From Aeromicrobium phoceense (lineage in GTDB: Bacteria; Actinomycetota; Actinomycetes; Propionibacteriales; Nocardioidaceae): DNA of 64,000 bases. The DNA lies in contig NZ_JACEOG010000001.1 of NCBI RefSeq assembly GCF_013868155.1, positions 1,922,001 through 1,986,000 on the forward strand, in the 5' to 3' direction. Below the pieces are notes generated by a model. The model did not search any database. It was not told where the DNA came from and was given only the letters and a program-made list of their open reading frames with translations. The translations under genes were made by a program, and so were the position numbers. The first letter of the stretch is position 1. Every line of letters starts with the position of its first letter. Below, piece by piece: positions 1 to 64,000 of this stretch.

Positions 1-1092
1 GTCGGCGAGCTGCAGGAGGGCCTGCGTGACCCGCTGCCCGTCGAGGAGCGCCTCACCCTGGGCGGACAGGTCGGTGCGCCAGTCGCGATCGGCCAGCGCC
101 CGGCACCGTGCGGCGACCCCGTCGCCGAGGGTGGGCAGGTCGACCGGCTCGAGACGGATGAAGTCGGGGCGGCGCGCCTTGGCCAGCACCAGCAGCTCGT
201 CGACGAGGCGGGACATGCGGTCGATCTCGTCGAGCAGCAGGGCCCGGGTCTCCTCGACGTCGGCCGGGTCGTCCGGCGCCATCACCTCGAGGTGCCCACG
301 CAGGACGGTCAGGGGAGTGCGCAGCTCGTGGCCGGCGTCGTCGAGCATGCGGCGCTGCGTGGCGAAGGCCGCCTCCAGGCGGTCGAGCATCGCGTTGAAC
401 GTGATCTGCAGGTCGGTGAGGTCGTCGTGGCCGGTGACCTCCAGCCGCTCGTCGAGCGAGCCGGCACTGATGTCCCGGGCGGTGTCGCGCAGGAGGGTCA
501 GCGGCCGGAGCAGGCGACCCGCGAGCCAGGACGACGCCGCCACGACGACGACCAGCGCGAGCAGGCCGACGAGCGCGTAGGTGATGAGCAGGTCGTTGAG
601 CTGCTCCTGGGCCTGCGTGCGGTCGCGGCTCACCACGAGGGCCGCGGTGCGGTCGCCCTCCTGCACCGGGAGAACTCCCACGCGGTAGCGGGCGCCGGCA
701 GCGTCGAAGGTGCGCAGGCCGCCTTTCACGCGGAGGTCCTCCACGAGCGCCGAGAAGCGCGGGGAGTCCAGCAGATTCCGGTCGGAGTCGCCGATGTACT
801 TCGGCCCACCGGTGGTGGGGTACATCCAGACGATCTCGCCGTCGTCGGGCAGCGTGCGGGCGAGGAACGACTCGAGCTGCGCGTCGGCGCCCATGCCCGC
901 GTCGGCCGCGGTGGCGGCGCGGAACTCGGCGAACTCCTGCGCGATCGCCGCGTCGATGCTCTGGTCGATGCGGCGGGATTCCACGACCCACATCGCGACG
1001 CCGGCGGCGAGCAGCGCGGCACCCACGAGCACCGCGATCGCGACGATCAGGCGGCTGCGGACGGAGAACGCGACGCGCGGCCGCCTCACCAC
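1..1092 (-). CDS. Sensor histidine kinase, C-terminus cut by window edge
   Basis: This is a membrane sensor kinase of a two-component system; 364 residues are visible. Reading the minus strand from GTG at 1092 gives a basic N-terminus, a first membrane segment (about residues 14-36), an extracellular sensor region, a second segment near 185-200 and a HAMP linker. The HisKA motif DAGHELRTPL follows, with the phospho-acceptor His at about residue 255. The start of the ATP-binding domain (LLDGQRVTQALLQLAD) runs off the edge. No response regulator lies upstream, so it may lie beyond the left edge. A second GTG at 1089 is an equally possible start. The sensed ligand cannot be read from the sequence. 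Confidence 0.9.
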   Translation of the reverse strand, partial: MVRRPRVAFSVRSRLIVAIAVLVGAALLAAGVAMWVVESRRIDQSIDAAIAQEFAEFRAATAADAGMGADAQLESFLARTLPDDGEIVWMYPTTGGPKYIGDSDRNLLDSPRFSALVEDLRVKGGLRTFDAAGARYRVGVLPVQEGDRTAALVVSRDRTQAQEQLNDLLITYALVGLLALVVVVAASSWLAGRLLRPLTLLRDTARDISAGSLDERLEVTGHDDLTDLQITFNAMLDRLEAAFATQRRMLDDAGHELRTPLTVLRGHLEVMAPDDPADVEETRALLLDEIDRMSRLVDELLVLAKARRPDFIRLEPVDLPTLGDGVAARCRALADRDWRTDLSAQGEALLDGQRVTQALLQLAD

Positions 1093-1113
1093 GCCCGGCT
1101 CCGGCCGCGCGAC

Positions 1114-1431
1114 TCAGTCGTCATCGCGGTCATCGCGGTCGTCGTCCTCACGGTCGTCGGGGGTGTCGTCGTCATCGTCATCGTCGTCGACGGACTTCGG
1201 GGTGGGCTTCACCTGGCTGGGCTCGGTGGGCGCCGGGGTGGTCGGCGGCGGCGCCGAGGGCTTCTCCGTGGCCGGGGTCTGCGTCGTGGCAGCGTCGGTC
1301 GGCGTGATGACGACCGGCACGACCGTTCCGTCGGTGCCCGACGCGGGCATCAGGCGCCCCGCCAGCACGGCGCCCAGCGCGAGGACCACCGCACCGAGCA
1401 GGCCGGCGAGCATGAGGGAGCGGGAGCGCAT
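1114..1431 (-). CDS. Small membrane-anchored protein with poly-Asp tail
   Basis: This 105-aa protein has one N-terminal hydrophobic segment (residues 7-28, after MRSRS), a Thr/Pro/Ala-rich linker and an extremely acidic C-terminus with a run of eight Asp followed by Asp/Arg mixtures. It is probably an exported, membrane-tethered protein with the tail outside, which could bind cations. I recognise no family. It ends 21 nt before the histidine kinase on the same strand, so the two are probably co-transcribed and it may be an accessory subunit of that sensor. That link is inference. Confidence 0.7.
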   Translation of the reverse strand: MRSRSLMLAGLLGAVVLALGAVLAGRLMPASGTDGTVVPVVITPTDAATTQTPATEKPSAPPPTTPAPTEPSQVKPTPKSVDDDDDDDDTPDDREDDDRDDRDDD

Positions 1432-1488
1432 GGTCCCATTCTCCCGGTTCCGGGCCGGATCCGAATGAGCGCTCGATGAGAGTCCTGC

Positions 1489-1980
1489 TCAGCGGAACGC
1501 GGGCGCGCGCGGGGGAGGGTCGGCCGCGCCCTTGCGCAGCATCGGCAGCACCCGGGCCGGGACGAGCTCGGAGAGCACGATCACGCTGCTCGTGCGCGCG
1601 ACCGACCCCGAGCCGCTGATGTGGAGCAGGGTGTCCTTCAGGTCCTCGTGCGAGGTCGCGGCGATCTTGCAGACGATGTCGGCGTCGCCGCTCGTGATGA
1701 ACGCCTCCAGCACGTTCGGCAGCGACTCCAGCTCCTCGGTGACGTCGGCGATGGAGCCCTGAACGATCTGCAGCGTGACGAACGCCTGCACGGGGTGGCC
1801 GGCCGCGGCCAGGTCGATGTCGGGCGCGTAGCCCGTGATGACGCCGGCCTCCTCCATCTTGCGCAGCCGGGAGGCCACGGTGGCGCGGGCAACCCCCAGC
1901 AGGCGCGACAGCTCGAGGTCGCCGACGCGGGGATGGGTGTGCATCGCGTCGATGAGGGCGACGTCCAATCGGTCCAACAT
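1489..1980 (-). CDS. Lrp/AsnC family transcriptional regulator
   Basis: A 163-aa protein with an N-terminal AsnC-type helix-turn-helix (VGDLELSRLLGVARATVASRLRKMEEAGVI) and a C-terminal RAM/AsnC ligand-binding domain (VTLQIVQGSIADVTEELESLPNV through the GDADI motif). The start is ATG at 1980: the sequence before it gives TACGCT six bases upstream and an AGGAC stretch, while an in-frame extension to 2013 would lie across this promoter. It is divergent from the HPPD gene with 118 bp between start codons, so it probably controls phenylalanine/tyrosine catabolism in response to an aromatic amino acid. That role is inferred from position. Confidence 0.88.
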   Translation of the reverse strand: MLDRLDVALIDAMHTHPRVGDLELSRLLGVARATVASRLRKMEEAGVITGYAPDIDLAAAGHPVQAFVTLQIVQGSIADVTEELESLPNVLEAFITSGDADIVCKIAATSHEDLKDTLLHISGSGSVARTSSVIVLSELVPARVLPMLRKGAADPPPRAPAFR

Positions 1981-1993
1981 GTCCTGAGCGTAG

Positions 1994-3298
<1,305 letters not shown>

Positions 3299-3309
3299 GG
3301 AGTCCGCAG

Positions 3310-4488
3310 ATGGCCCACTACCGCAGCGCCGGGCTCGTCCCGCCGAAGCGCCACACCCAGCACCGGGCTGCGGACGGCTCGCTGTACCGCGAGGAGCTGA
3401 TGGGCGAGGAGGGCTTCAGCTCGGACTCGTCGCTGCTCTACCACGTGGGCGTGCCCTCGGCGATCGTCGAGGCGCGCACGTGGGACCTGCCCGACCAGGC
3501 CACGACGCCCAACGAGCCGCTGCTGCCGCGGCACCTCAGGCTGCACGACCTGTTCGCCGACGCCGATCGCGACCTGGTGCGGGGGCGACGGCTCGTGCTC
3601 GGCAACGGCGACGTGCGCATCTCCTACGCCGTCGGCGACCACGTCTCGCCGCTGTACCGCAACGCCACGGGCGACGAGTGCGTCTTCATCGAGTCCGGCA
3701 GCGGCGTGCTGGAGACGGTGTTCGGCCACCTGCCGTTCGGCCCGGGCGACTACCTGCTGGTGCCGCGCGCCACGACCCACCGCTGGGTCCCGGTCGGCGA
3801 GGTGAGGGCCTACTGCATCGAGGCGAACAGCCACATCGGCCCGCCGAAGCGGTACCTGTCGCGATTCGGGCAGCTGCTCGAGCACGCCCCGTACTGCGAG
3901 CGCGACCTGCGCGCACCGAGCAATCCGGAGGTGCGCGACGAGGGCGCGGTGGAGGTCTACGTGAAGCATCGGGGCTCCGGGCCGGCCGGTCTCTCCGGCA
4001 CCGTGCACGTGGTGCCGCGCCACCCCTTCGACGTGGTCGGCTGGGACGGCTGCCTCTACCCCTACGCGTTCAACGTGCGCGACTTCGAGCCGATCACCGG
4101 GCGCGTGCACCAGCCGCCGCCCGTGCACCAGGTGTTCGAGGGGAACAACTTCGTCATCTGCAACTTCGTGCCGCGCAAGGTCGACTACCACCCGCTGGCC
4201 ATCCCGGTGCCGTACTACCACTCGAACGTCGACTCCGACGAGATCATGTTCTACGTCGACGGCGACTACGAGGCGCGCAAGGGCTCGGGCATCGGCAAGG
4301 GCTCGATCTCGGTGCACCCGGGCGGTCACTCGCACGGTCCCCAGCCCTCGGCGATCGAGGCGAGCCTGGGCGCGGAGTCCTTCGACGAGCTCGCCGTCAT
4401 GGTCGACACCTTCCGCCCGCTCGAGCTGGGCGAAGGCGGTCGGGCCGTCGACGACGGGGTCTACCACCTCTCGTGGGGGCGGGGATGA
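3310..4488 (+). CDS. hmgA: Homogentisate 1,2-dioxygenase
   Basis: A cupin-fold iron dioxygenase that opens the ring of homogentisate to maleylacetoacetate. It has 392 residues, shorter than the roughly 440-residue human type. The C-terminal cupin carries PYYHSNVDSDEIMFYVDG and HPGGHSHGP, which supply the His/Glu metal ligands. The His-to-Glu spacing differs slightly from the HRNxMSE motif of classical enzymes, so it belongs to a divergent bacterial subgroup. The assignment rests on the cupin motifs plus its place between HPPD and fumarylacetoacetase. The stop overlaps the next start as ATGA. Confidence 0.9.
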   Translation: MAHYRSAGLVPPKRHTQHRAADGSLYREELMGEEGFSSDSSLLYHVGVPSAIVEARTWDLPDQATTPNEPLLPRHLRLHDLFADADRDLVRGRRLVLGNGDVRISYAVGDHVSPLYRNATGDECVFIESGSGVLETVFGHLPFGPGDYLLVPRATTHRWVPVGEVRAYCIEANSHIGPPKRYLSRFGQLLEHAPYCERDLRAPSNPEVRDEGAVEVYVKHRGSGPAGLSGTVHVVPRHPFDVVGWDGCLYPYAFNVRDFEPITGRVHQPPPVHQVFEGNNFVICNFVPRKVDYHPLAIPVPYYHSNVDSDEIMFYVDGDYEARKGSGIGKGSISVHPGGHSHGPQPSAIEASLGAESFDELAVMVDTFRPLELGEGGRAVDDGVYHLSWGRG

Positions 4489-5189
4489 CGGCGGCGGCCT
4501 TCGAGGCGCTGTTCGACGACGCGGCGATCTTCCCGCCGGGGAACGCGCCGGTGGACGTTGCGGTCAAGGACCACCTCGCCCGGGAGGTGACCCCGGACGC
4601 GGCGCACGTCGGGCCGCTCGTGTGCGACGTCTCGCGCCTGCCGGTGGTGCTCGACGCGGCGGTGCGGCCGGTGCGCGTCTCCGTCGTGGGCACCGTGGAG
4701 GAGCTGGCACCCGCCCTCCGAGGGCTGATGGGGTCGCCGGTCGAGCCCGTCGCCGCCGAGCTGCGCGGGCCGATCTCCCTGCTGCCCGACCTGCCGGTGC
4801 ACTCGATCGCCGTCGAGATGCCGTGGGGAGCGGGGTTCCACGTGCCTCCGGGCGCCCTGCTGAAGCTGCGGTGCGGTGGTGGGTACGTGCCGACGGTGGA
4901 GGAGCTGGCCGGGGCGATCGTGCACTGCGTCGAGCACGGCAAGGCGTTCAAGCTGACAGCAGGACTGCACTCGGCGATCGCGCACGACGGCGCGCACGGC
5001 TTCGTCAACGTCATGGCCGCGGTCGTCGCGGCCACCCGGGGCCAGGACCCGGCGCCGGTGCTGACGTCCGCCGCGGAGGACCTCGACCTGGAGTCCCTCG
5101 GCGAGTCGCGACGCCTGTTCCGGTCGATCGGCACGTGCAGCATCGACGAGCCGCTGGCCGACCTGCGTGCGCTGGGGCTGCTGGGATGA
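4485..5189 (+). CDS. Conserved protein of unknown function in homogentisate operon
   Basis: A 234-aa soluble protein with no signal peptide or membrane segment. It starts MTAAAFEALFDDAAIFPPGNAP, has a central LRCGGGYVPTVEELAGAI and KAFKLTAGLHSAI block and ends with SIGTCSIDEPLADLRALGLLG. I associate this pattern with uncharacterised bacterial proteins and know no activity for it. It overlaps the dioxygenase upstream and fumarylacetoacetase downstream by 4 nt each, so it is translationally coupled to both. The pathway step missing from the operon is maleylacetoacetate isomerase; this gene sits exactly where that enzyme would be expected, but no thiol-binding motif is evident. Confidence 0.85.
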   Translation: MTAAAFEALFDDAAIFPPGNAPVDVAVKDHLAREVTPDAAHVGPLVCDVSRLPVVLDAAVRPVRVSVVGTVEELAPALRGLMGSPVEPVAAELRGPISLLPDLPVHSIAVEMPWGAGFHVPPGALLKLRCGGGYVPTVEELAGAIVHCVEHGKAFKLTAGLHSAIAHDGAHGFVNVMAAVVAATRGQDPAPVLTSAAEDLDLESLGESRRLFRSIGTCSIDEPLADLRALGLLG

Positions 5190-6334
5190 CCGAGTTCACC
5201 GCAGGCACGCTGCCGTACTGCAGCTTCACGGCGCCCGACCTCGACGGACCCCACGTGGGCGTCGGGGTGGGCACCCGCGTGCTCGACGTGACCGCGCTGG
5301 CCCCGCACGTGCTGCCGGACCACGCGCACCTGTTCACGTCCGGCACGCTCGACGAGCTCCTCGCAGCCGGACCGCAGGTGTGGGCGGCGGTGCGGTCGGC
5401 GCTGCTGGACCACGTCGCCCGATCGCCGGCGACCCGCCCCGCTGAGGAGGTGCGGCTGCTGCTGCCGTTCACCGTCGCCGACTACGTGGACTTCTACGCC
5501 TCGCGCCACCACGCGACGAACGTCGGCCGCATCTTCCGGCCCGACGGCGAGCCCCTCACGCCCACCTGGGACCCCCTGCCGATCGGCTACCACGGCAGGG
5601 CGGGGACCGTCGTCGTCTCCGGGACCCCCGTCCGGCGACCGTCCGGGCAGACGCGTACCGCCGACGGGACGATCGCCTTCGGCCCGAGCGCGAAGCTCGA
5701 CATCGAGGCCGAGATCGGCTTCGTGGTCGGTGCCGGGTCCGAGCTCGGCGCGACGGTCGGCGTCGGCGCGTTCGAGCAGCACGTCTTCGGCGTCTGCGTC
5801 GTGAACGACTGGTCCGCCCGCGACATCCAGGCGTGGGAGTACGTGCCGCTCGGCCCGTTCCTGGGCAAGTCGTTCGCGACGTCGGTGTCGCCGTGGATCG
5901 TCCCCTGGGCCGCGCTGGCCGACGCCCGGATCGACCCGCCGGCCCCTCACGTCGACCTCCAGGAGTACCTGCGCCCCGCGGGCCACGGCCTCGACCTGGA
6001 GCTGACGGTGTCGATCAACGACACGGTCGTCTCGCGGCCGCCGTTCGCGACCATGGCCTGGACGCCGGCCCAGATGCTGGCCCACCTCACGGTCAACGGC
6101 GCCTCGCTGCGCCCCGGCGACCTGTTCGCGTCCGGCACGGTCAGCGGCCCGGAGCGCGACCAGGTCGGGTCGCTGCTGGAGCTGACCTGGAACGGCACCG
6201 AGCCACTGAAGCTGGAGGACGGGAGCGAGCGGTCGTTCCTGCTCGACGGGGACCGCGTCACCATCACGGCCGCGGCCCGCACCCACGACGGACGACTCGT
6301 GCCGCTGGGCGAGGTCGACGGAGTCGTGGCCTGA
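5186..6334 (+). CDS. fahA: Fumarylacetoacetase
   Basis: It hydrolyses fumarylacetoacetate to fumarate and acetoacetate, the last step of tyrosine breakdown. The 382-aa protein has an N-terminal SH3-like domain (PYCSFTAPDLDGPHVGVGVG) followed by the FAH catalytic domain. Characteristic segments are DFYASRHHATNVGRIFRP, the metal-binding EAEIGFVVG, VNDWSARDIQAWEY and PLGPFLGKSFATSVSPWIV. The start overlaps the preceding stop (ATGA at 5186). The phenylalanine hydroxylase gene follows after a 20-nt gap with its own GGGGAGGAG ribosome-binding site. Confidence 0.96.
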   Translation: MTEFTAGTLPYCSFTAPDLDGPHVGVGVGTRVLDVTALAPHVLPDHAHLFTSGTLDELLAAGPQVWAAVRSALLDHVARSPATRPAEEVRLLLPFTVADYVDFYASRHHATNVGRIFRPDGEPLTPTWDPLPIGYHGRAGTVVVSGTPVRRPSGQTRTADGTIAFGPSAKLDIEAEIGFVVGAGSELGATVGVGAFEQHVFGVCVVNDWSARDIQAWEYVPLGPFLGKSFATSVSPWIVPWAALADARIDPPAPHVDLQEYLRPAGHGLDLELTVSINDTVVSRPPFATMAWTPAQMLAHLTVNGASLRPGDLFASGTVSGPERDQVGSLLELTWNGTEPLKLEDGSERSFLLDGDRVTITAAARTHDGRLVPLGEVDGVVA

Positions 6335-6354
6335 CGGCCACGGGGAGGAGAGAC

Positions 6355-7239
6355 ATGTTCGAGGAAGGCCAGTACTTCGCGCCGATCGTCACCAAGGGCG
6401 ACGGCAGCGTCTCGGTGCAGCTGGGGGAGGGGCATCCCGGGCTGGAGGATCCCGAGTACCGCGCGCGGCGCGACCGCATCGCGACGGCGGCGGCGCAGTG
6501 GGAGCCGGGCGACCCGGCCCCGCTCATCGACTACACGGACGACGAGCACGAGGTCTGGCGCGTCGTGTGCGCCGACCTGCACGAGAAGCACCGGGAGTAC
6601 GCCTGCCAGGAGTACCTCGACGGCAAGGAGGCGTTCGGCCTGGCCGAGGACCATGTGCCCCAGCTCCACGAGCTGTCCGAGGCGCTCGCGCCCCTGACCG
6701 GCTTCGCCTACCAGCCGGCGGCGGGCCTGGTGCCGCTGCGCGAGTTCTACGGCGCGCTCGCCGACAAGAAATTCTGGGCGACGCAGTACGTGCGCCACCA
6801 CTCGGTGCCGCTCTACACGCCGGAGCCGGACGTGCTGCACGAGGTCGTCGGGCACGGGAACACGCTCGCCGACCGCCGGTTCACCGACCTCTACGAGGCA
6901 GCGGGCGCGGCGGCCCGGCGCGTGGAGTCCGACGAGGCGCTGGAGTTCGTCAGCAAGGTCTTCTGGTTCACGCTGGAGTTCGGCGTGGTCCACGAGTCCG
7001 ACGGGTTGAAGGCCTACGGCGCGGGGATCCTGTCGAGCCCGGGGGAGATCGAGGAGTTCCGCCACATGGCGATCCGGCCGCTCGACCTCGCCGACATGGG
7101 CACGACCGACTACGACATCACCCACTACCAGGAGGTGCTGTTCGCGGCCTCGTCGTTCAGCCAGGTCCAGGACGTCGTCGGCGGCTTCTGGGACACCTGC
7201 ACCGACGACTCGATCGCCGCGTTGAAGGTCGCTGCCTGA
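6355..7239 (+). CDS. phhA: Phenylalanine 4-monooxygenase
   Basis: It hydroxylates phenylalanine to tyrosine with O2 and a pterin cofactor and so feeds phenylalanine into the homogentisate pathway. The 294-aa protein is a single catalytic domain of the biopterin-dependent aromatic hydroxylase family, without the N-terminal ACT domain of animal enzymes. The iron triad is His162 and His167 (VLHEVVGHGN) and Glu208 (FWFTLEFGV); the 5- and 41-residue spacings match bacterial enzymes. A strong GGGGAGGAGAGAC site precedes ATG 6355. It is last in the operon. The tyrosine aminotransferase needed between this enzyme and HPPD is not in the window. Confidence 0.96.
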   Translation: MFEEGQYFAPIVTKGDGSVSVQLGEGHPGLEDPEYRARRDRIATAAAQWEPGDPAPLIDYTDDEHEVWRVVCADLHEKHREYACQEYLDGKEAFGLAEDHVPQLHELSEALAPLTGFAYQPAAGLVPLREFYGALADKKFWATQYVRHHSVPLYTPEPDVLHEVVGHGNTLADRRFTDLYEAAGAAARRVESDEALEFVSKVFWFTLEFGVVHESDGLKAYGAGILSSPGEIEEFRHMAIRPLDLADMGTTDYDITHYQEVLFAASSFSQVQDVVGGFWDTCTDDSIAALKVAA

Positions 7240-7272
7240 GGACGGCCGGGGCTGATGTGGCACAGTGTCGCC

Positions 7273-8205
7273 GTGGCGATCTGGAAGGCGGTCGACGGGG
7301 CTCCCGACACTTCGGTGTCCGAGCCGACGGCCGTGACGATCGGGAACTTCGACGGCGTCCACCGAGGCCACCAGTCCCTGCTCGCCGCCACGCGCGCCGT
7401 GGCCGGCGACCTCTCCACGGTGGCGATCACCTTCGATCCGCACCCTGTCGCGATCTTCGCGCCCGACCGTGCGCCCGTCCGGCTGACGACGCTCGAGCGT
7501 CGCATCGAGCTGCTGCACCAGCACGGCGCCGACCACGTGCGCGTCCTGGACTTCACCAGGGAGATGGCCTCCTGGTCGCCCGTCGAGTTCGTGCAGGCCG
7601 TCGTGCTCGACCAGTGCCACGCGCGCGCCGTCGTGGTGGGGGAGGGCTTCCGCTACGGCAGTCGTGCCTCCGGCTCGATCGAGACCCTCGCGGCCTCGGG
7701 CGCCGAGCACGGCTTCGTCGCGCAGGAGTCCGCGCTCGCCGGGGACGAGGAGGCCTTCTCGTCCACCCGGGTGCGCGCCGCGGTCGCCGCGGGTAACGTC
7801 GAGCTCGCCGCCGAGCTGCTCGGCCGCTCCCACGAGGTCGAGGGCGTCGTTGTCGAGGGCGACCGCCGCGGCCGCGACCTCGGATTCCCGACGGCGAACG
7901 TGCCGGTCGACGCCACCTACGCGGTCCCGCCCGACGGCGTGTACGCCACCCGGCTGCTGCTGCCCGACGGCACGCGGCTTCCCGGAGCCACGTCGGTGGG
8001 CACCAATCCCACCTTCGAGGGTGTGGTGGGACGCCGCGTGGAGACCTACGTGCTCGACCGCGACGATCTCCAGCTGTACGGGCAGCGGGTGCGCGTGGAG
8101 TTCGTCGCGCGACTGCGCGAGATGGTCGCCTACGACTCGCTCGACGCGCTCGTCGAGCAGATGCACCGCGACGTGGCCCAGGCGCGCGCGGCACTGCTCG
8201 CCTGA
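7273..8205 (+). CDS. ribF: Bifunctional riboflavin kinase / FAD synthetase
   Basis: It phosphorylates riboflavin to FMN and adenylates FMN to FAD. The N-terminal FAD-synthetase domain shows TIGNFDGVHRGHQSLL, and the C-terminal flavokinase domain shows GDRRGRDLGFPTANVPV, with a 310-aa total length typical of the family. I chose GTG 7273 (VAIWKAVDG), whose distance to the first motif is normal; an ATG at 7255 is possible. It lies upstream of rpsO in the same direction, which is the usual order in this group. Confidence 0.95.
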   Translation: MAIWKAVDGAPDTSVSEPTAVTIGNFDGVHRGHQSLLAATRAVAGDLSTVAITFDPHPVAIFAPDRAPVRLTTLERRIELLHQHGADHVRVLDFTREMASWSPVEFVQAVVLDQCHARAVVVGEGFRYGSRASGSIETLAASGAEHGFVAQESALAGDEEAFSSTRVRAAVAAGNVELAAELLGRSHEVEGVVVEGDRRGRDLGFPTANVPVDATYAVPPDGVYATRLLLPDGTRLPGATSVGTNPTFEGVVGRRVETYVLDRDDLQLYGQRVRVEFVARLREMVAYDSLDALVEQMHRDVAQARAALLA

Positions 8206-8218
8206 CCCCGCATGGCGA

Positions 8219-8249
8219 TTGGCCCAGCGCGGGCCCGCGCTGATACCCT
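8219..8249 (+). promoter_or_regulatory. Probable rpsO promoter
   Basis: A TTGGCC at 8219-8224 and a GATACCCT (-10 TACCCT, 8244-8249) are separated by 19 nt. The spacer contains a perfect 14-bp palindrome, GCGCGGGCCCGCGC, at 8227-8240, which could be a regulator site or chance in GC-rich DNA. Transcription would start near 8256 and leave an 80-nt 5' leader before rpsO. Confidence 0.55.
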
Positions 8250-8336
8250 GATGGTTGCCGTAGATCGGCCACGGAACGAGAGTGCCCCGGTGAACAGGCC
8301 CGGGCGCGCCGTGCAACGGACATCCCAAGGAGAAAC

Positions 8337-8627
8337 GTGTCGAAGAAGACTGCTGCCCCCACGGTGGCGAACCTGTCGAAGAGCGAGATCATCGCCGAGT
8401 ACGCCACCAGCGAGGGCGACACCGGATCCGCGGAGGTCCAGATCGCGCTGCTCACCGGCCGCATCTCGCACCTGACCGGACACCTGCAGGAGCACAAGCA
8501 CGACCACCACAGCCGTCGCGGCCTGCTGCTGCTCGTCGGCCAGCGTCGCCGCCTGCTGAACTACCTGCAGAACGAGGACATCGAGCGCTACCGCTCGCTC
8601 ATCGAGCGACTCGGCCTGCGCCGCTGA
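8337..8627 (+). CDS. rpsO: 30S ribosomal protein S15
   Basis: A small-subunit primary binding protein that contacts 16S rRNA helices 20-22. It is 96 residues and contains the S15 signature [38 protein letters not shown]-type helices and the [24 protein letters not shown] end. The start is GTG (GTGTCGAAGAAG) after an AAGGAGAAAC ribosome-binding site. The pairing with pnp downstream is the conserved bacterial order. Confidence 0.98.
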
Positions 8628-8632
8628 CATCG

Positions 8633-8664
8633 CGGGCGGTCATCCCTTCGGGGGTGGCCGCCCG
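8633..8664 (+). terminator. Hairpin terminator after rpsO
   Basis: A stem formed by GGGCGGTCATCC and GGGTGGCCGCCC, using a few G-U pairs, around a short CTTCGG-type loop lies directly after the rpsO stop. It probably ends or attenuates transcription between rpsO and pnp. No T-run follows, as is common in actinobacteria. Confidence 0.65.
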
Positions 8665-8848
8665 TTCCGCATCACCACGCTGTACCTGAAACAACTGCAT
8701 CTGAATCACCCATGACGAGGTCGGCGATTGCTCGGTCCTCGGTAGTGGCCCTCGGAGCCCTTGGGGCGACCGCGGGCCTCGATCGAAGACCGGCCCGGCC
8801 CGGGTCCGAACGCGGACCGCGCCGGCGCAGCCACCTCGTCCCGACAGC

Positions 8849-8867
8849 GCAGGGGAGCATCCCCTGC
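8849..8867 (+). promoter_or_regulatory. Hairpin immediately upstream of pnp start
   Basis: GCAGGGGA and TCCCCTGC form a perfect 8-bp stem with a GCA loop, ending 3 nt before the AAGGGAC ribosome-binding site of pnp. Many bacterial pnp leaders carry a hairpin that the enzyme or an RNase uses for autoregulation. This structure sits in the right place for that, but its role here is inferred. Confidence 0.6.
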
Positions 8868-8880
8868 AGAAGGGACATCA

Positions 8881-11097
8881 ATGTCCGACATCACCTCCGT
8901 GGAGACCGTGATCGACAACGGTCGATTCGGCACCCGCACCATCCGCCTCGAGACCGGTCTGCTCGCCCAGCAGGCGGCCGGCTCCGTCTCGGCCTTCCTG
9001 GACGACGACACGATGCTGCTCTCGGCCACCACGGCCGGCAAGCAGCCGAAGGACCACTTCGACTTCTTCCCCCTCACGATCGACGTCGAGGAGCGCATGT
9101 ACGCCGCGGGTCGCATCCCGGGCTCGTTCTTCCGTCGTGAGGGACGTCCGTCCGAGGACGCGATCCTCACGTGCCGCCTGATCGACCGCCCGCTGCGCCC
9201 GACCTTCAAGAAGGGTCTGCGCAACGAGGTCCAGGTCGTCATCACGGTCCTGGCGCTCAACCCCGACACCCCGTACGACGTGCTGGCGATCAACGCCGCC
9301 TCGGCGTCCACGCAGATCTCGGGCCTGCCCTTCAGCGGCCCGGTCGGCGCGACGCGCGTCGCCCTGATCGACGGCCAGTGGGTCGCCTTCCCGACGCACA
9401 GCCAGCTCGAGGACGCCGTGTTCGACATGGTCGTCGCGGGTCGCATCGCGGGCGACGACGTCGCGATCATGATGGTCGAGGCCGAGTCCACCGAGAAGAC
9501 GTGGGAGCTCGTCCAGGGTGGCGTCCAGGCGCCCACCGAGTCGATCGTGGCCGGTGGCCTCGACGCGGCCAAGAAGTTCATCCGCCAGCTGTGCGAGGCG
9601 CAGGCCGAGCTGGCCTCCGCCGCCGCGAAGCCCGTCCAGGACTTCCCGGTCTTCCTCGACTACGAGGACGACGCGTACGAGGCCGTCCGCGAGATCGCGT
9701 CGGCCGACATGACCGAGGCCCTCACGATCGTCCGCAAGGCCGACCGCGAGGTCCGCGAGTCCGAGATCAAGGCCAACGTCATCGAGCAGCTCGGTGAGCG
9801 CTTCGAGGGCCGCGAGAAGGAGCTCGGCGCCGCGCTGCGCTCGCTCACCAAGTCGCTCGTGCGCGATCGCGTCCTGCGCGACAACGTCCGCATCGACGGC
9901 CGTGGCCTGGCCGACATCCGTGCCCTGTCCGCCGAGGTGGGCATCGTTCCTCGCGTGCACGGCTCGGCGCTGTTCCAGCGTGGCGAGACCCAGATCATGG
10001 GCATCACCACGCTGAACATGCTCGACCTGGAGCAGAAGCTCGACACGCTCTCGCCCGAGACCACGCGTCGCTACATGCACAACTACAACTTCCCGCCGTT
10101 CTCCACCGGTGAGACCGGACGCGTGGGCTCGCCCAAGCGTCGCGAGATCGGCCACGGCGCCCTGGCCGGCCGGGCCCTGCTGCCCGTCCTGCCCTCGCGC
10201 GAGGAGTTCCCCTACGCGATCCGTCAGGTGTCCGAGGCGCTCAGCTCCAACGGCTCCACCTCGATGGGCTCGGTCTGCGCGTCCACCCTGGGCCTGCTGA
10301 ACGCCGGTGTGCCGCTGCGCGCGCCGGTCGCCGGCATCGCGATGGGCCTCATCTCCGGTGAGGTCGACGGCGAGCAGAAGTTCGTCACGCTGACCGACAT
10401 CCTCGGAGCCGAGGACGCCTTCGGCGACATGGACTTCAAGGTCGCCGGCACGCGTGACTTCGTGACCGCGCTGCAGCTGGACACCAAGCTCGACGGCATC
10501 CCCGCCGACGTGCTCGCCGGCGCGCTGCAGCAAGCGCACGACGCCCGCCAGACGATCCTCGATGTGATGGCCGAGGCCATCAGCGAGCCCGACGAGATGA
10601 GCCCCTACGCTCCGCGGATCATCACGGTGAAGATCCCGGTCGACAAGATCGGCGAGGTCATCGGCCCGAAGGGCAAGATGATCAACCAGATCCAGGACGA
10701 CACCGGCGCGAAGATCTCGATCGACGATGACGGCACCGTCTACGTGGGCGCCGACAACGGCGACTCGGCCGAGGCGGCCAAGCAGGCCATCAACGCGATC
10801 GCCAACCCGACGATGCCCGAGGTCGGCGAGCGCTACCTCGGCACCGTCGTCAAGACGGTCGACTTCGGCGCGTTCATCTCGCTCCTCCCGGGCAAGGACG
10901 GCCTGCTGCACATCAGCAAGCTGCGCGAGCTCAACGGCGGCCAGCGCGTGAACAACGTCGACGACGTCGTCAAGGTCGGCGACAAGATCCAGGTCGAGAT
11001 CGCCGAGGTCGGCGACCGCGGCAAGCTCTCGCTGATCCCCGTCTCGGACAAGTCCGAGGAGACGCAGGAGTCGGCGCCGGAGTCCACCGACGCCTGA
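8881..11097 (+). CDS. pnp: Polyribonucleotide nucleotidyltransferase (PNPase)
   Basis: A phosphorolytic 3'-5' exoribonuclease and RNA-tailing enzyme of the mRNA decay machinery. The 738-aa protein shows two RNase PH-like domains (the second around [26 protein letters not shown] with [15 protein letters not shown]-type residues), then a KH domain ([26 protein letters not shown]) and an S1 domain ([33 protein letters not shown]) at the C-terminus. The ATG at 8881 follows an AAGGGACATCA site. Promoter signals were not clear in the GC-rich 200 bp upstream. Confidence 0.98.
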
Positions 11098-11110
11098 TCA
11101 CCCGTTCCGC

Positions 11111-11144
11111 ACGAGGCCCCGCACCGGTTGGTGCGGGGCCTCGT
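11111..11144 (+). terminator. Strong hairpin terminator after pnp
   Basis: A perfect 15-bp stem (ACGAGGCCCCGCACC / GGTGCGGGGCCTCGT) with a GGTT loop starts 13 nt past the pnp stop. It also lies between pnp and the convergent 1018-aa protein gene, so it may terminate both directions. Confidence 0.88.
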
Positions 11145-11174
11145 CGCGTACGGATGCTTGACGCCCTCCCCGCC

Positions 11175-14100
11175 TCACAGCTCCTCGCGGGTCAGGTCGT
11201 ACGTGATGGTGAACTCGTAGACGCTCGCGACCGACCCGCCCGGGTCCTGGGTCCACGTGGTGGTCCCGCTCAGGCGCAACGGACTGGGATCGGAATCGTT
11301 CAAGGGACGGTCCGAGCTCGCGTCCCATCTGCCGCCGAGGCCGAACGACAGCGGGGAGGCCGTGGCCTCGCTCTCCATCTCCCACCCCGGGCACAGGTAC
11401 CGGTACCTCGTCGTGACCTGAGCCGGCATCGGCATGATGTAGGTCCCGTCCGGTTCATCGGCGAACGCGATCACCTCACCGCTCGGGTAGCCCAGCGCCT
11501 CCGACGAGCCGCCGCCCGACCATGTCGCCTCCGAGGTGGGGTCCAGGTGATAGTAGGGGCCTCCGACGTCGGGCGGCGCCATGCAGAACCCCTTGCTCCA
11601 GTCGGTGACGTCGAGGGACACCTGTGCGGTGTACGGGCGCCACGTGGCGGCAGAATCGGGATCGATCGGCCGGAGCTCGGTGTAGCTTCCGCTCGCCACC
11701 TGACGCAGGCCGGTCAGGCCGGAGCTCTCGGGGTACTCGGTCGCCCACTCGGACTGGATGGAGATCGTGCCCCGCCACGGGCCGTAGCATCCGTCGACGG
11801 GCATCGGCAGCTTGATCCGGGCGAACTCCTTGTCGTACACGCTCCCGGTGTGCGAGAGCTCCTTGTCGAAGGACATCACCTCCAACGAGGCCGACATGGA
11901 GTACCCGAGACTGCCGCTGATCCGTACCCGGCATTCCGGGTGGGCCCAGTCGGCGCTGAGGCTGACCGGCAGGCCGACGGCGAGCTCGCCGTGATCGTAG
12001 AACTCGAGCTCGGCCTCGGGACGGAGTCCGACCTCGGCGTGCAGGGCGGCGTCGGCTCTCGTCACGCTGACGGCCGGATCGGTGCTGTCGGTCCGGCTGA
12101 CCAGACCGTCGTCGAGGTCGATGCCGATCGTGGCGGAGGCGGACTGGTGCGCCTCGACCGTGGCGGCACCGGAGACCGATCCGGAGGTCCACGCGTCGAC
12201 CTCGAGGCCCGGCCTCACGACGACCGGCACGGGACCGATGCTGAAGACGATGGTCGCGAACGTGATCTCCGTGAGGTCGTCGATCGTCTCGTGCCAGGTC
12301 GCGAGGGCTTCGGCCTCGAAGGAAGCGTCGAGGGCCTCTGTGAGGGTGAGGGTGGCCCGACCGTCGATGCCCGTCCAGCCGATGTCGATGTCGATGTCGC
12401 CGTCGACGGTGAGGCTCGCGCTCCCGCTGACGGTCGCCGTCGCGGTGTCACCGCCGACCTGACGCTGCCAGTCGAAGGCGATCGTGTGGGGATCCAGGAG
12501 GGCGCGCGCACCCCGGGCAGCCGGGCGCGGCGCGAAGACCACCGCGCGGGAGGCGCTGCCCCGGCGCACCGCCTCGGTCAGGGCTGCGTCGCGGGTCGCC
12601 AGGGTGGTGGTGCCGTTCCCATTGTCCGTGCGTCCCAGCACGCGCAGGAGGAACCCCTGCGGGTTGGTCGCCGTGGGACCGGAGGCGAGCACCGCGCCGA
12701 CAGGCGGCCGCGTCGCGGTCGGGACCACCAGCGTGCCGCTGGCGGGGTCACGTGTTCCGAAGGTGGCGCCCGCGGAGGTGACGACCCGCGCGTCGGGGTC
12801 GAGCAGGCTCGTGCCGGTCGTCCAGCCGGCGATAAGGAGGCCGACCGTGGCCGACGTGCCGCCGACATTGCGCACGGTGATCGTGCCGTTCGACGCGATC
12901 GGCACCCACCAGGTCGACTGGTCCGGGCGCCCCCGCAGGGGTCGCACGACCGCGAGCGTCGAGCCGACCCCGATCGCCGCACTCGACGTCCTCGTCGACG
13001 ACTTCAAGGTGAGGAGGATCGCCGTCGGGGGAGTGGCGCTCGTGAGTGCGGGGATGCCGGCTCGACCGGCAACGGTGATCGTGGCGGTCGCCCGACCGCG
13101 CAGCGAGACGGTGCTGATGGATCGTGCCGCCTGGGTGGTGCTCCACTCCCCGGCAACGCCGGGATCGGCCTGGACGGCGTTCCTTGACGAGACCCAGCCC
13201 GTCACCGTCGCGCGGACCTTGGCCGGAGCTGATCCGTTGACGACACGGAACCTGCCCGCCGCGTCGATCGGGACGATCGTCGTGACCTGCGTGGTCCGTC
13301 TCGGCACCGTCGTGATCACCGGTGTTCCCGACCCCCTCGCCGAGGTGGTGAGCCCCACCGTGGACGCTTTCGACGACCCGGTCGCCGTCAGCGTCACGAC
13401 CGCCGCACGGACGCCCGACGAGGGCACGGCGCCTCGGCGGGCGGAGACCCAAACCGACCGGCCCGCTCTCAGGCTTCCCGCAGAGCCGAGCAACGAGGCC
13501 GGCGTGATCGTCCTGATCGTCCCGGTCCGTCCAGCCGACGCGGGCGCGGACAGGGTCCAGGCGACGGCACGGATCCGCACGGACGCCGCGGCCCTGCCGG
13601 CCCGCAGGCGGACCGTGCCCGAGCGGACGTACAGCGTGCGGACCGACCGGGCGCGCCGCGCGAGGCTGATCGTCATCGTCGTGCCCGGAGCCGACAGCGC
13701 GACGCTGGTGCCGCTGCGCCTCGACGCCGTGGCATCGACCGTGATCCAGACTCCAGTGGCGCCCGTGCGGGGCACACCCCCGCGACCTGCGAGGGCGACC
13801 GACGCGGTGCGGCGCGCCTTCAGCGAGGCCGCGATGATCGTCTTCGGAGCCGACGCGACGGTCACCGTCCCGCCCGGGCTGTTCGCGCGCCGAAGGGCTG
13901 AGACGGTCGGAGCCGACTCCGTCGCGCCGACGACCGCGACGACCGAGACGCTGCGCGCCGTCGAGGTGTCGGGCAGACCGAGGAATACGTCCTGCGTGTC
14001 CGCCGGGATCGTCACCGCGGTGGCTGCCTCCGCGCCCGTCACCCAGGCGCGGTACGCGGTGGCGCCGTCGACAGCCGGCCAGCTCGCGCTCAGTCCCAGG

Positions 14101-14231
14101 ACGTCCGACCTGACGGTCACCGACGAGGGGTAGGGAGTGTCCGCGGCGACGGCGGCGGGCGCGAGCGGGGTGAGCCCCCCGACGGCCAGCGCACCCGTGA
14201 CGGTGACCCAGGTGACGAGGTGCTGGAACAT
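11175..14231 (-). CDS. Large secreted protein with degenerate beta repeats, unknown function
   Basis: A 1018-aa exported protein. Residues 1-29 form a Sec signal peptide ending APAAVAA. An FN3-like segment (residues 35-115) is followed by three copies of an approximately 85-110-residue beta repeat (about 135-235, 245-345 and 370-465). Each opens with a G-V/I-P turn (AGRGGVPRTGATGVWITVDATAS) and ends in an (R/T)x-V-x-G/A-W strand. The repeats resemble the GVP-type repeats of actinobacterial cell-wall-associated proteins. The C-terminal half (about 560-1018) is acidic, beta-rich and cysteine-poor, and I do not recognise it. There is no LPXTG or membrane anchor, so it is probably released or bound to the wall. 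Confidence 0.82.
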   Translation of the reverse strand: MFQHLVTWVTVTGALAVGGLTPLAPAAVAADTPYPSSVTVRSDVLGLSASWPAVDGATAYRAWVTGAEAATAVTIPADTQDVFLGLPDTSTARSVSVVAVVGATESAPTVSALRRANSPGGTVTVASAPKTIIAASLKARRTASVALAGRGGVPRTGATGVWITVDATASRRSGTSVALSAPGTTMTISLARRARSVRTLYVRSGTVRLRAGRAAASVRIRAVAWTLSAPASAGRTGTIRTITPASLLGSAGSLRAGRSVWVSARRGAVPSSGVRAAVVTLTATGSSKASTVGLTTSARGSGTPVITTVPRRTTQVTTIVPIDAAGRFRVVNGSAPAKVRATVTGWVSSRNAVQADPGVAGEWSTTQAARSISTVSLRGRATATITVAGRAGIPALTSATPPTAILLTLKSSTRTSSAAIGVGSTLAVVRPLRGRPDQSTWWVPIASNGTITVRNVGGTSATVGLLIAGWTTGTSLLDPDARVVTSAGATFGTRDPASGTLVVPTATRPPVGAVLASGPTATNPQGFLLRVLGRTDNGNGTTTLATRDAALTEAVRRGSASRAVVFAPRPAARGARALLDPHTIAFDWQRQVGGDTATATVSGSASLTVDGDIDIDIGWTGIDGRATLTLTEALDASFEAEALATWHETIDDLTEITFATIVFSIGPVPVVVRPGLEVDAWTSGSVSGAATVEAHQSASATIGIDLDDGLVSRTDSTDPAVSVTRADAALHAEVGLRPEAELEFYDHGELAVGLPVSLSADWAHPECRVRISGSLGYSMSASLEVMSFDKELSHTGSVYDKEFARIKLPMPVDGCYGPWRGTISIQSEWATEYPESSGLTGLRQVASGSYTELRPIDPDSAATWRPYTAQVSLDVTDWSKGFCMAPPDVGGPYYHLDPTSEATWSGGGSSEALGYPSGEVIAFADEPDGTYIMPMPAQVTTRYRYLCPGWEMESEATASPLSFGLGGRWDASSDRPLNDSDPSPLRLSGTTTWTQDPGGSVASVYEFTITYDLTREEL

Positions 14232-14382
14232 GACGGCCTCCGGCGTTGCTGCTCCGTCCCCGATCCACCGAATCTAACAGCGTCGGGCGCCGACGATGAC
14301 TGGAATTGCAAGATGAACGAGCATCGGAGGCACCCCCGTCCCACCAGCCTCAGGGGCGTCTCGCTCCATGGGTCGACCAATG

Positions 14383-14396
14383 TGGGAGCGTTCCCA
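14383..14396. promoter_or_regulatory. CebR-type operator 1 (imperfect)
   Basis: TGGGAGCGTTCCCA differs by one base from the known Streptomyces CebR box TGGGAGCGCTCCCA. It lies just upstream of a TTGACG -35 element (14405-14410). A LacI-family repressor encoded in the same operon is the expected ligand. Confidence 0.85.
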
Positions 14397-14404
14397 AATT
14401 TCTC

Positions 14405-14438
14405 TTGACGTTCACGTGTGATGCAGGCCACACTGTAT
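14405..14438 (+). promoter_or_regulatory. Promoter of the cellobiose operon
   Basis: TTGACG at 14405-14410 is a good -35. The -10 is less clear and lies within CACACTGTATGG, about 18-20 nt later. It sits between the two CebR-type operators, so repressor binding to both would occlude it. Confidence 0.6.
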
Positions 14439-14452
14439 GGGAGCGCTCCCAT
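14437..14452. promoter_or_regulatory. CebR-type operator 2 (perfect palindrome)
   Basis: ATGGGAGCGCTCCCAT is a perfect 16-bp palindrome containing the exact 14-bp CebR box known from Streptomyces. It overlaps the expected -10/start region, 31 nt before cebE, so cellobiose or cello-oligosaccharides would relieve repression. Confidence 0.92.
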
Positions 14453-14482
14453 GACCGGTGGGGGACCGACGGAAGGCACGAC

Positions 14483-15766
14483 GTGAACACACGACGAATC
14501 GCCGCCTCACTTGCCGCAGTCATCGCCCTGGGCGGCCTCGCCGCGTGTGGTGGGAGCGACTCGGGCGAGGACGGGGACGACATCACCCTGCGGGTGAACC
14601 TGTTCGGCAAGTTCGGGTACACCGAGGCGTACAAGAAGTTCGAGGAGGCCCACCCGGGCGTCAAGATCGTCGAGACCGCCGAGGGCGACCTCGGCAAGTA
14701 CAACACCAAGCTCACCCAGCAGATCGCCGCCGGGGGCGACGCCGGCGACGTCGTGGCGATCGAGGAGGGCCAGACGGTGGCGTTCCTCGCCGCCCCCGAC
14801 AAGTTCGTCAACCTGCAGGACGAGGGCGGCAACGACGTCAAGGACCGTTGGCTCCCGTGGGTCTGGGACAAGGCCACCACCGCCGACGGCAAGACGACCA
14901 TCGGCTATGGAACCGACGTCGGCGGTCTGGCGATGTGCTACCGCCGCGACCTGTTCGAGAAGGCGGGCCTGCCCACCGATCGCGAGGAGGTCGGCAAGCT
15001 CTGGCCCACGTGGGACGACTTCATCGCCACGGGCAAGAAGTTCCAGGCGGGCATCAAGGACGACAAGGTGGGCTTCATCGACTCGTCGACGAACACCTAC
15101 AACTCGATCCTCATGCAGCAGGGCGACCACACGTACTTCGACCGCGACGACGAGCTCGTGTTCGACACCAACCCGGCCGTCAAGACGGCGTGGGACTACG
15201 CCGTCGAGATGACCGAGGCCGACCTGTCGGCGCAGCTGAAGGCCTTCAGCGACGAGTGGAACGCGGGCTTCAAGAACGGCTCGTTCGCCGCCGTGGCCTG
15301 CCCGGCCTGGATGACCGGCTACATCAAGGACCAGTCCGGTGAGGAGAACGCCGGCAAGTGGGACATCGCCACCGTGCCCGGTGGCGGCGGCAACTGGGGC
15401 GGCTCCTGGCTGGCGGTCCCGACCTCCAGCGAGCACCAGGACATGGCGCTGGAGCTGATCGAGTTCCTCAGCAACGAGGAGGGCCAGATGATGGCCTTCG
15501 ACGCCGAGGGTCGCCTGCCGTCCCTGCCCGCGCTGTACGACCAGCCGGAGTTGAAGGAGGCCACGAACGCCTACTTCAACGAGGCGCCGATCGGCCAGCT
15601 CTTCGTGGCCGGTGCCTCGCAGCTCGAGCCGGTCTACCTCGGCACCAAGAACGTTCCCGTCCGTGACGCGGTGGAGAACGCACTGCGCAGTGTCGAGAAC
15701 GGAGAGGTCCCGCCCGCCCAGGGCTGGGACGACGCCTCCGCGGCGGCCGAGAAGGCCGCACGCTGA
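14483..15766 (+). CDS. cebE: Cellobiose/cello-oligosaccharide binding lipoprotein
   Basis: The extracellular solute-binding lipoprotein of a carbohydrate ABC importer (family 1). It has 427 residues and a lipoprotein signal with lipobox LAAC, lipid-attached Cys22. The mature part shows EEAHPGVKIVETAEGD, NTKLTQQIAAGGDAGDVV and PVRDAVENALRSVENGEVPP, typical of sugar-binding proteins. The start is GTG at 14483 behind GGAAGG. Specificity for cellobiose is inferred from the exact CebR operator upstream and the beta-glucosidase in the same operon. Confidence 0.9.
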   Translation: MNTRRIAASLAAVIALGGLAACGGSDSGEDGDDITLRVNLFGKFGYTEAYKKFEEAHPGVKIVETAEGDLGKYNTKLTQQIAAGGDAGDVVAIEEGQTVAFLAAPDKFVNLQDEGGNDVKDRWLPWVWDKATTADGKTTIGYGTDVGGLAMCYRRDLFEKAGLPTDREEVGKLWPTWDDFIATGKKFQAGIKDDKVGFIDSSTNTYNSILMQQGDHTYFDRDDELVFDTNPAVKTAWDYAVEMTEADLSAQLKAFSDEWNAGFKNGSFAAVACPAWMTGYIKDQSGEENAGKWDIATVPGGGGNWGGSWLAVPTSSEHQDMALELIEFLSNEEGQMMAFDAEGRLPSLPALYDQPELKEATNAYFNEAPIGQLFVAGASQLEPVYLGTKNVPVRDAVENALRSVENGEVPPAQGWDDASAAAEKAAR

Positions 15767-15781
15767 CGCACCCCTGACGCG

Positions 15782-15820
15782 GCCGGTGTCCGCGCGTTCC
15801 TCCAAGGCGCGGACACCGGC
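15782..15820 (+). promoter_or_regulatory. Intercistronic hairpin between cebE and cebF
   Basis: GCCGGTGTCCGCGC (15782-15795) and GCGCGGACACCGGC (15807-15820) form a perfect 14-bp stem with an 11-nt loop. Such hairpins after binding-protein genes commonly stop or stabilise most transcripts, so the binding protein is made in excess over the permeases. Confidence 0.75.
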
Positions 15821-15859
15821 TGCCCACGTTCCGGACCACTGATCGGAGAGGATCTCGCC

Positions 15860-16762
<903 letters not shown>

Positions 16763-16763
16763 C

Positions 16764-17603
16764 ATGAGCACCACCGCGCGCTCCACCGGCGCCTCCCCGA
16801 TGATGTACGTCACCCTGACCTTCGTGGTGCTGCTGTCCGCGGCGCCCCTGTACTTCATGCTCGTCATGGCCTCGCGCGCCAACAGCGACATCCTCGGCAT
16901 CCCGCCGCCGCTGCTGCCCGGCGACCAGCTGGCCATCAACATCGAGCGGGTCTTCGCCAACGACGACGTCCAGTTCGCCAAGGCGCTGCTCAACACGCTC
17001 GTGGTCGCCACGGTGGCCACGGTCTCCGTGGTGGTCACGTCGGCGCTGGCCGGATTCGCCTTCGCGAAGCTGAGGTTCCGCGGCCGCGACGTGCTCCTGG
17101 TCGTCGTGGTGGCCACGATGATGGTGCCGGTGCAGCTGGGACTGATCCCGCTGTACATGCTGATGACGAAGCTCGGCCTCGCGGGCGGGCTGGCCTCGGT
17201 GACGCTGCCGTTCCTGGTCAGCGGGTTCGGGGTGTTCTTCATGCGCCAGTACGCCATCCAGGCCATCCCCGACGAGCTGATCGAGGCCGCACGCGTCGAC
17301 GGCGCGTCGACCCTGCGCATCTTCTGGTCGATCGTCTTCCCGGCACTGCGACCGGCGGCCGCCGTCCTTGGGCTCCTGACCTTCATGGAGCGCTGGAACG
17401 ACTTCCTGTGGCCGTACATCGCGCTCGACATCAACCACCCCACCGTGCAGGTCGCGCTCTCGCGCCTGTCCGGCGGGTACTACACCGACCAGGCGCTGGT
17501 GATGGCCGGGACCCTCATGGGAACCCTGCCGCTCGTCGTGGTCTTCATCGTGTTCGGCCGCCAGATCGTCGGCGGCATCATGGAAGGCGGCTTGAAGTCA
17601 TGA
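16764..17603 (+). CDS. cebG: Cellobiose ABC transporter permease 2
   Basis: A 279-aa permease of the MalG/UgpE type with six membrane helices. The EAA loop reads [31 protein letters not shown], and the C-terminus [15 protein letters not shown] is typical of MalG-like subunits, where it reaches into the ATPase interface. Its stop overlaps the start of bglC by 4 nt. Confidence 0.92.
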
Positions 17604-18958
17604 ACGGTCTGAACGAGCGATTCGACCCCGGCTTCGTCTGGGGCGTGGCCACCTCGGCCTACCAGATCGAGGGAGCCACGAACGAGGACGGCCGCGGCCC
17701 CTCCATCTGGGACACGTTCGCCGCGAGCCCCGGGCGCACCTTCGAGGGGCACACCGGTGAGGTGGCGGTGGACCACTACCACCGCTGGCCGGAGGACGTG
17801 GCGCTCGTCCGCGACCTCGGCCTGGGCGCCTACCGCTTCTCCGTGGCCTGGCCGCGGATCCAGCCCGACGGAAAGGGCCCCGCCGAGCCGCGCGGTCTGG
17901 CGTTCTACGACCGCCTCGTCGACGGACTGCTCGAGGCGGGCATCGAGCCCTGGCCGACGCTGTTCCACTGGGACCTGCCGCAGGCCCTCGAGGACGCGGG
18001 CGGCTGGCCCGAGCGTGACACCGCGGAGCGATTCGCCGACTTCGCCGAGATCGTCGTGGACTCCCTGGGCGACCGGGTGCGGAACTGGACCACGCTGAAC
18101 GAGCCGTGGTGCGCCGCGTTCCTGGGCTACGGCGCCGGGATCCACGCCCCGGGCCGCACCGAGCCGGCCGCCGCCATCGCCGCCTCGCACCACCTGCACC
18201 TGGCCCACGGCCTGGCCGTGCCGCGGATCCGTGAGAGCCGCCCCGTGGCGCGCGTCGGCGTGACGCTCAACCTCTACGCGGTGTCGCCGGCCGACGACAC
18301 GGGGCGCCACGACGACGCGGCCCGCCGCATCGACGGACTGATGAACCGCTGGTTCCTCGACCCCGTGCTGCTCGGCCGGTACCCGCAGGACGTGCTGCAG
18401 GATCTGGCCGGCTCGGCGGGACTCGACGCGATCCACGACGACGACCTCGCGGTCATCGCCGCGCCGCTGGACTTCCTGGGCATCAACTACTACTCGCGCC
18501 ACGTCGTCGAGGCCGCGCCGTGGCCGGGAGCCTCGGAGGTAGGGTTCGTCGACCGCGTCTGGCCCAAGACCGCCTCCGGCTGGGACATCGACCCCGCCGG
18601 GCTCGGCGAGGTGCTGCGCCAGGTCGACGCGGACTACCCGTCGATCCCGATCTACATCACCGAGAACGGCGCCGCGTTCGACGATCCCGTGTCCGTGGAT
18701 GGGACGGTGCAGGACCAGGACCGCATCGACTTCATCGCCGGGCACCTCGAGCAGGTGGCCGACGCGGTCGACGCAGGGATCGACGTGCGGGGATACTTCG
18801 CGTGGTCCCTGTTGGACAACTTCGAGTGGGCGGAGGGGTACGCGAAGCGCTTCGGGATCGTCCACGTCGACTTCGACACCTTGGTCCGCACCCCCAAGGC
18901 CAGCGCTCGGTGGTTCGCCGAGCTCGCCCGGACCAGCAGCACGAAGGAGAGGGCATGA
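17600..18958 (+). CDS. bglC: Family 1 beta-glucosidase
   Basis: A cytoplasmic GH1 enzyme that would split imported cellobiose or cello-oligosaccharides into glucose. It has 452 residues with no signal peptide. The N-terminal signature is [15 protein letters not shown]; the acid/base Glu168 is in TLNEPWCA and the nucleophile Glu355 in [34 protein letters not shown] is the conserved C-terminal GH1 block. It overlaps cebG upstream and cebR downstream. Confidence 0.97.
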
Positions 18959-19955
18959 CTGACAGCCGCCAGCCGACGCTGGAGGAAGTGGCCCGGCTCG
19001 CCGGGGTGGGGCGTGGCACGGCGTCGCGAGTCGTGAACGGCTCGGAGCACGTGTCACCGCACACCCGCGACGCGGTCGAACGTGCCGTGCGCGAGCTGGG
19101 CTACGTGCCCAACCAGGCGGCGCGTGCACTCAGGACGCGCCGCACCGACACGGTGGCGCTCGTCATCGCCGAGGACGAGGAGCGCGTGTTCGCTGAGCCG
19201 TTCTTCGCCGGCCTCGTGCGGGGGATCTCGCGCGCCGTCGACGCGACGTCGCGGCGCCTCGTGCTCTCGATGGTGCCCGACGAGTCGCACCTCGACCGGC
19301 TCGGTCAGTTCCTCACGCCGCAGCACGTCGACGGCGTCATGGTCGTGTCGATGCACGACGCGCTCAGCCTGCCGGAGAGCCCCGACCTGCCGATCGTTCA
19401 CGTCGGCCGGCCCCGCGACGCGCGCGCCTGCTACGTCGACGTGGACAACCTCGGGGGAGCGCGCCAGGCGGTGGACCACATCATCGGGCGAGGGCGTCAG
19501 CGCATCGCGTGCATCACCGGTCCGCAGGACCTGGCCTCCGGACGCGACCGCCTCGACGGCTACCGCGAGGCACTGGCAGCGGCCGGGCTGCCCTTCGAGG
19601 AGCGCCTCGTCGAGCCCGGGGACTTCAGCGACGCCAGCGGCGTCAGCGGAGCGGCGGCGCTCCTGGAGCGGTGCCCCGACCTCGACGCGATCTTCGCCGC
19701 GAACGACGTGATGGCGCTCGGCGCCCTGCGCGAGCTCTCTCGCCATGGACTCCGGGTGCCCGAGGACGTCGCGGTGGTGGGCTTCGACGGCTCGCCGGCG
19801 GCCGCTGCCTCCACACCCGTGCTGACCACGGTCCACCAGCCCCTCGCCGAGCTGGGCACCACGGCGGTGGAGGTGCTGGCGCACCGCATCGACGATCCCG
19901 GCGCCGAGGTCCGGTCGGTCGTCCTGCCGGCCGAGCTGCGAGCGGGGGAGTCCGC

Positions 19956-19959
<4 letters not shown>
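18955..19959 (+). CDS. cebR: LacI-family repressor, CebR type
   Basis: A 334-aa transcriptional repressor with an N-terminal LacI helix-turn-helix ([39 protein letters not shown]), the hinge region [12 protein letters not shown] and a periplasmic-binding-protein-like effector domain ([31 protein letters not shown]). It is encoded inside the operon whose promoter carries two CebR-type boxes, so it is probably autoregulated and induced by cellobiose. It overlaps bglC and msiK by 4 nt each. Confidence 0.92.
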
Positions 19960-21029
<1,070 letters not shown>

Positions 21030-21039
21030 CATCGGGCGC

Positions 21040-21786
21040 ATGACACGCGTGGCGGTACTGGGTGCGAAGGGCCGGATGGGATCGACGTCGGCGGCGGCGA
21101 TCGAGGCGGCCGAGGGGCTCGAGCTCGTGGCGGGGATCGACGTCGGCGACGACCTCGAGTCGCTCGCGGGGGCCGGCGTGGAGGCGGTGCTGGTCTTCAC
21201 GACCCCCGACGTCGCATTCGACCAGGCGCGTTGGTGCCTCGAGCACGGGATCTCCGTCGTCATCGGCACCTCGGGCTTCGGCGACGACAAGGTGGCCGAG
21301 CTCCGCGAGGTCGTCGGCGGGCACGACGGCGTGGGTGCGCTGGTCGTCCCCAACTTCTCCATCGGCGCGGTGCTGATGATGCGCTTCGCGGCCCAGGCCG
21401 CGCCGTTCTTCGAGTCCGTCGAGGTCATCGAGATGCACCACCCCGACAAGGTCGACGCGCCCTCGGGCACCGCCGTCCGCACGGCCGAGGTCATCGCCCA
21501 GGCCCGGCGCGACGCCGGCTCGGCCGAACTGCCCGACGCCACCACGACCGACCCCGACGGAGCGCGCGGCGCGAAGGTCGAGGGCATCCCGGTGCACGCC
21601 GTTCGCGCGCGCGGCTTCATCGCCTCGCAGGAGGTCGTCCTCGGCGATCCGGGCGAGATCTTCACGATCCGTCACGACTCGTCCACGCGGGAGTCGTTCA
21701 TGCCCGGCGTCGTGGCGGCGCTGCGCTGGATCCCCGGGCGCACCGGGGTCACCGTCGGGCTCGACGAGGTGCTCGGACTCGAGTGA
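21040..21786 (+). CDS. dapB: 4-hydroxy-tetrahydrodipicolinate reductase
   Basis: It reduces the dapA product to tetrahydrodipicolinate with NAD(P)H in lysine and diaminopimelate synthesis. The 248-aa protein has a nucleotide-binding loop VLGAKGRMGS and the catalytic/substrate block EMHHPDKVDAPSGTA. A TAGCAT hexamer 7 nt before the ATG suggests leaderless transcription independent of msiK, which ends 10 nt upstream. dapA lies about 5 kb downstream rather than adjacent. Confidence 0.97.
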   Translation: MTRVAVLGAKGRMGSTSAAAIEAAEGLELVAGIDVGDDLESLAGAGVEAVLVFTTPDVAFDQARWCLEHGISVVIGTSGFGDDKVAELREVVGGHDGVGALVVPNFSIGAVLMMRFAAQAAPFFESVEVIEMHHPDKVDAPSGTAVRTAEVIAQARRDAGSAELPDATTTDPDGARGAKVEGIPVHAVRARGFIASQEVVLGDPGEIFTIRHDSSTRESFMPGVVAALRWIPGRTGVTVGLDEVLGLE

Positions 21787-21792
21787 GGAGCC

Positions 21793-22104
21793 TCAGCCGG
21801 CGATGTGCCGCACGAGCGCCGTGGACGCGGCCGCGGCGATCAGCATCGGCAGGAACGACACGTTGCGCCACAGCAGCACGGCGGCCACCGCGAGCCCGAC
21901 GACGCGGGCGTCCAGCACGACCTCCTGGCCGTCGGTGAAGCCCTGCACGGCCACCAGCGCCGCGAGCAGGCCCACCGGGATGAACCCGGCGGCGCGCTCG
22001 GTGAGCGGGTGCTCGAGGACCTTGTCGGGCACCGACAGGCCCAGCAGCTTCAGGGCGTAGCAACCCACCGCCACCGCCAGCACGCCCCACCAGAGGTCAC
22101 TCAT
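21793..22104 (-). CDS. azlD: Branched-chain amino-acid exporter small subunit AzlD
   Basis: A 103-aa membrane protein with four hydrophobic segments and the AzlD-type motif RAAGFIPVGLLAALV. With AzlC it forms a branched-chain amino-acid exporter. Its ATG overlaps the end of azlC by 8 nt. The 3' end faces dapB convergently, with only 6 bp between stops. Confidence 0.9.
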   Translation of the reverse strand: MSDLWWGVLAVAVGCYALKLLGLSVPDKVLEHPLTERAAGFIPVGLLAALVAVQGFTDGQEVVLDARVVGLAVAAVLLWRNVSFLPMLIAAAASTALVRHIAG

Positions 22105-22783
22105 CGCGACCTCCCGCGGGAACGAACCTCAGCCCCACCAGGACCGCCGCGACGCCCCCGATGATGATCGGGGCGCCAGGCGGCGTGAACGGCACGAGAC
22201 CGAGCGCGACCGCGGCCGCCAGCAGGGCCAGCAGGCGCGAGGACGTCGAGTCCAGGCGCGGCCACAGCAGGCCGAGGAAGGCCGCGGCGACCGCTGCGTC
22301 GAGCCCGATGGCGCGCGGGTCGCCGATGCGCTCGCCCGCCACCGCGCCGATCAGGGTCATCAGGTTCCAGATCGCGAAGATGGTCAGGCCGGTCCAGTAG
22401 AAGCCGAGGCGGCCCTGCCGTGGGTCCTCCCGCACCACGGACATGGCGGTCGACTCGTCGATCACGATGTGGGCGGTCGCGAGGCGGCGCAGGCCCTTCA
22501 CGCGCAACACCGGGGCCAGCGTGATGCCGTAGAACGTGTTGCGGATGCCCAGCAGGACGGCGGTCAGCGCGCCGGTCATCGGCGCACCCCCGGAGGCGAC
22601 GACACCCAGGAACGCGAACTGCGACGCCCCGGTGAAGGCCAGGAACGACAGGGCGCACGCCTGCCACACCGACATGCCGCCGGTCGTGGCGAGGGCGCCG
22701 AAGGTGATGCCGTAGAGACCCACCCCGATCCCCACTCCGAGGGAGTCGGCGATGATCTCGCGGTCGGTGGTGGGCTCGCTCAC
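22097..22783 (-). CDS. azlC: Branched-chain amino-acid exporter large subunit AzlC
   Basis: A 228-aa integral membrane protein with the AzlC signatures GLYGITFGALA, FTGASQFAFLGVVASGGAPMTGALTAVLLGIRNTFYGITLAP and IDESTAM. It works with AzlD to export branched-chain amino acids or analogues. The start is GTG 22783, overlapping the stop of the upstream GNAT gene (GTGA), so the two are translationally coupled. Confidence 0.93.
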   Translation of the reverse strand: MSEPTTDREIIADSLGVGIGVGLYGITFGALATTGGMSVWQACALSFLAFTGASQFAFLGVVASGGAPMTGALTAVLLGIRNTFYGITLAPVLRVKGLRRLATAHIVIDESTAMSVVREDPRQGRLGFYWTGLTIFAIWNLMTLIGAVAGERIGDPRAIGLDAAVAAAFLGLLWPRLDSTSSRLLALLAAAVALGLVPFTPPGAPIIIGGVAAVLVGLRFVPAGGRDE

Positions 22784-23310
22784 GTCAGCGTCGTGTGGAG
22801 GCGGATCTGCTTGAGCGGACCGGTCGCGCCGGCGAACTCGCGGTGCGCGCCGTCGGCGTCCCAGCCCGAGTCGACCAGCCAGGAGCGCAGCACGTCGTCG
22901 GTGGGCGAGACCCACCAGACCGCGCGCTCGAAGCCGTCGGCCCGGACGGTGTCCACGCAGGCGTGCAGCAGCCGGGAGCCGTGCCCCAGGCGCTGGTGGT
23001 CGGCGGCGACGACGAACTCGCCGATCTCGGCGTCGCGGACCTGGTCGGCGTCGGGGTCGTGGCACGGGTGCACGAGGGCGAAGCCGCGCACGGAGGCCCG
23101 CTCGAGCGCCACGAGGGTGCGCATGCGGGCGTCACGCGGCGCGCTGATGAGCTGGCTCCAGCGCTGCGCCATCACCGACTCGTCCAGGGCGTCCAGCTCG
23201 GCCGGGTCGACCGCGCCGGCGTACGTGCGCACCCAGTGGTCGTGCTGGACCGCGGCGATCGCGGTGCTGTCGTCGGGCCAGGCGAGCCGGACTGAGAGAT
23301 CGGCGCTCAT
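22780..23310 (-). CDS. GNAT-family N-acetyltransferase
   Basis: A 176-aa acetyltransferase-fold protein. The acetyl-CoA-binding segment is EIGEFVVAADHQRLGHGSRLLHACVD, a slightly altered form of the Q/RxxGxG/A loop. The substrate is unknown. The start ATG at 23310 overlaps the stop of the membrane-protein gene upstream, and the stop overlaps azlC, so it is the middle gene of a four-gene minus-strand operon. Confidence 0.85.
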   Translation of the reverse strand: MSADLSVRLAWPDDSTAIAAVQHDHWVRTYAGAVDPAELDALDESVMAQRWSQLISAPRDARMRTLVALERASVRGFALVHPCHDPDADQVRDAEIGEFVVAADHQRLGHGSRLLHACVDTVRADGFERAVWWVSPTDDVLRSWLVDSGWDADGAHREFAGATGPLKQIRLHTTLT

Positions 23311-23795
23311 CGGACGAACGCCTCGCGCAGGCCCGAGCTCGCGCCGTCGCGCTCCAACGCGGTGGCGAACCGGTCGACGTTGCGTCGTGTCGGCCACGTG
23401 CCGAAGACGAGGGCGGCCAGGGCCGCGACGACGGTCACGAGCATCACGGCGCCGCCGATGAGGCCGGCCAGGCCGAGCACGGCGGAGAGCACGAGCGGGA
23501 TCTCCAGGACGAGGAACGAGCGGGCGACGTGGGAGGAGAGGCGGCGCACCGAGGTCTCCTGCGGCGTGGGGTCGTCCACCGCCAGGGGACCGGGCCGCGA
23601 CCAGGCGCGGGAGACGAACGCGCCCGCCGCCAGGACCAGCGCGAAGAGGGCCAGCGCGACCCACCAGCGCGCCGCGGGCTCGTCCCCACCGCCGAACACG
23701 ACGACGACGAGCGCGGCGAACAGGACGGTGACCCCGAGTTGGAGGGCGACGAATCGCTTCACGTCAGCAGGAGTCGGAGTGGTGGGTTCCGGCAC
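23307..23795 (-). CDS. Four-helix membrane protein, unknown function
   Basis: A 162-aa protein with four predicted membrane helices (about residues 16-36, 46-63, 94-112 and 114-131) and charged ends. I do not recognise a family. It is the first gene of the operon with the GNAT protein and azlCD, and lies divergent from thyA. Confidence 0.75.
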   Translation of the reverse strand: MPEPTTPTPADVKRFVALQLGVTVLFAALVVVVFGGGDEPAARWWVALALFALVLAAGAFVSRAWSRPGPLAVDDPTPQETSVRRLSSHVARSFLVLEIPLVLSAVLGLAGLIGGAVMLVTVVAALAALVFGTWPTRRNVDRFATALERDGASSGLREAFVR

Positions 23796-23856
23796 GCCGG
23801 TCAGTATCTCACGCCGGTCGGGCCCGTCTGTCGGGACGCGTTGCTAGTCTGCCGAC

Positions 23857-24651
23857 ATGCAGGCCTACCTCGATCTCGTCCGCCGGATCCTCGACGAGGG
23901 GGTGGCCAAGGGCGATCGCACCGGCACCGGCACGCGCAGCGTCTTCGGGCACCAGATGCGCTTCGACCTCGCCGACGGGTTCCCCGTGGTCACCACCAAG
24001 AAGGTGCACCTCAAGAGCGTCGTCGCCGAGCTGCTGTGGTTCATCGCCGGCGACACGAACACGCAGTACCTGCGCGACAACGGCGTCACGATCTGGGACG
24101 AGTGGGCCGACGACCAGGGCGACCTGGGGCCCATCTACGGCTACCAGTGGCGCTCGTGGCCGGCCCCCGACGGTCGGCACATCGACCAGCTCAAGGCCGT
24201 CATCGAGGCCATCAAGGCCGACCCGAACTCGCGCCGTCACATCGTCAGCGCCTGGAACGTCGCCGACCTCGACGCGATGGCGCTGGCGCCCTGCCACGCG
24301 TTCTTCCAGTTCTACGTCGCCGACGGCACGCTCAGCTGCCAGCTCTACCAGCGCTCGGCCGACGTCTTCCTCGGCGTCCCGTTCAACATCGCGTCCTACG
24401 CGCTGCTGACCCAGATGGTCGCCCAGGTCACCGGCCTCGAGCCCGGCGAGTTCGTGTGGACGGGCGGCGACTGCCACCTCTACGTCAACCACCTCGACCA
24501 GGCGCGCGAGCAGCTCACGCGCGACCCGCTGCCGCTGCCGACGCTGCGTCTCGACCCCTCGGTCACCGACATCGACGCGTTCACGCTCGACTCGATCACG
24601 ATCGAGGACTACCGCTCGCACGCCGCCATCAAGGCCCCGATCGCGGTCTGA
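23857..24651 (+). CDS. thyA: Thymidylate synthase
   Basis: It methylates dUMP to dTMP with methylene-tetrahydrofolate. It is 264 residues, the compact E. coli-like length. The nucleophile is Cys146 in [12 protein letters not shown]; other hallmarks are [21 protein letters not shown] and [17 protein letters not shown] at 23845-23850 lies 6 nt before ATG, so the mRNA is probably leaderless. folA follows after 3 nt. Confidence 0.98.
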
Positions 24652-24654
24652 GGG

Positions 24655-25143
24655 ATGACGGTCACGATCGCGGTGGCGGTGGGCGAGAACGGCGTCATCG
24701 GGTTCGACGGAGGGATGCCCTGGCCCCGCACGGGCGACATGCGCCAGTTCAAGGAGCTCACGTGGGGACACCCGATCGTGATGGGCCGTGCCACCTACGC
24801 CTCGATCGGCCGGCCGCTCCCGGGCCGCACCTCCGTCGTGCTCACCCGGCAGCCCGACTTCGACCCGGGCGATCCGAGCGTGCTCGTCGCGGGCGACCTC
24901 GACACGGCGCTGGCCCGCGCGCGCGAGTTGGACGACGAGGTCTTCCTGATCGGCGGCGCGGCGGTGTTCGACGAGGCCCTCGCGCGTGACCTCGTCGACA
25001 CGATGGTCGTCACCCACGTCCCGCTGAGCCCGCCCGGCGACACGTTCTTCGCGCCCGTCGACCCGGCCCGCTGGATCGAGACCGACCGGCAGCGGCACAC
25101 GGGCACGCCCGACTACGAGATCGCCACCTACGTGCGCCGCTGA
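24655..25143 (+). CDS. folA: Dihydrofolate reductase
   Basis: It regenerates tetrahydrofolate from the dihydrofolate made by ThyA, its co-transcribed neighbour. The 162-aa protein contains VAVGENGVIGFDGGMPWPRTGDMRQFKELTWGHPIVMGRATYASIGRPLPGRT and VFLIGGAAVFDEAL as separate substrate- and NADPH-binding blocks. The ATG at 24655 is 3 nt past the thyA stop. Confidence 0.97.
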   Translation: MTVTIAVAVGENGVIGFDGGMPWPRTGDMRQFKELTWGHPIVMGRATYASIGRPLPGRTSVVLTRQPDFDPGDPSVLVAGDLDTALARARELDDEVFLIGGAAVFDEALARDLVDTMVVTHVPLSPPGDTFFAPVDPARWIETDRQRHTGTPDYEIATYVRR

Positions 25144-25199
25144 ACCCCTTGTCGTGTGCCCCTCCCCGTTCGACACTGACGGGAAGGACAGGAGACACC

Positions 25200-25568
25200 A
25201 TGGCACACGGCGACATCACGCACATCGACATCCCCGCAGCGGACCACCAGCGCTCCCAGGAGTTCTACGGCTCGCTCTTCGGCTGGAAGTTCCAGGAGTA
25301 TCCCGGCTACGAGGGCTACCCCATGTGGCAGGCCCCCAACCAGATCAGCGGCGGCGGCCTCGCGCCGCGCTCCGACGACTTCACCCAGCCCCGCTCGTAC
25401 GTCGAGGTCGACTCGATCGAGGAGGTGCTGGAGAAGGCGCGCGCGCAGGGCGCCCGGGTGGTGATGGAGCGTCAGCCCATCTCCGAGACCAGCTGGTGGG
25501 CGATTTTCGAGGATCCCGACGGCAACGTGATCGGCCTCTACGAGGGCACGACCGACACGGGGGAGTGA
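25200..25568 (+). CDS. VOC (glyoxalase/bleomycin-resistance fold) protein
   Basis: A 122-aa single-domain VOC protein: HIDIPAADHQRSQEFYGSLFGWKF, a central GGGL beta segment and the C-terminal FEDPDGNVIGLYEG. The His near the N-terminus and Glu near the C-terminus could bind a metal. Substrate unknown. The ATG follows a good AGGAG site (25190-25194), and the gene is separated from folA by 56 nt. Confidence 0.88.
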   Translation: MAHGDITHIDIPAADHQRSQEFYGSLFGWKFQEYPGYEGYPMWQAPNQISGGGLAPRSDDFTQPRSYVEVDSIEEVLEKARAQGARVVMERQPISETSWWAIFEDPDGNVIGLYEGTTDTGE

Positions 25569-25572
25569 GGCC

Positions 25573-26358
25573 TCAGAGCAGGATCGCGAGCTGACGCGAC
25601 TGGGCCACGAGGCGGCCCTGGTCGTCCCACAGCTCGCCGTCCTCCTCGTGGAAGCCGTCGGCGAGGTGGCGGGTCGTGAAGTGCGACGCCACCCACGAGC
25701 CCGGCTCGGGCAGGCGGTGGAAGTGCACCGTGAGCTGCACCGTCATCGAGACCAGGTGGCCCAGCTCGAGCACCGGCGGGGGAGAGGCGTCGACCAGCAG
25801 GCCCACGGCGGGCCAGTCGATCTCGGTGCCCCCGTCGAGGCGCTGCCACAGCGTGGCCGTCGGGTCGCCCGACGGCTTGCCCTGGGACCAGCCCGGGGCC
25901 TGGGCCATCCGGTACTCGACGCGCCCGAACAGGCCGTCGGCCGGCATGTCGCCCTGGCGCGGGTCGGGCAGCGTGGCGGGGTCGGGCAGGACGGGGGCCA
26001 CGCCCAGCTCCTGGGTCGGGCCGTGGTGGTCGCGGGCGAAGCTGGCGGTCATCCGCGCCAGCGGCTTGCCCTCGCACGCCAGGTCGACGTCGACCGTCTG
26101 CACGCGCCGGCCCAGCTTGACCGGTGTGACGGTCAGGCTCGCCGTGGTGCCGGGCTCGGGGGAGGCGAAGTAGGTGATCGCGGCCACCACCGGGCGGCCG
26201 ACATCGGCATGGTCCATCGCCGTGCGCAGCATGGAGGCCAGCACCCAGCCGCCGTTGGGCTTGCCCAGCGGGGTGTTCCAGCGGTCGGTCACGGGGAGCG
26301 TCAGCGTTCCGTCGGCCGCGGGGGTCGCGACGGTGTCCTGCGGGTAGTGGTCGGTCAC
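25573..26358 (-). CDS. Acyl-CoA thioesterase, double-hotdog type
   Basis: A 261-aa cytoplasmic protein with two hotdog halves: residues near WNTPLGKPNGGWVLASMLRTAM and, in the second half, VHFHRLPEPGSWVASHFTTRHLADGF. These match TesB-like bacterial thioesterases that hydrolyse acyl-CoA esters. Substrate length cannot be told. The start is GTG 26358, divergent from dapA by 49 bp, so the two promoters overlap. Confidence 0.85.
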   Translation of the reverse strand: MTDHYPQDTVATPAADGTLTLPVTDRWNTPLGKPNGGWVLASMLRTAMDHADVGRPVVAAITYFASPEPGTTASLTVTPVKLGRRVQTVDVDLACEGKPLARMTASFARDHHGPTQELGVAPVLPDPATLPDPRQGDMPADGLFGRVEYRMAQAPGWSQGKPSGDPTATLWQRLDGGTEIDWPAVGLLVDASPPPVLELGHLVSMTVQLTVHFHRLPEPGSWVASHFTTRHLADGFHEEDGELWDDQGRLVAQSRQLAILL

Positions 26359-26395
26359 CGGTTCATCCTGCCCGAGGGCTCCGACGCGTTGACGG

Positions 26396-26401
26396 TAACC
26401 T
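26396..26401 (+). promoter_or_regulatory. -10 element of dapA (leaderless)
   Basis: TAACCT ends 6 nt before the dapA ATG. It is one of about eleven genes in this window with a TAnnnT hexamer 6-8 nt before the start, which implies transcription beginning at the start codon. Confidence 0.6.
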
Positions 26402-26407
26402 CGGAAC

Positions 26408-27319
26408 ATGACGTCTCCGCTGGCGACCGAGGCCGCTCCGTTCGGCCGGCTCCTCATCGCGATGGCCACCCCGTTCACCCCGGACGGCGGCCTCGACCTG
26501 GATGCCGCTGCCGCACTCGCGACCCACCTCGTCGACTCCGGAGCCGACGGCATCGTCGTCAGCGGCACCACCGGCGAGTCGCCCACGACCACCGGCGAGG
26601 AGGACGGGCGGCTGCTGGCCGCCGTGCTCGAGGCGGTGGGCGACCGGGCCACGATCGTCGCCGGCATCGGCACGAACGACACCCGCCACACCGTCGAGCT
26701 GGCCGAGCAGGCCGTGCGCATCGGCTCCCACGGGCTGCTGCTCGTGTCGCCGTACTACAGCAAGCCGCCCCAGTCGGGCATCCTGGCCAACATCGATGCC
26801 GTCATCGACGCTGCCGGTGACACGCCGATCATGCTGTACGACATCCCCGGCCGCACCGGCGTCGAGATCTCCGAGGCGACCTACGCCGAGCTGGAGTCGC
26901 GACGCACGGTCCTGGCCGTCAAGGACGCCTCCGGCGACCTGGCCCGGGCGGCCCGTCTGCGCGCGAGCTCGCGGCTGGCGATCTACTCCGGTGACGACGT
27001 CGTGAACCTGCCGTTCTTCGCCATCGGCGCGGTCGGCACCGTCAGCGTCGTCGGCCACGTCGCCAGCGCTCACATCAAGCAGATGATCGAAGCGGTCGAC
27101 GCCGGGGACCTGGCGCGCGCCCGCGAGATCGACAACGAGATCCTCCCGCTCACGGCCGCCATCATGGGCCAGACGCAGGGTGCCATCGCCGCGAAGGCGG
27201 CCATGGTCGAGCTCGGCATCATCCCCAGCGCGGCCGTCCGGCTGCCGCTCACCCCCGCCACGGACGACCAGGTCCAGGTCATCCGCACCGCCTTGAAGGA
27301 CGCAGGTCTGCTCGCATGA
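26408..27319 (+). CDS. dapA: 4-hydroxy-tetrahydrodipicolinate synthase
   Basis: It condenses pyruvate and aspartate semialdehyde, the first committed step of lysine/diaminopimelate synthesis. The 303-aa TIM-barrel protein has VSGTTGESPTTT, the YxxPxR-like LYDIPGRTGVEI and the Schiff-base Lys172 (VLAVKDASGD). Its stop overlaps the rnj start, a common actinobacterial dapA-rnj arrangement. Confidence 0.97.
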   Translation: MTSPLATEAAPFGRLLIAMATPFTPDGGLDLDAAAALATHLVDSGADGIVVSGTTGESPTTTGEEDGRLLAAVLEAVGDRATIVAGIGTNDTRHTVELAEQAVRIGSHGLLLVSPYYSKPPQSGILANIDAVIDAAGDTPIMLYDIPGRTGVEISEATYAELESRRTVLAVKDASGDLARAARLRASSRLAIYSGDDVVNLPFFAIGAVGTVSVVGHVASAHIKQMIEAVDAGDLARAREIDNEILPLTAAIMGQTQGAIAAKAAMVELGIIPSAAVRLPLTPATDDQVQVIRTALKDAGLLA

Positions 27320-28995
27320 GCCATATGCACACCGAACTTCCCACCCCGCCCCCGCTCGAGCCCGGCGCGATGCGGGTCGTCCCGCTCGGCGGCCTCGGCG
27401 AGATCGGTCGCAACATGACCGTCTTCGAGTTCGACGGCAAGCTGCTGATCGTCGACTGCGGCGTGCTCTTCCCCGAGGAGCACCACCCCGGCGTCGACCT
27501 CATCCTGCCCGACTTCGGCCCGATCCGCGATCGCCTCGACGACATCGTCGGCCTGGTCCTGACGCACGGCCACGAGGACCACATCGGTGGTGTGCCGTAC
27601 CTGCTGCGCGAGCGTGGCAACATCCCCGTGATCGGCTCGAAGCTGACGCTGGCCCTGCTGGCGCCGAAGCTCAAGGAGCACCGCCTGAAGGACGTGCCGA
27701 CGTACACCGTCTCGGAGAACGACGTCCAGTCGTTCGGCCCGTTCGAGTGCGAGTTCGTCGCGGTCAACCACTCCATCCCCGACGCCCTGGCGGTCGCCAT
27801 CAAGACCGCGGCCGGCGTCGCGCTGCACACCGGCGACTTCAAGATGGACCAGCTGCCGCTCGACGGCCGCATCACCGACCTGCGCGCCTTCGCGCGGCTC
27901 GGCGAGGCCGGCGTCGACCTGTTCCTGACCGACTCCACCAACTCCGAGGTGCCCGGCTTCACCACGGCCGAGAAGCAGATCACGCCGGCGATCGACGCCG
28001 TCTTCGCGCGCAGCAAGAAGCGCATCATCGTCGCGTCGTTCGCCTCGCACATCCACCGCGTCCAGCAGGTCCTCGACGCCGCCGTGAAGCACAACCGCAA
28101 GGTGGCCTACGTGGGCCGCTCGATGGTGCGCAACATGCAGATCGCCCGCGAGCTGGGCTACCTGAACGTGCCCGACGGCGTGGTCGTCGACAAGATCGAC
28201 GCCGCCCCGCCGGAGCAGATGGTGCTCATGTCCACCGGCTCGCAGGGTGAGCCGATGGCCGCCCTCTCGCGCATCGCGAACCGCACGCACCCCCAGGTGC
28301 ACCTCGAGCCCGGCGACACCGTCCTGCTCGCGTCGTCGCTGATCCCGGGCAACGAGAACGCGATCTACCGCGTGATCGACGGGCTCACCAAGATCGGCGC
28401 CAACGTCGTGCACAAGGGCAACGCCCTCGTCCACGTCTCGGGCCACGCGTCGGCCGGCGAGCTGCTCTACTGCTACAACATCGTGCAGCCGTCCAACGTG
28501 ATGCCGGTGCACGGCGAGATCCGCCACCTGCACGCCAACGCGGCGCTCGCGCAGCAGACGGGCGTGCCCAACACGATCATCGCCGAGGACGGCTACGCCG
28601 TGGACCTCGTCGACGGTCACGCCAGGATCGCCGGGGCGTACGACGTGGGCTACGTCTACGTCGACGGCTCCTCGATCGGCGACGTCACCGACTCCGACCT
28701 CAAGGACCGGCGCACGCTGGCAGCCGAGGGCTTCATCTCGGTCATCGCCGTGATCGACTCCACCACCGGCAAGATCGTCACGGGCCCCGAGATCCACGCC
28801 CGCGGCCTGGCCGAGGACGACTCGGTCTTCGACGCGATCCAGCCGAAGGTGGTCGCCGCCCTCGAGGAGGCGCTCGCCGACGGCGCGCGCGACACCGCAG
28901 CGCTCCAGCAGGTCATGCGCCGGGTCCTGGGCTCGTTCGCGGGCCGTCGCCTGCGTCGCCGCCCGCTCATCATCCCCATCGTCCTGGAGGCGTGA
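27316..28995 (+). CDS. rnj: Ribonuclease J
   Basis: A metallo-beta-lactamase-fold endo/5'-3' exoribonuclease of RNA processing and decay. It has 559 residues with the zinc motif LTHGHEDHIGG, a beta-CASP domain (FASHIHRVQQVLDAAVKHNRKVAYVGRSM), the motif VSGHASAGELL and a C-terminal dimer domain ending RRRPLIIPIVLEA. The ATG overlaps the dapA stop by 4 nt. Confidence 0.97.
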   Translation: MSHMHTELPTPPPLEPGAMRVVPLGGLGEIGRNMTVFEFDGKLLIVDCGVLFPEEHHPGVDLILPDFGPIRDRLDDIVGLVLTHGHEDHIGGVPYLLRERGNIPVIGSKLTLALLAPKLKEHRLKDVPTYTVSENDVQSFGPFECEFVAVNHSIPDALAVAIKTAAGVALHTGDFKMDQLPLDGRITDLRAFARLGEAGVDLFLTDSTNSEVPGFTTAEKQITPAIDAVFARSKKRIIVASFASHIHRVQQVLDAAVKHNRKVAYVGRSMVRNMQIARELGYLNVPDGVVVDKIDAAPPEQMVLMSTGSQGEPMAALSRIANRTHPQVHLEPGDTVLLASSLIPGNENAIYRVIDGLTKIGANVVHKGNALVHVSGHASAGELLYCYNIVQPSNVMPVHGEIRHLHANAALAQQTGVPNTIIAEDGYAVDLVDGHARIAGAYDVGYVYVDGSSIGDVTDSDLKDRRTLAAEGFISVIAVIDSTTGKIVTGPEIHARGLAEDDSVFDAIQPKVVAALEEALADGARDTAALQQVMRRVLGSFAGRRLRRRPLIIPIVLEA

Positions 28996-29013
28996 GAGGC
29001 GCCTGCGGCAGCC

Positions 29014-29051
29014 GTTACGCAACCTCGCCAGCGGCGTAACCCGGGTGAAAC
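29014..29051 (+). promoter_or_regulatory. GlnR-type nitrogen-control box
   Basis: The pattern is GTTAC-n6-TCGCC-n6-GTAAC-n6-GAAAC, the actinobacterial GlnR consensus (gTnAC-n6-GaAAC twice) with one poor half-site (TCGCC). It ends 22 nt before the GTG of the CbiX-like gene. The core is also visible as an inverted GTTACGC/GCGTAAC pair. Confidence 0.7.
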
Positions 29052-29073
29052 AGTCCGTCTCCACGCTGGGCGT

Positions 29074-29778
29074 GTGAGCACTCGGATCATCGTCTGCGGG
29101 CACGGGACGACGTCGCACCTCGGCCGTTCGGCCCTCGCGTCGCTCGTCAACGCGATCCGCCGCCATGCCCCGGGCTGCGAGGTGGTCGACGCCTTCGTCG
29201 ACGTGCAGCAGCCCTTGCTCGCCGACGTGGTGGCCGAGACCTCCGGTCCGCGCGTCATCGTGCCGCTGCTGGTCAACCACGACTGCGCCACGGCGCAGCT
29301 GATGAACGAGGTGGCCGCGGACGATCCTCTCGTGCGCGTCGCCCCGGCCATGGGTCCGGACTGGGTGCTGGCCGAGATCGGCGTGCGCCGCCTGATCGAG
29401 GCGGGGGCGAAGCCGTCGGACACGATCGTGATGGTGGCGCCCCAGGCCGACGGGTCGAAGGCGCTCGCCGACGTCTCGAAGGCCGCCCGGCTGCTGAGCG
29501 CGGTGTGGGGAGGGCCGGTGCACGTGGGCGTCGTCGACGGCGTCGGCACCCCGGTGGAGGACGCGCTCGACGTGGCCCGGGCCCACAGTCACCGGGTCGT
29601 CGTCTCGATGTACGCGCTGGCGTCGGGGGAGGGCGCCTCGGCGATCGGACGGCTCGGCGCCGACGTCGTGACCGCCCCGCTGCTGGGCGCCGGAGCGCCG
29701 GATCCGCGGCTCGTCTCGCTGGCCCTGGAGCGCGCGCGAGTGCTGGAGGCACCCGGCCCGGTCGGCTCGGCCATCTGA
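29074..29778 (+). CDS. CbiX-like sirohydrochlorin chelatase family protein
   Basis: A 234-aa class II chelatase-fold protein. It opens with a conserved RIIVCGHGTTSH segment carrying the metal-binding His and repeats the fold in its second half. The CbiX family inserts Co or Fe into sirohydrochlorin for cobalamin or siroheme. A GlnR-type box just upstream suggests the siroheme of nitrite reductase, but no nir gene is in the window. The start is GTG 29074. It lies alone between rnj and ftsK. Confidence 0.85.
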   Translation: MSTRIIVCGHGTTSHLGRSALASLVNAIRRHAPGCEVVDAFVDVQQPLLADVVAETSGPRVIVPLLVNHDCATAQLMNEVAADDPLVRVAPAMGPDWVLAEIGVRRLIEAGAKPSDTIVMVAPQADGSKALADVSKAARLLSAVWGGPVHVGVVDGVGTPVEDALDVARAHSHRVVVSMYALASGEGASAIGRLGADVVTAPLLGAGAPDPRLVSLALERARVLEAPGPVGSAI

Positions 29779-29844
29779 GGACCGGGCCTGCGCCAGCGGC
29801 GTGGGTCCGTGAGAAGTCTCAGGTTCTGGTTTAGCCTTGCGATC

Positions 29845-32280
29845 ATGGCGACCCGAACGTCTTCCCCGCCGCGCAAGCGGCCGTCCGGCAGCCAGGCCCG
29901 CAAGAAGCCCGCGGCGCGCAAGCCGACACCTGCGCGCAAGCCGGCCCCCCGCACGGGTCCTGGTCCACTCAGTGCTGCCCTGCACGGCATCATGCGCGCG
30001 TCCACCGCCTTCTGGCTGGGACTCGCCGGTGTCGTGGGCGCGATCGCCCGCAGCATCGGCCACGGTGCGAAGGAGCTCGACGCCGAGCAGCGTCGCGACG
30101 GGGTCGGCCTCGCGCTGGTCGCGCTCGCCCTGGTCACGGCCGCCGCGGTCTGGTGGGACGTCACCGGCGGCCTCGGTGCCGGCGTGCGCCGTGTCACCAC
30201 GGGCTCGGTCGGCGTGCTGGCCTGGGCCGTCCCGATCCTGCTGGCCGTCGTCGCCTGGCGCACCCTGCGCCACCCCGACCGCAACGGTCCGGCCGGTCGC
30301 CAGGCGATCGGCTGGGGAGCCATCGTCGGCGGCGTCCTCGGCCTCGTGCACCTCGCCCACGGCACCCCGCGCCCCAGCGACCCCGACATGTCCGAGGCCG
30401 GGGGAGCGGTCGGCTTCCTGTTCTCGGCGATCCTCGTCGACCTGCTCAAGACCGGGTGGGTCGTCGCCCCGATCCTGGTGCTCGTCGTCGTCTTCGGCGT
30501 CCTCGTCGTCACCGCGACCCCGCTGTACGCCGTCCCCGACCGCGTGCGCTCCGTCGTGAACCGTGCCCTCGGCCGCGACAAGCAGCCCGAGCCCGAGGCC
30601 GCTCCCGAGCCGGTCAAGAAGCGCCACCCGCGCACGATGCCGCTGGCCGACGAGCCGTTCGAGACCCCGCTCGTGGCCGGCCCGGACGACGACCGGCAGG
30701 TGCCCGTCACCGTCCCGCCGCCCGTCCCGGTGCTCTCCGAGCCCGAGCCGCAGCCCGATCCGCGTCCGCTCGAGCCGCTGCCCGTCCGCGCCGAGCAGCT
30801 CGCGCTCTCGGGCGACATCGTCTACACGCTCCCCGAGCCGAGCGCCCTGAAGGAGGGCACCCCGCCCAAGGCGCGCTCCGCGGCTTCGGACGAGGTCGTC
30901 GGCCGCCTCACCGAGGTGCTCGAGCAGTTCCAGATCGACGCCACCGTCACCGGCTACACGCGTGGCCCGACGGTCACCCGCTACGAGGTCGAGCTCGGCC
31001 CCGCGGTGAAGGTGGAGAAGGTCACGGCACTGAGCAAGAACATCGCCTACGCCGTGGCCTCCAACGAGGTGCGCATCCTGTCGCCGATCCCGGGCAAGAG
31101 CGCGATCGGCGTCGAGATCCCCAACGTCGACAAGGAGATGGTCTCCCTCGGCGACGTCCTGCGGTCGAACAAGGCCCGCAGTGACCACCACCCGATGGTG
31201 ATCGGCCTGGGCAAGGACGTCGAGGGCGGCTACGTCGTGGCCAACCTCGCGAAGATGCCCCACCTGCTCGTCGCCGGCGCCACCGGCTCGGGCAAGTCCA
31301 GCTTCGTGAACTCGATGATCTCCTCGATCCTCATGCGGTCCACGCCCGACGAGGTGCGCATGATCCTGGTCGACCCCAAGCGGGTCGAGCTGAACGCCTA
31401 CGAGGGCATCCCGCACCTCATCACGCCGATCATCACCAACCCGAAGAAGGCCGCCGAGGCGCTGGCCTGGGTCGTGCGCGAGATGGACCTGCGCTACGAC
31501 GACCTCGCCAACTTCGGCTACCGCCACATCGACGACTTCAACAAGGCCGTCGTCTCGGGCAAGGTGCAGGCGCCCCCCGGCAGCGAGCGGGTGCTCACGC
31601 CTTACCCGTACCTGCTCGTCGTCGTCGACGAGCTCGCCGACCTCATGATGGTCGCCCCGCGCGACGTCGAGGACTCGATCGTGCGCATCACGCAGCTGGC
31701 CCGCGCGGCGGGCATCCACCTGGTGCTCGCTACCCAGCGACCGAGCGTCGACGTCGTGACGGGCCTGATCAAGGCCAACGTGCCGAGCCGCCTGGCGTTC
31801 GCCACCAGCTCGCTGGCCGACAGCCGCGTCATCCTCGACCAGCCCGGCGCCGAGAAGCTCGTGGGCCAGGGCGACGGGCTGTTCCTGCCCATGGGCGCGA
31901 ACAAGACGATGCGCATGCAGGGCGCCTGGATCACCGAGGCCGAGATCGAGACGATCGTCACCCACTGCAAGGAGCAGCTGCAGCCGTCGTACCGCGACGA
32001 CGTCACCGCTCCCCAGCAGGCCAAGCGCGAGCTGGACGACGACATCGGCGACGACATGGACCTCGTGCTCCAGGCCGTCGAGCTCGTCGTGAACACGCAG
32101 TTCGGCTCGACCTCGATGCTGCAGCGCAAGCTGCGGGTCGGCTTCGCCAAGGCGGGCCGGCTCATGGACATCCTGGAGAGCCGCGGCGTGGTCGGTCCGA
32201 GCGAGGGCTCCAAGGCCCGCGACGTGCTGGTCAAGCCGGACGACCTGGCCGACGTGTTGGCCAGCATCCAGGTCGGCTGA
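29845..32280 (+). CDS. ftsK: DNA translocase FtsK
   Basis: The septum-located DNA pump that clears chromosome termini at division. It has 811 residues. A basic Pro/Lys/Arg N-terminus precedes four membrane helices (about residues 50-235), followed by an acidic Pro-rich linker. The RecA-like motor has Walker [10 protein letters not shown] (residue 478 on), [21 protein letters not shown] and the Walker B-like [10 protein letters not shown]. The C-terminal gamma winged helix reads [32 protein letters not shown] 29845 is 7 nt after TAGCCT, so probably leaderless. Confidence 0.97.
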
Positions 32281-32294
32281 GTCGAAAGCGCCCC

Positions 32295-32300
32295 TATACT
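32295..32300 (+). promoter_or_regulatory. -10 element before the peptide cluster
   Basis: TATACT is an unusually strong -10 hexamer for this GC-rich genome and lies 46 nt before the transporter ATG, just after the ftsK stop. No good -35 is visible in the ftsK end. It marks the left edge of the accessory cluster. Confidence 0.6.
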
Positions 32301-32345
32301 CTTCAAGAAATCGTCGACGCTGGCGATGGAGAGTTCGGGGGACGT

Positions 32346-34229
32346 ATGCGGCCTGCGGCCAGCAGCGAGGGCATGGAGGTGCCGGACGCGGACCTGGATC
32401 CGCAGGACGAGGCGACATTCAGGCTGGGTCAGCACGCCTTGGTGCGGCACCATCTCGCATCGATATTTCGCTCACGTCGTGGTCCTTTGACCCTTGCCCT
32501 CGCCCTCGGTGTCGCGGGCAGCGCGGTGAGTCTCGCGCAGCCGTACCTCCTGAAGCGAATCCTCGACTCCCTACACGAACCCGAGGCACTCCGGCTCGTG
32601 CTGGTGCTCGCGGGAGTGGCTCTCGTCGCGGCCTGCTTCGACGCCATCCAGCAGTTCGTGGTGTCGCGGGAGGCTGAGCGGCTCGTTGCCGACCTCAGAT
32701 TGTCCCTGGTGCAGAAGTCCGTGCGCCTGCGCATGCCTGCCTACAGTGACGCGCGGATCGGTGACCTCGTCACCCGGCTCACCACGGACGCGAGCATGGT
32801 CCGCGGTGTGTTGGCGGGCGGAGTGCTCGATGTGCCCGGGAACGCGTTGGTGCTGGTGGGTGCTCTGACCATGATGGTCGTGCTGGACCCCGTCCTGTCA
32901 CTGATCGTCTTGCTCGGAACCGTGGTCGCTCTGGTCTCCGCTACGCTCGCCTCCCGGCAGATCCGAAGTCAGGCGATTGTCGTCCAACAGTCAGTCGGGA
33001 CCCTGGGCGCGGAGTACGAGCGGTCGGTGAGCGGTATCCAGACGGTGAGAGCCTGGGGCCAGGAGCAGCAGCTGGTTGCCCGCATGAGTGCCTTGATCGG
33101 GGATGCTCGAAAGCGTGGCACGAGGATCGCTGGCGTCGAGTCCGTTCTGTGGCCGGTGACGGGTCTCGTGATGCACGGTTGCATCATCGCCGTGGTCGCG
33201 GTCGGCGGCAGCCGGGTGGAGCTGGGAGAGATCTCCGTCTCCGACTTGGCTGCCTTCATGCTCCTGACCTTCATGGTCATCGCGCCCTTCAACCAGCTCG
33301 TTGGGACCGTGCTCGAGCTTCAGGTGGCTGGCGCGGCGTTGCTGCGTCTGGCCCAGATCGAGAGGTTGCCCGACGAGAGCGATCTCGACAGCCGATCGAC
33401 GAGGAACGCGTCTCCTCGCGAGTCCATCACGCATCCCCCCCGGGCCTCCGATCGCGCGGTTGGTCCCCGCCTCGTCCTTGGCTCGGTCGATTTCACCTAT
33501 GGGGATCAGCTGGCGCTCGACGGCATCAGCTTCGACGCCGGTCCCGGTGGCGTCACCGCACTGGTGGGTCCGTCGGGGTCCGGGAAGTCGACCATCCTCG
33601 CGTTGCTCATGAGATTCGTCGATCCCAGCCGCGGCAGGATCACCATGGACGGCGAGGACATCGCCGACCTCGATCCCGCCGCAGTTCGGTCCCAGATCGC
33701 GTTCGTCGGTCAGAACGCGGAGATCCTGGCGGGCACCGTGAGGCAGAATCTCACGCTCGGTCAGAGGACGGACAGCGTGGAGCGGGAGCGCACCTGGGAG
33801 GTCCTCACTCGCCTCGGACTCGGCGCACGCCTTCGATCTGCGAATGGACTGGACACTGCGGTGGGGGAGCACGGGTTGCAGTTGTCGGGGGGCGAGAAGC
33901 AGCGTCTGGTCGTTGCCCGCGCGCTCCTGTCCGACCGCCCGGTGGTACTGCTGGACGAGCCGACGAGCGGAGTGGATGCGACCAACGAGGCGGAGATACT
34001 GAGTGCCCTGGCCGAGGTGCCCGGGAAGACGTGCATTCTCGTCACGCATCGCCCCATGGCGATGTCCTCGGCCGAGAAGATCGTCCTCATCGACGCGGGC
34101 AGGGTGGTGTCCGTAGGGACGCACGAGGAGCTTCTCCGGAGCGACGACCTGTACGCCCGCTTGAACGAGCGTTCCTCAGGCCCGCGCGAACTCGCGCGAA
34201 GGATGGACGCGCCAAGGTCCTCCTTGTAA
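32346..34229 (+). CDS. ABC exporter (fused membrane and ATPase domains)
   Basis: A 627-aa half-transporter that probably exports the peptide product encoded just downstream. An N-terminal six-helix membrane domain (about residues 40-340) is followed by an ATPase domain with Walker [10 protein letters not shown] (408-416), signature LSGGE (513-517) and Walker B VVLLDEP (533-539). There is no N-terminal C39 peptidase domain, so leader removal must be done by another protein; an SDH-type protease is encoded downstream. The ATG follows GGGGGACGT. Wobble positions are visibly richer in A/T than in ftsK, a hint of foreign origin. Its last codons also appear as a relic upstream of the second peptide gene. 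Confidence 0.93.
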   Translation: MRPAASSEGMEVPDADLDPQDEATFRLGQHALVRHHLASIFRSRRGPLTLALALGVAGSAVSLAQPYLLKRILDSLHEPEALRLVLVLAGVALVAACFDAIQQFVVSREAERLVADLRLSLVQKSVRLRMPAYSDARIGDLVTRLTTDASMVRGVLAGGVLDVPGNALVLVGALTMMVVLDPVLSLIVLLGTVVALVSATLASRQIRSQAIVVQQSVGTLGAEYERSVSGIQTVRAWGQEQQLVARMSALIGDARKRGTRIAGVESVLWPVTGLVMHGCIIAVVAVGGSRVELGEISVSDLAAFMLLTFMVIAPFNQLVGTVLELQVAGAALLRLAQIERLPDESDLDSRSTRNASPRESITHPPRASDRAVGPRLVLGSVDFTYGDQLALDGISFDAGPGGVTALVGPSGSGKSTILALLMRFVDPSRGRITMDGEDIADLDPAAVRSQIAFVGQNAEILAGTVRQNLTLGQRTDSVERERTWEVLTRLGLGARLRSANGLDTAVGEHGLQLSGGEKQRLVVARALLSDRPVVLLDEPTSGVDATNEAEILSALAEVPGKTCILVTHRPMAMSSAEKIVLIDAGRVVSVGTHEELLRSDDLYARLNERSSGPRELARRMDAPRSSL

Positions 34230-34266
34230 TGTGCGGGTCAATTCAATCCGATCTGGGGGGCATGGA

Positions 34267-34455
34267 ATGGACGCACTGGGATTCGACCTGGCCGTGAACG
34301 ATGAAGGGACCGAGAGCGAGGACGACGCGTCATGGATTGCTGAGTCCGGAGCTGAAGCAGGGTGGGGCTGCACCAGATTCGGCGTGACTCGCTGGGGTGT
34401 CACCCTCTACTACCGGCGCCTTGCCTTCGATGTCGCGACCTTCTGCGGCGGCTGA
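34267..34455 (+). CDS. Putative RiPP precursor peptide A1
   Basis: A 62-aa peptide. MDALGFDLA and an acidic stretch (NDEGTESEDD) look like a leader. The block SWIAESGAEAGWGCT (residues 22-36) is identical in the paralog downstream, and the C-terminus is RRLAFDVATFCGG. Two Cys (35 and 60) are conserved between the copies. Serine, threonine, Asp and Glu in the second half offer donor and acceptor side chains for ATP-grasp ester or amide links. GGGGGG lies 6 nt before ATG 34267; longer in-frame starts at GTG 34231 would break the match with the paralog, so I reject them. No known family was recognised. Confidence 0.85.
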   Translation: MDALGFDLAVNDEGTESEDDASWIAESGAEAGWGCTRFGVTRWGVTLYYRRLAFDVATFCGG

Positions 34456-34482
34456 TGATGGAGTCCTGAGCGTTCGCGCATT

Positions 34483-34521
34483 GCGGCGACCGCGAGTTGC
34501 GCGTCAGCTCACGGTCGCCGC
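34483..34521 (+). terminator. Hairpin between the two precursor genes
   Basis: GCGGCGACCG (34483-34492) and CGGTCGCCGC (34512-34521) form a perfect 10-bp stem, extended by an inner GAG/CTC pairing. It may attenuate transcription from the first peptide gene or protect its mRNA 3' end. The second copy has its own duplicated upstream region. Confidence 0.65.
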
Positions 34522-34592
34522 GTTGTCGATTCCCGCGACCCGACTCGCCGTTCGCTGCTGTCGACGTTGACGGCTCGCCGACGTGCCGGAGG

Positions 34593-34659
34593 GGATGGAC
34601 GCCTCAATGACTTGCTTGTAGTGTGCGGGGCAATTCATACGGATTCGGGGGGACTTGAG
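34593..34659 (+). repeat. Second copy of precursor upstream region (first copy 34201-34266)
   Basis: Both copies begin GGATGGACGC and then share CTTGTAxTGTGCGGGxCAATTC, a C/T-rich spacer and GGGGGG just before ATG. In the first copy this stretch encodes the last codons of the ABC exporter (M-D-A-P-R-S-S-L-stop). In the second the frame survives as a relic, M-D-A-S-M-T-C-L-stop. This points to tandem duplication of [exporter 3' end + leader + precursor gene]. The conserved part probably includes a promoter, but no convincing -35/-10 pair could be fixed. Confidence 0.75.
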
Positions 34660-34851
34660 ATGGACGCATTGGGTTTCGATCTGGCTCGTGACGCCGATGA
34701 GATCGACGGCACGATGGACTCGTCGTGGATCGCGGAGTCGGGCGCGGAAGCTGGGTGGGGTTGCACCAAGGCTCAGGGAGTGCGCGTGGGCGGGGTGTTG
34801 ATCCGGTACAAGCGCCTCGCTTGGGATGCCGCGACGATTTGCGGAGTATGA
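34660..34851 (+). CDS. Putative RiPP precursor peptide A2
   Basis: A 63-aa paralog of the peptide 393 bp upstream. MDALGFDLA is identical, the acidic spacer differs (DADEIDGTMD), SWIAESGAEAGWGCT is identical, and the tail is KRLAWDAATICGV. Cys35 and Cys60-equivalent (Cys61) are conserved, together with the (R/K)RLAxDxATxCG end. The two diverge mainly between residues 37 and 50. This pattern fits two related products from one enzyme set. The stop overlaps the ATG of the ATP-grasp gene (ATGA), so synthesis of substrate and enzyme is coupled. Confidence 0.86.
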   Translation: MDALGFDLARDADEIDGTMDSSWIAESGAEAGWGCTKAQGVRVGGVLIRYKRLAWDAATICGV

Positions 34852-35855
34852 CACCGTCCCCTCCCACGTTGCTCATTCTGGGCGACCGCGAGGATCCGCA
34901 TGTCTGCGTGGTCGTGGACAAGCTTCGACGTTCGAGTTTCTGCGACTTCGCCGTCTTCGACCCGGCGGAAGCCCGAGACGCAGACCTGCGCGTGATGTTG
35001 TCCGGCACCCAAGGGGTCGCCGAACTAACGACGGATGAGGGCGTCGTCAAGTCCGAGCACGTGCGGGTGGTCTGGCGCCGACGGCCCCGAGGTGCGGACG
35101 CCGAAGACATCGAGGACCTGGTGCAGAGGGGCTTCGTGAAGAACGAGACGAATCACGCCGTGGCCGGCTTCCTGTCGTTGATCGAGAACGCCACCTGGTT
35201 CAACTCGCCCGAGGCTGAGCGAGTGGCTGGGAACAAGGTCAGCCACACGTTGGCAGCCGCGCGTGTGGGCCTGACGACAGCAGACTCGCTCGTGACCAAT
35301 CAGCCGGAGATCGCTGGTCTGTTCCTCGAGGAGGGGTCGACCGTCTACAAGACGCTCGGCGGAGTGGTCGGAGCGTTCTCCGAATGCCCGGAATGCGTGG
35401 CCCGACAGCAGCCGAGCGGAGAGTCACGAAGCTTCGACTTCTCCACGAAATTGCTGTCACCCAGTCAGGATCTTTCGGGTCTGCAAGTGGCTCCCGGGAT
35501 TCTCCAGCGCTTCGTTCCGAAGGAATATGACGTCCGGGTGACGGTGTTCGGGGGCCGCGCGGTGGCTACCGAATTCCACTCGCAGACCGACGCGAGGTCC
35601 ATCGTTGATTTCCGAGTGAGGGGAGACGTCATTCCGAGAGCTCCGCATGACTTGCCCGACGAGATCGCCGCGAGGTGCGTGGCACTTCTTGATCACTTCG
35701 GTCTGCGAGTCGCCACGTTGGACTTCGCTGTGACCGGTTCGGAGTACGTCTTCCTCGACCTGAACCCGGATGGTCAGTTCCTCTTCATGGATGACGACGA
35801 CCTCGAGCGGGTCGCTGGACCATTCGCCAGACACCTGATGGCCGAGGCGTCATGA
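34848..35855 (+). CDS. ATP-grasp peptide ligase, MvdD/graspetide-like
   Basis: A 335-aa ATP-grasp enzyme that would use ATP to link an Asp/Glu side-chain carboxylate of the precursor to a Ser/Thr hydroxyl or Lys amine. Features match RiPP-maturing ATP-grasp ligases: a pre-ATP-grasp N-domain (LLILGDREDPHVCVVVDKL), WFNSPEAERVAGNKVSHTLAAARVGL around residue 117, the central LQRFVPKEYDVRVTVFGG and the C-terminal metal loop LDLNPDGQFLF (Asn306-Gln310). A CPEC motif (Cys180, Cys183) is unusual and could bind zinc or be redox active. ATG 34848 overlaps the second precursor; the stop overlaps the protease gene. Confidence 0.9.
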   Translation: MTPSPPTLLILGDREDPHVCVVVDKLRRSSFCDFAVFDPAEARDADLRVMLSGTQGVAELTTDEGVVKSEHVRVVWRRRPRGADAEDIEDLVQRGFVKNETNHAVAGFLSLIENATWFNSPEAERVAGNKVSHTLAAARVGLTTADSLVTNQPEIAGLFLEEGSTVYKTLGGVVGAFSECPECVARQQPSGESRSFDFSTKLLSPSQDLSGLQVAPGILQRFVPKEYDVRVTVFGGRAVATEFHSQTDARSIVDFRVRGDVIPRAPHDLPDEIAARCVALLDHFGLRVATLDFAVTGSEYVFLDLNPDGQFLFMDDDDLERVAGPFARHLMAEAS

Positions 35856-36703
35856 GCGATCCGAGGACAACGAAACCGCTTGCCGTCGAGACCGGTCGGC
35901 ATGCGCTCTACTTCTGGAGCGCTCAGCTGACGGCGAACGACGTCCCCGTGATCGACATGTTCCTCCCTCCCGGCCGTGAGACGGACGTGATCCTCGGGAT
36001 CGACGGCGGGTCTGTCGACGCGGGACGACGGCTGGCTCGATATCTGGAAGGCAAACCCGAGCACATTCGAGCCCTGATTCCCACCGCGGCCACCTCTGCC
36101 GGCACGATCGCCGCGCTTGGTGCGGACGAGATTCAGCTGTCAGAGGTCGGATGCCTCAGCCCGGTCGACCCGAGTCTGTCCGCGACCCTTCCCAACGGTG
36201 TCAGCTACGACGTTGCTGCCGAGGACGTGCGTCGACTCCGTGAGGCGGAATGCACGTGGTTCCCCGGGTCGGAAGCAGCTGTTCAGGCGCTGTTCCAGCG
36301 CCTCAACCCGATCGTCCTGACCCAGCTCTACCGTTCGGAAGCCGAGGTCGTGGGGGCTGTCGAGAGCCTGCTCTCGCGTGGTCGCCACCTGCTGCCGTCG
36401 GCTGAGGCGAGCAAGGTGGCGAACGAGTTGGTCAACGCCTTCGGAAGTCACTTGCATGCGATCGATCGCCGGGAGGCGCGTGAGATCGGATTGGACGTGC
36501 TCAACATGAGCGTGGAAGTCGAGGCGATTTGCAAGACGATCGTGGCGCCCGAAGTCGTCTCCTCGTCTGAGAGCGAAGGCGTGGATCGCGGCCGAGTGCT
36601 CGCACGAATCGTGGGGGTGGATGGCCCGCTGGTCGAGAAGGTCGTCCTTCCCGACGGCGCGTTGGCCTGGGTCACGCCGAACGCGTCCGGTTCGTCCACG
36701 TGA
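35852..36703 (+). CDS. SDH-family (ClpP-fold) serine protease
   Basis: A 283-aa cytoplasmic protein of the serine dehydrogenase proteinase family (ClpP/crotonase fold). The key block IDGGSVDAGRRLARYLEG supplies the Gly-Gly oxyanion region and TAATSAGTIAALGADEI the candidate nucleophile Ser82, followed by LSPVDPSL, where family members have LGPxDPQ. No signal peptide or membrane segment is seen. Its place after the ligase suggests it cuts the leader from the modified precursor, since the exporter lacks a peptidase domain. That role is inference. It overlaps both neighbours by 4 nt. Confidence 0.85.
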   Translation: MSDPRTTKPLAVETGRHALYFWSAQLTANDVPVIDMFLPPGRETDVILGIDGGSVDAGRRLARYLEGKPEHIRALIPTAATSAGTIAALGADEIQLSEVGCLSPVDPSLSATLPNGVSYDVAAEDVRRLREAECTWFPGSEAAVQALFQRLNPIVLTQLYRSEAEVVGAVESLLSRGRHLLPSAEASKVANELVNAFGSHLHAIDRREAREIGLDVLNMSVEVEAICKTIVAPEVVSSSESEGVDRGRVLARIVGVDGPLVEKVVLPDGALAWVTPNASGSST

Positions 36704-37221
36704 TCACGACCGAGGTGCCGGTTCTCATCTCCGCTGGCGTTCTGCTGTGCTCGGGCGTGGGAAAGGCTGCCAACTTCGCGCGGACCAGCGCGTCTCTCGA
36801 AGGTTCCTTCGCCCTGCGACCCCACGTAGCGACGAGATTGAACGCCGCGCTCATCGTCGTGGAGACGGCGATCGCCCTGATGCTGCTCTCTCCGCTTCGC
36901 GTCGCTGGACTGGTCTCGGCCTCCCTGCTCTTCGGGGCCTTCCTCGCCTACACGGCGTTCATCGTGATCTCGGGGCGCGAAAGGACCTGCATGTGCTTCG
37001 GTCAGAGTGCTCGCCGGATCGGCTGGCCAACCGTGGTCCGCAACGCGTTGCTCTTGGCGATTGCTGCATACGGTGCGTACTTGGTCGCGAACGGCGGGGT
37101 TCTGGATCTCCGACGCGAACTCGCCACCAAGGTCCTGATCGCCGCCTACTTCGTGCTTCTCTTCTGGGCATGGGCGCAGGTATTCGAGGACGAAAGCCAG
37201 AGGAAGGACGTGGTCGCATGA
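36700..37221 (+). CDS. MauE/DoxX-like membrane redox protein
   Basis: A 173-aa membrane protein with four hydrophobic helices (about residues 3-20, 45-65, 70-90 and 105-125, plus a final one near 145-162). It matches MauE-type proteins, which support disulfide formation outside the cytoplasm. A Cys-Met-Cys pair (Cys97, Cys99, RTCMCFG) sits after the third helix, where MauE relatives carry redox cysteines. The GTG start at 36700 overlaps the protease stop. With the thioredoxin encoded next it forms a plausible thiol-oxidation or reduction pair for the two conserved precursor cysteines. Confidence 0.83.
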   Translation: MITTEVPVLISAGVLLCSGVGKAANFARTSASLEGSFALRPHVATRLNAALIVVETAIALMLLSPLRVAGLVSASLLFGAFLAYTAFIVISGRERTCMCFGQSARRIGWPTVVRNALLLAIAAYGAYLVANGGVLDLRRELATKVLIAAYFVLLFWAWAQVFEDESQRKDVVA

Positions 37222-37790
37222 GTTACGACGCGTGGCTCGCGATGGCCTGTGTGATCAATCTCATTCTGTTCCTTCGCCTCCACTCCCGGCTCGGAGCGGT
37301 AGCGAAGGGACGGTCCAAGGATGAGGAATTCGTGCTCTGTCCGGCCGGTACGACACTCGGAGAGCAGGCATCGAGGGAGCTGGGTATCGACGGCCAAGAG
37401 TCTGTACTGCTCTATCTGTCCTTCGGCTGCCCGGTGTGCGGGTTGGCGATCCGGCAGCTCCCGCGGTGGGTGGAGTTGGCCGGTGATCAAGGGCTCAACG
37501 TGGCGGTGGTGGCAGAGGCGGAAGGGGAAGCGCAGTTGATCTCGCTCCGGAGTCAGATCCACGACATCGCTCCGAGCGTCTCGGTGCATGCTGTCGCTGA
37601 TGGCCACCCCGTCTGGGCGCAGTTGAACTCACGACAGCTCACGCCGGCGTTCATACACGTCAGGGACGCCCGCGTCATCGTGAGCGGAGAGTACGGGGGA
37701 CGGGCCTGGCAGCGGTTCGCGCGGGGAATCGTCGACAGGGCTCGGAACGGCGAAAGCGTCGCGCTGGACGAGATGGAGCGTCCGCGGTGA
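37218..37790 (+). CDS. Membrane-anchored thioredoxin-like protein (MauD/TlpA type)
   Basis: A 190-aa protein with one N-terminal membrane helix (residues 5-22) and an extracytoplasmic thioredoxin fold. The active site is Cys71-Pro-Val-Cys74 (YLSFGCPVCGLAI), and a cis-Pro-containing TPAFIHV segment follows near residue 140. MauD and TlpA proteins act as disulfide oxidants or reductants for exported proteins. The ATG overlaps the MauE-like stop by 4 nt. It is the last gene of the cluster; nothing of the set continues past 37790. Confidence 0.87.
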   Translation: MSYDAWLAMACVINLILFLRLHSRLGAVAKGRSKDEEFVLCPAGTTLGEQASRELGIDGQESVLLYLSFGCPVCGLAIRQLPRWVELAGDQGLNVAVVAEAEGEAQLISLRSQIHDIAPSVSVHAVADGHPVWAQLNSRQLTPAFIHVRDARVIVSGEYGGRAWQRFARGIVDRARNGESVALDEMERPR

Positions 37791-37919
37791 GCTCGCGGCA
37801 TCGTCTCGCACGCTGCGTGAAGCCACGACCTGGCGATGAGTGATCCCTCATGCCACGGGGCTGCCTGAGGCCAACGGCGGTCCACGGCGGTTCGTCCGTG
37901 CATTCGCGTCGGTCAGCAC

Positions 37920-37959
37920 TAGGCTCGACGGACCAACGCGTTCACCCTCGGGGGTGAAC
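37920..37959 (+). promoter_or_regulatory. Promoter -10 and palindrome before CD225 gene
   Basis: TAGGCT at 37920-37925 is a reasonable -10. GTTCACCC-TCGG-GGGTGAAC at 37940-37959 forms a perfect 8-bp hairpin or operator in the 5' leader, just before the AAAGGGAA ribosome-binding site. Which regulator, if any, uses it is unknown. Confidence 0.5.
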
Positions 37960-37982
37960 GGTGACGCGAAAGGGAACGCTGC

Positions 37983-38303
37983 ATGACCTACAACGCACCT
38001 CCGCCGCCTCCGTCCTCGGGGCCCTACGGCGGAGCGACGCCGCCGCCGAACAACCTCGTGTGGGCCATCCTCACGACGATCTTCTGCTGCCTGCCGCTCG
38101 GCGTCGTCTCGATCGTCTACGCGGCGCAGGTCAACGGCAAGTTCGCCGCTGGTGACCTCGCCGGTGCGCAGGAGTCCTCGCGGAAGGCGAAGCAGTGGGC
38201 CATCTGGTCCGTCATCGCCTTCTTCGTGGCTCTCGTCATCTACTTGATCGTGATCTTCCTCGTGGTCGCCAACGGCGACACCACGTCGACGTCGAGCCTC
38301 TGA
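37983..38303 (+). CDS. CD225/dispanin-family small membrane protein
   Basis: A 106-aa protein with a Pro-rich cytoplasmic N-terminus (MTYNAPPPPPSSGPYGG) and two membrane helices separated by an Ala/Lys-rich loop. NNLVWAILTTIFCCLPLGVVSIVYAAQVNGKFAAGD is the CD225 signature also found in interferon-induced transmembrane proteins. Bacterial members are common in actinobacteria without a firm function. Its stop overlaps the region where the DUF2752 gene must start. Confidence 0.9.
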   Translation: MTYNAPPPPPSSGPYGGATPPPNNLVWAILTTIFCCLPLGVVSIVYAAQVNGKFAAGDLAGAQESSRKAKQWAIWSVIAFFVALVIYLIVIFLVVANGDTTSTSSL

Positions 38304-38746
38304 TCTCGATCGACAGCCACCAGCGCCCCGCGCCCGCCGGATCCGTCCGGCGGCGCGGGGCTCTGACGTTCGCGGGGGTGACCGTCGCCGGGCTGGCCGC
38401 CACGGCCGTGCTCGCGGCCGTCTCGCCCGAGGAGCCCGGGCACTACCCGACGTGTCCATTCCTGGCCGTCTCGGGCCTCTACTGTCCCGGCTGCGGCAGT
38501 CTGCGCGCCGTCCACGCGCTCACCCGCGGGGACCTGATCACGGCGTGGGACCGCAACCCGCTGGCCGTGCTGCTGCTCCCGGCGGTGCTGGTCGCCTGGG
38601 TTGCGTGGGGCCTGCGCCTGCTGGGCCGCCGTGCGTGGCACCCCAGCCGCATCCCGGCCGCCTGGATCTGGGCGCTGCTGGGCGTCGTGCTGGCCTACTG
38701 GGTGGCGCGCAACGTGCCCGGCTGGACCTGGCTCTCACCTGCCTGA
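38300..38746 (+). CDS. DUF2752 membrane protein
   Basis: A protein of about 148 residues with three membrane segments and the DUF2752 hallmark YPTCPFLAVSGLYCPGCGSLRAVHALTRGD, whose Cys residues may bind a metal. Function unknown. The start is uncertain: no ATG is available, and the choices are CTG 38300, overlapping the upstream stop, or GTG 38378, which would cut into the first helix. DUF2752 and CD225 genes are common neighbours in this group. Confidence 0.8.
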   Translation: MISIDSHQRPAPAGSVRRRGALTFAGVTVAGLAATAVLAAVSPEEPGHYPTCPFLAVSGLYCPGCGSLRAVHALTRGDLITAWDRNPLAVLLLPAVLVAWVAWGLRLLGRRAWHPSRIPAAWIWALLGVVLAYWVARNVPGWTWLSPA

Positions 38747-38761
38747 GCCATACTGAGCCCC

Positions 38762-39397
38762 ATGGACTCGTCTCGCCCGGCCGACAAGCCGAGCAACCTG
38801 AACGTCCCGAACGTCCTCACGGTCATCCGCATCCTGGGTGTCCCGGTCTTCGGCTGGCTGCTGCTCCACGACGGGGGCGAGTCCATCGGCTACCGGATCG
38901 CCGCGTGGGCCGCGTTCGTCGTGCTCATGGCCACCGACAAGATCGACGGCGACATCGCCCGCAAGCACAACCTGATCACCGACTTCGGCAAGATGGCCGA
39001 CCCGATCGCCGACAAGGCGCTGACAGGGATGGCGTTCATCGGACTGGCGATCATCTTCACCGACCAGCCGTGGGGCACGGTCTTCTGGATCGCGGTCGTC
39101 CTCATGCTCGTGCGCGAGTGGGGCATCACGGTGATGCGCGTGGTCATGGTCCGTCGCGGGTTCGTCATGCCGGCAGGACGCGGCGGCAAGCTCAAGACCG
39201 TCCTGCAGTCCGTGGCGATCGCGGGCTACTGCCTGCCGTTCGAGATCTGGGACGGCCCGGTTCCCACCGTGATGCTCGCGCTGACCCACGTCGTGATGGC
39301 CGCCGCGCTGGTCCTCGCCCTCGTGACAGGCGTGCAGTACGTCCTCGACGCCCGCCGGCTGGCGGCGCAGACTCCCGCAGGCGGCGCCTCGCGGTGA
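38762..39397 (+). CDS. pgsA: CDP-diacylglycerol--glycerol-3-phosphate phosphatidyltransferase
   Basis: A membrane enzyme making phosphatidylglycerol-phosphate. The 211-aa protein has the complete CDP-alcohol phosphotransferase motif, with the four Asp in DKIDGDIARKH and FGKMADPIADK. Several membrane helices surround it. CATACT ends 7 nt before the ATG (leaderless type). It is the first gene of a pgsA-cinA-clgR-DUF3046 run of overlapping genes that normally follows ftsK closely in actinobacteria. Confidence 0.95.
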   Translation: MDSSRPADKPSNLNVPNVLTVIRILGVPVFGWLLLHDGGESIGYRIAAWAAFVVLMATDKIDGDIARKHNLITDFGKMADPIADKALTGMAFIGLAIIFTDQPWGTVFWIAVVLMLVREWGITVMRVVMVRRGFVMPAGRGGKLKTVLQSVAIAGYCLPFEIWDGPVPTVMLALTHVVMAAALVLALVTGVQYVLDARRLAAQTPAGGASR

Positions 39398-39909
39398 GCG
39401 AGCGGGTCGACGTCGCGGCACTCGTGGCCGACCTGCGCTCGGCAGGGCACACCGTGGCCACCGCCGAGTCGCTCACGGGGGGCCTGGTGTGCGCCACGCT
39501 CGTCGAGGTGCCGGGTGCGTCGTGGGTCGTCCGCGGCGGCGTCGTGGCCTACCAGCCCGACGTGAAGTCGGCCCTGCTCGGCGTGGCGCCCGACCTGATC
39601 GCCTCGCACGGCACCGTGAACGCGCCGGTCGCCGAGCAGCTGGCCGTCGGGGCCCGCACCCGCCTCGACGCGACGTGGGGTCTCGGCACCACGGGGGTCG
39701 CCGGCCCCGGCCCCGCCGAGGACCGGCCCGCGGGCACGGTCTTCGTCGCCGTCGCGGGCCCCGACGGCGTCACGTCGCGGCGACTCGACCTCTCCGGCGA
39801 TCGTGACGATGTCCGACGTTCGGCGGTCCACGCCGTCCTGGCGGACCTGCACTATAGGCTGGGGAAGAACAACGGCTCCACGAACGTTGATGCAGGCAAG
39901 GGAAGGTGA
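39394..39909 (+). CDS. cinA: CinA C-terminal domain protein (NMN amidohydrolase)
   Basis: A 171-aa stand-alone CinA_C domain, which deamidates nicotinamide mononucleotide in pyridine-nucleotide salvage. Key blocks are [36 protein letters not shown] and [23 protein letters not shown]. The MoCF-like N-terminal half of long CinA is absent, as in many actinobacteria. GTG 39394 overlaps the pgsA stop. Confidence 0.93.
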
Positions 39910-39914
39910 TGGCG

Positions 39915-40211
39915 ATGACCGCGATGCGTGAACTCATCGGTGACGTGCTCCGGGCACGTCGTCTCGCCGAGGGCCTGACCCTGCGCGACGTCTCCGAGCG
40001 CGCCCGCATCAGCCTGGGCTACATCTCCGAGGTCGAGCGCGGCCAGAAGGAGGCCAGCTCCGAGCTGCTCGCCGCCCTGGCGCAGGCGCTCGAGGTCCCG
40101 CTGAGCAAGGTGCTGCTCGACGTCAGCTCGCTCCTCGAGCTCGAGGAGGCCGCCGACCTGGCCACGGTCTCGTCCATCGCACGCGACGAGGCCCGGGCCT
40201 CCGCGGCGTGA
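39915..40211 (+). CDS. clgR: ClgR-type helix-turn-helix activator
   Basis: A 98-aa XRE-family regulator: [52 protein letters not shown]. This is the ClgR sequence pattern; ClgR activates clp protease and stress genes in actinobacteria. Possible starts are GTG 39906, ATG 39909 and ATG 39915; I chose the last for its 9-nt spacing to GGAAGG. The position after cinA is conserved. Confidence 0.9.
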
Positions 40212-40402
40212 GGCACAGCGAGTTCTGGCAGCGCATGGAGGCTGCCCTGGGGGCGTCCTATGCCGCCTCGTGGGCGCGCCAGCAGGCCATCACGGCGCTC
40301 GACGGCCGCACCCCGGCCGAGGCGCTCGACGCCGGCGTGGATCCCCAGCGGGTCTGGCGCGCCGTGCACGCCACGCTCGAACTGCCGGCCCGCGAGCGTT
40401 GA
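40208..40402 (+). CDS. DUF3046 family protein
   Basis: A 64-aa protein of the actinobacterial DUF3046 family, [15 protein letters not shown] through [26 protein letters not shown]. It is always short and its function is unknown. GTG 40208 overlaps the clgR stop. It often lies between clgR and recA, as here. Confidence 0.92.
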
Positions 40403-40416
40403 GTTAGCGTCGTGGG

Positions 40417-40965
40417 ATGAGCAATCTTCCCGACCTGACAGGCAAGCGTGTCGCGATCATTGCGACCGACCACTTCGAGGAATCGGAACTCACGACGCCG
40501 CGTGACGAGCTGGAGGCGGCCGGGGCGGACGTGCGGATCTTCGCGCCCCACGATGGCTCGCTGCAGGCGATGCAGGGGGACACCGAGCAGACGATCTCCG
40601 TGCGCGTGGACGGCACCCTCGACAGCTTCGACCAGCAGTGGCCCGACGTGATCGTGCTGCCCGGGGGCACGGTCAACGCCGACCACCTGCGCACCGACGA
40701 GAAGGCCCAGGGCATCGTCTCCGCGGCCCTGGAGTCCGGACTCCCGGTGGCGGCGATCTGTCACGCGCCGTGGCTGCTCGTGTCCGCCGGACTCGTCGAG
40801 GGCCGCCGGCTCACCAGCTTCCCGAGCCTCTCGGTCGACGTCAGCAACGCCGGCGGCGACTGGGTGGACGAGACGGTGGTGGTCGACCGGAACCTGATCA
40901 CGAGTCGCAAGCCCGACGACCTGCCCGCCTTCGTCGACGCGATCGGCAAGGCGCTGACCGCGTAG
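40417..40965 (+). CDS. DJ-1/PfpI family protein (type 1 glutamine amidotransferase-like)
   Basis: A 182-aa single-domain protein. The nucleophile elbow is [15 protein letters not shown] with Cys115, and [12 protein letters not shown] supplies the conserved Gly-Gly region. PfpI relatives act as proteases, chaperones or glyoxalase/deglycase-type stress enzymes; the exact activity cannot be told. TAGCGT ends 6 nt before the ATG (leaderless type). Confidence 0.92.
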
Positions 40966-40979
40966 GGATCCGCCCGCCC

Positions 40980-41042
40980 CGAGATGTGCTCCGCATCCCA
41001 CCTTCGAGCCTTGTGCGAACGTGGAACGTGGAGCACATCTCG
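40980..41042. repeat. Long imperfect inverted repeat upstream of recA
   Basis: CGAGATGTGCTCC (40980-40992) and GGAGCACATCTCG (41030-41042) are perfect 13-nt inverted repeats. Inside, CCACCTTCG and CGAACGTGG pair with one mismatch, giving a long stem with a short internal loop. It lies just after the PfpI-like gene and may be its terminator, or a repetitive extragenic element. It is distinct from the SOS box further on. Confidence 0.7.
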
Positions 41043-41086
41043 TTGGGGCCGGTCCGTGGGCGCTGTTCGGCGTGTCGTGCTTCCGT

Positions 41087-41109
41087 CGAACAGGTGTTCG
41101 GCCTAGGCT
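41087..41109 (+). promoter_or_regulatory. SOS box and recA promoter
   Basis: CGAACAGGTGTTCG (41087-41100) is a perfect match to the actinobacterial LexA box (CGAAC-n4-GTTCG). TAGGCT at 41104-41109 is the likely -10, so LexA would sit in the -35/-10 spacer and repress recA until DNA damage. The transcript would have a leader of about 130 nt. Confidence 0.9.
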
Positions 41110-41247
41110 CGTTCCACAGGCCGACGGTCAGGTCGGGCGTTCATCCACAGGCGAGTCGACGAGGCTCACTAATGTCAGTGGGTCCGCCTACCGTCGAAGA
41201 TGGCCCGCCACCCCGACCAGAGCGGTCGACGACACGAAGGACGCAGC

Positions 41248-42362
<1,115 letters not shown>

Positions 42363-42363
<1 letters not shown>

Positions 42364-42881
42364 TGATCGACCCCACGGATCCGGACACGGATCCGCGGGC
42401 GGTCATCGTCGCGGGCCGGACGATCGCGATGGATCGTCTGGCCGCGCGCGACCGCAGCCGCGGTGAGTTGCTCGACGCGCTCGCGCGTCGCAGGTTCCCC
42501 GAGGACGTGGCCATCGTCGTGGTCGACCAGCTCGAGTCCGAGGGGCTGGTCGACGACGAGCGGTTCGCCCGCACGTGGGTCGAGCAGCGCAGTCGCGCCA
42601 AGGGGCTGGCCCGCTCCGTCCTGCGGATGGAGCTGCAGCGCAAGGGCGTGGCCTCCGAGGTCATCGACCTGGTCCTGGACGACGTCGACCCCGATGCCGA
42701 GCGCCGGGCCGCGCACCTGCTGGTCCAGCGCAAGCTGCGATCCGTGCAGGGGCTCGACCAGTCCGTCCAGGTCCGTCGTCTCACCGCGATGCTCGCCCGC
42801 AAGGGCTACGCGCCGCAGGTGGCCTTCGACGTGGTCCGCGCCGAGCTCGACGGCGATCACGTGGCGATCGAGTCCACGTAG
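42363..42881 (+). CDS. recX: Regulatory protein RecX
   Basis: A 172-aa all-helical inhibitor of RecA filaments with three tandem RecX repeats, such as RGELLDALARRRFPEDVAIVVVDQLESEGLVDDERFARTWVEQRSRAKGLARSVLRMELQRKGV. The ATG shares its A with the recA stop (TGATG), so translation is coupled to recA. SOS control through the recA promoter is expected. Confidence 0.95.
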
Positions 42882-42906
42882 TTCGGCCGCGCCCTAGTCT
42901 GTCAGC

Positions 42907-43440
42907 GTGTTCGCGTTCCGCCCCCTGGTCGAGGCCGATCTGGGGGCGGTCGTGTCATGGCGCAACGAGCCGCACGTCCTGACCTGGTTCCCCGAGGCGC
43001 TTGTCGACGTCGAGCACGCGCGTCGACGCCTCGTCCCTCGGCCGACCGGTGTGGACCCGGTACGGAGGTGGATCGCCGAGCTCGGGGGAGTGCCGGTCGG
43101 CTACCTGCAGAGCTTCGTGGTCGCGTCCGACGACGACCTCACGGTGCGCTGCCAGGACCCCGAGGCGGTCGCGTTCGACTACCTGATCGGAGATCCGGAC
43201 CTCGTCGACCGAGGACTGGGCACCGAGATGATCCGGAGCTTCTGTCGCGACGTGCTGGTGCCCGAGTATCCCGACGCACCCCGCTTCCTCGCCGCTCCCG
43301 ACGCTCGCAACCACCGCTCGATCCGGGTGCTGGCCAAGTGCGGCTTCGTGGCCGGGCTGTGGATCCAGCCCGAGGGCGCGCCGTGGGCCGACGTGGTGTG
43401 CACGGCCCAGCGACGTCTCTTCGAGCCTACTGTCGAGTAA
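42907..43440 (+). CDS. GNAT acetyltransferase, aminoglycoside 6'-acetyltransferase-like
   Basis: A 177-aa GNAT protein of the RimJ/AAC(6')-Ib-like class: FRPLVEADLGAVVSWRNEPHVLTWF, VAFDYLIGDPDLVDRGLGTEMIRSFCRDVL and NHRSIRVLAKCGFVA. Relatives include aminoglycoside-modifying and siderophore-acylating enzymes, so a resistance role is possible but not shown. TAGTCT ends 6 nt before GTG 42907 (leaderless type). Confidence 0.87.
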   Translation: MFAFRPLVEADLGAVVSWRNEPHVLTWFPEALVDVEHARRRLVPRPTGVDPVRRWIAELGGVPVGYLQSFVVASDDDLTVRCQDPEAVAFDYLIGDPDLVDRGLGTEMIRSFCRDVLVPEYPDAPRFLAAPDARNHRSIRVLAKCGFVAGLWIQPEGAPWADVVCTAQRRLFEPTVE

Positions 43441-43441
43441 C

Positions 43442-43909
43442 ATGGCCGCCATGCCCTCGACCTACGCGGTGTACCGCCAGCTCTCGGCCCTCCCGAAGGG
43501 TCGCGCCGTGTTCGGCGCCTTCTTCACCCGGGCCGCGCCATACTTCGCCAGCGCCCACCTGCGCGTCGTCGAGATGGCGCCCCACCACGGCGAGGTCGTG
43601 GTGCCGCTGCGCCGCTCCACGAAGAACCACATCGGCACGGTCCACGCGATCGCGGCGTGCAACGGCCTCGAGGCGGCGATGGGCCTGCTCGCCGAGGCGA
43701 CCTGCCCGCCGGACCACCGGTGGCTGCCGAAGGGCATGGAGGTCCGGTACCTCGCCAAGTCCGACTCCGACCTCGTCTGCACCGCCGACAGCAACCCGGC
43801 CGACTGGTCGGGCGGTCCGGAGGTGCCCATCTCCGTCCGGGCCACGCGCGCGGACGGCACGGTGACGGTCGAGGGCACGATCCACCTGTGGGTGACACCC
43901 CGGAAGTGA
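43442..43909 (+). CDS. DUF4442 hotdog-fold protein
   Basis: A 155-aa protein with a single hotdog domain of the DUF4442 thioesterase-like family: RRSTKNHIGTVHAIAACNGLEAAMGLLAEA aligns with the hotdog helix. Residues RWLPKGMEVRYLAKSDSDL belong to the beta sheet. Probable acyl-CoA thioesterase-like activity, not proven. ATG 43442, with a second ATG at 43451 also possible; TACTGT lies 8 nt upstream. Confidence 0.85.
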   Translation: MAAMPSTYAVYRQLSALPKGRAVFGAFFTRAAPYFASAHLRVVEMAPHHGEVVVPLRRSTKNHIGTVHAIAACNGLEAAMGLLAEATCPPDHRWLPKGMEVRYLAKSDSDLVCTADSNPADWSGGPEVPISVRATRADGTVTVEGTIHLWVTPRK

Positions 43910-43910
43910 C

Positions 43911-45410
43911 TCAGGGCCTGAGGCTCGCCGAGGCGTGCGTGAACCGCCCCGCTCGCACGGTGGCCTCGACCTGCACGGCCCGCAGGTGGGCCGCGACGGC
44001 GGCCGAGTCGCCACGCGCCTCGAGCGGGTCGCGGTCAAGCAGCACGAGGTCGGCCCGCTGACCCACGGCCAGGGTGTCGGCGCCGTCCACGCTGGCAGCG
44101 AGCGCCTCGGCGGCGGTAATGGCCTCGGCCGGGTTCCACGGGGACCGTTCGTCCGCCGAGCGGTGCACGGCCGCTGCCATGGCGATCCAGGGGTCGAGGG
44201 GAGCGACGGGCGCGTCAGAGCCGAAGACGAGGTCCACGCCCGCGTCGAGCAGCCTCCGCCACGGGAAGCAGCGATCCGCGCGATCGGCCCAGAGCCGCTC
44301 GGTGACGTCGCGGTCGTCGAGGAGGTGGGCGGGCTGGACGCTCGCGCGGACGCCGAGCTCAGCCAGCTGCTCGATGTCGTGCCGGGTCAGCAGCTGGGCG
44401 TGCTCGATGCTGCCGCCGACCCCGGTCGCGCGGAACGCGGCCAGCGCCTCGTGGGCGGCGGCGTCACCGATCGCGTGCACCGCGGCGCGGAAGCCGGCCG
44501 ACCGGGCGCGAGTGAGCAGCTCGATGAGGTCGGCCCGGTCGTGGTTCTGGACGCCGCGGTCGGATCCGCCCCCGTAGGGCTCGTGGCAGTACGCCGTGCG
44601 GGTGTTCAGGGACCCGTCGGAGATGATCTTCAGCGGCCCGACGGTGACGGGTCCGTCCGGCGCCACGGACGACCCGGTGCGCAGGCCCGCAGCGATCATG
44701 GCGTCGAGGTACTCGGGATAGACCGCCGAGCGCACCCAGAGGGCGTCGAGGCCCTGCGACAGCCGCTCGCGCCACGTGGACAGGGGCTCGGCCCACTCGA
44801 AGTCCACGACGCCCACGACGCCGCGCGCCGCCGCGGCCGCCATCGCGTCGGCGACGGACTGGCCGCCGTCCTGCACGGCGTTGCGCTGCACCACGTCGGC
44901 CATCAGCGCGAACCACGGCGCCTCCGTGAGCGGCTCGTCGGTGAGCGGCGCGCCGAGTGCCGTGAGCGCGGCCGAGTTCAGCCAGCCCGTGTGGGCGTCC
45001 CCGCTCGTGACGACAACGGGTCGGTCGCCCGTTACGGCGTCGAGCTCGGCGACGGTCGGCTCCCGCGTCCAGTCGGCCAGCCGGAACCCGAAGGCGAAGA
45101 GCCAGTCGCCGTCGGGCACCGAGGGCAGGTGCCTGCGGATGATCTTCACCGCCTCGGAGGGGTCCTCGGCCGAGGAGACGTCGAGGCGCGTCCGCGTCTG
45201 TGCCCATTGGGTGAAGTGCACGTGCTGGTCCCACAGCCCGGGAATCGCCCAGCGCCCGTCGGCCTCGACGACCCGGTCGCCGGGCTCGGGGCGCAGGTCG
45301 GGTCCCACGGCCACGATCGTGCCGTCGGCGATCCGCAGCGAGACTCGCCCGCTCGGGGCCGCCGAGCGCACCGGGACGAGGCGCACGTCGCGCCAGAAGA
45401 CAGGTGTCAC
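43911..45410 (-). CDS. YtcJ-like amidohydrolase
   Basis: A 499-aa cytoplasmic metal-dependent hydrolase of the amidohydrolase family 3. It contains the metal motif DQHVHF, a long TIM-barrel core with KIISDGSLNTRTAYCHEPY and AVHAIGDAAAHEALAAF, and FGSDAPVAPLDPW near the C-terminus. It would cleave an amide or ester, but its substrate is unknown. It ends 2 nt from the convergent DUF4442 gene. gluD ends 42 nt upstream on the same strand, with a hairpin between them. Confidence 0.9.
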   Translation of the reverse strand: MTPVFWRDVRLVPVRSAAPSGRVSLRIADGTIVAVGPDLRPEPGDRVVEADGRWAIPGLWDQHVHFTQWAQTRTRLDVSSAEDPSEAVKIIRRHLPSVPDGDWLFAFGFRLADWTREPTVAELDAVTGDRPVVVTSGDAHTGWLNSAALTALGAPLTDEPLTEAPWFALMADVVQRNAVQDGGQSVADAMAAAAARGVVGVVDFEWAEPLSTWRERLSQGLDALWVRSAVYPEYLDAMIAAGLRTGSSVAPDGPVTVGPLKIISDGSLNTRTAYCHEPYGGGSDRGVQNHDRADLIELLTRARSAGFRAAVHAIGDAAAHEALAAFRATGVGGSIEHAQLLTRHDIEQLAELGVRASVQPAHLLDDRDVTERLWADRADRCFPWRRLLDAGVDLVFGSDAPVAPLDPWIAMAAAVHRSADERSPWNPAEAITAAEALAASVDGADTLAVGQRADLVLLDRDPLEARGDSAAVAAHLRAVQVEATVRAGRFTHASASLRP

Positions 45411-45419
45411 GGCAGCATT

Positions 45420-45456
45420 CTGACCCGCGGTCCCGGTGAGGTGAGCCCCGGGTCAG
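45420..45456 (-). terminator. Hairpin at the end of gluD
   Basis: CTGACCCG (45420-45427) and CGGGTCAG (45449-45456) are perfect 8-nt inverted repeats, and the gluD stop codon lies inside the right arm. It may end the glu operon before the amidohydrolase gene. Confidence 0.5.
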
Positions 45457-46289
45457 CGCGAAGCCAGCACGGCGCTGTCCTCGGCCGCGTGGGCGTCCAC
45501 GGTGCGCGACTCGGTGAGACGTCGCTGGGCGAACCGACCGAGCTGCTCGAGGCCCAGGTTGAGCACGATGTAGATGGCGCCGAGCACCAGCGCGACCTGG
45601 AGGTGGTTGTCGAACTCACGCCAGATCTGGCGTCCGGCGTACGTCAGGCCGGGAGCGACGATGATGTAGCCGAGCGACGTGTCCTTCAGCGCCACGATGC
45701 ACTGGCTGATGATCGCCGGCGTCATGATCTTGATCGCCTGGGGGAGCTGGACGATGCGCATCACGGCGTTCTTGCGCATGCCCAAGGCGTACGCGGCCTC
45801 GACCTGGCCCTTCGGCACGGCATTGATGCCGGCTCGGACCGTCTCGGCGAGGACCGAGCCGTTGTAGAGGATCAGGCCGATCACGAGTGGTGCGAGCAGC
45901 TCGATCTGGAACCGGTAGAGCGCCCACAGGTAGGTGATGAGGATGACCAAGGGGACCGCGCGGAAGAACTCCACCACGACCCAGCACGGCACCCGGACCC
46001 ACGCATGGTCCGACAGCTTGCCGATGCCGAACAGTACGCCGAACAGGAGGGCGCCGGCGATCGCCATCACGGCTGCCAGGAGCGTGTAGTAGAGGCCCTC
46101 GAGGATGAACTCCACGTAGGCCGGGGTGACGAAGACCTCCCACAGATCGGCCGCGAACTGGCCCGTGGACGCGAAGCGCCACAGGACGAAGCCGAGGAAG
46201 GCCGCGACCACGACGACCGTCACCACCGAGAGGATCCGGTTGCGTCGACGGGCGCGGGGTCCGGGAACGTCGAACAGCAGGGTGCTCAT
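45453..46289 (-). CDS. gluD: Glutamate ABC transporter permease
   Basis: A 278-aa amino-acid importer permease (His/Glu/Gln family). Membrane segments include ILSVVTVVVVAAFLGFVLW and a cluster around YYTLLAAVMAIAGALLFGVLFGI; the EAA-type loop is AVPKGQVEAAYALGMRKNAVMRIVQLPQAIKIM. The start overlaps gluC by 4 nt. Order gluA-B-C-D on the minus strand matches the Corynebacterium glutamate importer. Confidence 0.9.
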   Translation of the reverse strand: MSTLLFDVPGPRARRRNRILSVVTVVVVAAFLGFVLWRFASTGQFAADLWEVFVTPAYVEFILEGLYYTLLAAVMAIAGALLFGVLFGIGKLSDHAWVRVPCWVVVEFFRAVPLVILITYLWALYRFQIELLAPLVIGLILYNGSVLAETVRAGINAVPKGQVEAAYALGMRKNAVMRIVQLPQAIKIMTPAIISQCIVALKDTSLGYIIVAPGLTYAGRQIWREFDNHLQVALVLGAIYIVLNLGLEQLGRFAQRRLTESRTVDAHAAEDSAVLASR

Positions 46290-46942
46290 CGGGCGACCAC
46301 CTTCCAGCGTCGCTCGGCCCAGGAGGCGAGCAGGGAGATCGCCGCGACGATGCTGATGTACATCGCCGCGATCGTGAGGAACGCCGCGGTCCGCGAGCTC
46401 GGGTAGTCGCGCAGCAGACCCTGGAGGCGGAACGCGACGTCCGCCAGGCCGAGTGCGGCGACGAGCGAGGTGTTCTTGACCAGCGCGATGAAGACGCTGG
46501 CCATCGGCGGGACGACCAGTCGGAACGCCTGGGGGAGGATCACCTGGGTCATCGTCAAGGTGAAGGGCATGCCCACCGCACGCGCGGCCTCGGCCTGGCC
46601 CATCGGCACGCCGTTGATGCCCGACCGCAGCGCCTCACAGACGAACGCGGCGGTGTAGATCCCGGCCGCCAGCGAGACGTTCCAGAAGAAGCCGAAGTCG
46701 ATCCCCATCGCCGGCAGGCCGTAGTAGGTGATGAACAGCAGCAGGAGCAGGGGAGTGTTCCGGAACAGCGTGACGTACGCGGTTCCGACGACGCGCATCG
46801 CCGGGACCGGGCTGACCCGGGCCACGGCGATGATCGTGCCGAGGACGAGGGCGATGAGACCGCTGGCCAGGAAGACCCGCAGCGTGACCCAGAAGCCCTT
46901 GAGGAGCAGCTCCCAGCTGTCCTGCAAGAACGAGAAGTCCAC
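46286..46942 (-). CDS. gluC: Glutamate ABC transporter permease
   Basis: A 218-aa permease of the same amino-acid family. The EAA loop is GVPMGQAEAARAVGMPFTLTMTQVILPQAFRLVVP, with membrane helices before and after. It pairs with GluD as the two-permease channel. It lies 31 nt after gluB. Confidence 0.9.
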   Translation of the reverse strand: MDFSFLQDSWELLLKGFWVTLRVFLASGLIALVLGTIIAVARVSPVPAMRVVGTAYVTLFRNTPLLLLLFITYYGLPAMGIDFGFFWNVSLAAGIYTAAFVCEALRSGINGVPMGQAEAARAVGMPFTLTMTQVILPQAFRLVVPPMASVFIALVKNTSLVAALGLADVAFRLQGLLRDYPSSRTAAFLTIAAMYISIVAAISLLASWAERRWKVVAR

Positions 46943-46973
46943 GTCTCACCACCCTCGTCGTCGGTCGGTCACG

Positions 46974-47861
46974 TCAGGCGCACTCGTCCAGCGCCGGCGG
47001 GTCACCCGCGTCGGCACCGCCCTTGCCGAGGGTCGCGTCGAACGCATCGGCCCACGTGCCGTCCTCGAAGGCGGACGTCAGGCTCTCGTTGATGAACTCG
47101 CACAGCTCGGGGCTGTCCTTGCTGTAGCCGATGCCGTAGCGCTCCTCGGAGAACGGCTCGCCGACGACCTTCAGCTTGTCGGGGTTCTCCGCGGCGTAGC
47201 CCAGCAGGATCGCGGCGTCGGTGGTGACGGCGTCGACCGAGCCGTTCTCCAGCTGCGTGACGCACTCGGAGTAGGTGTCGAAGCCGGCCGGCGTGGCGCC
47301 GTACTCCTCCTCGACCGTCTTGATCGACGTGGACCCGGTGACCGAGCAGACCTTCTTGCCCTTCAGGTCGTCCGGGCCGTTGATCGAGTCGTCGTCCTTG
47401 GCGACCAGCAGGCTCTGACCCGTGACGTAGTACGGGCCTGCCTGGCCGACGACCTTGCGGCGGTCGTCGGTGATCGAGTACGAGGCGATGACGAAGTCGA
47501 CCGTGCCGTTCTGCAGGAACGGCTCGCGGTTGGCCGAGACGGACTCGACCCACTCGATGTCGTCGGCGTCGATGCCGAGCTTCGCCGCGAGGATCTTGCC
47601 GATCTCGGGGTCGAAGCCGCTCGGCGTGTCCGCGGTGGCCGTCTTGAATCCCACACCGGGCTGGTCGTACTTGACGCCGATCTTGACGGTGCCGGACTCC
47701 TGGAGCTCGGCCATGCGGGTGCCGGCCTCGAACTCCTGGTCCTCGACCTCGACGTCCGGGCCCGAGCCCTCGTCATCGCTGTTGCCGGCGTCGCCGCAGG
47801 CGCTCAGTGCCAACAGGCCGGCGGCCAGGACGGCCGCGAACCGTGTCCTTCGTGCTTTCAT
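46974..47861 (-). CDS. gluB: Glutamate-binding lipoprotein
   Basis: A 295-aa extracellular solute-binding lipoprotein (family 3, bacterial amino-acid type). The lipobox LSAC puts the lipid on Cys22. The mature part shows GVKYDQPGVGFKTATADTPSGFDPEIGKILAAKLGI and NGTVDFVIASYSITDDRRKVVGQAGPYYVTGQSLLV, typical of glutamate/glutamine-binding proteins. Glutamate specificity is inferred from the operon order. Confidence 0.92.
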   Translation of the reverse strand: MKARRTRFAAVLAAGLLALSACGDAGNSDDEGSGPDVEVEDQEFEAGTRMAELQESGTVKIGVKYDQPGVGFKTATADTPSGFDPEIGKILAAKLGIDADDIEWVESVSANREPFLQNGTVDFVIASYSITDDRRKVVGQAGPYYVTGQSLLVAKDDDSINGPDDLKGKKVCSVTGSTSIKTVEEEYGATPAGFDTYSECVTQLENGSVDAVTTDAAILLGYAAENPDKLKVVGEPFSEERYGIGYSKDSPELCEFINESLTSAFEDGTWADAFDATLGKGGADAGDPPALDECA

Positions 47862-47898
47862 GTTTCGTCCTCCCCCTTCGGGATCATGCGTGGTGAAA

Positions 47899-48648
47899 TC
47901 AGTGCTTGAGGATCTTGCCGAGGAAGTCCTTGGCGCGATCGCTCTGCGGGTTGGTGAAGAACTCGTCGGGAGTGTTCTCCTCGACGATGCGCCCGTCGGC
48001 CATGAAGACGACCCGGTCGGCGGCGGTGCGCGCGAACCCCATCTCGTGGGTGACTACGACCATCGTCATACCGCCCCTGGCGAGGTCGACCATGGTGTCG
48101 AGCACCTCCTTGATCATCTCCGGATCGAGTGCGGAGGTGGGCTCGTCGAACAGCATGACCTTGGGATCCATCGCCAGCGCCCGGGCGATCGCGACGCGCT
48201 GCTGCTGGCCGCCCGACAGCTGGGCCGGCAGCTTGCCGGCCTGCGAGCCGACCCCGACGCGGTCGAGGAGCTCACGGGCGCGCTGCTCGGCCTCGGCCTT
48301 GGGCTTGCGCAGCACCTTGATCGGGCCCAGCGTGACGTTCTCGAGCACGGTCTTGTGGCTGAACAGGTTGAACGACTGGAACACCATGCCGACCTCGGCA
48401 CGCAGCCGGGCGAGCGCCTTGCCCTCCTCGGGCAGCGGGACGCCGTCGATCGAGATGTCGCCCTCGTTGATCGGCTCGAGGCGGTTGATGGCGCGGCACA
48501 GGGTCGACTTGCCCGAGCCTGACGGTCCGATCACCACGACGACCTCGCCCGGGGCGACGTCGAAGTCGATGTCCTGCAGCACGTGCAAGTCGCCGAACCA
48601 CTTCTGGACGCCGGTCATGTGGACCATCGGCTCCGTGCTGACTCCCAT
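47899..48648 (-). CDS. gluA: Glutamate ABC transporter ATPase
   Basis: A 249-aa polar amino-acid ABC ATPase: Walker [28 protein letters not shown], signature [15 protein letters not shown], Walker [16 protein letters not shown] and switch [22 protein letters not shown]. It is the first gene of the operon, with gluB 37 nt downstream. The 250-bp divergent region to the LVIVD gene should hold its promoter, but no clear element was identified there. Confidence 0.94.
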
Positions 48649-48898
48649 GTCGCCTTACCCAACCGCAGCGCCACCTCGCGCGCAAGCGTTGAACTCGCGC
48701 CGTGGGTCACCGCAACCGGATCGCAACCGACGTCCCCTCCGGGTGATGAGGGCTCAGCGCCAATTTTCTCTGGAATCCGCTCTGAAATGAAGTTTGGCCG
48801 TCCCCCCGTAGCAACGGGGCAACAAAACTCTTCTAACATCAGCCCCAACGGGCGTACGAGACGTACGTCACGTTCGATCCCTGTCGTGAGGACTTCCC

Positions 48899-51322
48899 TT
48901 GAGATCCGTACACCTTCGCCGCACCCTCAGCGCGGCAGCCCTCGTCGCGCTGGGCCTCGGTGCCCTCGCGGCGCCGGCCGTCGCCGCCGACCCACTCGTT
49001 CCCGAAACGCGCGAGCAGGCTCGCATCCTCGGTGACGGCAGCGCCAGCGCCGACGTCACCGCCGAGGACGAGAGCAACGGCTCCATCGCTCCCGGCGGCG
49101 TGCCGTTCGTCCCGATGGACTTCTCCCGGGCCCCGCTCGCTTCCGGTGAGGAGGAGTCCACCGAGAACGTCGAGAAGGTCGCCTCCGTCCCGCTGCAGGA
49201 GGGCCAAGCGACGATGTCGAATCTGGCGTTCAAGGGCGACTACGTCTACCAGGGCAGCTACAACGGCTTCGTGGCGTACGACATCAGCGATCCCGAGTCC
49301 CCGCAGGTCGTGTCGAACACCATCTGCCCCGGCTACCAGGGCGACCTCTCGATCGCCGGCGACCTGCTGTTCTTCTCGGTCGACCAGCCGCGCAACGGCT
49401 CGGAGTGCGGCGCGGCCGTCGTCCCGTCCTCGAACGCCGCCGCGTGGGAGGGCATCCGCATCTTCGACATCAGCAACCCGGCCTCGCCCCAGTACGTGGG
49501 CAACGTGAAGACCCGCTGCGGCTCGCACACCCACACCCTCGTCCCCAAGCCGGGCGACGACGGCAGCGTGTACCTGTACAACGCCGCGTACGACGTCTCC
49601 GCCACGGCGTACTACTGCAAGCCTCCTCACCAGCAGCTCGAGATCATCGAGGTCGACCTCGACGATCCGGCCGGCGCGCACATCGCCAAGGAGGTCTCGC
49701 TGTGGGACGCGGAGAACCCCGCGTTCACCGCGGCCGACCGCGTCGACGGAGGCGCCAACACCTCGGTCACGAACGGCTGCCACGACCTGACCGCCTACCC
49801 GGCGAAGGATCTGCTGGCCGCGGCGTGCCTGGGTGACGGCGTCATGGTCGACATCTCTGACCCGCTGAACCCCGCGGTCACCGAGCGCGTCCGTGACGAG
49901 AACTACGCCTTCTGGCACACGGCCCAGTTCAGCGACAACGCGAGCAAGGTCGTCTTCCAGGACGAGCTCGGCGGCGGCTCCTCGGCCACCTGCGTGCCCG
50001 GCACCCCGCAGTACCGCGGCGCCAACGCGATCTACACCCGCGAGGGCGACGAGCTGACGCTGCGCAGCTACTTCAAGATCCCGCGCCGTCAGTCGGTCCG
50101 CGAGAACTGCGTGGGCCACGAGGGCAACCTCGTCCAGCTCCCGGACCGTGACGTCATGATCCAGGGCTGGTACCAGGGCGGCGCGTCGCTGATCGACTTC
50201 ACCGAGGCCACCAAGCCCAAGGAGATCGGCTACTTCGATCGTGGCCAGCTCGGCGAGAGCGGCCCCATCTCCCTCAGCGGCTACTGGGCCGTCTACAGCC
50301 ACAACGGCTACCTGTACGGCTCGGAGATCGGTCGTGGCTTCGACGTGCTGAAGCTCAAGGGCGACGAGTTCGCCGACGCCGTCCGTCACCGCCAGGACGT
50401 CCGCAACCCCGCGACGCAGGAGCCCATCACCTGGGACTGGAAGACCGCCCCGGTCGTCCCGTCGTTCGGTGACCTCCCGGCCGCGACGGTCACGCCGGAG
50501 AGCGCCCGCGCCGGCACCGACCGCGACTTCACGGTCTCGGTTCCCGCCGGCACGTTCGACGACGGCGAGTACGTGGACGTCTGGAGCACCGGTGCCGACG
50601 CGAAGGTCGTGGCCTCGGGCCGCGCCGACGCCGATGGCTCCATCTCGCTGACCGTGTCGGTCAAGGCCTCGGAGGCTCCAGGCACCAAGCGGTTCGTCGT
50701 CCGTGGTGACGCCGCGCTCGACGAGGCGCTGTACGCCGCATCGCTGGAGCTGACCGCCGTCGGCACCACGACGACGTTGTCCGTCAGCCCGGCCTCGCAG
50801 GTGTTCGGTTCGACCCCCGCCACGCTGACCGCCACGGTCACGGGTGAGGGTGCCGAGGGCACGGTGACGTTCACCCGCGGTGGCACGGTCATCGCGAAGG
50901 GCGTCAAGGTGTCCGGTGGCAAGGCCAGCGTGAGGCTGCCGCGCGACCTGCCGGTCGGCAGTCACGCGCTGCGGGCGACGTTCGTGCCGGCCTCGGCCGG
51001 CACCGAGGCCTCAACGTCCTCGGTCGTCACCTTCCGGGTGGCCAAGGCCACGGCGAAGGTCAAGGCGGCCTCGGTCACGAAGGTCAAGGCGCTCAAGGGC
51101 GGCAAGCTCACCGTGAAGGTCACCGCCACCGGCACTACGCCGACCGGCAAGATCACCGTCACCGTGGGTGGCAAGAAGGCCGGCGCGATGCTGAAGAACG
51201 GCAAGGCGACGGTCAAGCTGCCGCGGCTGAAGGCCGGCACCTACCGGGCCAACGTCGCCTACGGCGGCAGTGCCTCGGTGGCTCCCGAGAGCATCAAGGT
51301 GACGATCAAGGTCACCAGGTGA
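48899..51322 (+). CDS. Secreted LVIVD-propeller protein with C-terminal Ig-like domains
   Basis: An 807-aa exported protein. Residues 1-30 are a Sec signal peptide (cut near AVAADP). Residues of about 85-500 form repeats of the LVIVD type, such as GDYVYQGSYNGFVAYDISDPESPQVV and GIRIFDISNPASPQYV, which fold as a beta propeller. Its several Cys suggest disulfides. From about 510 on come Ig-like domains and a very Lys-rich C-terminus that could grip the wall. The start is TTG at 48899 behind GAGGACTTCCC; no ATG or GTG is placed as well. Function unknown. It is translationally coupled to the DUF305 lipoprotein. Confidence 0.88.
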   Translation: MRSVHLRRTLSAAALVALGLGALAAPAVAADPLVPETREQARILGDGSASADVTAEDESNGSIAPGGVPFVPMDFSRAPLASGEEESTENVEKVASVPLQEGQATMSNLAFKGDYVYQGSYNGFVAYDISDPESPQVVSNTICPGYQGDLSIAGDLLFFSVDQPRNGSECGAAVVPSSNAAAWEGIRIFDISNPASPQYVGNVKTRCGSHTHTLVPKPGDDGSVYLYNAAYDVSATAYYCKPPHQQLEIIEVDLDDPAGAHIAKEVSLWDAENPAFTAADRVDGGANTSVTNGCHDLTAYPAKDLLAAACLGDGVMVDISDPLNPAVTERVRDENYAFWHTAQFSDNASKVVFQDELGGGSSATCVPGTPQYRGANAIYTREGDELTLRSYFKIPRRQSVRENCVGHEGNLVQLPDRDVMIQGWYQGGASLIDFTEATKPKEIGYFDRGQLGESGPISLSGYWAVYSHNGYLYGSEIGRGFDVLKLKGDEFADAVRHRQDVRNPATQEPITWDWKTAPVVPSFGDLPAATVTPESARAGTDRDFTVSVPAGTFDDGEYVDVWSTGADAKVVASGRADADGSISLTVSVKASEAPGTKRFVVRGDAALDEALYAASLELTAVGTTTTLSVSPASQVFGSTPATLTATVTGEGAEGTVTFTRGGTVIAKGVKVSGGKASVRLPRDLPVGSHALRATFVPASAGTEASTSSVVTFRVAKATAKVKAASVTKVKALKGGKLTVKVTATGTTPTGKITVTVGGKKAGAMLKNGKATVKLPRLKAGTYRANVAYGGSASVAPESIKVTIKVTR

Positions 51323-51954
51323 CCTTGGTCCGTCGAGCTGTGGCCACGGTGGGCGTCGTCCTGACGCTCACCGTGGCCGCGGCGTGCTCGGGGGAGGAGA
51401 AGAAGGACGGTCCGGTCGTCAACGTGCCCGGCAAGGTGGGGGAGTCGAGCCGCACGGTCGACCCGGACGATCTCGAGGCCCCGCAGGACGAGTACAACGA
51501 GGTCGACCGCGAGTTCGTCGAGATGATGGTGCCGCACCACCAGCAGGCCGTGGAGATGGCGGCCCTGGCGGCGAAGCACGCGAAGGATCCCGCGGTCGCT
51601 GGGTTCGCGCAGCGGATCGGCGACACCCAGAAGGGCGAGATCGACGTCCTCCAGGGCTGGCTCGAGACCCGAGACCTGCCGAAGGCGTCGCTGACGGCGA
51701 CGGGCGATCACGCCACCCACATGGAGGGCATGCTCACGCCCGAGCAGATGGACGAGCTGGCCGCCGCCCGCGGCGCCGCGTTCGACCGGCTCTTCGTCCG
51801 CCGCATGATCGCCCACCACGAGGGCGCGCTCGCGATGGCGGACCAGGCACTGAGCGACGGCATCGACACGACGAACCGGGGCTTCGCCGCGGACGTCGCC
51901 GCGTCGCAGTCCGCCGAGATCACCCGGCTCCAGCAGATCCAGCAGACGCTCTGA
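51319..51954 (+). CDS. DUF305 lipoprotein
   Basis: A 211-aa lipoprotein (lipobox AAAC, Cys23) with a DUF305 four-helix domain. Paired His motifs [13 protein letters not shown] and [14 protein letters not shown] are characteristic; DUF305 members such as CopM bind copper. GTG 51319 overlaps the stop of the LVIVD gene (GTGA). The pairing suggests the two exported proteins act together at the cell surface, perhaps in metal handling, which is inference. Confidence 0.92.
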
Positions 51955-51957
51955 CCC

Positions 51958-51981
51958 GGCCGGCCGCACGAGCGGCCGGCC
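51958..51981 (+). terminator. Hairpin terminator after DUF305 gene
   Basis: GGCCGGCCGC and GCGGCCGGCC form a perfect 10-bp stem with an ACGA loop, 4 nt past the stop codon. It separates the DUF305 gene from miaB. Confidence 0.75.
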
Positions 51982-52018
51982 CGGTCGGGCGCCGGGGCCC
52001 ACGTACCATGGGACGGTC

Positions 52019-53503
52019 ATGACGAAGACCTATGAAGTCCGTACGTACGGCTGCCAGATGAACGTGCACGACAGCGAGCGGCTGTCGGGCCTGCTCGAGA
52101 CCGCCGGTTACGCCGCGGCGCCGTCGGGGGAGACCCCGGACCTCGTGGTCTTCAACACCTGCGCGGTGCGCGAGAACGCCGACAACAAGCTGTACGGCAA
52201 CCTCGGCCACGTCGCGAGCCTCAAGGCGAAGAAGCCGGGCATGCAGGTGGCCGTGGGTGGCTGCCTGGCGCAGAAGGACAAGGACACCATCACCACGCGG
52301 GCGCCGTGGGTGGACGTCGTCTTCGGCACCCACAACATCGGCTCGCTGCCGGTGCTGCTGGAGCGCGCCCGCATCGCCGAGGAGTCCCAGGTCGAGATCC
52401 TCGAGTCGCTCGAGGTCTTCCCGTCGACCCTGCCCACGAAGCGTGACTCCGTGTTCGCGGCGTGGGTCTCGATCAGCGTGGGCTGCAACAACACGTGCAC
52501 GTTCTGCATCGTCCCGGCCCTGCGCGGCAAGGAGCGCGACCGCCGCCCGGGCGACATCCTCGCCGAGATCGAGGCACTCGTGGCCGAGGGCGTCGTCGAG
52601 GTCACGCTGCTGGGCCAGAACGTCAACAGCTACGGCGTCGAGTTCGGCGACCGCGAGGCCTTCTCCAAGCTGCTGCGCGCCTGCGGGCAGATCGAGGGAC
52701 TGGAGCGGGTGCGCTTCACCTCGCCGCACCCGGCCGCGTTCTCCGACGACGTGATCACGGCCATGGCCGAGACGCCCAACGTCATGCCGCAGCTGCACAT
52801 GCCGCTGCAGTCGGGCTCCGACCGCATCCTCAAGGCGATGCGCCGCTCGTACCGCAAGGAGCGCTTCCTGGGCATCCTCGACCGTGTCCGCGCGGCGATG
52901 CCCGAGGCCTCCATCACCACCGACATCATCGTGGGCTTCCCGGGCGAGACCGAGGAGGACTTCCTCGAGACGATGGACGTCGTCCGCAAGGCGCGGTTCA
53001 CGAGCGCCTTCACGTTCCAGTACTCGCAGCGTCCGGGGACGCCCGCGGCCGACCTGCCCGACCAGCTGCCGAAGGCGGTCGTCCAGGAGCGCTACGAGCG
53101 CCTCGCCGCACTCGTGTCGGAGGTCGCCTGGTCGGAGAACCAGCGCCTCGAGGGACGCGTCGTCGAGCTGCTGGTGTCCGACCAGTCCCAGGCGGGCGGT
53201 CGCAAGGACGCCGAGACCCACCGGATGAGCGGCCGGGCCCGCGACAACCGACTCGTGCACTTCGCCCCGGGCGGCCACGCCGTGCGCCCCGGCGACCTGG
53301 TCGTGACCACGGTGACGAAGGCGTCGCCGCACCACCTCGTCGCCGATGGCGAGCCGATCGAGGTGCGCCGCACCCGCGCGGGCGATGCCTGGGAGGCCCG
53401 CCAGGGCCGCACCTCCGTCACGCCCGGCTCGGTGGGCCTGGGGATGCCGTCGGTCGGGGTGCCCGCCCCGCTGCCGCCGGCGCCCGCCTGCGCTCCCGCC
53501 TGA
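52019..53503 (+). CDS. miaB: tRNA-2-methylthio-N6-dimethylallyladenosine synthase
   Basis: A radical-SAM methylthiotransferase acting at A37 of tRNAs. The 494-aa protein has an N-terminal UPF0004 domain with Cys in [24 protein letters not shown] and GGCLAQK, a radical-SAM centre Cys156-x3-Cys160-x2-Cys163 (CNNTCTFC), and a C-terminal TRAM domain. A non-conserved Pro/Ala tail ends the protein. TACCAT lies 9 nt before the ATG. Confidence 0.97.
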
Positions 53504-53621
53504 GGCGCGGGGCCCGGTGTTCGGGTCGCGCGAAATCTTGAGGTAATCTGAATCCGCTGATGAGGCCAATGTCGTCCTCGCCCAGTTTCCTTCCGCATGG
53601 CATCGACGACAGGTTCTCTCC

Positions 53622-58152
<4,531 letters not shown>

Positions 58153-58160
<8 letters not shown>

Positions 58161-59619
58161 TCCCCGAGGTTTCATGACCACGCCCCGCCAGGTGGCCGAG
58201 CGCCGCCCGGTCGAGGAGCGGGTGAACGACTGGAACGAGGTGTACCCCGGCGGTGCGGGCCGAGCCCTGCTGCCGATCATCTCGGAGCAGGCCGGACGCT
58301 GCATGGACTGCGGCATCCCGTTCTGCCACCAGGGCTGCCCGCTGGGCAACCTGATCCCCGAGTGGAACGACCTGGTCTGGCGCGACGACTGGGAGGACGC
58401 GATCGATCGCCTGCATGCGACGAACAACTTCCCCGAGTTCACGGGGCGCCTGTGCCCGGCGCCGTGCGAGACCGCCTGCGTGGTGGGGATCAACCGCGAT
58501 CCCGTCACCATCAAGAACGTCGAGGTCTCGATCATCGACAAGGCCTGGGACATGCACAACGTCAAGCCCGAGACGCCCGAGTGGCTGACCGGCAAGACGG
58601 TGGCCGTCGTCGGCTCCGGGCCCGCGGGCCTGGCGGTCGCGCAGCAGCTGACGCGCGCCGGCCACACCGTGGCGGTCTACGAACGCGACGACAAGGCCGG
58701 CGGCCTGCTGCGCTACGGCATCCCCGAGTTCAAGATGGAGAAGTCGCACGTCGACCGCCGCATCAACCAGATGCAGCGCGAGGGCACGGTCTTCCGCACG
58801 GGCGTCGCGGTGGGCGAGGCGATCACGGGACAGCAGCTGCGTGAGCGCTACGACGCCGTCGTGCTCGCGATCGGCTCCACCGTCCGTCGCGACCTGCCCG
58901 CTCCCGGCCGCGAGTTCGCCGGCATCCACCAGGCGATGGACTACCTGCCGCAGGCCAACCGCGTCGCGGTGGGCGAGACGGTCGAGGACCAGATCCTGGC
59001 CACCGGCAAGGACGTCGTCATCATCGGCGGCGGCGACACCGGCGCCGACTGCCTCGGCACCGCGATCCGCCAGCGCGCGCGCTCGGTCACCAGCCTGGAG
59101 ATCATGCCGCGTCCCAGCGAGGAGCGCGCCGACGCCCACCCGTGGCCGACGTACCCGATGATCTACCGGGTCGCGTCCGCCCACGAGGAGGGTGGCGAGC
59201 GGGTCTACGCCGTCTCCACCAAGGAGTTCGAGGGCGACGAGGACGGCAACGTCAGCGGCCTGCGGATCACCGAGGTCGAGATGGTCGACGGCCGCTTCCA
59301 GGAGGTGCCGGGCAGCGAGAAGGTGCTTCCGGCCCAGCTCGTGCTCTTCGCCATGGGCTTCACAGGTCCCGAGACCGGCGGCGTCGTCGAGCAGCTCGGC
59401 GTCGACCTGGACGAGCGCGGCAACATCAAGCGCGACCTGGACTACATGTCCAGCGTCGAGGGCGTCTTCGTGGCCGGCGACGCCGGTCGCGGACAGTCGC
59501 TGATCGTGTGGGCCATCGCGGAAGGGCGCGGCGCGGCCGCCGGCGTGGACGCCTGGCTCACCGGTTCGACCACGCTTCCGACGCCGATTCCGCCCACGGC
59601 GCGACCGCTCATGGTCTGA
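58153..59619 (+). CDS. gltD: Glutamate synthase small subunit
   Basis: The NADPH-oxidising FAD/Fe-S subunit of glutamate synthase, 488 residues. N-terminal cysteines [16 protein letters not shown] and [10 protein letters not shown] hold the [4Fe-4S] clusters. FAD binding is shown by [15 protein letters not shown] and a second nucleotide site by [22 protein letters not shown] 58153 lies within the end of gltB, so the subunits are made together. Confidence 0.97.
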
Positions 59620-59620
59620 T

Positions 59621-59663
59621 CCCGACCGAACCGCGGGTCAGGTGACTCGCGGTTCGGTTCGGG
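59621..59663 (+). terminator. Hairpin terminator after gltD
   Basis: CCGAACCGCG (59626-59635) and CGCGGTTCGG (59648-59657) pair perfectly, extended by CCCGA/TTCGGG on the outside, around a 12-nt loop. It separates gltBD from the pyk promoter directly downstream. Confidence 0.75.
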
Positions 59664-59683
59664 ACAGGACTAGGGTGGCTGTT

Positions 59684-61150
59684 GTGCGTAGAGCCAAGAT
59701 CGTCTGCACCCTGGGACCCGCGACCGACACTGCTGAACGCATCCTCGAGCTGGCGATAGCCGGCATGGACGTGGCTCGGCTCAACATGAGCCACGGGGAG
59801 CAGAGCGAACAGCTCCGCCGGCTCGAACGCGTCCGCCAGGCGGCCGACGCCACCGGCAAGGCGATCGCCGTGCTGGCCGACCTCCAGGGCCCCAAGATCC
59901 GCCTCGGGCGCTTCTCCGACGGACCTCACGAGCTGAACTTCGGCGACCGCTTCACGATCACCACGCGCGACGTCGAGGGCGTCCGCGACGAGTGCTCGAC
60001 GACGTACTCGGGTCTGCCCGGCGACGTCCAGGCCGGCGACGAGATCCTCATCGACGACGGCAAGGTGCGCCTGCGCGCCACCGAGGTCACCGAGACCGAC
60101 GTCGTCACCACGGTCGAGGTGCCCGGCGAGGTCAGCAACAACAAGGGCATCAACCTGCCCGGCGTGAACGTCAGCGTGCCCGCGATGAGCGAGAAGGACA
60201 TCGACGACCTGCGCTGGGCGCTTCGCGCGGGCGTGGACTTCATCGCGCTGTCCTTCGTGCGCAGCGCCGAGGACGCCGACGACGTGCGCGCGATCATGGA
60301 CGAGGAGGGCATCCACCGCCCGATCATCGCCAAGATCGAGAAGCCGCAGGCCGTGGCGAACCTCGACGAGATCGTCGACGCGTTCGACGGCTTCATGGTC
60401 GCCCGCGGCGACCTGGGCGTCGAGCTGCCGCTTGAGGACGTGCCGATCGTGCAGAAGCTCATCATCGAGAAGGCGCGCCGCAACGCCAAGCCGGTCATCG
60501 TCGCCACCCAGATGCTCGAGTCGATGATCTCGGCACCGCGGCCCACCCGCGCCGAGGCCAGCGACGTCGCGAACGCGGTGCTCGACGGTGCCGACGCGGT
60601 GATGCTCTCGGGCGAGACCAGCGTGGGGCGCTTCCCGATCCAGACCGTGCGCATCATGGCGCGGATCATCGCGTCCACCGAGGACCACGGCCTGCCGCGC
60701 ATGGCCGCCTTCACGTGGGAGCCCAAGACCACGACCGGCATCATCTGCCGGGCCGCCTCGCAGGTCGCGGCGTCGGTCGAGGCCGACCTGATGATCGCCT
60801 TCACCACCACGGGCGACTCCGCCCGCCGCATGGCGCGCTACCGCTCGTCGATCCCGGTCCTGGCCTTCACGCCGCACACGCTCGTGAGGAGCCAGTTGGC
60901 GCTCACGTGGGGCGTCGAGACGTTCCTGACGCCCGAGATCAGCCACACGGACCAGATCGCACTGCAGGTCGACCGCGAGCTGCTCGGCCAGCAGCGCTGC
61001 GAGCAGGGCCGGCGCGTCGTCATCGTGGCCGGTGCCCCTCCGGGAATCCCCGGGTCCACCAACGCGCTGCGCGTGCACAAGATGGGCGACGCGATCAACC
61101 GGGTCGTCGCGGCCTATGACCCCGACGAGGCCCCGCCCACCATCGGCTGA
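59684..61150 (+). CDS. pyk: Pyruvate kinase
   Basis: A glycolytic enzyme turning phosphoenolpyruvate and ADP into pyruvate and ATP. It has 488 residues with RRAKIVCTLGPATDT, LNMSHG, ADLQGPKIRLG, the active-site Lys block IIAKIEKPQAV and DGFMVARGDLGVELP. I chose GTG 59684 because TAGGGT at 59671-59676 lies 7 nt upstream (leaderless) and the protein then starts at the usual place; in-frame GTGs at 59675 and 59642 are upstream of or within that promoter. Confidence 0.95.
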   Translation: MRRAKIVCTLGPATDTAERILELAIAGMDVARLNMSHGEQSEQLRRLERVRQAADATGKAIAVLADLQGPKIRLGRFSDGPHELNFGDRFTITTRDVEGVRDECSTTYSGLPGDVQAGDEILIDDGKVRLRATEVTETDVVTTVEVPGEVSNNKGINLPGVNVSVPAMSEKDIDDLRWALRAGVDFIALSFVRSAEDADDVRAIMDEEGIHRPIIAKIEKPQAVANLDEIVDAFDGFMVARGDLGVELPLEDVPIVQKLIIEKARRNAKPVIVATQMLESMISAPRPTRAEASDVANAVLDGADAVMLSGETSVGRFPIQTVRIMARIIASTEDHGLPRMAAFTWEPKTTTGIICRAASQVAASVEADLMIAFTTTGDSARRMARYRSSIPVLAFTPHTLVRSQLALTWGVETFLTPEISHTDQIALQVDRELLGQQRCEQGRRVVIVAGAPPGIPGSTNALRVHKMGDAINRVVAAYDPDEAPPTIG

Positions 61151-61153
61151 CGG

Positions 61154-61235
61154 GACGGATCCTTCGGCCTTCGGCATGCCCGGAGGGACGGAGCTTTCTA
61201 CCTTCGGGTCGTCACAGCGACATCTTGGTACCAAG
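61154..61235. repeat. Left inverted-repeat block of the AbiEi-like gene
   Basis: It holds two imperfect direct copies of a 21-nt motif starting GACGGA (61154-61174 and 61188-61208), the second continuing through GGGTCG to CATCTTGGTACCAAG (61221-61235). The reverse complement of 61197-61235 matches 62191-62229 at most positions, so the gene between is bounded by inverted repeats. Confidence 0.8.
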
Positions 61236-61243
61236 TTCCGTCG

Positions 61244-62095
61244 TCACCGGCCGCTAGCACGCCGCAGCTGGTCGATGACGAGATCCCGTTGGTGCCGGAT
61301 GGCGAACGACGAGAACACGAGCACGCGCCGGCCGTCGATCACCAGCTCGTTGGTGCGGTGCAGATCGTCGCTCCACTGCTCCACCGCCAGGTGTGGGATG
61401 CCGTGAATCTCCACGGCGAGGCGGAACTCCTCCCACCACACGTCCAGGTAGTACCTGCGGTGCCGTCCTTCGGTCCTGGTCTGACGGCTGGGCCGCGGGA
61501 GTCCCGCGAGGATGCGGATCGCCTCGAAGTCGCGTTCCGGCAGTGACTGGATGCCGCCGGCGGCGTCGAGGATCGACTGGACGATGACCGCCCGATGACG
61601 GCACGGGCCCCTTCGGCTCAGCGCGTCGCGCATGCGACGGACGTTGGTCAACCGCTGCTGGAATGCGGCGATGACCAGCATCCGCGCCGCCTGCTTCGTG
61701 GCGGCCCAGCTCGCCGCGTCGATGACACTGCGCTCGAGGCTCGTCGTGCGAGGAAGGCGGTGGTCGGGAACGTCCTCCCGGCCCAGCATGGTGCTCCAGT
61801 GCACCACCGCATCGGCGGACGGCCGCTTGGCTCCCGCGGGCAGGACCACATGGACCTCGGTCGGCTCGAAGCCCCGGAGTCCGAGGCGGGTGGCGGCGGT
61901 CAGCCCTGCGAGCGCCGAGCTCGTGGGACAGGCAGCCAGCACCGCCCGCTCGCGTTGTTCCGCCGTGAGCGGGCCGCTGTGGGTGACGACCACGCCGCGG
62001 ATCGGACGTTGCCATCGTCCGGTCGCGATTCGGTGGCGGACGGCGGACCGTCCGTGGAGTGCGATGGCCTGTGCTGTCGTGAGGACGTCTTCCAT
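61244..62095 (-). CDS. AbiEi-like N-domain fused to PD-(D/E)XK-like C-domain
   Basis: A 283-aa protein. The N-terminal 90 residues (VLTTAQAIALHGRSAVRHRIATGRWQRPIRGVVV) match the winged-helix start of AbiEi-type antitoxins. The C-terminal part (RRYYLDVWWEEFRLAVEIHG through RRVLVFSSFAIRHQRDLV) has the order of a Vsr/DUF559-like endonuclease fold, with Asp and Glu as candidate metal ligands. The catalytic Lys is not obvious. No cognate AbiEii toxin is adjacent. Such genes are abundant and of unknown role in actinobacteria. It is enclosed by inverted repeats. Confidence 0.8.
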   Translation of the reverse strand: MEDVLTTAQAIALHGRSAVRHRIATGRWQRPIRGVVVTHSGPLTAEQRERAVLAACPTSSALAGLTAATRLGLRGFEPTEVHVVLPAGAKRPSADAVVHWSTMLGREDVPDHRLPRTTSLERSVIDAASWAATKQAARMLVIAAFQQRLTNVRRMRDALSRRGPCRHRAVIVQSILDAAGGIQSLPERDFEAIRILAGLPRPSRQTRTEGRHRRYYLDVWWEEFRLAVEIHGIPHLAVEQWSDDLHRTNELVIDGRRVLVFSSFAIRHQRDLVIDQLRRASGR

Positions 62096-62187
62096 GCCGA
62101 CGACCGTGGCGTGCAGAGGTCGTCCGGGGGAGTGCTGCGGCCTAGCCTGTGGACGGCCGAGCCGGGCGAGGTCGCCCTGTGGACACG

Positions 62188-62239
62188 CATCTTGGTACCA
62201 AGATGTCGTTGGAGCGACCCGAAGGTCGAAGGATCCGTC
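62188..62239. repeat. Right inverted-repeat block of the AbiEi-like gene
   Basis: It starts with the perfect 18-bp palindrome CATCTTGGTACCAAGATG (62188-62205), then continues with GTCG, GGAGCGACCCGAAGGT and CGAAGGATCCGTC (62227-62239). These are the inverted counterpart of the left block. The block ends 39 nt before the tRNA-Leu gene. Confidence 0.8.
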
Positions 62240-62277
62240 ACTACAGGGTGCGGAAAGCAGAAAGTTCAGTCTCAGGG

Positions 62278-62360
62278 TGCCGAGAGCGGGACTCGAACCC
62301 GCACGCCCTTTCGGACAATGGTTTTTGAGACCATCGCGTCTACCATTCCGCCATCTCGGC
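62278..62360 (-). tRNA. tRNA-Leu (anticodon CAA)
   Basis: On the minus strand the acceptor stem GCCGAGA pairs with TCTCGGC, the D-arm region is GGCGGAATGGTAGACGC, the anticodon stem-loop ATGGT-CTCAAAA-ACCAT gives anticodon CAA, a long variable arm TGTCCGAAAGGGCG follows, and GGGTTCGAGTCCC-type T-arm bases close it. The long variable arm confirms a class II tRNA; CAA reads the Leu codon UUG. CCA is not encoded. Confidence 0.95.
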
Positions 62361-62388
62361 GCACCGTCGTGCCCGATAACCTTACGGG

Positions 62389-62997
62389 GTGACCGACCCA
62401 GAACGCTCGACCGCCCCCGCGCCCCGTGTGGTGATCGCCGAGGACGAAGCCCTCATCCGGATGGACCTCGCCGAGATGCTCGTCGAGCAGGGCTACGAGG
62501 TCGTCGGTGAGGCCGCCGACGGGCAGGTCGCCGTCGATCTCGCCCGCGAGCACCGCCCCGACCTGGTGATGATGGACGTCCAGATGCCCGGCGTCGACGG
62601 GATCACCGCCGCCTCGCAGATCGCGGCCGAGCGCATCGCGCCGGTCGTCATGCTCACCGCGTTCAGCCAGCGCGAGCTCGTCGACCGGGCGCGCGAGGCC
62701 GGCGCGATGGCGTACCTCGTGAAGCCGTTCACCGCGTCCGACCTGGTCCCGGCGATCGAGATGGCCCGCAGCCGCTACGCGGAGCTGCGCGCCCTCGAGG
62801 CCGAGGTCGGTGACCTCAACGAGCAGCTCGCCACGCGCAAGGTGGTCGAACGGGCCAAGTCCGTGCTCCAGGAAAGTCTCGGACTGACCGAGCCGGAGGC
62901 GTTCCGATGGATCCAGAAGACGGCCATGGACGTGAGGCTCTCGATGCGGCAGGTGGCCGAGGCCGTCATCGAGAACGGGCCGTCGTTGCAGGGTTGA
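62389..62997 (+). CDS. pdtaR: ANTAR response regulator, PdtaR type
   Basis: A 202-aa response regulator acting on RNA rather than DNA. The receiver domain has acidic pocket VIAEDEALIRMD, phospho-acceptor Asp63 (VMMDVQMPG) and Lys in YLVKPF. The C-terminal ANTAR domain (ATRKVVERAKSVLQESLGLTEPEAFRWIQKTAMDVRLSMRQVAEAVI) binds paired stem-loops to prevent termination. The partner kinase is not in the window. TAACCT lies 6 nt before GTG 62389 (leaderless type). Confidence 0.94.
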   Translation: MTDPERSTAPAPRVVIAEDEALIRMDLAEMLVEQGYEVVGEAADGQVAVDLAREHRPDLVMMDVQMPGVDGITAASQIAAERIAPVVMLTAFSQRELVDRAREAGAMAYLVKPFTASDLVPAIEMARSRYAELRALEAEVGDLNEQLATRKVVERAKSVLQESLGLTEPEAFRWIQKTAMDVRLSMRQVAEAVIENGPSLQG

Positions 62998-63146
62998 GCA
63001 TCCTCGCGAGGCAACGGTTACAAGTTGACTACGAAACCTCCCAATCACGCAGCATGCGAGATTTGGAAACTTCTGAGGACTAGGTTGTGGGTCACATCGT
63101 GCCGGGCGAACCGTCCCGTGCTCGGATTAACTCACACGGAGGATTG

Positions 63147-64000
63147 ATGAAGCGCTCCACCACGACGCTCCGTCTGGCCGCACTGGCCAGTGCCAGCGCA
63201 CTCGTCCTCGCTGCCTGTGGCGGCGGCGACGACAGCTCTGACGACAAAGACACGTCCGTAGCGAAGGGTGACGGCGAGTTCGTCGTCGGTTCGCTGCTCC
63301 CGCAGACCGGCAGCCTGGCCTTCCTCGGCCCGCCGGAGTTCGCGGGTGTGGACCTCGCCGTCCAGGAGATCAACGAGGCCGGTGGCGTCCTGGGCAAGGA
63401 CGCGCGCCACGTCAAGGGCGACTCGGGCGACACCGACTCGGGCATCGCGCCGACCGAGACCGACAAGCTGATCAAGGCCAAGTCCGACGTCATCGTCGGT
63501 GCCGCCTCGTCGGGCGTCTCCATGACGGTCATCGACAAGATCCTCGCCGCCGGCGTGGTGCAGTACTCGCCCGCCAACACGTCGACCGACTTCGACAACG
63601 GCAAGTACGGCGAGCCCGACCTCTACTTCCGCACGGCTCCGTCCGACGTCCTGCAGGGTGCCGTCATGGCCAACCTGCTGGTCGAGGACGGCCGCCAGAA
63701 CGTCGCGATCCTCGCGCGTCAGGACTCCTACGGTGAGACCCTGGCCGAGCAGGTCAAGAAGGGCCTCGAGGCCGCCGGCTCCAAGGTCGCCGTCACGTCG
63801 TTCTACGGCGAGAAGGCTCCTTCGTACGACTCGCAGGTCGACGATGTCGCCGCGGCCAAGCCCGACGCCGTCGTGCTGATCGCGTTCGACGAGACGAAGA
63901 AGATCGTCCCGCAGCTGGTCAGCAAGGGTGTCGGCCCGCAGGACGTCGCCACGTACTTCGTCGACGGCAACGTCGCGGACTACTCGGACCAGTCCTTCGC
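63147..64000 (+). CDS. Branched-chain amino-acid-type ABC binding lipoprotein, cut by window edge
   Basis: An extracellular binding protein of the Leu/Ile/Val (periplasmic-binding type 1) family; the first 284 residues are visible. The lipobox LAAC gives lipid-attached Cys24, followed by an acidic linker. The mature part has VGSLLPQTGSLAFLGPPEFAGVDLAVQEINEAGGVLG, VGAASSGVSMTVIDK and YRTAPSD-like LYFRTAPSDVLQG. ATG 63147 follows GGAGGATTG. A TAGGTT at 63081 may be its -10. The permease genes would lie beyond the right edge. Confidence 0.92.
   Translation, partial: MKRSTTTLRLAALASASALVLAACGGGDDSSDDKDTSVAKGDGEFVVGSLLPQTGSLAFLGPPEFAGVDLAVQEINEAGGVLGKDARHVKGDSGDTDSGIAPTETDKLIKAKSDVIVGAASSGVSMTVIDKILAAGVVQYSPANTSTDFDNGKYGEPDLYFRTAPSDVLQGAVMANLLVEDGRQNVAILARQDSYGETLAEQVKKGLEAAGSKVAVTSFYGEKAPSYDSQVDDVAAAKPDAVVLIAFDETKKIVPQLVSKGVGPQDVATYFVDGNVADYSDQSF

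Follow-up and report, generated by a model that had tools for sequence, protein, structure and literature searches.

The window, a 64,000-nucleotide stretch of an Aeromicrobium phoceense contig that was analysed as a whole, carries seven consecutive plus-strand genes between ftsK (29809-32280) on the left and, on the right, a small membrane-protein gene (37983-38303) followed by pgsA (38762-39397); ftsK and pgsA are named by reading rather than from a family scan. The first of the seven encodes a 627-amino acid ABC exporter (32346-34229) with the membrane and ATPase domains PF00664 and PF00005. It is followed by the genes for two small paralogous precursor peptides of 62 residues (34267-34455) and 63 residues (34660-34851), a graspetide-type ATP-grasp ligase of 335 residues (34848-35855), a 283-residue serine protease of the ClpP/SppA fold, called SDH below (35852-36703), a 173-residue MauE-like membrane redox protein with a GTG start and a CxCFG motif (36700-37221), and a 190-residue, membrane-anchored thioredoxin-like protein with CPVC at residue 71 (37218-37790). 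An earlier reading of the DNA made from its letters alone (the sequence-only reading) had described this arrangement correctly, including the four overlaps of 4 nt that connect the genes from precursor 2 through to the thioredoxin. Neither precursor has a family-scan match that reaches a cut-off. The plus-strand segment 5' of precursor 1 (34201-34260) has a copy 5' of precursor 2 (34593-34652; 78%), and an inverted repeat with 17-nt arms lies between the two genes (34483-34521, plus strand). The segment between the precursors is no more stable than its own shuffles (z -0.91), and none of the promoter and terminator patterns sought exceeds shuffles.

The site is empty in six congeners, in which the cluster is absent and ftsK is separated from the next gene by about 70-100 nt. 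When the window is compared with the closest congener, homology on the left stops at 32284 and on the right resumes at 37917; the cluster has a GC content of 0.649 versus 0.70-0.71 in its flanks. The seven genes arrived together as one 5.6-kb low-GC insert (32285-37916).

Recurrence of the gene set and kinship of its ligases

The order ligase, SDH, MauE, thioredoxin is found in 15 further loci of Actinomycetota, Alphaproteobacteria and Gammaproteobacteria (marine proteobacteria included), and in each of these 15, matching precursors with a FAF-like leader are encoded no more than 1.5 kb upstream. Because the same order and matching precursors recur in 15 other loci, the grouping seen in the window is more than chance. 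SDH, MauE and thioredoxin are moreover all-or-none beside 93 distinct related ligases, nine of which have all three and 84 none; these ligases are two sets that share one locus (2 of 54 with all three and 52 with none, and 8 of 40 with all three and 32 with none), and distant partner genes could be overlooked in such counts, since the partner-gene HMMs derive from the window, L107 and L088 only. The two ligase searches gave 45 and 34 matches (our own genome in both), 31 and 21 of them within long stretches, and at the remaining loci of the 45-match search the 1.5-kb flanks were examined. A scan of genome contigs with the window ligase as a single protein found no relative, and an alignment of three ligases was required. 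Among the Caulobacteraceae (1/149) and Microbacteriaceae (1/249) genomes searched, the one match was in each case the starting genome.

Some other loci lack the set. An Agrobacterium T29 locus has similar gene lengths but different genes, and a Deinococcus locus has none of SDH, MauE and thioredoxin. Within the clade that holds the ligases of the other 15 loci, two from Chloroflexota (L113 and L116) likewise lack the three partners in the DNA examined (an ABC gene follows the ligase in L113, and 2.8 kb downstream were covered in L116), and no precursor was found at either. L157 and L124 hold related ligases without SDH, MauE and thioredoxin, and the small FA-leader proteins encoded there have no Cys. 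The ligase frame of L157 is short.

The NPDGQ loop reported in the sequence-only reading is present in the window ligase (FLDLNPDGQ). In an NCBIfam scan of the window and L109 ligases, the top match of the former is TIGR04187 (GRASP_SAV_5884) with 145.5 bits, under the cut-off of 350 (as is L109 with 252.1), and MvdC and MvdD come next, each under its own cut-off. The predicted structure of the ligase finds graspetide synthetases at ranks 1-32 (PruB, AMdnB, MdnC, a Chryseobacterium ligase, MdnB and PsnB). Modelled fold and sequence together point to membership in the graspetide ATP-grasp family, with all NCBIfam scores under the curated cut-offs.

Trees were built from the last 345 residues of the ligases, with one of the two L099 ligases retained, and the last 305 of SDH; the first ligase tree took in 52 SDH-less ligase loci and the second omitted seven long-branch rows. 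The window ligase forms a long branch outside the clade of the other 15, and constraining it to join them gives a weak rejection (p-AU 0.021). A first one-clade test, restricted to the 16 SDH-linked ligases, gave a strong rejection, for which the exclusion of the close relative L123 is at least partly responsible; a second clade test added L123, L113, L116 and L157. In the SDH tree a single origin is not rejected (p-AU 0.25).

The residue rule of the precursors

We chose as precursors proteins encoded no more than 1.5 kb upstream that have a FAF, FAQ, FGF or FGM motif and at least two Cys, and because of this selection other precursors in these loci would be overlooked. It gave 24 precursors in 17 loci, namely the 16 full loci and L123, whose contig stops after the ligase. 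In the 21 that have two Cys, the first Cys is followed directly (+1) by Ser or Thr in 21/21, and Asp or Glu stands five residues before the last Cys (-5) in 20/21, the remaining one having Asp at -6; the hydroxyl donor and acidic acceptor of graspetide cores are thereby found in 21/21 and 20/21. Shuffled sequences average 2.9 for the hydroxyl and 2.5 for the acid, and 0 of 20000 shuffles are as high, a comparison that ignores the kinship of the precursors. The window peptides read C35-T36 ... D55-x4-C60-GG and C35-T36 ... D56-x4-C61-GV. The loop so bounded spans 15-31 residues; in L165_2, L167_1 and L168_1 it has only one hydroxyl, and in L166_1, L169_2 and both window peptides only one acid. 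The rule is not universal, since three Cys-rich precursors outside the 21 (two from L109, one from L110), which have CT at the first Cys, carry the acid after the last Cys. As for the leader, graspetides have a motif of the type Phhx(1,2)h (PMC8939145); the FAF-like motif was our own selection criterion, and Pro directly precedes it in L107, L110, L120 and L123 only.

The sequence-only reading had proposed a side-chain cross-linked, disulfide-bonded peptide, and this residue pattern strengthens that proposal, as far as the sequences of 21 precursors can speak to a linkage. The interpretation that we favour, and consider fairly probable, is a graspetide variant with one omega-ester between Ser/Thr(+1) and Asp/Glu(-5), plus a dedicated disulfide, and with SDH cutting the leader. 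The reactions, their order, the cleavage site and the export that we infer would be these. The FAF-like leader at the N terminus (LGFDLA in the window) would be the binding site of the ligase, which would phosphorylate a single acidic side chain, that of the Asp at -5; from this side chain an omega-ester would form to the Ser/Thr right after the first Cys and close the 15-31-residue loop. The MauE/thioredoxin pair would form a disulfide between the Cys on either side of the loop; with ester and flanking disulfide both in place, the loop would therefore be closed twice at nearly one place. SDH, presumably in the cytosol, would cut off the leader, probably near a W-x-A-x-x-G stretch ahead of the first Cys, and the peptidase-less ABC exporter would release the peptide.

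A different chemistry, which we think unlikely, would have the ligase form a thioester, a Lys amide or a second link while MauE and the thioredoxin keep the Cys reduced. In its favour, conservation of the Cys equals that of the acid, the charge patterns described below put MauE and the thioredoxin on the cytoplasmic side, amides and non-native thioesters are given as possible for graspetide synthetases in the main text of PMC13097080, and Cys of other graspetide precursors have been read as thioether donors that go with radical SAM enzymes (PMC8939145). A Lys amide is opposed by the 18/21 loops that have no Lys, and a thioester is disfavoured because the +1 hydroxyl, which it does not require, is invariant (21/21).

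Protease, redox pair and exporter

SDH passes the cut-off of PF01972 (38.2 bits versus 31.3) and does not reach that of NF047768 (55.7 versus 250). Its model resembles 1510-N, SppA and ClpP in a structure search, and Ser82, the putative catalytic residue, is invariant in 16/16 SDH proteins. The other SDH matches inspected, three in kin genomes and those on five of 27 plasmid records, lie outside such operons. The role of leader peptidase that we propose for this protein would have to be weighed against one in self-protection. Serine proteases are frequent targets of graspetide inhibition, and SDH might be a resistance or target protein, that is, a decoy or a resistant protease copy, a reading that we regard as doubtful. 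It draws on the main text of PMC13097080, where the serine proteinase of group 9 is among the proteins for which self-resistance is suggested and where microviridins and plesiocin are named as serine protease inhibitors. Against it, the SDH gene lies between those of ligase and MauE in 16/16 loci, with the genes overlapping or nearly touching. Also against a decoy role, none of the Pfam matches of the window exporter is a peptidase domain, and at the other loci exporter length is 548-640 aa, presumably too short for an additional C39 domain.

MauE passes PF07291 with 78.6 bits (cut-off 27; 66.4 for L118, a Rheinheimera locus), and its CxCFG is kept in 16/16 loci, as is the CxxC of the thioredoxin. 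The window thioredoxin has no family-scan match; the MauD model TIGR02661 (cut-off 188.6) gives no match in the window and 21.3 bits for L118. In one respect the sequence-only reading did not hold: its RiPP pathway with tandem precursors, graspetide-type ligase and conserved gene order stands, but it had placed the redox pair outside the cytoplasm, and the charges around the thioredoxin anchor (16/16 proteins), together with a rough assessment of the MauE loops that puts the Cys pair on the cytoplasmic side, favour the cytoplasmic face instead. To judge from sequence, such a placement suits a disulfide-forming role less easily. A wider formulation, to which we give somewhat less than an even chance, accommodates it: a separate hybrid RiPP class, spread over two phyla by transfer, in which a minimal graspetide ligase makes just one ester next to a dedicated disulfide and a loop of free length is thereby clamped twice at one point, with SDH as cytosolic leader peptidase and MauE/thioredoxin oxidation possibly at the cytoplasmic face before export.

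The product might instead stay inside the producer or at its membrane, for example as a redox cofactor peptide, and MauE and MauD do act in methylamine dehydrogenase maturation (PMC7794033). Two loci fit such a role, L147, which has no full-length exporter relative beside the operon, and L110, where nothing but an ABC ATPase-type gene on the opposite strand is present. An exporter of this kind is nevertheless adjacent in 13/15 other loci and so in 14/16 with the window (11 of the 13 on the same strand, those of L122 and L137 divergent beside the precursors), and loop length and sequence vary widely, which speaks against a cofactor; we hold this reading to be very improbable.

Relation to known systems and significance

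The pathway could belong to an already catalogued graspetide group, for which group 9 and the protease-linked groups 26, 30, 32 and 40 are the candidates; this is a possibility of some weight, toward which we do not lean, and if it holds, the novelty shrinks to the redox pair and the residue rule. What we take to be the older name of PF01972, 'serine dehydrogenase proteinase', fits the serine proteinase of group 9. Such a proteinase occurs in over half of the group 9 BGCs, and these groups share with our loci a protease encoded beside the ligase, according to the main text of a 2026 survey (PMC13097080). That main text, by which the comparison was made, nowhere has the words MauE, thioredoxin, disulfide, cysteine or Cys; the pathway may overlap group 9.

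With graspetides such as microviridin and plesiocin the window pathway shares the ATP-grasp fold and sequence family, a leader and core, and conserved donor and acceptor residues. It differs in that the two-Cys cores share one single predicted ester position, in two conserved Cys, and in the redox pair and SDH of the 16 loci; disulfides are not among the secondary modifications of graspetides given in the introduction of PMC13097080, and the literature searched yielded no description of an ester-plus-disulfide double bridge for graspetides. The precursor clusters of PMC8939145 include single-ester precursors (clusters 281 and 1028) and many with conserved Cys, but the Cys are there read as thioether donors for radical SAM enzymes, and thioredoxin, disulfide, MauE and SDH are absent from its text. 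Streptomyces candidate families of decRiPPter have MauE, and once also MauD, beside a predicted Cys-bearing precursor, and these were read as precursor-modifying (PMC7794033); their precursors have at least 8 Cys, in contrast, and that account, in the sections consulted, links them neither to SDH nor to a graspetide ligase. Finally, bacterial ubiquitin-like operons (multiubiquitin, E2, ThiF, DUF6527) contain SDH proteins among the nearest plasmid matches of the window SDH, but their annotated stretches lack an ATP-grasp ligase, MauE and a small Cys precursor.

The pattern Cys-Ser/Thr ... Asp/Glu-x4-Cys is a testable residue-level rule for a double-bridged scaffold, and its tolerance of 15-31 varied loop residues is attractive in library design. 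A ClpP-fold enzyme becomes a candidate leader peptidase for part of the graspetides; a 2023 review on the leader proteases of RiPPs (PMC10885120) uses neither 'ClpP' nor 'SDH' in its text. The gene sets of several proteobacteria are directly testable, and if the favoured interpretation is true, MauE/MauD-like redox pairs would gain a small, tractable peptide substrate.

A seven-gene insert downstream of ftsK

Seven genes on the + strand of the window lie between ftsK and a gene for a small membrane protein. They are the set that the sequence-only reading had described, an ABC exporter, two paralogous precursors, an ATP-grasp ligase, an SDH (ClpP-fold) protease, a MauE protein and a thioredoxin, and the four 4-nt overlaps that it reported, joining five genes from the second precursor onward, were also seen. 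GC content is 0.649 in the cluster vs 0.70–0.71 in its flanks, and of all 5.4-kb windows across the 64 kb, those poorest in GC coincide with the cluster. The downstream neighbour of the cluster was found in 11 of the 49 congeneric genomes searched (its own genome counted); in six of these 11 it lies about 70–100 nt past ftsK with no cluster between, and in the remaining four congeners ftsK was not found in the short stretch around it. Homology between the window and the closest of the six empty-site congeners ends at 32284 and restarts at 37917. This break and the cluster-free congeners therefore indicate that the seven genes, with little else, came in as a single insert. At its right junction, positions 37897–37916 bear an imperfect likeness to the 3′ end of ftsK, which may be a remnant of integration or may be chance. 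The duplication of the precursor gene extends to its 5′ non-coding region (34201–34260 and 34593–34652, a spacing of about 393 nt), and a 17-nt inverted repeat is situated between the two copies.

Recurrence of the gene order and descent of the ligases

Family ranking placed TIGR04187, MvdC and MvdD first for the window ligase, each scoring below cut-off. PruB, AMdnB, MdnC, a Chryseobacterium ligase, MdnB and PsnB were the structural matches of its model at ranks 1–32; the model has a pLDDT of 77.5 and global rmsd is high, so the fold agreement is at domain level only. By both ranking and modelled fold the ligase is thus graspetide-like. Its residues 173–198 (protein P0003) form a CPEC-motif stretch of low model confidence that is absent from the other eight ligases aligned with it.

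The sequence-only reading had left conservation of the gene order to be checked, and the order ligase-SDH-MauE-thioredoxin was found at 15 loci besides the window. When 391 genomes of the window's order were searched, the ligase had 45 matches, spread over 33 genomes, and among the loci and stretches examined at that level the partner genes (SDH, MauE and thioredoxin) were seen at none but the window's own locus. Searching 393 genomes of its class brought up two further loci that carry the full order, L107 and L088. A profile scan of genome contigs, with the alignment of the window, L107 and L088 ligases as query, returned 40 loci, eight with the full order: Aestuariibacter, an Acidothermaceae MAG (L088), Leifsonia, Rheinheimera, Pseudoalteromonas caenipelagi, a Phenylobacterium MAG, Brevundimonas and a Parvularcula MAG. 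Searching 295 genomes of the Rheinheimera genome's order gave eight ligase matches, and the six new ones all have the full order and precursors, for a total of 16 loci, window included. Ligase residues K130, K168, R230, D292 and N306 are conserved in 16/16. With partner-gene HMMs made from the window, L107 and L088, and with some surveyed contigs short, the partner genes were all-or-none: all three at two and none at 52 of the first 54 ligase loci, all three at eight and none at 32 of the second 40, and all three at 9/93 when the sets were pooled and one common locus counted once.

Of 68 ligases placed in a tree, 19 form one supported clade, which includes 15 of the 16 SDH-linked ligases. The remaining four in it come from L123, two Chloroflexota contigs and a Deinococcus plasmid. 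In one Chloroflexota contig (L113) the ligase is followed by an ABC gene and SDH is absent, the other (L116) has no partner gene within 2.8 kb downstream, and no precursor was found in either when looked for. The Deinococcus wulumuqiensis plasmid (L157:6666–7879; short ligase frame, 297 aa) encodes a Cys-free small protein with a FAF leader and lacks SDH, MauE and thioredoxin; on a sister branch, L124:7803–9014 has a Cys-free small FA-leader protein and no partner genes. Thus in two cases Cys absence accompanies absence of the redox pair, and these loci are a possible disulfide-free, single-ester cousin of the pathway. The window ligase sits outside the clade of 19, on a very long branch; constraining it to that clade is weakly rejected (p-AU 0.021), and a common origin of all 16 SDH proteins is not rejected by the SDH tree (p-AU 0.25). 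This placement and the SDH tree, taken together, suggest that the window cluster would be either a fast-evolving member or one with a replaced ligase. On a Herpetosiphon plasmid, the hypothetical protein Haur_5022 (L074:7290–8075), downstream of a graspetide-type ligase that no obvious small precursor adjoins, resembles a peptidyl-prolyl isomerase by eye.

Precursor peptides and the predicted pathway

The 16 full loci and L123, whose contig stops after the matching ligase, yielded 24 precursors. They share a FAF-like N-terminal motif (LGFDLA in the window), which was also their selection criterion, and most have a W-x-A-x-x-G-like stretch, recognized by eye, before the first Cys. Two Cys are present in 21/24, enclosing loops of 15 to 31 residues. 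In these, Ser/Thr directly follows the first Cys (+1) in 21/21, and counting back from the second Cys, Asp/Glu is at −5 in 20/21 (at −6 in L107), Gly at −3 in 18/21 and an aromatic residue at −1 in 18/21. Loop shuffles, which treat related precursors as independent, gave means of 2.9 (Ser/Thr +1) and 2.5 (Asp/Glu −5), and 0 of 20000 matched the observed counts. Three loops have a single hydroxyl and four a single acid, each being the +1 or −5 residue, which leaves Ser/Thr(+1) to Asp/Glu(−5) as the only Ser/Thr ester predicted to be possible across all loops. Lys is absent from 18/21 loops. In the three Cys-rich precursors (Leifsonia, Acidothermaceae) Thr again comes directly after the first Cys, but the acid lies beyond the last Cys.

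How probable we call each part of the pathway is a matter of judgement. The window cluster is very probably a RiPP pathway. One ester at the +1 and −5 residues is likely, and equally likely is a disulfide linking both Cys, made or guarded by MauE and thioredoxin. Of the 15 other loci, 11 have a full-length, same-strand relative of the window ABC exporter downstream; at two alphaproteobacterial loci (L122:5437–7227 and L137:5572–7380) divergent exporters adjoin the precursors rather than following the thioredoxin gene. The ABC gene of L110 is on the other strand and similar in its ATPase part only, and no adjacent relative was found at L147. That the product is not exported is very improbable given exporter relatives, same-strand or divergent, in 13/15.

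The SDH model (pLDDT 79.4) is similar to 1510-N, SppA and ClpP, and G52, G53, Ser82, D106 and H200 are invariant in 16/16. Because SDH is in 16/16 sets and the hits of the window exporter include no peptidase domain, SDH is somewhat favoured as a putative leader peptidase. Related SDH proteases also end small ubiquitin-like conjugation operons on plasmids (L069, L070, L071); those of Methylocystis and Phenylobacterium comprise a multiubiquitin protein, E2, ThiF, DUF6527 and SDH, and the incomplete gene table of the Rhizobium counterpart lacks entries for E2 and DUF6527. CxCFG occurs in 16/16 MauE proteins and CxxC in 16/16 thioredoxins. The more positive flank of a membrane anchor marks the cytoplasmic side (the positive-inside rule); in 16/16 thioredoxins the charge is more positive after the anchor than before it, which would make the thioredoxin domain cytoplasmic. 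Hydropathy, crudely read, suggests the same side for the MauE Cys pair.

Comparison with described graspetides

Secondary modifications known to the authors of PMC13097080, in its available part, are acetylation, methyl-ester formation and an aminomalonate on a linear precursor, and its main text mentions neither MauE, thioredoxin, disulfide, cysteine nor Cys; our ligases may already belong to its group 9. The accessible portion of PMC8939145 describes many precursors with conserved Cys, interpreted as thioether donors, two clusters in which only a single ester is possible, and diverse peptidases accompanying branches 7 and 8; thioredoxin, disulfide, MauE and SDH go unmentioned there. Likewise, the available text of PMC10885120 mentions neither ClpP nor SDH, and that of PMC9576775, PMC12291112, PMC13003496 and PMC10787088 has nothing on a dedicated disulfide; in PMC13003496 a Cys of one graspetide precursor was removed so that a disulfide is avoided. 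A literature search for ATP-grasp or graspetide with MauE, thioredoxin or ClpP found no description; among the matches, PMC7794033 in its available part reports mauE in three candidate families of Streptomyces, and the others are unrelated judging by title. We therefore provisionally file the pathway as a new form of graspetide biosynthesis.
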